Both the position numbers and the translations under genes were made by a program. A model generated the notes under the pieces. The model was not told where the DNA came from and did no database searches. It was given only the letters and a program-made list of their open reading frames with translations. DNA of 24,107 nt from a virus. Below, in pieces: positions 1 to 24,107 of the stretch (the first letter of the stretch is position 1; each line of letters starts with the position of its first letter). The stretch lies in the IMG/VR virus record IMGVR_UViG_3300045538_000230, positions 1 to 24,107 of that record; one strand, given 5' to 3'.

Positions 1-2529
1 AGCTTCCCCTTTTTCGGCTTCTATCATTGTTCCCCCTTGTGAGTGTGATTTGCCACCCACATTACCACCAAATCTAAACTTTTGGGATTGTATTTGCGCT
101 ACTTGTGTAGCTGTTTGTGCCCCCATTGCAATAACCTCAGGCAAAGCAAGTAAAAAACCACGTTGCGCAAAAATCTTTGAAATTGCAATAATACCATTCA
201 TTACGGCTTCTCTACTATCCATTTTCTTTTTCTTCTCAAACGCTCTTTTGTCAATTTCCAAACGCTTTTTTTCGAACTCCTCAGCCGTTATTTCCCCAGC
301 TTGTCGCCTTAATGTTAAGGCTTCAATCTCGCGTTTTGTTGTTCGCTCTATTCTGTTTTTTTCGTTAGTGAATAATGTACCCTGAAGCTTTTCAGCGCTT
401 TGAATGGCATTACTTCTAAACGCTTCTTGTTGTGATTTAAGCGCGTTTGCTTGGTCTTCTTGTGCCTTTTTTCGGCTTTCAGCTAAGTATTCATTTTGCG
501 TAGCTTCACTCTCTAAAATAGCAAGTTGATAATCTCGGTTTAAATCCAAAAACTTTTCGTTTTCTAAAACTTGCAACTCTGCTTTTAATTTAGTAGTATC
601 TTTTTTTGCTAATTCTTCATTTTTTATTTGCTCTTTTATAAAGCTAACATTTAAATCCCTTTCTTTTTGCGCTAATTCCAACGACAATTTAAACATATTT
701 TCTTTATGTTTACGCTCCATTTCAAACTCTTCCGCCTTAGTACCCGCAAAAAGTAACTTCTCTTTTTTCTGCTCAAATTCTAAATCCCTAATTTTCTGCT
801 CAGCAACCGCCTTGCTTCTTTCTATTTCCGTTTTTGCTGTTTCTTCTGCTAGTTTTCGCGCTTCTTCATCGGCTTTTGCTTTATCCTCAGCTAACTTTTT
901 TTGCGCCTCGGCTTGTTTTGTAACCGCTTCTTTTTCCATTGCGTTTAACTTGTTTCGCACCTCGATTTGGCGACCAGTTAAACCAGCTAGTTTCTCCATG
1001 CTTTCAGCTTCTAAATCGTACCGCTCTTGTTTTTGTTCGTCGCTTGTATCGTTGGCTTCCTCTTCAAGTTTCATTAATTTAACTTTCATGTTAGTTATAT
1101 CAATCTCCCTTTTTCCACTTTCTGTTATTAGCCTTAAATACTCCTTACCCGCCTTATTTCTTTCAGCCATACTTTTGGTTTCATCTTCCAAAATAAACTT
1201 CATTTTTTCAGCTAGTAAGTTATTTTGCGCCATATCGCGCTTATAAGTCATTTCGCTTTGTCGGATTTTCTCCGTTAAGGCTTGTATTTGTTTACCTCTT
1301 TCAATCGCAACTTTTGACCCTTTAACGGCATCGTTAACCATTCCTTTTAACTTATCTGTTCCATTGGCAATTCCTGTATTAACAGCTATAAAACCGTCCG
1401 CCATATCCTTAACACCTTTCTTAACACTATCCTTTGCTTTTTCAATATCCGCGTCTAATTTTTTTAAAGCATCTTTGCCCAAACCAGCACCGATAAATGG
1501 AATATCATTCGTGGCCTTTTTAATGTTTAATCCTAATACCTTCCAGCTATTAACGAATACACCCGCCCAACCTTTGAAAAATTGAATTAAACCGTTAAAT
1601 CTGTTGGTTACATTTGTTTTTATAAAGTCTAGTAAGTCGCTAAACGCTTGTTTTGGATTGTCAATGGCTTGTTTTAAACGGTCAAATATTGCCAAAGCTT
1701 TCGTTTGTAGAAAACCCACCAACGTGGCAAAAACTTCTTTAAGTGGTGTAAGCACCTTGTTTACAGCGTCAATTCCCCTTTGAGTAGATAGAAATGCACC
1801 GATTAACGAACCTAAAGCAACTACTATTGCCCCCACCCCTGTTGAAATCAAAGCAATTTTGAATATTTTTAAAGCGTTTGACCCTCCACTTGTTGCAACT
1901 GCATACCCTTTCATCGCAGTGCCAGCACCTGTTAACGCTGTTTTGATTTGGTTTAGTTGCCCCATTACACCCTGTATTTGTCCGCCTAATCCACCCATAA
2001 CAGGCAACAAACTATTAACAGCATCTTGATAACTACCTACCATTACTTGAGTGTTGCCGATTGAAACGTGTAGCTCCTTGTATTCAGCGTCCAAATCTTG
2101 AATATGCTTTAATAATTCTTGACCTTTTGCGCTGTTCCGCTCCTCCGCCGACAAATTTTTATAATCGTTTTTCGCTTTAGATAGTTGTGCACTTAATTGG
2201 TTTATGCTTCCTGTTGCTTTATCCGTTGCCTTTACATTAGCCATTACAGTAGCTTCTTGCAATCGCATAGCTTCACGAACTTTTTTCGTGTTGCTTTCAA
2301 CTTGGACCTGTTGTGTAATATTAAGCTTTACTGCTTCGTTGTATTGCTCCTGAGTAATAGTCCCCTCCTCTAGTTGTTTTGCTAGGTTTTTTTCTAAATC
2401 AATTTGTTCCTTTTTTAATCTTTTTTGCTCCTTTCCCAAATCAGCCAACACCCTTTTTTGTTCTACAAGTGTTTTTATATTTTCATCCGCTCCGTCTAAT
2501 CGTATAGAGTAAATTAATTCGTTTTCCAT
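1..2529 (-). CDS. Tail tape measure protein (5' 843 codons, cut by window edge)
   Basis: The frame is open from an ATG at 2529 to the window edge with no stop, giving 843 visible residues that start MENELIYSIRLDGADENIK. Charged K/E-rich coiled-coil stretches lie at roughly residues 20-60 and 430-760. A hydrophobic segment (ALISTGVGAIVVALGSLIGA) lies near residues 218-248, typical of tape measure proteins that enter the host envelope. Near residue 820 is the glycine-rich GGNVGGKSHSQGGTMIEAEKG motif, which I recognise from tape measure and related tail proteins of Bacteroidota phages. The tape measure sets tail length and is ejected with the DNA. It lies 18 bp downstream of the 769-aa tail protein and is the last visible gene of the late operon. 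The C-terminus lies outside the window, so full length and any lytic domain are unknown. Confidence 0.88.
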   Translation of the reverse strand, partial: MENELIYSIRLDGADENIKTLVEQKRVLADLGKEQKRLKKEQIDLEKNLAKQLEEGTITQEQYNEAVKLNITQQVQVESNTKKVREAMRLQEATVMANVKATDKATGSINQLSAQLSKAKNDYKNLSAEERNSAKGQELLKHIQDLDAEYKELHVSIGNTQVMVGSYQDAVNSLLPVMGGLGGQIQGVMGQLNQIKTALTGAGTAMKGYAVATSGGSNALKIFKIALISTGVGAIVVALGSLIGAFLSTQRGIDAVNKVLTPLKEVFATLVGFLQTKALAIFDRLKQAIDNPKQAFSDLLDFIKTNVTNRFNGLIQFFKGWAGVFVNSWKVLGLNIKKATNDIPFIGAGLGKDALKKLDADIEKAKDSVKKGVKDMADGFIAVNTGIANGTDKLKGMVNDAVKGSKVAIERGKQIQALTEKIRQSEMTYKRDMAQNNLLAEKMKFILEDETKSMAERNKAGKEYLRLITESGKREIDITNMKVKLMKLEEEANDTSDEQKQERYDLEAESMEKLAGLTGRQIEVRNKLNAMEKEAVTKQAEAQKKLAEDKAKADEEARKLAEETAKTEIERSKAVAEQKIRDLEFEQKKEKLLFAGTKAEEFEMERKHKENMFKLSLELAQKERDLNVSFIKEQIKNEELAKKDTTKLKAELQVLENEKFLDLNRDYQLAILESEATQNEYLAESRKKAQEDQANALKSQQEAFRSNAIQSAEKLQGTLFTNEKNRIERTTKREIEALTLRRQAGEITAEEFEKKRLEIDKRAFEKKKKMDSREAVMNGIIAISKIFAQRGFLLALPEVIAMGAQTATQVAQIQSQKFRFGGNVGGKSHSQGGTMIEAEKGEA

Positions 2530-2547
2530 TTTTATAGATTTTTTTTA

Positions 2548-4857
2548 TTAGTCGTAAAGCAAAGTTAGTAAATTTCCGTTATCGTCTTCATCAAGTACGT
2601 TAATTAATTGTCCTGTTTCAGTTTCGTAAAGCACGTAGTTAGGCGGTGCAATTTGTTGCTGTTGCTTGTTTGGGTTTATATTCGTTGCTTGGCTCGGGTC
2701 TATGGTAATTGGTGCATAGTCTTTATAGTATAGTAATTCGGCAGAAACCAAACTATCATTCATCAAATTAGCTTCCAAACTCATTACTATATAATACCCT
2801 TTAATTTGTTGAGGTGCATCGATATAAACAGGCTTTGAAAAATCAAAACTACGCAAATCAATTTTGTTCAAATTCACGTTTACTTTAAGCGTAACAGCAT
2901 TAATTAAATTGCTCAAAGTCTTACTCCAAAACTTATCAATAAGTCCGCTAGTACCGTTAAATGTCAACTTTGTCGCGGTGCTCTCAAATGGTGCAACACC
3001 GTTAAACGCTTCCATTAGGAAAACATCATTTGCAAACCAACCTATTCGCGGGGCATATCTGTTATTCGGTGTTGGCTGTTCGGCATCTAATCCGTTTAAG
3101 GGCGAATATTCAGCGCGTATAATTGATGTAACTGTTTGGCTATTTCCACTTTCGCCCTGTATAGTAGGTGCTAACAATGTAGTTTCAAAAACAGTTTCGC
3201 CGTTTGGAAATCTTTTTAAGTCTGCGCTTAAAGGCTCTGGTTTATTTAAATCCGTACGATATTCCGCATAGGTTCTATTATTGTTGCGTTCCCATTGTTC
3301 AAGCCATTTATCATCGCTATCTTTTTTGTAACGATAAATCAATGTACGATTATAAGGCAACTCGGTATGTATTTCTGGCGCGAAATTTAAATCTATTAAA
3401 TTAGTCCAATTTGTAGCCAAACCTACACTTTGGTAATATCCGTTTACATCCTCAAAATCTGCATCCTTCCAATCATTTCGAGGCTCTATCTTTACAACTT
3501 TTGTTTTTATATTCGCATCAAAGTACAAATTAAATAGCAACTTTAAATCACTTATCAATTCAAAAGCTTTCATGTCTTTTGGAATTACACTACTGATTTG
3601 GTACTGGTCGCCCTCTTCTATCTTTGATTTTCTTTGAATTTGGAAAGTGTTTGGAATTTGCCAAAATTCAAACCAATAAGGGTCGTTAATAATGTTGCTT
3701 CTATCTGTACCGTCTAACAATTTACCGTCCCAAACTAATCTAAATTTTACTTTGTCGTTTTCCTCTAAAAAAGCGTTTAAAGTTACGCGCATTCCACTAA
3801 CATAAGTTAAATTATTTACTGGCTGTTTGTCTGCAATATCCCATAATGAAATAAAAGGCTCTCCGTTATCTTTTCTTAACTCAATATTAATTTCGGGACG
3901 GTAGTTTTTCCATTCAGTAGATGTACCAAAATTCGCACTTGTAACAGAAGAATTAGAAAAATTAAAAATAAAAGTGTAATACCCTTTTTTTGGTGCAATA
4001 TACCCAACATTTGGCGCAAACAAATCGTTTTCATCTTCTACTTTCAAAGCATAAGAACTTGTTATATCTGTAGTTACCCTTTTACTTGTACTTGGATAGG
4101 CTTCTTTGAATAACATAAAACCTGTACCATTTGTAGCTGTATTTCTACGCCACTTTGCTATTGTATCGCTTATATCTATATCATCAAACTCATAATTACA
4201 TCCCAAATCAACCGCTAACCCTTTGTTGTTGCTATCACTTTCGCCCAACACAAATTTACTGTTTAAAAAGTCGCTTTCAATCGTGTAACCTATATTTTCA
4301 TGTCCGAAAAAACGTTCAAAGATACTTTTAACGTAAAATACAGGGCGCGAATTAAGTAAATCCGTTGGCAAAGTATTACGGTCAACTATTGGAAAAGCAT
4401 AATCTTTATTCGTTGCGTTTCCTCCGTTTTGCGTGTTAATAGTTGCTAAATCGTACGTTGTAATATCAGGCGAAAAACCTAAATCCTTAACCAATAACTC
4501 ATTCCCAAGCTCCACCCATTCAGCATTACCCCCGAAAAAGTTGCAAACATACTTATCTAAATATTTAGAAATTTTAACTTCAACAAATCCGCGTTCATAT
4601 TCTGCTCCATTCAATAATATAACAGCATCTTGTTTTCCTAAAATAGCTTTATCCGTTGCGTTCACATATTCTGCACCAAACAATATTTTATTGTTATTCG
4701 TGTTATTTGGAATTTCAAAATCGTAACTAAATGTACTATCCCTTGCTGAAATATCCGATATGTTAGCAATCGATTTATTTATTACCAAAGGAAAATTAGT
4801 TTGTTCTAACAAATCTAAATATCCCTTACCTATTATGTAAATTTGTATCTCGTTCAT
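2548..4857 (-). CDS. Large phage tail/baseplate-associated structural protein
   Basis: 769 aa, ATG start overlapping the upstream stop (TAATG junction). The N-terminal 60 residues contain the pattern ISARDSTFSYDFEIPNN followed by NNKILFG, which resembles the start of large tail proteins seen in many Bacteroidota siphophages and prophages, usually annotated as hypothetical. The rest is beta-rich, with many aromatic and Asn residues and no enzymatic motif that I can see. The C-terminus has a Gln-rich linker (NKQQQQIAPP) followed by a short acidic tail. Position just before the tape measure gene and after the neck/tail completion genes supports a structural role in the tail or baseplate, possibly with carbohydrate-binding-like domains. 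The exact role (distal tail, hub or receptor binding) is inference. Confidence 0.6.
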   Translation of the reverse strand: MNEIQIYIIGKGYLDLLEQTNFPLVINKSIANISDISARDSTFSYDFEIPNNTNNNKILFGAEYVNATDKAILGKQDAVILLNGAEYERGFVEVKISKYLDKYVCNFFGGNAEWVELGNELLVKDLGFSPDITTYDLATINTQNGGNATNKDYAFPIVDRNTLPTDLLNSRPVFYVKSIFERFFGHENIGYTIESDFLNSKFVLGESDSNNKGLAVDLGCNYEFDDIDISDTIAKWRRNTATNGTGFMLFKEAYPSTSKRVTTDITSSYALKVEDENDLFAPNVGYIAPKKGYYTFIFNFSNSSVTSANFGTSTEWKNYRPEINIELRKDNGEPFISLWDIADKQPVNNLTYVSGMRVTLNAFLEENDKVKFRLVWDGKLLDGTDRSNIINDPYWFEFWQIPNTFQIQRKSKIEEGDQYQISSVIPKDMKAFELISDLKLLFNLYFDANIKTKVVKIEPRNDWKDADFEDVNGYYQSVGLATNWTNLIDLNFAPEIHTELPYNRTLIYRYKKDSDDKWLEQWERNNNRTYAEYRTDLNKPEPLSADLKRFPNGETVFETTLLAPTIQGESGNSQTVTSIIRAEYSPLNGLDAEQPTPNNRYAPRIGWFANDVFLMEAFNGVAPFESTATKLTFNGTSGLIDKFWSKTLSNLINAVTLKVNVNLNKIDLRSFDFSKPVYIDAPQQIKGYYIVMSLEANLMNDSLVSAELLYYKDYAPITIDPSQATNINPNKQQQQIAPPNYVLYETETGQLINVLDEDDNGNLLTLLYD

Positions 4858-5987
4858 TACACTACATTTATACGTTTATTTGCCAACACTAAATCAAAAG
4901 TAATACGATTGATAGGCTCGTGATAATTAAAGTTATCTACGCTCGGATTTTCTACTATTACAGGCACTAAAGCATCGTTAACCTTTATGGCTACTTGTGG
5001 ACTTAATGCAATAGAATTTAAAAACTTTATCGTTTCCATACTTTCGTAATCGCTCCAAACCCTAAAACGACGCACACTTTCAACTTTGTAATTATCTTGA
5101 CCTCTATCCAATGCACTAGGGTTTACAGGTCTATTTTTTAAAAAGCTTTTTTTGTCGATTTGGGTGCTATCGGAATAGTTTGTATCAAATAGCCATGTTT
5201 CCATTACACCAAATTGGTTAACCCAAAACAACTCCAAATAGTTACAAGGTGTATCAACTACTTCAAAGCTGTAAATCTTGCTACGATAAGTTTTTGAAAA
5301 ACCAGCGCCCCCTCCGTTATCGGCTAAAAAAATAAAAAACTTCGTAGCTAAACCGCCAAATTGATATACTAAACTGCTTCCATACACAACAGTGCTTATA
5401 TTCGTTCCAACAGGAGTTATAGACTGCTCACCAATTATATTCAAATCATCATCAGTAGAAATAACTATCCAACGCTGTGAAGTTGTTGTAATTAATGAAG
5501 AAATACAACCGTAACCATTTCTAATAGCCTTTCTAGGGTTTGCGTAGTCTGTTAATAGCAACCTTGTATTGTCGCCTGTACCGTTATTGGTATAGTTAGA
5601 TAAGTTAAGTGTTGTAAATTCATCTTGTGAAATATTATAAGCAATAGTAGAACCTCCACCGCCAACAACTTCGCCCGAAATTGTTGTTCCATTTGCGTCC
5701 GTGCCATAAAATCCAAAGCCATAAATAAGGCTGTTATCACTTGCAACACTTGCCCCCGTTAATGGTAGTAGTTTGCTTTTTAAATAATTCCTTAAAATAG
5801 TGTTTATTTCAAAAGTAAATGTATCACTTGTTCCTAAATCGGGTAATTGTGAAACGTGAATATACTCGCTCCCTATTTGAATTTCTAGTTTACATTCTAT
5901 CACAAGCGCGTTATCTGTTGTAACTTGCACCGCTCGTTTTTCTGTTACTAATTGGCTGCCAAAAGCACCCACATACGTTAATGGCAT
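4857..5987 (-). CDS. Phage tail structural protein, unknown role
   Basis: 376 aa, ATG at 5987, stop TAA at 4859-4857 overlapping the next ATG by one base, so the two genes are translationally coupled. It is rich in beta-prone segments, Thr, Asn and Gly, with Gly-rich loops (VVGGGGSTIAYN, ADNGGGAGFSK). The C-terminal third (KVESVRRFRVWSDYESM ... NRITFDLVLANKRINVV) looks like a compact beta domain. No signal peptide or catalytic motif is visible. I do not recognise a named family. Its place between tail completion genes and the large tail protein suggests a tail tube, distal tail or baseplate component. The pairing with the following 769-aa gene is tight enough to suggest that the two proteins work together. 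Confidence 0.55.
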   Translation of the reverse strand: MPLTYVGAFGSQLVTEKRAVQVTTDNALVIECKLEIQIGSEYIHVSQLPDLGTSDTFTFEINTILRNYLKSKLLPLTGASVASDNSLIYGFGFYGTDANGTTISGEVVGGGGSTIAYNISQDEFTTLNLSNYTNNGTGDNTRLLLTDYANPRKAIRNGYGCISSLITTTSQRWIVISTDDDLNIIGEQSITPVGTNISTVVYGSSLVYQFGGLATKFFIFLADNGGGAGFSKTYRSKIYSFEVVDTPCNYLELFWVNQFGVMETWLFDTNYSDSTQIDKKSFLKNRPVNPSALDRGQDNYKVESVRRFRVWSDYESMETIKFLNSIALSPQVAIKVNDALVPVIVENPSVDNFNYHEPINRITFDLVLANKRINVV

Positions 5988-5991
5988 ATCT

Positions 5992-6495
5992 TTATTTTTT
6001 ATTGTTAAAATATAATCTTCTTGCTTCTTGCATCATGTCTTCAAATTGCCCCACTATCATACTACCCATTACGTCCGAAATCTTATCGAAAATAGCTTTT
6101 TCGTTTTCGCTTATGGCATAGGTAATAAATTTATCTCTTCTTCCATTGCTTGTAAACTCAGGGCTTAAACTGTTTGGTGTTGGACTTCCATGCTGAAAAA
6201 TTGCATTTTGTATAGCAAATGCAACATTTTTTACCTCTTTATCTCCACTTGCAATCCCTCTTTGTTCTACCCACGTAATCAAAGCATCAATCGGAATACG
6301 TTTAGCTTTTTTTTCGCGCCCACTTTCAACCCATTTCGCATAGTCAACACCGTAAATATTAATCTTATTACCCTCTAATTTCCACGTTAAACTATCTTCT
6401 AACTTACCTGTATTGCTATGTCCTTGCGCCACAAACTCAGCCTTTATAAAGTCAATCACAAATAAAGCAATTAACTCCGCGCTTTTATTCTCCAT
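5992..6495 (-). CDS. HK97 gp10-like head-tail/tail completion protein
   Basis: 167 aa from the ATG at 6495; the two extra upstream codons start at a TTG and were not used. AGGGGAG about 7 bases upstream of this ATG could serve as a Shine-Dalgarno site, rare in this phylum. Features resemble the gp10-like tail completion group: a short N-terminal helix, the segment NIYGVDYAKWVESGRE, a central helix with VKNVAFAIQNAIFQHGSPTPNS, and SNGRRDKFITYA near the C-terminus. Such proteins sit at the head-tail joint or the top of the tail tube. The start overlaps the end of the upstream 156-aa gene by 11 bases, and 4 bases separate its stop from the next ATG. The family call rests on pattern and position only. 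Confidence 0.5.
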   Translation of the reverse strand: MENKSAELIALFVIDFIKAEFVAQGHSNTGKLEDSLTWKLEGNKINIYGVDYAKWVESGREKKAKRIPIDALITWVEQRGIASGDKEVKNVAFAIQNAIFQHGSPTPNSLSPEFTSNGRRDKFITYAISENEKAIFDKISDVMGSMIVGQFEDMMQEARRLYFNNKK

Positions 6496-6955
6496 ATTCA
6501 AACTCCCCTAAAGTACAAGTGTTTGCAGTAACAACCGTTAAATTCGCTGTAACTTGCTCAAATTTGCCATTCATTGCACGTTTGGCAAGAAATCCACCGC
6601 TAATCTCTATATTATACCCCAATTCATGCAACGCTTTGCGCTTTACCTCAGCCATGTATCTATCCATAATGTTTTTTAAAGTCTGCTGTTTAACAGGTCT
6701 TGCAGTAGTTCCGCGCTCTTCCATGTTGTAAACATCATACAAAAATACTCTCAAAGTCCAACGTGTTTGGTTTTGCATTCCGTTTTCTCTGTAATTACCT
6801 ACATTTTGATAGTCGGGTGTATCAGCTACTAATACGTGTGGGTATAGCCTACTAGGTGCACCGTTCATTTCAAACGGACTTTCGTAAGAAAACGAATTTA
6901 CAGCGGTGTAAGCCGTTGCAACCTCTTCCATTAATGTTATAATCGTATCAATCAT
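6485..6955 (-). CDS. Phage head-tail connector / minor structural protein
   Basis: 156 aa, ATG at 6955. It begins with a helix (MIDTIITLMEEVATAYTAV), followed by FEMNGAPSRLYPHVLVADTPDY, a mixed region with RWTLRVFLYDVYN, a helix (KQQTLKNIMDRYMAEVKRKA) and a C-terminal strand region FEQVTANLTVVTANTC. This layout and the position between neck and tail genes fit a small structural protein of the head-tail interface. I do not recognise a named family. Its ATG overlaps the TGA that ends the -1 frame extension of the upstream gene (TGA at 6950-6948), which couples it to that reading frame rather than to the zero frame, whose stop lies about 80 bases upstream. Confidence 0.5.
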   Translation of the reverse strand: MIDTIITLMEEVATAYTAVNSFSYESPFEMNGAPSRLYPHVLVADTPDYQNVGNYRENGMQNQTRWTLRVFLYDVYNMEERGTTARPVKQQTLKNIMDRYMAEVKRKALHELGYNIEISGGFLAKRAMNGKFEQVTANLTVVTANTCTLGEFEYGE

Positions 6956-7178
6956 TTTTATACATTTTTAGTTTTGCTAACTTTACATTCAAGTAGTCCA
7001 ATATTGTTAAACAATTTTCTTCTAATACACTTTCTAAAGGTGTTTTGCCATTCGCATTATAAACTGCATCACTTGCGACTTCGTAACCAAATGCAATCCA
7101 AAAATTTTGCTCGACAATGGAGCTAAACTCTTTTCTAACTTTTCCACCACTTGCATCTTCATTTCTGAAAATTCCGAT
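6948..7178 (-). CDS. -1 frame extension of the 7747 gene (second half of the frameshifted product)
   Basis: In the -1 frame relative to the 7747 start, codons from 7178 to 6951 are all sense, and a TGA follows at 6950-6948. They encode about 76 residues including EQNFWIAFGYEVASDAVYNA, then NGKTPLESVLEENCLTILDY and LNVKLAKLKMYKND. This looks like a genuine folded domain, and there is no start codon suited to independent translation at its beginning. The fused product would be about 266 aa. The extension ends inside the ATG of the next gene, the tight spacing seen across this operon; without it there would be an unusual gap of 78 bases. The alternative is a real frameshift mutation or a missing T in the nearby T9 run (7223-7215). 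Confidence 0.72.
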   Translation of the reverse strand: MGIFRNEDASGGKVRKEFSSIVEQNFWIAFGYEVASDAVYNANGKTPLESVLEENCLTILDYLNVKLAKLKMYKND

Positions 7179-7747
7179 AAAAAACTTTGAAATCTGTTCA
7201 AGTCCTTTTGAAACAAAAAAAAACCGCTGAATGCTTCCAACAAATTTAAATTCATAAAAAGTTTGGTTCGTTCCTCTATTCCTTTATCCGAAAAATCCGG
7301 GCCATACAAAACCGCGTTTAAACTTGCTAAGGCAGTAGCATCGGTTTGCTTTGCTTTGCTAATTATATCGTGCATTTGCCCCATTAAAGCAAATTGTTTA
7401 TAATTATTGTTGCCTAACCAAACGCGCATTCCTGACAATGTTTGCAACTCTTTGCGTTTTTCGTACTTTTTACCCTCAATTTTAACAAAATCTTGCTCCA
7501 AATAGGTATCAGGAACGCGCAAACCTAGCACCGATAACTCACAAATGGGGACTAAATCCTTTTCTAAATCCAATCTTTCGAGGATATCCAAAGGCATATC
7601 GGACGCTTTTAATAGGTATTCAATACACCATTTAAAGGAATAATCGCATTTAGGTAGTAATTGATTTGCCCAAATTAAATCTTTTACCTTAAATTCCTGT
7701 AAAGTAGTGCGTACATTGTACGACTTACCAGCTACGACTATTCGCAT
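7034..7747 (-). CDS. Zero-frame product of a probable -1 frameshift gene (tail-assembly-chaperone-like candidate)
   Basis: 237 aa from the ATG at 7747, preceded by GGGGGGAAAT, a possible Shine-Dalgarno site; the longer version starting at GTG 7759 is less likely. The N-terminus (MRIVVAGKSYNVRTTLQEFKV) is followed by a helical body with DMPLDILERLDLEKD and TLSGMRVWLGNNNYKQFA. The start overlaps the end of the glycosyltransferase gene by 10 bases. The last ~47 residues of this frame look unlike a natural C-terminus, while the -1 frame is open and protein-like over the same DNA. A T_TTT_TTA heptamer at 7184-7178 sits in the right phase. A two-product gene in the morphogenesis cluster recalls lambda G/GT tail chaperones, but it is not directly before the tape measure gene, so that role is inference. 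Confidence 0.7.
   Translation of the reverse strand: MRIVVAGKSYNVRTTLQEFKVKDLIWANQLLPKCDYSFKWCIEYLLKASDMPLDILERLDLEKDLVPICELSVLGLRVPDTYLEQDFVKIEGKKYEKRKELQTLSGMRVWLGNNNYKQFALMGQMHDIISKAKQTDATALASLNAVLYGPDFSDKGIEERTKLFMNLNLLEAFSGFFLFQKDLNRFQSFLSEFSEMKMQVVEKLEKSLAPLSSKIFGLHLVTKSQVMQFIMRMAKHL
7178..7184 (-). promoter_or_regulatory. Candidate -1 programmed frameshift slippery heptamer T_TTT_TTA
   Basis: On the minus strand 7184-7178 reads TTTTTTA with zero-frame codons TTT (7183-7181) and TTA (7180-7178), an X_XXY_YYZ slippery site of the same sequence as the HIV-1 gag-pol site. A second in-phase site, T_TTT_TTT, lies upstream in a nine-T run at 7223-7215. The -1 frame is open from before both sites. 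I see no strong downstream hairpin; only a weak GCTC...GAGC pairing about 50 bases downstream. Confidence 0.6.
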
Positions 7748-8562
7748 ATTTCCCCCCACCCTTTTTTAACAAATACCTCAGCTTTTAATTTATCTATGTA
7801 AAAAGTTTTAGTGCCTAATGTTGCTTCTTTGCCATTTCCAATAAATTTTACTTTATCACTTTTTACCGCTTTCGGTGTAAATGTTAAATTTTCTACTTTT
7901 GTTGCAACTTCTTTATTTAATTTCTTTGCCATAATTTCATTATTAATTTGGTTTCCTACAAAGATAATGTTTTTACTCGAAATATTATAGTCGTGCTTTA
8001 TATCAATTAAAAAACCATTGATTTTATCTAATTGTATTCGCTCAAATTCTACATCTAAGCCACGCAAATACTTTTCACTATTATTATCACAACCTTTATT
8101 TAATTTGCTAGTCCACGCTTTAAAATTACATTTATCAAGTACGCTTTTCGGGTAATACCTACCAGCACCGAAATGTTTATCTAGGTGTAAATAGCTTGTT
8201 ATTTTATGTTGTGTTGAATAGAAGTAAATATCAGCAAATCCCATTACTTTATTGGTATCTAGTGAGTAATACCATTGTATAACATTTTCGCAAATTAAAT
8301 CATCGCTACCTAACAATACAACAGCATCAGGTTTAAACTCCTTTGCTTTTAACATCATAGCGTTGTTTTTAGCTGTTAGTGGATTGTTTTCGGTTTCAAT
8401 GTACACCAATCCTTTTGCTAAATCCTTACTTATTTGTCCCTCACTACCAGCCACAACAACAGTAAAGCCGTACTTTTTACTTAGCTTTCGATAGTAATCC
8501 AATACGATTTTAGTTAAATCGTGCCTTTGATAGATAGCAATTATAAAAACAAGTTTCTTCAT
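7738..8562 (-). CDS. GT-A-like glycosyltransferase with small head-type C-terminal domain
   Basis: 274 aa from the ATG at 8562 (MKKLVFIIAIYQRHDLTK). A longer frame starting at 8592 would begin inside the MCP terminator and is rejected. Residues 1-130 look like a GT2/GT-A nucleotide-sugar transferase: strand VFIIAIYQR, helix, VVVAGSEG, TENNPLTAKNNAMMLKA around 57-73, and VVLLGSDDLI at 81-90, whose SDD fits the metal-binding DXD motif. GAGRYYPKSV at 132-141 fits an acceptor-side region. The last ~40 residues (KVKFIGNGKEATLGTKTFYI ... FVKKGWGEI) resemble small phage proteins often encoded right after the MCP. It could glycosylate a virion protein or host surface, which is inference. It follows a terminator, so expression should be below that of the capsid gene. 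Confidence 0.68.
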   Translation of the reverse strand: MKKLVFIIAIYQRHDLTKIVLDYYRKLSKKYGFTVVVAGSEGQISKDLAKGLVYIETENNPLTAKNNAMMLKAKEFKPDAVVLLGSDDLICENVIQWYYSLDTNKVMGFADIYFYSTQHKITSYLHLDKHFGAGRYYPKSVLDKCNFKAWTSKLNKGCDNNSEKYLRGLDVEFERIQLDKINGFLIDIKHDYNISSKNIIFVGNQINNEIMAKKLNKEVATKVENLTFTPKAVKSDKVKFIGNGKEATLGTKTFYIDKLKAEVFVKKGWGEICE

Positions 8563-8574
8563 AATTTTAAGTAT

Positions 8575-8604
8575 AAAAAAAGGGTGGAGCATTACACTCC
8601 ACCC
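8575..8604 (-). terminator. Rho-independent terminator after the major capsid gene
   Basis: On the minus strand an 8-bp perfect stem, GGGTGGAG (8604-8597) and CTCCACCC (8589-8582), with a 7-base loop, is followed by seven T (8581-8575). It lies about 30 bases after the MCP stop. It probably lowers read-through into the glycosyltransferase and tail genes, leaving MCP as the most abundant transcript. Confidence 0.85.
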
Positions 8605-8632
8605 CTCTTATTTAACCCCTATGGCTGAGTTA

Positions 8633-9913
8633 TTAGGTTGTTTCTAAACTTGCAATAGCAGTTGAGAATGTTCCTTTTACAAATGCTGTCCTGTCGTTAG
8701 TCTTAACAACAACCGCACCCCTCCACTCTGCACGTAAAGTAACAAAGTTTTTAGTGAAGTCATCATTTTCGTAACCTAAGTCATACTTAACACCGTCTTT
8801 CTCAACTAAGAAAGCTTTGTCGAAGTTACCCATTAAGAAAGCACCCGCTGGTACTAAAGTAGTAGGTACGATTTTAGTCACGCCGTCCAACAATAAAGAA
8901 GAACCAATAGCTTGTAAACGGTCAATGTATCTCTTATCAGTCGCCGTTACTTTAGCAACTTTTAAACTTGCTACATCTCTAGGGTTTAAAAACGCTAAGT
9001 TTGCGCTTCCTTGCTCTGCTAACTCGATTTGTAAGTTACCAGCTACTAATACATCCACTACGTTAGCGTTATCAATCGGAGCATCAAAGTCCGCACCTGT
9101 AATAGCAAATGCAGTAGCAACAGTGTTAACACCACGTAAGTTAGTACCTGTACCGTCACCACTAAATGCAGTACTCTCTACGGCTTTGTACAATTCGCGC
9201 ATCAACTCCGCTTCAATTTCGCTTTGCATCCAATCGATATCATCCAACATTTCGTTAGATACCTTAATGAACGCAGTTGTTTTTTTAACGTTTTCGCTTG
9301 AAACAACTAAATCAAAATCGATTTTGTTTTTCAATAAACCCTCGCCTGTTTGCCCAGCTGTTCCCTCTTGGTTAGCTTGTGCTACCCAGCTAATAACATT
9401 GGAAGAAGTCGCGCGAGTTTGTAAAGCATTTAAAAATTTTGTATCTCTCGATGCAATACCATTTAAACCCTCAATTCTATCCTCAACTGGTACATTTCCA
9501 CCGCTTACATTCGCAAACGTCATATTACCAACAGCTTTAAAGGAAACTCTTCCCTCGCCTTTTTCTTTCAAAGATTTTAAAGCATCTTTGTTAGCTTCTA
9601 AACTTGCTCTTAACTCTTGAGAGAAAGATTTAGCAATTTGATTTACACTTTTCATTTTTTCTAATTTTGTGGAAATTTCCTTAAATCCAACTTCCATTTG
9701 GTTTTTAACAACTTTGATTTCATTTTTTAAGCCTTTGTTCTCTTCCTCTAAATTAGAAGCTAACTTTGCTAACTCTTCTTGGTACATTGCTACAAGTTCA
9801 GCTTGTTGCTCTTCAGGTAATTCATCGAAGTTCTCGATACCTTGCAATACTAAGAATTGCTCTAATGTTGTTTCGGACGTAAAGCCGTCCATTTTTTTAA
9901 CTGATTTTTTCAT
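8633..9913 (-). CDS. HK97-family major capsid protein
   Basis: 426 aa, ATG at 9913, one base after the protease stop. Residues ~30-110 form a charged coiled coil (EEQQAELVAMYQEELAKL ... KEISTKLEKM), like the HK97 delta/scaffold domain that the protease removes. The rest matches the phage_capsid fold: RDTKFLNALQTRATSSNVIS, then KKTTAFIKVSNEMLDDIDWM, ELMRELYKAVESTAFSGDGT, GTNLRGVNTVA, and a C-terminal part with VPAGAFLMGNFDKAFLVEKD and NFVTLRAEWRGAVVVK. These are recognisable HK97 MCP signatures (E-loop/P-domain helix, the FSGDGTGTNLRG stretch and the late GNF...FR-like region). Cleavage probably falls between the coiled coil and GEGRVSFKAV (~residue 120). A terminator follows the gene. Confidence 0.93.
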   Translation of the reverse strand: MKKSVKKMDGFTSETTLEQFLVLQGIENFDELPEEQQAELVAMYQEELAKLASNLEEENKGLKNEIKVVKNQMEVGFKEISTKLEKMKSVNQIAKSFSQELRASLEANKDALKSLKEKGEGRVSFKAVGNMTFANVSGGNVPVEDRIEGLNGIASRDTKFLNALQTRATSSNVISWVAQANQEGTAGQTGEGLLKNKIDFDLVVSSENVKKTTAFIKVSNEMLDDIDWMQSEIEAELMRELYKAVESTAFSGDGTGTNLRGVNTVATAFAITGADFDAPIDNANVVDVLVAGNLQIELAEQGSANLAFLNPRDVASLKVAKVTATDKRYIDRLQAIGSSLLLDGVTKIVPTTLVPAGAFLMGNFDKAFLVEKDGVKYDLGYENDDFTKNFVTLRAEWRGAVVVKTNDRTAFVKGTFSTAIASLETT

Positions 9914-9914
9914 G

Positions 9915-10751
9915 TTATTTTTTAATTAAGTGTTTATAAAAATTTTTCTTTGGTTGTTGCGTTTCTTCAATTTGAGTGATAACATTCGGCTCAGCTTTTA
10001 GAGTGCTGTTGCAAAATTCATAAAATTTATTTATATCTCCAAATTTATTATAAATTTTCTCTATTTGCGCTTCGTCTGTTGTATTGTTATCTAAAACACC
10101 TGTCAAAGTATTGCTACCCTGTAACACTGCGCTTATTTCAAATAATTTAGCTTCCTTAACTATCCAAAAGTAACCGCACTCATCCGCATCTTTTTCGTTT
10201 CCTAGTAATGGTAAATATTTGCCCCAATTAGCAAAACCGTCTTTGTCATACGTATCGTTAATTGCTAAATCAATGGTAACATATTGCATCCCAACGCTAT
10301 GCTGGTTAATCATATTGTTTTTGTATTGGTGGAATATACTAGGGTTTAAAGCTTTGATTATTTCCACATCACTAACAAGGCTCTCGGTTGTGCCCTCTTT
10401 ATCTATACCCAACTGCTCCCAACTTAATTCAAGCTCTAAAGTTTTTAAAGCTTTACCAATCTTAGCCGTAACATCGGCTTTGTGGTCGGCTAAAATGAAC
10501 GGTACATTTTCGTTTATTGATTTCGCAAAACAACCACCCAAATGAACATCGCCATGATTATCCAACCAATTATAAGTGTTGCCTATAATCGTACGATATA
10601 ATACCTCTTCCTCATCCATTGGCAAAGATTTGTTTTCGATTTGCAACACCTTTAAGGGCACTTGGTTAATACCGTTTACAAACCTTTTTACAGTTGATTT
10701 TTTAAATCTAATCAACTCTTTTTTATTCTCGATTATGTGTTTTAGTTCCAT
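9915..10751 (-). CDS. HK97-family prohead protease (peptidase S78)
   Basis: 278 aa, ATG at 10751 directly after the portal stop. His90 in VPFILADHKADVTAKIGK and Ser152 in INQHSVGMQYVTID are the expected catalytic His and Ser of the HK97 prohead protease fold. AKLFEISAVLQGSNTLTG (~201-218) matches the conserved ELxEISxVxxxxNP-like end of the domain. The tail after ~220 is variable and charged. The enzyme digests the capsid delta domain after prohead assembly. Its place between portal and MCP is the standard HK97 order. It is longer than the smallest family members because of an N-terminal extension of about 50 residues (KKSTVKRFVNGINQVPLKVL). Confidence 0.88.
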   Translation of the reverse strand: MELKHIIENKKELIRFKKSTVKRFVNGINQVPLKVLQIENKSLPMDEEEVLYRTIIGNTYNWLDNHGDVHLGGCFAKSINENVPFILADHKADVTAKIGKALKTLELELSWEQLGIDKEGTTESLVSDVEIIKALNPSIFHQYKNNMINQHSVGMQYVTIDLAINDTYDKDGFANWGKYLPLLGNEKDADECGYFWIVKEAKLFEISAVLQGSNTLTGVLDNNTTDEAQIEKIYNKFGDINKFYEFCNSTLKAEPNVITQIEETQQPKKNFYKHLIKK

Positions 10752-10752
10752 T

Positions 10753-12102
10753 TTATAAGTTATTTTTTAATTGACTAATTAATTTTGCTTTTTCCTCTTC
10801 ACTCATTGTTGCAATAATGTTGTTTACAACCAACGGACTTAATAAAGTCGCAAATTTGCTTTGTTTTTCATCCTCTGTATAAGCTTGGTAATCTAACTCT
10901 GTACGTGCTTCATCAATAGTAATTAAACCAGCTTGAACCAATTTTAAAACCGCTTCAATATCTGCATTCCTATCCTGTTTTAATGCCAAAATATTACCGC
11001 TGTCAATTTCAATCTTATAGTTCAATCCTGTAATAGCATTGTAACGCTTAATTAACTGCTTATTTTTTTGCGCTAAAATCTGCTCCATTAAAGGAATACA
11101 AGTTTGATTATAAAAATCTTTCATTGCTTCTTGCATATTCGCGTAAGTTGAAGCACTTACATCGCCGAAAATAATAGATTGAACACCAAATAACCCACAA
11201 ACCGCGCGTAAATGTTCGGCTCTCATTCCTAGCAACTGCATATCTGTTGCGCTCATTCCTAGTTGCTTGTAATCAACCGCCCCTTGTAATGCAACAATTT
11301 TATTAGCGTTTTTTGCACCACCAATACGGCTGTTTAAATCCTTTTGAATTATCTCTTTATCATTCGCTGTTAATATCAAATCGTTTTTAGATGAAATAAT
11401 ACCACTTGCCCCCCTATTTTCGTATAAGCTACTTTCGGCTATATTTCGGTTTGTTGAAGCTTTTAGCAAATCGTAACCAGCTTGTAACGGACTTAACCCC
11501 TCAGCTTTTCGAATACCCTCAATGCTTGGATTGAAGTAGTGAGTGTGCATAATTTCCAACGGTGCTATTTTACGAATGGCTACACCGTCGTTAAATTCGT
11601 ATCTATCAATGTCCGATAATATACTTTGGCTTTCTCTCCATGCACGTACGTTTTGAGTTGGGAGTATGTAGTTCTTAATGGGTAATTTAGCACCCATGTA
11701 TTCGTAGGGGGTATAGTGGTAAGCATCGCCAGTAAGCAATAAATATAAAACTTCCTTGTAAAGTGCCTGTTCAAAGCTATCATTGTCGTGCCAATTCTCA
11801 AACAAAAAAGTTTTTAGTTCATCTTTACCCTTGATAAACTCAGCGTCTTGAGTTAATATAATAGGCAAACTAGCAGTAACTTTAGCTATACGAGTAGCAA
11901 CCGCGTAAACCATATCATTAGTTATATACCCCTCATTGATTAGTATATCTTCACTGATATTTAAACCTAAGCGACCGCTAGAAAATAACGGTATAAACAC
12001 GCTTTCACTTGTCGCGCCTTGCTTCTGCTGGTCTGCGAAAACATTAAACGGTTCATTCTTAACCGCTTTTAGTATATTGGAAATATAGTTTTTTATTATC
12101 AT
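10753..12102 (-). CDS. HK97-family portal protein
   Basis: 449 aa from the ATG at 12102 (MIIKNYISNILKAVKNEPFN). The longer frame starts at a TTG at 12141 inside TerL and is not needed. Family signatures include the N-terminal SGRLGLNISEDILINEGYI, VYAVATRIAKVTASLPI, a middle part with LLLTGDAYHYTPY, IEGIRKAEGLSPLQAGYDLL, ENRGASGIIS, and the MRAEHLRAVCGLFGVQSIIF clip/stem region. The protein forms the dodecameric DNA entry ring at one capsid vertex and binds TerL. The C-terminal 50 residues are charged and may contact scaffold or connector. It lies between TerL and protease as expected. Confidence 0.9.
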   Translation of the reverse strand: MIIKNYISNILKAVKNEPFNVFADQQKQGATSESVFIPLFSSGRLGLNISEDILINEGYITNDMVYAVATRIAKVTASLPIILTQDAEFIKGKDELKTFLFENWHDNDSFEQALYKEVLYLLLTGDAYHYTPYEYMGAKLPIKNYILPTQNVRAWRESQSILSDIDRYEFNDGVAIRKIAPLEIMHTHYFNPSIEGIRKAEGLSPLQAGYDLLKASTNRNIAESSLYENRGASGIISSKNDLILTANDKEIIQKDLNSRIGGAKNANKIVALQGAVDYKQLGMSATDMQLLGMRAEHLRAVCGLFGVQSIIFGDVSASTYANMQEAMKDFYNQTCIPLMEQILAQKNKQLIKRYNAITGLNYKIEIDSGNILALKQDRNADIEAVLKLVQAGLITIDEARTELDYQAYTEDEKQSKFATLLSPLVVNNIIATMSEEEKAKLISQLKNNL

Positions 12103-12124
12103 GTTTACAAAATTATAAAAAAAA

Positions 12125-13282
12125 TCAATAAGAATAATCAAACCACCTTAAATAATATCCAATAGCATCTATACTATGGTCGTTGCCGTCCTCAGGTACT
12201 TCTCCTGAACGGTCTTTCCATTTGTAGTTGTATAGTTCGTCTTGAATGCTTGTACTCTCAGGAGTAACAAATAACTTGTAGCTTTGGAGTAGTTGCAAGG
12301 TGGCCAACTTCTTTTTGCCCAAACATGGGACAGCATTGTACCCGTTCAAAACCAGCATATTGATTAAGTCAGGTCTTGCATTATCACAAACAATCACTTT
12401 GCTTTTATCCTTAATTTTGGTTTTAAGCATTTCCAAAAGGTTATTAACATTCAAACCGCTCGAATATATTTCTTGCTTTACCCACATTTGTTTGTCGCGC
12501 TTACTTACAGCACACTTTGTAAGGGTAAAAGGATCTTTCATTCCCCAGTCTATGCAATACCCGAAAATATCAGTATCAGGAAATGGACTAACCTCCCAAT
12601 CTGTAATAATTGTACCTGATACCCTACCCAATAAGCCTAAACCGTAAACCCTCCACCAATTATAGTAGTAGCCTGTTGTACCTCGTTTTAACTCCTGATT
12701 GTGTTTAAGTTGTGCGGTTCGCAAATCTTTAATTTGGTCTTCTGTTAGGTTCTCAATGTTATCTAAAAAAGTGGAGTGTATAACCTTAGTGCGCTGGTCT
12801 TCCAATATTCCGCACGTATCAATCCAAAACTTAGCACTCGGGTTGTAATCTAGGAATATTGCACCCCTAGTACGTTGGAATAATTGGTGTAAAATTTCAT
12901 ACTTCATGTAGTTGCACTCATTGACAAAAAGTATATCCCTTTTGGCTCCATGTGCTTTGCCCGAATTGTCAAACCCAATGAACTTAATTTGGCTTTGTCC
13001 GATTTTGTATGTGTTTGGGTTTTGTGTTCGTATGTTAGCAATATTTTCATTGCACGAATTAAGGATATGTTCAAAGTCAACAATAGCACCGTCTTTTAAA
13101 TGCGGTGTGCTGTGGCTTACAACGTGTATGATTAATGGCTTTTTGCTCCACTTAGCTATAAAGTAGAGTAATTGTAAAGTACTGTAAGTTTTGCCACTTC
13201 TTGTACCTCCTTGATTAATAATATACCTAAACTTATCTTTATAAGCTTTAGCGGTTTCCTCAAACGTCGTCGTTATCTTCAT
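12125..13282 (-). CDS. terL: Terminase large subunit
   Basis: 385 aa from the ATG at 13282 (MKITTTFEETAKAYKDK); the TTG six bases upstream is less likely. ATPase domain: Walker A GGTRSGKT (25-32) and Walker B DILFVNE (116-122), where VNE supplies the catalytic Glu. Nuclease domain (RNase H fold): Asp245 in YCIDWGMKDP, Asp300 in VIVCDNARPD, and D368/D372 in EDGNDHSIDAIGYYL. This is the Terminase_3/XtmB-like type. It packages DNA into the prohead and cuts concatemers. The start overlaps the end of TerS by 23 bases, supporting coupled translation. Confidence 0.95.
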   Translation of the reverse strand: MKITTTFEETAKAYKDKFRYIINQGGTRSGKTYSTLQLLYFIAKWSKKPLIIHVVSHSTPHLKDGAIVDFEHILNSCNENIANIRTQNPNTYKIGQSQIKFIGFDNSGKAHGAKRDILFVNECNYMKYEILHQLFQRTRGAIFLDYNPSAKFWIDTCGILEDQRTKVIHSTFLDNIENLTEDQIKDLRTAQLKHNQELKRGTTGYYYNWWRVYGLGLLGRVSGTIITDWEVSPFPDTDIFGYCIDWGMKDPFTLTKCAVSKRDKQMWVKQEIYSSGLNVNNLLEMLKTKIKDKSKVIVCDNARPDLINMLVLNGYNAVPCLGKKKLATLQLLQSYKLFVTPESTSIQDELYNYKWKDRSGEVPEDGNDHSIDAIGYYLRWFDYSY

Positions 13283-13685
13283 TATCAAACATTTGCTTTA
13301 AATCTTCAAATGCTTTTGCAACATCGGGACTGTTGACAATTACAGTAGGCTTATCCATTTTATCTCCGCCTGTTGTATGGTCAATATGTTGCATTGATAA
13401 CCTCCTTAACTCTTCCTGATTACCAATTAACTTCATGAGTGCCATTTGCAAAGCTGGGCTGTTTGATTTGTACCATTTTGACCGCATAGACACCTTTAAT
13501 TCGGTGCGGTTTGTTTCTAGTAATTCTTTTAGCTCGTTACTTTCGTTACTGTCAATAGGAAAATACTCGTAAAAAGTTTTTTTAGCAATAGGTAAAAAAG
13601 CGACTATGTCCTCAATAAAAAATAGCTTATGTTTTACTATTACCTCCTTTGCTTGTTCGTATATTTTTTTTCTATCGTATGCCAT
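13260..13685 (-). CDS. terS: Terminase small subunit-like protein
   Basis: 141 aa, ATG at 13685. The N-terminal part (EQAKEVIVKHKLFFIEDIVA ... AKKTFYEYFP) looks like a helix-turn-helix DNA-binding module. ELKELLETNRTELKVSMRSK and LQMALMKLIGNQEELRRLSM form helices, typical of the oligomerisation region. The C-terminus is acidic (KQMFDNEDNDDV), as often seen where TerS contacts TerL. Position directly before terL supports the call. The first 25 bases of this gene are duplicated at 14074-14098 with one mismatch. The upstream 49-aa gene overlaps its start by 14 bases. Confidence 0.78.
   Translation of the reverse strand: MAYDRKKIYEQAKEVIVKHKLFFIEDIVAFLPIAKKTFYEYFPIDSNESNELKELLETNRTELKVSMRSKWYKSNSPALQMALMKLIGNQEELRRLSMQHIDHTTGGDKMDKPTVIVNSPDVAKAFEDLKQMFDNEDNDDV
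13661..13685. repeat. 25-bp direct repeat, copy 1 (start of TerS)
   Basis: Positions 13661-13685 match 14074-14098 at 24 of 25 bases (the difference is at 13668 versus 14081). In the minus sense this copy is the ATG and first eight codons of TerS (MAYDRKKI). The two copies bound the segment holding the 56-aa and 49-aa genes. Confidence 0.9.
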
Positions 13686-13821
13686 AGTTCTCTATTTGTT
13701 TTTTGATAAAGTTAATAAAATCCTTATCATTTTTTTGCTGTAAAGTTACAGAAAAATAAATCTGTACCTTTTTGTTTTCTACTGGCTTTCTACCCGCTCC
13801 AATTCTTTTTCCGCCTTTCAT
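13672..13821 (-). CDS. Small basic phage protein (MKGGKRIGAGRKP type)
   Basis: 49 aa, ATG at 13821-13819, formed by a TAATG overlap with the upstream 56-aa gene. It starts MKGGKRIGAGRKPVENKKVQ, a G/K/R-rich pattern common in tiny phage proteins, sometimes with a DNA-binding AT-hook or MetJ/Arc-like fold, then a strand (VQIYFSVTL) and a helix (DKDFINFIKKQIENYG), which fits a short ribbon-helix-helix-like protein. The TAG stop falls at 13674-13672, inside the start of TerS. It lies within the segment bounded by the duplicated TerS start. Function is unknown. Confidence 0.6.
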   Translation of the reverse strand: MKGGKRIGAGRKPVENKKVQIYFSVTLQQKNDKDFINFIKKQIENYGIR

Positions 13822-13991
13822 TACTCAGCTAAATTAGCGTTTATATAATCTAAAGTTACAAATCTTGAAATTACAAATTTATTGAATATTTTAAACATTC
13901 CGTTATCTATTACAATAATTTTATATTCTCTTACTTTTCCTTCAACGTTTAATTTTAATTTGGTTCCGATTGTAATTTCTTCTGTTTTCAT
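13821..13991 (-). CDS. Small hypothetical protein in the cassette upstream of TerS
   Basis: 56 aa, ATG at 13991, stop TAA at 13823-13821 overlapping the next ATG (TAATG). Sequence starts MKTEEITIGTKLKLNVEGKV, then YKIIVIDNGMFKIFNKFVIS, probably a small beta-barrel or SH3-like protein. A TATATTTG -7 element lies 33 bases upstream (14031-14024), so the cassette has its own promoter candidate. No homologue is recognised. The coding case rests on the ATG, the coupled neighbour, the promoter and the lack of stops. Confidence 0.5.
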   Translation of the reverse strand: MKTEEITIGTKLKLNVEGKVREYKIIVIDNGMFKIFNKFVISRFVTLDYINANLAE

Positions 13992-14023
13992 GTTGTTTAT
14001 TTTTTATATTGTTAATTATAATA

Positions 14024-14031
14024 CAAATATA
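14024..14031 (-). promoter_or_regulatory. Candidate -7 element TATATTTG for the small cassette
   Basis: Minus strand 14031-14024 reads TATATTTG, a full match to the Bacteroidota -7 consensus TAnnTTTG, placed 33 bases before the ATG at 13991. The -33 region is T-rich but has no clear TTG. Confidence 0.45.
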
Positions 14032-14073
14032 AACATTTATTTTGATTAAAAAAATATTTATTCAATTATTTTA

Positions 14074-14098
14074 ATATTTTCTTTCTATCGTATGCCAT
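14074..14098. repeat. 25-bp direct repeat, copy 2 (TerS-start remnant after the methyltransferase)
   Basis: In the minus sense it forms a TAATG junction with the methyltransferase stop and would encode MAYDRKKILK before a stop, a ten-residue copy of the TerS N-terminus. It is probably a remnant of the original MTase-TerS junction or a duplication made during cassette insertion. Confidence 0.88.
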
Positions 14099-15261
14099 TA
14101 ATCAAATTCTTTAGTTACTACTCCATTTCTTTTTATTGTTAATGTAGGGTCAAGTGCTTTCATTCTCTTAACTATTACATCGCAGTATTTAGGGTCTAGT
14201 TCCATTCCGTAACATTTTCTTTTAAGTTGGTGTGATGCTACCATTGTTGAACCTGAGCCAAGAAAAAAATCTAAAATCAATTCATTTTTATTGGTAATAT
14301 TTTCTATTGCCATTGCTGGTAGTTCAATAGGTTTTTGTGTTGGGTGTAAATAAGTAGAGCTTCCATCTTTACCAATACTCCAAACACTACCAAGTCTTTT
14401 TCCTTTTATTTCTGCACCCCTATGATAAACTAAAGCTATTTCAAAATCAGTTGAAAATGTTTTTTTTAAATCGCCAATACCACCCCCACCTTTATCCCAA
14501 ATAATCATATTAGACAATTCTCCAATAGTTTCGCAAAATTCAATCCACTCTTTTAAAACTTTCCAACTTGTCCAAACAAAAACAAATCCTTTTGAAAATA
14601 GTGGTAAATTATTAATCCATTCAGTTATAAATACATTATCATTTTCTAATACATTAAACTTTTGGCTCTTAGTTCGCATATTTGATTGATAGCTTACTCC
14701 GTAAGGTGGGTCAGTAAATACCATATCCGCCTTTTGCCCATTCATCAACTTTGCCACCGTATCGGAACAGGTACTATCCCCACACAACAACCTATGCTCT
14801 CCAATCTCGTATAAATCCCCCAATACCGTTTTAGGCTCTTCGGGTGGTGTACTATCAAAATCATCCTCTTCGGCTTCAAGTACTTGGTCTGCTTCAAAAT
14901 TAGGCACATCCAAACCCCAAGCATCCAACTGTTCGGTGTCCCATTCATTGGATAACATTTCCCAGTCCCACTCTCCACCGCTTACGTTATCTTTGATTAT
15001 AAATTGCCTTTGTTCATCCTCTGTTAAATCACTTGCTTTGATTATCGGCACTTCTTTTAATCCAGCTTCAATACACGCTTTTAAACGCATATTTCCGCCC
15101 AATACAATCATATCAGCATTAACAACTATTGGTCGAATTTCCAACATTTTAGGAAACTCTTTAATCGAGTTTACCAGCTTTACAAATTTATCATCTTTAA
15201 TAACTCTAGGATTATTCGGATTATTTTTTACTTCAGATATTTTTATTATTTCTGTTTTCAT
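14098..15261 (-). CDS. ParB-like nuclease domain fused to DNA (adenine-N6 or cytosine-N4) methyltransferase
   Basis: 387 aa, ATG at 15261. Residues ~1-95 form a ParB/Srx-like domain (NNPNNPRVIKDD; ADMIVLGGNMRLKACIEAGL; the GGNMR core). An acidic linker at ~125-142 leads to the methyltransferase: GEHRLLCGDST at 154-164, DPPYGVSYQ with motif IV DPPY at 184-187, HPTQKPIELP, and the AdoMet-binding FFLGSGSTMVAS near 332-343. Motif IV before motif I indicates the beta class. Such fusions are common in phages, where they modify phage DNA against host restriction. It is the first gene of the late operon, separated from the upstream nuclease gene by a candidate promoter and a terminator-like hairpin. 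Target sequence and base cannot be read from the protein alone. Confidence 0.9.
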   Translation of the reverse strand: MKTEIIKISEVKNNPNNPRVIKDDKFVKLVNSIKEFPKMLEIRPIVVNADMIVLGGNMRLKACIEAGLKEVPIIKASDLTEDEQRQFIIKDNVSGGEWDWEMLSNEWDTEQLDAWGLDVPNFEADQVLEAEEDDFDSTPPEEPKTVLGDLYEIGEHRLLCGDSTCSDTVAKLMNGQKADMVFTDPPYGVSYQSNMRTKSQKFNVLENDNVFITEWINNLPLFSKGFVFVWTSWKVLKEWIEFCETIGELSNMIIWDKGGGGIGDLKKTFSTDFEIALVYHRGAEIKGKRLGSVWSIGKDGSSTYLHPTQKPIELPAMAIENITNKNELILDFFLGSGSTMVASHQLKRKCYGMELDPKYCDVIVKRMKALDPTLTIKRNGVVTKEFD

Positions 15262-15276
15262 GAAAGTATGTTTTTT

Positions 15277-15304
15277 AAAAAAAAGGGCTGGAGTTACCCA
15301 CCCC
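15277..15304 (-). terminator. Terminator or leader attenuator before the methyltransferase
   Basis: On the minus strand, GGGGTGG (15304-15298) pairs with CCAGCCC (15291-15285) at six of seven positions around a six-base loop, followed by eight T (15284-15277). It ends 16 bases before the ATG at 15261 and lies downstream of the TATATTTG box at 15344-15337. It could end the helicase/nuclease transcript or attenuate entry into the late operon. Confidence 0.6.
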
Positions 15305-15336
15305 CTCTAAACAATTAAACTTTAAGTATGGAAATG

Positions 15337-15344
15337 CAAATATA
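15337..15344 (-). promoter_or_regulatory. Candidate late promoter -7 element TATATTTG
   Basis: Minus strand 15344-15337 reads TATATTTG, matching TAnnTTTG, a few bases after the VRR-NUC stop and about 75 bases before the methyltransferase ATG. The -33 element would lie in the end of the nuclease gene; I see no clear TTG there. Confidence 0.45.
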
Positions 15345-15352
15345 GTAAAAAA

Positions 15353-15598
15353 TTAATAAATAATACCATTTTTCTCGTGCCAACAATAAGCCTGAAAACC
15401 TTTTTTTCTAAGTTCATCAATTCGGAACTTTTGCAAATCTTTCAAAGTATCGTTACCCTTTTTTAATTCTACAAAGGTTGTTTTTCCGTCTTTAAGCATC
15501 ATTAAATCGGGAAATCCTGTTTGATTAAGGCGAATAGTTTTTAAAACCAAATAGCCTTGTTCCTCCATTTTTTTAATAAATTTTGCTTGGAAAGTCAT
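15353..15598 (-). CDS. VRR-NUC domain nuclease
   Basis: 81 aa, ATG at 15598. Compact VRR-NUC (PD-(D/E)xK) fold: N-terminal helix, TGFPDLMMLKDG with catalytic Asp31, TFVELKKG with Glu44 and Lys46, and LKDLQKFRIDELRKKGFQAY with Gln56. This is the small stand-alone type common in phages, often next to helicases, acting on branched or structured DNA. The start lies inside the end of the SNF2-type helicase gene with a 26-base overlap, so the two are probably co-translated and work together, a known association of VRR-NUC with SNF2 helicases. Confidence 0.88.
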   Translation of the reverse strand: MTFQAKFIKKMEEQGYLVLKTIRLNQTGFPDLMMLKDGKTTFVELKKGNDTLKDLQKFRIDELRKKGFQAYCWHEKNGIIY

Positions 15599-16811
15599 TT
15601 TTAAAGTGTGTTAAGGTAAAATTTTTCTTGTTACTTACTGCCTCATAAATCTTTTTTTCTAATCCAAAGTTAGAAAATATCCAATAAATATTGTTTTCTT
15701 GTCGGTCAATAGTAGTCATTCTATCCCTAGACTGCCAGTAGCTTGTTGCCGAAAAATCAATATTCAAAAAAACAAGGCAATCGGCTTTGCTTAATTTTAC
15801 GCCCTCTCGTCCACTAACTATTTGCAAAGCTATATTTCTATTACTATTATTAAAATCTTCCAAATTATCACACAAATCATCATTAAAAACAGCTTTAAGC
15901 ATATCAAATTCCGCTTTGAATTTATAAAATATACCGATTTTCTTGTTTTTGAAATAATCTCTTATAAATTCCGCCTTAGTTTGGTCCACTATGTAAGCCT
16001 TTCCGTTTTCAGTTAAAATCGTTCCGCTACAAAGCTGGTGGCATTTCTGCAACATTTTCGCCCCTGTATCGGCAACTATGTTAGGATTGTCGGAATTTAG
16101 TGTAAGTAATTTATTTTTCCTCAAAGCCTTTAACATTTCGTGAGTACTATCCAACATTTTAACACGTAAAAAATGTTCGTTTATTTTCGATTTAAACCCC
16201 GCTTCTTCTTGTGTGAAGCTAATCATTATTTTGTCTAAATAAGGCTTAATTATGCTATATTTAGCATCTGTATAGTCGTTTACTATTGCATAACCTAACT
16301 GTTTTTGTTTTACGTTTACAAAAACTTTTGCCCACTTGTAAAATGTTGTAAACTCCCTAAATGGCGAAAAATTACTAACTGCAAGTTGGTTAAAAATTTG
16401 GCTGTAACTCTCAGGGCTGGGGGTGCCTGATAAGCAAATTATTGGTGTATTTCCAAATTTAGCTTTAAAATCTTTAGCGTGTTTGCCCATTTTCGGGAAT
16501 GCTCCAAATTTGTGGTGTTCATCACTGATCACTAAATCGAAATTGCCTTGTAATTTTGTTAAACTTTCGGTATTTATAACCTCCAAATCGTATGGAGGTT
16601 TAAATATTCCGTAGTCGTCCAAAATACTGCTAATAGCTTTCTTCTTAGTAATAAATGCAACACGTTTTGCACCGTATAACTTAGCTATGTTTAAAGCTGT
16701 AAGGCTCTTACCTGTCCTGACTGCCATATTCAAATAAACAATTTTGTTTTGTTGCAAGATAGCCAAACCGCGTTGGCTAATATCTTGCTGGTATTCTCTT
16801 AGTTGTATCAT
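15573..16811 (-). CDS. SNF2/DEAD-like superfamily 2 helicase
   Basis: 412 aa, ATG at 16811. Helicase motifs in order: Q-like LREYQQD (4-10), Walker A MAVRTGKS (29-36), motif Ia-like VAFITKKKA, DEHH box LVISDEHHKF (93-102), motif III CLSGTPSPES (126-135). The C-terminal RecA domain has IGIFYKFKAEFDML, then QIVSGREGVKLSKADCLVFL and SATSYWQSRDRMTTIDRQ, with motif VI arginines. Phage SNF2-like helicases of this length are often found with VRR-NUC proteins in replication modules. Role is probably replication fork or recombination DNA remodelling. The gene follows a 45-aa protein and the GTTACAGAT repeat region. Confidence 0.88.
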   Translation of the reverse strand: MIQLREYQQDISQRGLAILQQNKIVYLNMAVRTGKSLTALNIAKLYGAKRVAFITKKKAISSILDDYGIFKPPYDLEVINTESLTKLQGNFDLVISDEHHKFGAFPKMGKHAKDFKAKFGNTPIICLSGTPSPESYSQIFNQLAVSNFSPFREFTTFYKWAKVFVNVKQKQLGYAIVNDYTDAKYSIIKPYLDKIMISFTQEEAGFKSKINEHFLRVKMLDSTHEMLKALRKNKLLTLNSDNPNIVADTGAKMLQKCHQLCSGTILTENGKAYIVDQTKAEFIRDYFKNKKIGIFYKFKAEFDMLKAVFNDDLCDNLEDFNNSNRNIALQIVSGREGVKLSKADCLVFLNIDFSATSYWQSRDRMTTIDRQENNIYWIFSNFGLEKKIYEAVSNKKNFTLTHFKNDFPSKIY

Positions 16812-16838
16812 TGTTTTAATTTTTTTTCCATTACTTTT

Positions 16839-16976
16839 TCATTGATAAATTCTACAATCGGGATAAATAATTATATTTGATTGGTCAATCAATCCGATTT
16901 TATACAGTTGCATAGTATCTTGCATATCAATTTGCCATGCTTCATAATCTTTTTTACTTTTTAAATTATATTCCAT
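16839..16976 (-). CDS. Small hypothetical protein upstream of the helicase
   Basis: 45 aa, ATG at 16976, TGA at 16841-16839, 27 bases before the helicase ATG. It reads MEYNLKSKKDYEAWQIDMQD and then TMQLYKIGLIDQSNIIIYPD. It is acidic and helix-prone with no known motif. The leader before the ATG is A-rich, as is usual for genes of this phylum, and a candidate TAACTTTG -7 element lies at 17049-17042. I do not recognise a family. Confidence 0.5.
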   Translation of the reverse strand: MEYNLKSKKDYEAWQIDMQDTMQLYKIGLIDQSNIIIYPDCRIYQ

Positions 16977-17041
16977 TTTTTTAAATTTAAAATTAAATCA
17001 ACTCTCTTTTGAATTCTCTTTTGTAACTGCTTGAAAATGAA

Positions 17042-17049
17042 CAAAGTTA
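17042..17049 (-). promoter_or_regulatory. Candidate promoter -7 element TAACTTTG for the helicase operon
   Basis: Minus strand 17049-17042 reads TAACTTTG, matching TAnnTTTG, 66 bases before the ATG at 16976. It overlaps the first GTTACAGAT repeat, and two more copies lie directly upstream, so proteins bound to the repeats could block it. No clear -33 TTG. Confidence 0.35.
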
Positions 17050-17319
17050 CAGATAGTTACAGATGTTACAGATTTAAAATTAATCTGTAACCTTGTAACT
17101 CACTGATTTTCTGTAAATTACTAAAAGGTTACAGATGCCACAGATTATTCTGTAATATATATACGAGAGTGTTTTGTTTCGTATATACATTACGCAAATA
17201 TTTTTTTTATATAGCCTTTTTAGAAAACAGCATAAAAATCTGTAATCTGTAACCTTAACACCTAAAACCCTTACCAGCTCTACGATGTAGGCGGTTACAG
17301 ATTTTTTATAATCTGTAAC
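17046..17319. repeat. GTTACAGAT repeat array (candidate replication origin or operator array)
   Basis: Plus-sense GTTACAGAT occurs at 17046, 17056, 17065, 17128 and 17294; the reverse form ATCTGTAAC occurs at 17083, 17245 and 17311, with a partial ATCTGTAA at 17239. Two pairs make hairpins with 10-bp perfect arms (GTTACAGATT/AATCTGTAAC) at 17065-17091 and 17294-17319. A separate 9-bp inverted repeat (TATATACGA/TCGTATATA) lies at 17158-17187, and ACAGA-TTAT-TCTGT at 17140-17153. The region from 16977 to 17382 holds no convincing gene. It sits between helicase and primase-helicase genes, as phage origins often do. Confidence 0.7.
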
Positions 17320-17382
17320 TTTTTGCATCCTTTTTTTCGCTTTTAACATTTTTTTAACTTTATTTTACTTAAATTAACTTAA

Positions 17383-19479
17383 TTACGCTTTTTTCAATGG
17401 GTAAACTCGGGTCGTTTTTCCGTTCATTTTTGCCAATTTTTGCTCAATTTTGAGTTTTTTTAGCACCATTCCTATCCTTTTTGTACTAGTTTTTACCATT
17501 GGATATTCCGATTGTATGGTCAACATTACCTCCGTTGTGGTCATTTGAGCAACTGAAGAAACCCTAAAAAGTTTATTTATAATTTCTTCTTCTGCAATTA
17601 CCTCCTGATTTTTTTCAGTGCATTTATTTAGCATATCAATCTCATGTTTACTTAAAACAAACCCCATTTTATCCTTATCGATTAAATCATAAGCCTTAAA
17701 ATCAAAGTTTTTAATCGTTAAAGGAATTATACGCCTATTTCCTGTCGGGTCATTAATTACCTCATCTTCATTCGATGTACCTCCCAATACTGCCAAACGC
17801 TCTAAATCCTCCGTAACTCTTCCATAAGGCATACGGATAGAAAAAGTTTGTTGGCTGGATAATCGTTTTAATTTGTTAGCATCTTTTTTTGATTTACCGC
17901 CGAATTCATCATCAATAATTAGCAACTTTTTGCACATTAAAATTTCACTATCTTTTCCCTCATCTAAAGTATTATCGGAATAATATTTTCTTAAATCAAC
18001 TGGCAATAAATTACGAAAAAAGTTTGTTTTATTTGTACCCTGTTGCCCTAGTAACACAAGAACCAAAAGCGAATAAGTACCGTGTGCACTTGCGATAATA
18101 CCCAAAAGCCATTTTTTAAGGTAAACATCTAAAAAATCCTCTATAAAAGCGTCCCCTCTATCCGTTAACATAGTGGCTGAATAGTCAAAACATTTTTTAA
18201 GTTTCTCAAATTCGTTATCCGTTTTTAAACCTTTATTCTTTTCAAACCATTGTCTAATTGGGTGGTATGATGTGTGGTTTTCGGGATTTTGAATTAATGT
18301 AAAGATTTTATCTTTACTAATATTATCGTTTATGCTTTCCCATACTTTCACGTAAAAATGTGACAAAATACGGTCGTTCATTAACTCGCCTTGAAACTCA
18401 TAATTTCGTTCAACTTCATTAAATTTAATATCTTCAAGTTTGATTAAATCCGAAATAAGTTGAATTTCTGTTTGTTCATCTTCATTTTTAGTCGCAATTA
18501 AAAGCTGGTCGATAATTTTGTCCGCGTTTTCAATACCTAGTTTTTTAGCATCTTCTTTCGGTTTTTTGGAATGTTTAATTAATTGCTCTAAACGTGCTGT
18601 TTTTTGGCTTTTAATATTTATACCAGCTTCCTTTAATTTAAAATAAAGCGTTTTAATAGTAACACCTTGTTTACCTCTAGTTACTGCCCTTTGATAATCG
18701 TTGGAAGCTTTTTTTGGTTCGTATTTAGAGGATGCTTTACAAAGAGTATGAAAATAATGTTCTCCACCAGCGCCAAATTCACTAGATAAAGCAAAAGCAA
18801 GATTTAAATAATCTTCGTAATCATCGAATAGATTTAACCCTGATGCTTCATTAATTGCATTAGCCAAATCTTCTTCAATGGTTATACGTGGTGCGCTGAA
18901 TTTATCAAACTTTTTATTAAATGTTTTTTGTTCGCGCGTGTATCTCTCGGAATAAACCTTTGCATTTTCGTTTAGGTATAAATCAGGGTCGTAGCTTACA
19001 TAACAAAGCCTTGTAATATCGGAACACTGAATGTCGATTAAAATATTATAGTGCTTAAGGTAGTAAATTTTCAAACTATCAAAAATTTCTTTGTGTTCAA
19101 TAGTCTTATCAATTCGAACTAATACCTTAAATCCACCATTACCCGAGATGCTATCAAATAAAGCATAAGTGTATGGGTCTTTTTCTACGCTATCTCGATT
19201 GACAATAGTCATATCTTGATCTTTTGCATCGACATCGATTTGCATTATACCTGTTTTCTCAATAAAAGCATCTTTACTTCTTTTTTCCGAAAACAAAGCA
19301 GAAAGTGTTACGGCTGGGATAACAGCATCCTTTTTTTTGTCAATTTTTTTATTTCTAACATCCAATACAATATCTTGCCATTCTCCATTTTTTACACCCT
19401 CCAAAAAGGATTGTAAACCTAGAACCTTTGTGGCTTTGACTTGTTTAACATTGCTATAATAGCTAAGTTTAATATCCAT
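17383..19479 (-). CDS. BT4734-like primase / VirE-type helicase fusion (replication protein)
   Basis: 698 aa, ATG at 19479. N-terminal BT4734-like domain (about 15-175) with archaeo-eukaryotic-primase-like features: IMQIDVDAKD (D82, D84), SISGNGGFKVLVRID (110-124), and ITRLCYVSYDPD (155-166). A linker domain follows (~200-300; LNLFDDYEDYLNLAFALSSE). The C-terminal VirE/D5-like SF3 ATPase has Walker A GQQGTNKT (478-485), Walker B LLIIDDEF (519-526), RLAVLGGTSNEDE (561-573) and TGNRRIIPL (579-587), probably the arginine finger region. This is the widespread Bacteroidota phage and mobile element replication protein; it likely primes and unwinds at the origin. The GTTACAGAT array follows its stop. 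The 42-aa RHH-like gene precedes it by 3 bases, so the two are co-transcribed. Confidence 0.9.
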   Translation of the reverse strand: MDIKLSYYSNVKQVKATKVLGLQSFLEGVKNGEWQDIVLDVRNKKIDKKKDAVIPAVTLSALFSEKRSKDAFIEKTGIMQIDVDAKDQDMTIVNRDSVEKDPYTYALFDSISGNGGFKVLVRIDKTIEHKEIFDSLKIYYLKHYNILIDIQCSDITRLCYVSYDPDLYLNENAKVYSERYTREQKTFNKKFDKFSAPRITIEEDLANAINEASGLNLFDDYEDYLNLAFALSSEFGAGGEHYFHTLCKASSKYEPKKASNDYQRAVTRGKQGVTIKTLYFKLKEAGINIKSQKTARLEQLIKHSKKPKEDAKKLGIENADKIIDQLLIATKNEDEQTEIQLISDLIKLEDIKFNEVERNYEFQGELMNDRILSHFYVKVWESINDNISKDKIFTLIQNPENHTSYHPIRQWFEKNKGLKTDNEFEKLKKCFDYSATMLTDRGDAFIEDFLDVYLKKWLLGIIASAHGTYSLLVLVLLGQQGTNKTNFFRNLLPVDLRKYYSDNTLDEGKDSEILMCKKLLIIDDEFGGKSKKDANKLKRLSSQQTFSIRMPYGRVTEDLERLAVLGGTSNEDEVINDPTGNRRIIPLTIKNFDFKAYDLIDKDKMGFVLSKHEIDMLNKCTEKNQEVIAEEEIINKLFRVSSVAQMTTTEVMLTIQSEYPMVKTSTKRIGMVLKKLKIEQKLAKMNGKTTRVYPLKKA

Positions 19480-19482
19480 AAA

Positions 19483-19611
19483 TTATAATTTATTAATAAG
19501 GTAAGTAATTAAAGCGCTTAGATTATCTTTACCTAAAATCTCTTTAGATTTTTCTTTGGCTTTTTTCTTAATTACAGGGTCGATGTAAATCGTAGTCATT
19601 TTTTTGCTCAT
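19483..19611 (-). CDS. Small ribbon-helix-helix-like protein
   Basis: 42 aa, ATG at 19611 (MSKKMTTIYIDPVIKKKAKE), stop TAA at 19485-19483, three bases before the primase-helicase ATG. The pattern of a short strand (TTIYIDP), helix (IKKKAKEKSKEIL), turn and second helix (LSALITYLINKL) fits an RHH DNA-binding protein (Arc/MetJ/CopG-like). It is a good candidate for an autoregulator of the divergent control region directly upstream. A TATATTTG -7 box lies 23 bases upstream. Size and function are inferred from the pattern only. Confidence 0.65.
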   Translation of the reverse strand: MSKKMTTIYIDPVIKKKAKEKSKEILGKDNLSALITYLINKL

Positions 19612-19633
19612 ATCAATAATTTTAAAGTTTATG

Positions 19634-19641
19634 CAAATATA
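19634..19641 (-). promoter_or_regulatory. Leftward promoter -7 element TATATTTG
   Basis: Minus strand 19641-19634 reads TATATTTG, 23 bases before the RHH-like ATG at 19611, followed by an A-rich leader. Upstream DNA is almost pure A/T; the -33 element is unclear. It should drive the RHH-like and primase-helicase genes. Confidence 0.55.
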
Positions 19642-19702
19642 AGTATAATATATTTATATATAACATAGTTTACCTTATTTAAAACAATTCTAAATAAGCA
19701 AC

Positions 19703-19719
19703 GTTAATAAGTTATTAAC
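19703..19719. promoter_or_regulatory. Palindromic operator candidate between the divergent arms
   Basis: GTTAATAAGTTATTAAC is a perfect 8-1-8 palindrome, followed by two TTAACACT direct repeats at 19715-19722 and 19725-19732 (10-bp period, one helical turn). It lies about 60 bp from the leftward -7 box and about 45 bp from the rightward one. Confidence 0.5.
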
Positions 19720-19739
19720 ACTCATTAACACTTTTACTA

Positions 19740-19769
19740 TTGCAGAATACAAATTAGTTTGTATCTTTG
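19740..19769 (+). promoter_or_regulatory. Early rightward promoter P1 with TACAAA-N4-TTTGTA operator
   Basis: TTG at 19740-19742, a 19-base spacer, and TATCTTTG at 19762-19769 match the Bacteroidota TTG-N17-23-TAnnTTTG promoter. The palindrome TACAAATTAGTTTGTA (19748-19763) fills the spacer and overlaps the -7 box. The leader then reads GAAACAATTAAAC before the ATG at 19793. Confidence 0.75.
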
Positions 19770-19792
19770 TGAAACAATTAAACAATTATAGT

Positions 19793-20188
19793 ATGAAAAC
19801 AGAAATCAAGATTACAGACCACTTAAAGCGCGAACATTTAGTAAGCTTTAATTTTACAGTAAGAACAAACGGCTTTCAAAGTTGGAAGATTTACGCCGAT
19901 GTAAGGTGTAATGGCGAACGTATAAGCTTTGAATATTTGGAGGGAAAAGAAACCATTGAAATGCTTATGAGTTCAAACCATAAGGTAGAATTTTTAGCAC
20001 ACAATTTGCCCGAAAAGTACCACCAATTAATCTACTCTTGGTTAAGCGATTTTCCGCGTTGGCACGTAATCGATGCAATCAGCAAGGAAGTGCTAACAGA
20101 AGAGCGCACCTACTCACAAGCTGAGGACATGGCAGAGAGTTTTTATTTTGTTGAAAATGTTAAAATAGTTGACACATGGAACTTATAA
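19793..20188 (+). CDS. Hypothetical early protein
   Basis: 131 aa from the ATG at 19793 (MKTEIKITDHLKREHLVSFN). A longer frame would begin at a GTG that overlaps the promoter -7 box and is rejected. The protein has alternating strands (FNFTVRTNGFQSWKIYADVR), then HNLPEKYHQLIYSWLSDFPR and a C-terminal FVENVKIVDTWNL. I do not recognise a family and see no catalytic motif. It is the first gene after the early promoter P1 and overlaps the DnaA-like gene by 13 bases, so it likely serves in early replication or host takeover. Confidence 0.65.
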   Translation: MKTEIKITDHLKREHLVSFNFTVRTNGFQSWKIYADVRCNGERISFEYLEGKETIEMLMSSNHKVEFLAHNLPEKYHQLIYSWLSDFPRWHVIDAISKEVLTEERTYSQAEDMAESFYFVENVKIVDTWNL

Positions 20189-20499
20189 GTCCACAAATGT
20201 ACGTAGGTCTAAAATTTAAGCCTAAGTACAACCATTTAGCGCACATTATGAACGTAGTTTGCCACTCCTTGAAACTAAATAAAAAGGAAGTAATGGGAAA
20301 AACAAGATTTGAACATTTAGTACGTGCAAGGCAAATTTACTGTTATGTTGCAAGGCAAAATGGATTTACTTTTGATGTAATTGGTAAGTATATTAAACGC
20401 GACCATGCAACCGTTATTTATGGCTGCAAACTTGTAAAAAATAGACAATTTGACTTCAAAATGTTAGATGATTTTAACAAAGTAATAGAAAACTTATGA
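20176..20499 (+). CDS. Stand-alone DnaA domain IV-like DNA-binding protein
   Basis: 107 aa, ATG at 20176. It matches the C-terminal DNA-binding domain of DnaA: VVCHSLKLNKKEVMGKTRFE (27-46), a helix with LVRARQIYCYVARQNGFTFD, the helix-turn-helix IGKYIKRDHATVIYGC, and the DnaA signature DHATVIYG at 76-83 (bacterial DnaA has DHTTVLYA). The AAA+ ATPase and domains I-II are absent, so it can bind DnaA-box-like DNA but not form the initiator filament by itself. It could mark the phage origin, recruit host DnaA, or compete with it. The stop overlaps the start of the YqaJ gene by four bases (ATGA). Confidence 0.88.
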   Translation: MELISPQMYVGLKFKPKYNHLAHIMNVVCHSLKLNKKEVMGKTRFEHLVRARQIYCYVARQNGFTFDVIGKYIKRDHATVIYGCKLVKNRQFDFKMLDDFNKVIENL

Positions 20500-21155
20500 G
20501 AATTTACACAGACATCGAGCAAGGCACACCCGAATGGTTAGACTTGCGCAAAGGAATAATTACCAGCACAGTAGTTAAAAGCCTTATTACACCAACGTTT
20601 AAAATAGCTGAAAACGACAAAACGCGCAAAGCAATATGGAAGTTAGCTAGTGAAAGGATTACCGGACATTTAGAAGATAGCTTTTATTCATCCGATATGG
20701 AGCGCGGACATTTTGAAGAGCCATTGGCACGTGACTTATACGGTGGCGCGGTGGAAGTCGGATTTATAACTAACAAAATCGGCGGTGTTACTGTTGGATA
20801 TTCGCCTGACGGACTAGTTGGCGAAAATGGACTAATAGAAATTAAGAGCGCAAAACAATCTATACAGGTGGAGCGAATAGTTAGCGGAATAGTACCAGTT
20901 GAACATTTGCCACAAATCCACTACGGTATGTTAGTGAGTGGTCGTGACTGGTGTGACTTCATATCTTACAGCAACGGAATGCCCATGCAAGTTATCCGCG
21001 TCGAAAAGGACTTAAAAATACAGGATGTATTAATTGAAGCGGTGCAAATTGCTGAAACGAAAATACAAAATGTAATAGCCGAATTTCACGAAAAAAGCCA
21101 AGGATTTAAACTTGCTCCGCGTGTGGCGGTGGTATCGGATGAGATAAATTTATAA
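20496..21155 (+). CDS. YqaJ-type (lambda exonuclease family) recombinase nuclease
   Basis: 219 aa, ATG at 20496 overlapping the upstream stop (ATGA). Motifs of the YqaJ/lambda-exo fold: GTPEWLDLRKGIITSTVV (10-27), GHFEEPLARDLY (71-82, Glu), YSPDGLVG with Asp105, LIEIKSAK with Glu115 and Lys117, HLPQIHYGMLVSGRDWCDFI (137-156, Gln140). It is a 5'-3' dsDNA exonuclease that makes 3' overhangs for single-strand annealing. In a typical module it is paired with an annealase; none is recognised by sequence here, but the 181-aa, 259-aa and SSB-like proteins in the next operon are candidates for the partner role. Confidence 0.9.
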   Translation: MRIYTDIEQGTPEWLDLRKGIITSTVVKSLITPTFKIAENDKTRKAIWKLASERITGHLEDSFYSSDMERGHFEEPLARDLYGGAVEVGFITNKIGGVTVGYSPDGLVGENGLIEIKSAKQSIQVERIVSGIVPVEHLPQIHYGMLVSGRDWCDFISYSNGMPMQVIRVEKDLKIQDVLIEAVQIAETKIQNVIAEFHEKSQGFKLAPRVAVVSDEINL

Positions 21156-21278
21156 TGTAAAGACATTCAAAATGTTGGCAGAAGGGAGGAGGGAAGATAC
21201 AACTGACGAGTTAAGTAATATCATGCCCTTACTCACTGCCTTTATTTCAATATCGGTAATATTAACTTACATTAACTT

Positions 21279-21307
21279 TTGCATATACAAACTTATTTGT
21301 ATATTTG
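21279..21307 (+). promoter_or_regulatory. Early rightward promoter P2 with TACAAA-N4-TTTGTA operator
   Basis: TTG at 21279-21281, an 18-base spacer, and TATATTTG at 21300-21307. The palindrome TACAAACTTATTTGTA (21286-21301) fills the spacer and overlaps the -7 box. The leader again contains AAACAATTAAA before the ATG at 21337. Confidence 0.78.
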
Positions 21308-21336
21308 CACTTATAAACAATTAAATATTTTAAATT

Positions 21337-21882
21337 ATGGAAAATTTAGATTTAAGAAAAACCATTTTGCCTAAAAGCGATCAGCTGAATGCGGACGATT
21401 TAATAGGCACAACGAAAACAATTAAAATCAGGGATATTAAGCTTACAGACGACCCAGCGCAAAGTGTAAGTATTTACTTTGAGGGCGACGAAAACAAGCC
21501 TTATAAACCTTGTAAATCAATGCGCAGATTATTGGTTACAATTTGGGGGGCAAATGGGAGCGAATACATAGGCAGAAGCCTTACATTGTACCGAGATGAA
21601 AAAGTAAGCTTCGGAGGTGCTCAAGTTGGTGGAATTAGAATTTCCCACGCTTCCAATATCACAGAAACAAAAATAGTGAGTTTAACAACTGCAAAAGCAA
21701 AACGAACACCTTACAAGGTCGAACCATTAAAAGTCGCTGAAATGGAAGAATTAACACTAACACACGCGTTATTTAACAACATTAAAGACGCGCTAAAAAA
21801 AGGCACTCGAACAATAGAGCAAATCCAATCAAAATTTAAAATTAGTGAAGAAATCTTAAAATTATTAACAGATGAAAATTAG
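21337..21882 (+). CDS. Conserved phage replication/recombination-module protein, function unknown
   Basis: 181 aa, ATG at 21337. Sequence starts MENLDLRKTILPKSDQLNAD and contains KPYKPCKSMRRLLVTIWG (54-71), GRSLTLYRDEKVSFGG and VGGIRISHAS, followed by KRTPYKVEPL and a helical C-terminus. I recognise this arrangement from a conserved family in many phages, usually next to YqaJ-type exonucleases and annotated as hypothetical. The pattern suggests an OB-like beta core that could bind single-stranded DNA; this is inference. It is the first gene of the P2 operon and overlaps the next gene by 11 bases. Confidence 0.7.
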   Translation: MENLDLRKTILPKSDQLNADDLIGTTKTIKIRDIKLTDDPAQSVSIYFEGDENKPYKPCKSMRRLLVTIWGANGSEYIGRSLTLYRDEKVSFGGAQVGGIRISHASNITETKIVSLTTAKAKRTPYKVEPLKVAEMEELTLTHALFNNIKDALKKGTRTIEQIQSKFKISEEILKLLTDEN

Positions 21883-22651
21883 CGAATTAAAACAGCCTTA
21901 TAGACGCATGGCGGAGTATTTGGCGGATAAAAAGATAGTTCAAAACTCTAGTTACGGTATTTATAACTTCTTTACTAGGGGAGGGGTTATGGATTTATTT
22001 TGTAATTCAGTAGATAAAGGAAGCCACCCCGAAATAACAGAGGAGATAAAAAGACATTTCCCCTCTGACTTTGATTTTTCGGGGGAGGATGGTAAAAATG
22101 TAAATCAGAATTTTAGGTATATATCAAATACTATGTTACTGGATGATATATTACCTTTAGTTTTCAATAAAATAGGCAGTTTAAATAGTAGTGAATTCAA
22201 CGAATGGTTTAATTCTGACTTTCTTCGTTTTTTGTTTGATAAAAAACATTTTATTGATAAAAATAATAACGAACTTTACACCCAACTCGCAAAAAATGGT
22301 AGATTTGATGAGTTACCTGATACGTGTGAGTTTTTAGAAGCGGTGGAGTTGGAGGTTTGGGATAATGAATTATCGAGAGATTTTCGTAAAATTACAGGTA
22401 AATTCAAAGGTAATTATATGGATATTCATTGTATTGGATGGAAATTCGCCCAACTACCCACCAAAAAAATAGACTTTTCGCAGTTCAAAGCTGGGGATGT
22501 TGTGGAGGTGGAGGAAGAAAATTTATTTTATGGTCAACTGTGCGGAATGGATGATTATCTAATATTTATAACTTTTGGAATTTGTGAAAATGCCGAATTA
22601 ACAAAGTGCATAGAAAAAGAAAAAATAAAATCAATAACTAAAATCAAATAA
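21872..22651 (+). CDS. Hypothetical early protein
   Basis: 259 aa, ATG at 21872, overlapping the previous gene. It has mostly helical N-terminal and middle parts (NSSYGIYNFFTRGGVMDLFC; SSEFNEWFNSDFLRFLFDKK) and a C-terminal beta-rich domain (MDIHCIGWKFAQLPTKKIDF; FKAGDVVEVEEENLFYGQLC). No catalytic motif, signal peptide or membrane segment is seen. It lies between the conserved module protein and the SSB-like protein, so a role in DNA recombination or replication is likely, but I do not recognise the family. Confidence 0.65.
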   Translation: MKISELKQPYRRMAEYLADKKIVQNSSYGIYNFFTRGGVMDLFCNSVDKGSHPEITEEIKRHFPSDFDFSGEDGKNVNQNFRYISNTMLLDDILPLVFNKIGSLNSSEFNEWFNSDFLRFLFDKKHFIDKNNNELYTQLAKNGRFDELPDTCEFLEAVELEVWDNELSRDFRKITGKFKGNYMDIHCIGWKFAQLPTKKIDFSQFKAGDVVEVEEENLFYGQLCGMDDYLIFITFGICENAELTKCIEKEKIKSITKIK

Positions 22652-22653
22652 AA

Positions 22654-23007
22654 ATGAGTAACAAATTCGAGGGAAGAATTATCGCAATTACCGAAACTGT
22701 ACAAGTATCGGACAAATTCAAAAAAAGGGAAATAGTATTGGAGGACAATGGAACGTATCCGCAGACTATTTGCTTCCAACTAGCACAGGATAAATGCGAC
22801 TTAGCAAATCCGTTGGTAATCGGACAAATGGCTACGGTACATTATAATCTACGTGGGAAAAGTTGGACAAATCCACAAGGCGAAACTAAGTATTTCAACA
22901 CGTTGGACGTGTGGAAGATTGAAGCCAACGTAACAGGCAACCACCCAACGGATGCGCCCAAACCAGTACAAGCAAGTAATAGCAATGATGAAGATTTACC
23001 ATATTAA
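22654..23007 (+). CDS. DUF3127-like single-stranded DNA-binding protein
   Basis: 117 aa, ATG at 22654, two bases after the previous stop. It matches the DUF3127 pattern, an OB-fold family of Bacteroidota phages: FKKREIVLEDNGTYPQTICF (22-41), QDKCDLANPLVIGQMATVHY (45-64), NLRGKSWTNPQGETKYFNTL and DVWKIEA. The last residues, DEDLPY, resemble the acidic tip of bacterial SSB (DDDIPF), which recruits partner enzymes. Likely role: coat single-stranded DNA during replication and recombination and dock the helicase, primase or exonuclease. The linker between core and tip (NHPTDAPKPVQASNSN) is Pro/Asn/Ser-rich, as in SSBs. Confidence 0.85.
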   Translation: MSNKFEGRIIAITETVQVSDKFKKREIVLEDNGTYPQTICFQLAQDKCDLANPLVIGQMATVHYNLRGKSWTNPQGETKYFNTLDVWKIEANVTGNHPTDAPKPVQASNSNDEDLPY

Positions 23008-23009
23008 TT

Positions 23010-23309
23010 ATGATTTTGCACGTAGGAATAGAGATAAGCGACGATTTGAAGAGCCAAATCGTCGCAAATTGTGGAAAACAACGCATAAGTCAAGCCACGC
23101 AATCAATGTTGGAAGATTTTGGCAATGGAAAAATAAACATACCATTCGCGCCCATTCCACCAGCTAATCAATGTGGTGCGCGTTTAGACATGCTTTTAGA
23201 CTTTAACACCCTTGAAAAGGCGCGTAGAATGAACGAACAAAGCTTACAACGTACTAACAGGTGGATAATAACAAGACTATGGCAAATGCGGTTAAATGGG
23301 GAGATATAA
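23010..23309 (+). CDS. Small hypothetical early protein
   Basis: 99 aa, ATG at 23010, two bases after the SSB-like stop. It starts MILHVGIEISDDLKSQIVAN, with a possible strand and helix, then a central Pro/Ile stretch (NIPFAPIPPANQ) and a charged helical end (LEKARRMNEQSLQRTNRWII). No known motif. Its 3' end overlaps the next gene by 31 bases. Position in the P2 operon suggests early expression; function unknown. Confidence 0.6.
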   Translation: MILHVGIEISDDLKSQIVANCGKQRISQATQSMLEDFGNGKINIPFAPIPPANQCGARLDMLLDFNTLEKARRMNEQSLQRTNRWIITRLWQMRLNGEI

Positions 23310-23509
23310 CACTAGATTTTAAAAACGAAAAAGGGCAAAGGTGCAGATGTCAAGCAAACACTGGTAGCCTTTGCCATATTTTCAACTTCGATACTGGCGA
23401 ATATTACACCGCTGAAAACCGCGAAATCGAACGTTTTTTTGTTAAAGAAATAAAAAAAGATACCGAAAAAGTTAAAAAAGTGTTAATTATTCAGCCGACA
23501 CTTTTCTAA
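23279..23509 (+). CDS. Small hypothetical early protein
   Basis: 76 aa from the ATG at 23279 (MANAVKWGDITLDFKNEKGQ). A longer frame begins at a GTG at 23261 and is less likely. There are three Cys residues in GQRCRCQANTGSLCHIFNF (no complete zinc motif), then a beta-like EYYTAENREIERFF and a basic C-terminus (KEIKKDTEKVKKVLIIQPTL). No family recognised. It overlaps the previous gene by 31 bases and ends just before the third early promoter. Confidence 0.6.
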   Translation: MANAVKWGDITLDFKNEKGQRCRCQANTGSLCHIFNFDTGEYYTAENREIERFFVKEIKKDTEKVKKVLIIQPTLF

Positions 23510-23510
23510 A

Positions 23511-23532
23511 TACAAATAAGTTTGTATATTTG
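23511..23532 (+). promoter_or_regulatory. Early rightward promoter P3 with TACAAA-N4-TTTGTA operator
   Basis: The palindrome TACAAATAAGTTTGTA (23511-23526) overlaps TATATTTG (23525-23532), as in P1 and P2. The -33 element is weak (CTTTTCT). The leader GAAACAATTAAATATAAAGG precedes the ATG at 23557. Confidence 0.7.
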
Positions 23533-23556
23533 ATGAAACAATTAAATATAAAGGTT

Positions 23557-23772
23557 ATGGAAACTACAAACAAAACATTAAGAAAAGCATTTGAAAATGG
23601 AACTTTAGTTACTTTTAGAACTTTAACTTCAAGAGAGAAAAATGTAAAAATAGTTAAATTTAATACTGATGATGTAGAAAATAAAGAATTTACATTTGAA
23701 ACTTCAAAAGGTGAAAGATATACAAGATTTTCAAATAATATTTGGTTTGAAAATGAACTTAAAAATATTTAG
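23557..23772 (+). CDS. Small hypothetical early protein
   Basis: 71 aa from the ATG at 23557 (METTNKTLRKAFENGTLVTF). Earlier starts at TTG 23530 and ATG 23533 fall in the promoter -7 box or at the expected transcript start, so the later ATG is chosen, matching the P1 and P2 layout. The protein looks like a small beta-rich fold (VTFRTLTSREKNVKIVKFNT; KGERYTRFSNNIWFENELKN). Family unknown. It is the first gene of the P3 transcript; its end overlaps the next gene by 20 bases. Confidence 0.6.
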   Translation: METTNKTLRKAFENGTLVTFRTLTSREKNVKIVKFNTDDVENKEFTFETSKGERYTRFSNNIWFENELKNI

Positions 23773-23977
23773 CCTAATCCTCCTACTAATCCCCCTCCAA
23801 CTAATAACGCACCCTTTACCAAGGGTAAGGGTGCAAAAGTTGGAATATCACGAACACATAAGGAAAAAGCTAAACTCAATCCTAGAAATACCCGAGGGGA
23901 GAAATTACTGGGAGAAAGAATTTAAAACAATTAATTACGAAAATAAATTAAAACAATACTTACAACATGGAAATTAA
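23753..23977 (+). CDS. Small protein with N-terminal signal peptide or membrane anchor
   Basis: 74 aa from the ATG at 23753 (MNLKIFSLILLLIPLQLITH). The hydrophobic stretch at residues 4-18 after one Lys fits a signal peptide or single membrane segment; the rest (RVRVQKLEYHEHIRKKLNSI; GRNYWEKEFKTINYENKLKQ) is charged and helical, so it may act at or beyond the inner membrane. The longer frame from TTG 23696 is rejected. It overlaps both neighbours (20 and 11 bases). An RNA hairpin lies at 23809-23834 within the coding sequence. Confidence 0.55.
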   Translation: MNLKIFSLILLLIPLQLITHPLPRVRVQKLEYHEHIRKKLNSILEIPEGRNYWEKEFKTINYENKLKQYLQHGN

Positions 23978-24095
23978 AGAATTTATAAAAAAGTTGTTTT
24001 GTAAGCATCATTACATTAAAACTAGAGAATTAAATTTAAATGAAGATTGGGAATTATTTTGTATAAAATGCAATAAACGAAAAAAAATAAAATAA
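23967..24095 (+). CDS. Small zinc-ribbon-like protein
   Basis: 42 aa, ATG at 23967, TAA at 24093-24095. Sequence MEIKEFIKKLFCKHHYIKTR, then DWELFCIKCNKRKKIK: Cys12/His14-15 and a CxxC (FCIKC) form a likely metal-binding pair, a pattern common in very small phage proteins. It overlaps the previous gene by 11 bases. Function unknown. Confidence 0.55.
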   Translation: MEIKEFIKKLFCKHHYIKTRELNLNEDWELFCIKCNKRKKIK

Positions 24096-24097
24096 TC

Positions 24098-24107
24098 ATG
24101 GAAACAA
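24098..24107 (+). CDS. Start of a further gene, cut by window edge
   Basis: ATGGAAACAA begins two bases after the previous stop. The spacing fits the operon, but only three codons are visible, so nothing can be said about the product. Confidence 0.3.

Follow-up and report, generated by a model that had tools for sequence, protein, structure and literature searches.

Organization of the Structural Gene Cluster

The window, that is, the whole stretch of DNA analysed here, is a linear IMG/VR record of 24,107 bp from an uncultivated tailed phage. Its minus strand carries a head-to-tail cluster composed of terminase, portal (phrog_12), protease (phrog_80), and major capsid (phrog_10) genes, a glycosyltransferase-like gene, and a gene in which two overlapping frames meet at a run of nine T (T9), referred to below as the frameshift gene. 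Located 3′ of it are a 156-aa gene, a gp10/neck-like gene (phrog_5), genes for 376-aa and 769-aa proteins, and the tape measure gene. The features considered here are the following:

8633–9913, minus strand: major capsid protein, HK97 type (phrog_10, E 3e-32)
7738–8562, minus strand: glycosyltransferase-like gene directly upstream, overlapping the start of the frameshift gene (recognised by eye, without family match)
7034–7747, minus strand: zero-frame ORF of 237 aa, the predicted short product, from ATG 7747 to TAG 7036–7034; the same ORF is found in 15 relatives
7218–7747, minus strand: N-terminal part common to both predicted products, 176 codons; predicted beta-hairpin, then helices
7207–7228, minus strand: AGCGGTTTTTTTTTGTTTCAAA, a 22-nt block shared without change by representatives of the three clades
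7215–7223, minus strand: T9 slip site, GGT TTT TTT TTG; nine T in the same phase in 16/16 sequences
7178–7184, minus strand: T_TTT_TTA heptamer, not conserved and not the slip site
6948–7223, minus strand: −1 frame segment, 91 codons plus stop, the C-terminal domain of the predicted 266-aa fusion; ~55% amino acid identity between clades
6485–6955, minus strand: next gene, 156 aa, probable tail terminator or completion protein judging by its position
5992–6495, minus strand: neck/tail-completion protein (HK97 gp10-like), 167 aa from ATG 6495 (phrog_5, E 3e-5)
4857–5987, minus strand: structural-cluster protein, 376 aa, function unassigned
2548–4857, minus strand: structural-cluster protein, 769 aa, function unassigned
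1–2529, minus strand: tape measure protein, incomplete because the window ends within it; the copy in the relative L061 has 883 aa and matches phrog_3336 (E 5e-22)

The −1 frame is open from position 7283 to the TGA at 6950–6948, and this stop overlaps the ATG of the next gene (6955) by 8 nt (ATGATTGA), a coupling that takes the form of ATGATTGA or ATGATTAA across the relatives. The zero-frame stop, whose location is the same in two of the three clades, is followed by a gap of 78 bases. After the slip, T9 is read as TTT GTT TCA AAA (F V S K), and the predicted products are a 237-aa zero-frame protein and a 266-aa −1 fusion with 176 residues in common. The original prediction, made from the sequence alone, had the coordinates and counts of this layout right, including the open −1 frame, the overlap between stop and ATG, the 78-base gap, and the phase of T9.

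The order capsid, glycosyltransferase-like, frameshift, 156-aa, neck, 376-aa, and 769-aa genes is kept wherever contigs reach, and is followed by the tape measure, a 193-aa gene, a DUF6712 protein, and a fibre-like gene; thus, four genes separate the frameshift gene from the tape measure. The 192–193-aa protein encoded directly after the tape measure (L061:8720–9298; L062:10795–11373) has no family match and looks like a candidate tail-tube protein, in which case these phages would have their tube gene 3′ of the tape measure. Phocaeicola phage BM127P2 encodes a homologue of the neck protein in the equivalent place (E 1e-4), and both this phage and Bacteroides phage EMB2 contain a cluster with related neck and tape measure proteins.

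Several other elements of the region deserve mention in their own right. The glycosyltransferase-like gene (7738–8562, minus strand), with 58–62% identity across clades, resembles a GT-A glycosyltransferase by eye (VLLGSDD motif) and has no match in Pfam or PHROGs. Positions 14098–15261 (minus strand), upstream of the terminase genes, seem, also by eye, to encode a fusion of a ParB-like protein and a DNA methyltransferase (NPNNPR, TDPPYG). In the 3′ part of the protease gene, the 26-nt AAATTTATAATAAATTTGGAGATATA (10057–10032, minus strand) is followed by a short variable stretch and then by AAATTTTATGAATTTTG, identical in three clades; no exact block in the eight structural genes compared is longer than AAATTTATAATAAATTTGGAGATATA, which lies ~120 nt upstream of the capsid gene, and both elements are possibly a promoter or another cis signal inside the protease gene. 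Similarly, the 3′ part of the gene preceding the frameshift gene contains the 24-nt TTTTTTAATTGATATAAAGCACGA (8014–7991, minus strand) and ATTATCTTTG (~7968–7959), kept in three clades ~250 nt upstream of the frameshift gene. ATTATCTTTG has a match to TAnnTTTG, a motif that is common in the window and alone constitutes no evidence.

Conservation of the T9 Run and Identity of the Slip Site

The relatives of the frameshift gene are 15 IMG/VR records belonging to three clades, with about 53–58% protein identity between clades. With the N-terminal part as query, the matches were L007 (56% identity) and five close relatives, and the −1 domain as query gave the third clade, L014–L022, at 52–56% identity. 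The −1 domain, which had been judged natural-looking in the first reading, has homologues in three clades and is conserved in 15 relatives, so that the lack of any homologue, which would have counted against the prediction, did not come about. Alignments of the capsid and 156-aa genes revealed no additional clade with the frameshift gene, and three capsid fragments at 61–66% end within the capsid gene. No homologue of the frameshift gene was detected in bacterial genomes, deposited phages, or plasmids at the sensitivity used, nor in Flavobacterium phage 11b, Bacteroides phage B124-14, or Riemerella phage RAP44.

In each of the 15 relatives, the run consists of exactly nine T and keeps its phase, in the context GGT TTT TTT TTG (AGT for GGT in L003), and GTTTTTTTTTG occurs exactly once in each of their records, at the slip position. 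Fusion of both frames at T9 gives a continuous, alignable protein of 262–266 aa in the relatives (the last codons of L021 are lost at the contig end). Moreover, only two exact blocks in eight structural genes of the three clades are longer than the 22-nt block around T9, and elsewhere in the frameshift gene only 30 of 77 conserved residues are specified by identical codons. In the L014–L022 clade only, a second T9 run is located ~60 nt past the capsid gene stop (e.g., L016:4661 and L014:4600), and is possibly part of a terminator.

The T_TTT_TTA heptamer at 7184–7178 had been the first choice as slip site, and T9 the second. The heptamer is present as described, but it is restricted to the clade of the window and differs in L007 and in the L014 clade, whereas AGCGGTTTTTTTTTGTTTCAAAAGGACTTGA is identical in L007, where the heptamer is absent. 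The heptamer was therefore rejected, and since it is not conserved, the slip site is T9, exact in the 16 sequences, so that the former second choice takes its place.

Homopolymers are error-prone, and an error in sequencing or assembly, or gene decay through a homopolymer indel, could also bring two frames together at such a run, the true gene being one continuous frame. This is extremely improbable in the present case, as the run is T9, never T8 or T10, in 16 records from three clades diverged to ~55%, and both the −1 frame and the upstream zero frame are clearly constrained. A relative with ten T in a continuous frame, named at the outset as the finding that would point to an indel, was not found in IMG/VR by a collection scan with a pattern of GGN before nine T; this pattern covers T10 versions of the site as well as any other GGN-T9, but does not look for additional T9 relatives, and both of its matches were unrelated. 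No single-frame T10 relative being found, the junction is therefore not a product of sequencing error or decay, a reading rejected at the level of the present data.

Coding Constraint in the −1 Frame

The distribution of nucleotide changes among codon positions switches frame at T9. Between the window and L006, changes before T9 are distributed as 11-3-49 by zero-frame codon position, that is, they accumulate in third positions. After T9, the distribution by −1-frame codon position is 1-0-11 between L014 and L022, where these changes alter one amino acid in the −1 frame versus 11 in the zero frame, and 1-0-7 between L016 and L017. The third positions of the −1 frame also take most changes beyond the zero-frame stop in close pairs. 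Across clades, the −1 segment is 52–60% identical over the same 60 codons in which the zero-frame tail is 25–36% identical, and the third frame closes within 7–11 codons in every relative. The frame transition at T9 is almost certainly real and conserved.

The −1 ORF could, in principle, be expressed without any fusion, as one of two separately initiated proteins, by translational coupling or from an internal start, and the L014 clade does have an ATG in the −1 frame 20 nt past the slip. Nevertheless, the −1 frame contains no ATG, GTG, or TTG for 197–257 nt after the slip in the clade of the window and in L007, conserved −1 coding starts right at T9, and the slip run would have no reason to be kept. 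Separate initiation is accordingly very improbable as a general explanation and was rejected for the clade of the window and L007, where, because of the lack of a start codon over this distance, the −1 domain can be made only as a fusion. Taken with the conservation of T9, the constraint on the −1 frame strongly supports the programmed −1 frameshift that had been predicted. The gene thus carries a conserved frameshift signature with T9 as its slip site.

Possible Dual Coding in the Zero-Frame Tail

The part of the zero frame located after T9 had been described as random-looking, which seems too strong in view of several indications of dual coding. The zero frame stays open for 58–61 codons past the slip in each clade, and the probability of such an open frame, given the −1 protein and phage codon usage, is 0.018, 0.072, and 0.018 in the three clades, values that come from related clades and are not simply to be multiplied. 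Moreover, the third positions of −1 codons, equivalent to second positions of the zero frame, change at about half the upstream rate in most close pairs (for example, 5/60 vs. 49/174 and 11/60 vs. 54/174). The overlap ranks among the slowest 1–10% of the 60-codon stretches of the cluster in four pairs, although these pairs are not independent and the 156-aa gene is also slow in the pair formed by the window and L006. These data are suggestive of maintenance of the zero-frame tail as well. If so, the short product would have a selected C-terminus of its own, unlike the few post-slip residues of lambda G.

Slippage by the Ribosome or by RNA Polymerase

The sequence GGT TTT TTT TTG holds two in-phase heptamers, T_TTT_TTT and T_TTT_TTG, in all 16 sequences (with AGT for GGT in L003), which would be suited to tandem ribosomal slippage. 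No stable downstream structure common to the clades was found; the consensus fold is weak and consists mostly of U-G and U-A pairs of the T run itself with CAAARGGA. On the other hand, the same run presents the features expected of transcriptional slippage, namely, an A/T homopolymer of eight or nine or more that is avoided elsewhere in coding sequence (length threshold from PMC1088944 and PMC3711429). In many genomes, the avoidance of transcriptional slippage can first be seen at runs of nine (PMC1088944). T9 is the sole A/T run of at least nine in the 24-kb window, and the genes of the window contain no other such run, versus 3.4 expected on average from synonymous shuffles.

The same gene could give the same two products if RNA polymerase added one U in T9 and the two resulting mRNAs underwent ordinary translation, a variant of the best explanation that is compatible with a chaperone role. 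The avoidance of other long runs and the lack of a stable downstream structure kept across clades speak in its favour, as does the fact that Escherichia coli polymerase is more slip-prone on poly(T) than on poly(A) (PMC6260861). Against it, the run also holds in-phase U_UUU_UUU and U_UUU_UUG, the usual ribosomal slip motif, slippage in the known tail chaperones is ascribed to the ribosome (PMC5009743), and a missing stimulator is weak evidence. Nine T's without a conserved downstream structure suit the ribosome and the polymerase alike, at close to even strength, and slippage by the polymerase is a serious candidate that falls just short of an even prospect.

Protein Family, Predicted Fold, and Host

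The frameshift gene represents a new protein family. Searches against PHROGs, Pfam, NCBIfam, and PDB sequences gave no sequence or profile match to a known family or tail chaperone, and weak matches to PF19215 (coronavirus NSP15) and phrog_16628, with E values of 0.03–0.07, were taken as chance. AlphaFold models of both parts have a mean pLDDT of 57; in these low-confidence predictions, the N-terminal part would form a beta-hairpin followed by helices and the −1 domain would be all-helical, and fold searches with both of these poor models returned nothing significant. Regarding the host, the nearest capsid matches are Flavobacterium phages and the tape measure matches are nearly all phages of Phocaeicola, Bacteroides, and Parabacteroides. 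On the basis of these matches, the host is probably a member of the Bacteroidota, in agreement with the original prediction.

Proposed Role as a Tail Assembly Chaperone Pair

The zero frame would be read most of the time, yielding the 237-aa protein, and in a fraction of cases, either the re-reading of one base or an extra U in the mRNA at T9 (7223–7215) would shift reading to the −1 frame and yield the 266-aa fusion, whose last ~88 residues would constitute a separate conserved domain. The two products, with their common N-terminal part, would probably be needed in a fixed ratio, and their most likely job would be to act as tail assembly chaperones in the manner of lambda G and GT: the part in common would bind the tape measure, and the −1 domain would bring in tail-tube subunits. 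The synthesis of both proteins, the ratio between them, and their role as chaperones are inferred. As a whole, this explanation, a gene with a shift at T9 and a role as tail chaperone, is reasonably probable.

The chaperone reading is preferred because of the architecture of the gene, its synteny, and the lack of another candidate: no other frameshifted gene or chaperone candidate was seen between the capsid and the tape measure. Two overlapping frames joined by a −1 shift are conserved at the level of the genomic signature, and a long tape measure is present (phrog_3336, E 5e-22). However, the gene is not located between the major tail protein and tape measure genes, directly upstream of the latter, and has no sequence homology to a named chaperone family. 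For both reasons, it is described as working like G/GT and is not filed as a member, the best guess being an analogue of the lambda pair.

Conversely, a programmed frameshift gene might serve in the neck or connector, in head completion, or as a virion protein made in two lengths. The gene comes right after the head genes, ahead of the neck and tail-terminator-like genes and at a distance from the tube candidate, and lacks homology to chaperones. In EMB2 and BM127P2, the matching slot holds an unrelated-looking single-frame gene of 200 aa, and a profile comparison between the frameshift protein and this counterpart gave no significant similarity. Such a role is, nevertheless, rather unlikely, since a −1 shift that gives two product lengths from the morphogenesis genes of a phage whose tape measure is long is the signature of G/GT, the cluster has no alternative chaperone candidate, and the tail genes are rearranged in this group anyway, with the tube candidate after the tape measure.

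Comparison with Known Systems

The slip site of lambda is G_GGA_AAG. As in lambda gpG/gpGT, the genes analysed here predict a short product and a −1 extended fusion with a common N-terminal part, and the gene precedes that of a long tape measure in a morphogenesis operon and has a conserved in-phase slip sequence. Unlike in lambda, the slip sequence is a T9 run, no homology is detectable, four genes instead of none precede the tape measure, the tube candidate follows it, and the zero frame, rather than stopping shortly beyond the slip, continues for ~60 codons. The −1 frameshift mechanism of G/GT has been described previously (PMC5009743). A frame transition in phage tail-cluster genes is also the feature of the GeneTack cluster of HK97-like tail chaperones, for which a frameshift efficiency of 6–7% was measured (PMC3711429); in contrast, the slip site is different here, and there is no profile similarity to named chaperone families.

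Genes subject to transcriptional slippage, such as Thermus dnaX (A9), those of the Shigella T3SS, Citrobacter tssM (A11), and some IS elements, share with the frameshift gene an A/T homopolymer of at least nine; in them, the homopolymer gives two lengths of one protein, and such runs are avoided elsewhere in coding regions. The present case differs in being a phage structural-cluster gene with a T run, where slippage of the polymerase is putative. Finally, the 200-aa gene of EMB2 and BM127P2 occupies a similar place, with tail-terminator-like and gp10-like genes immediately downstream, followed by two large proteins and the tape measure, but is one continuous frame. A more elaborate proposal, in which slippage of the polymerase on T9 would set the ratio of products in a new chaperone family with dual coding over ~60 codons and a maintained C-terminus of the short form, is unlikely to hold in full.

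Biological Implications

The frameshift gene provides a candidate frameshift chaperone family for a siphophage group, probably infecting Bacteroidota, in which homology had recognised no chaperone, at an unusual place in the gene order. Moreover, T9 without a conserved stimulator constitutes a clean and small test case of whether slippage of the polymerase or of the ribosome fixes a protein ratio in phages. In each phage of the group, the conserved C-terminal domain will be overlooked by annotation pipelines that assign a single frame to every gene.
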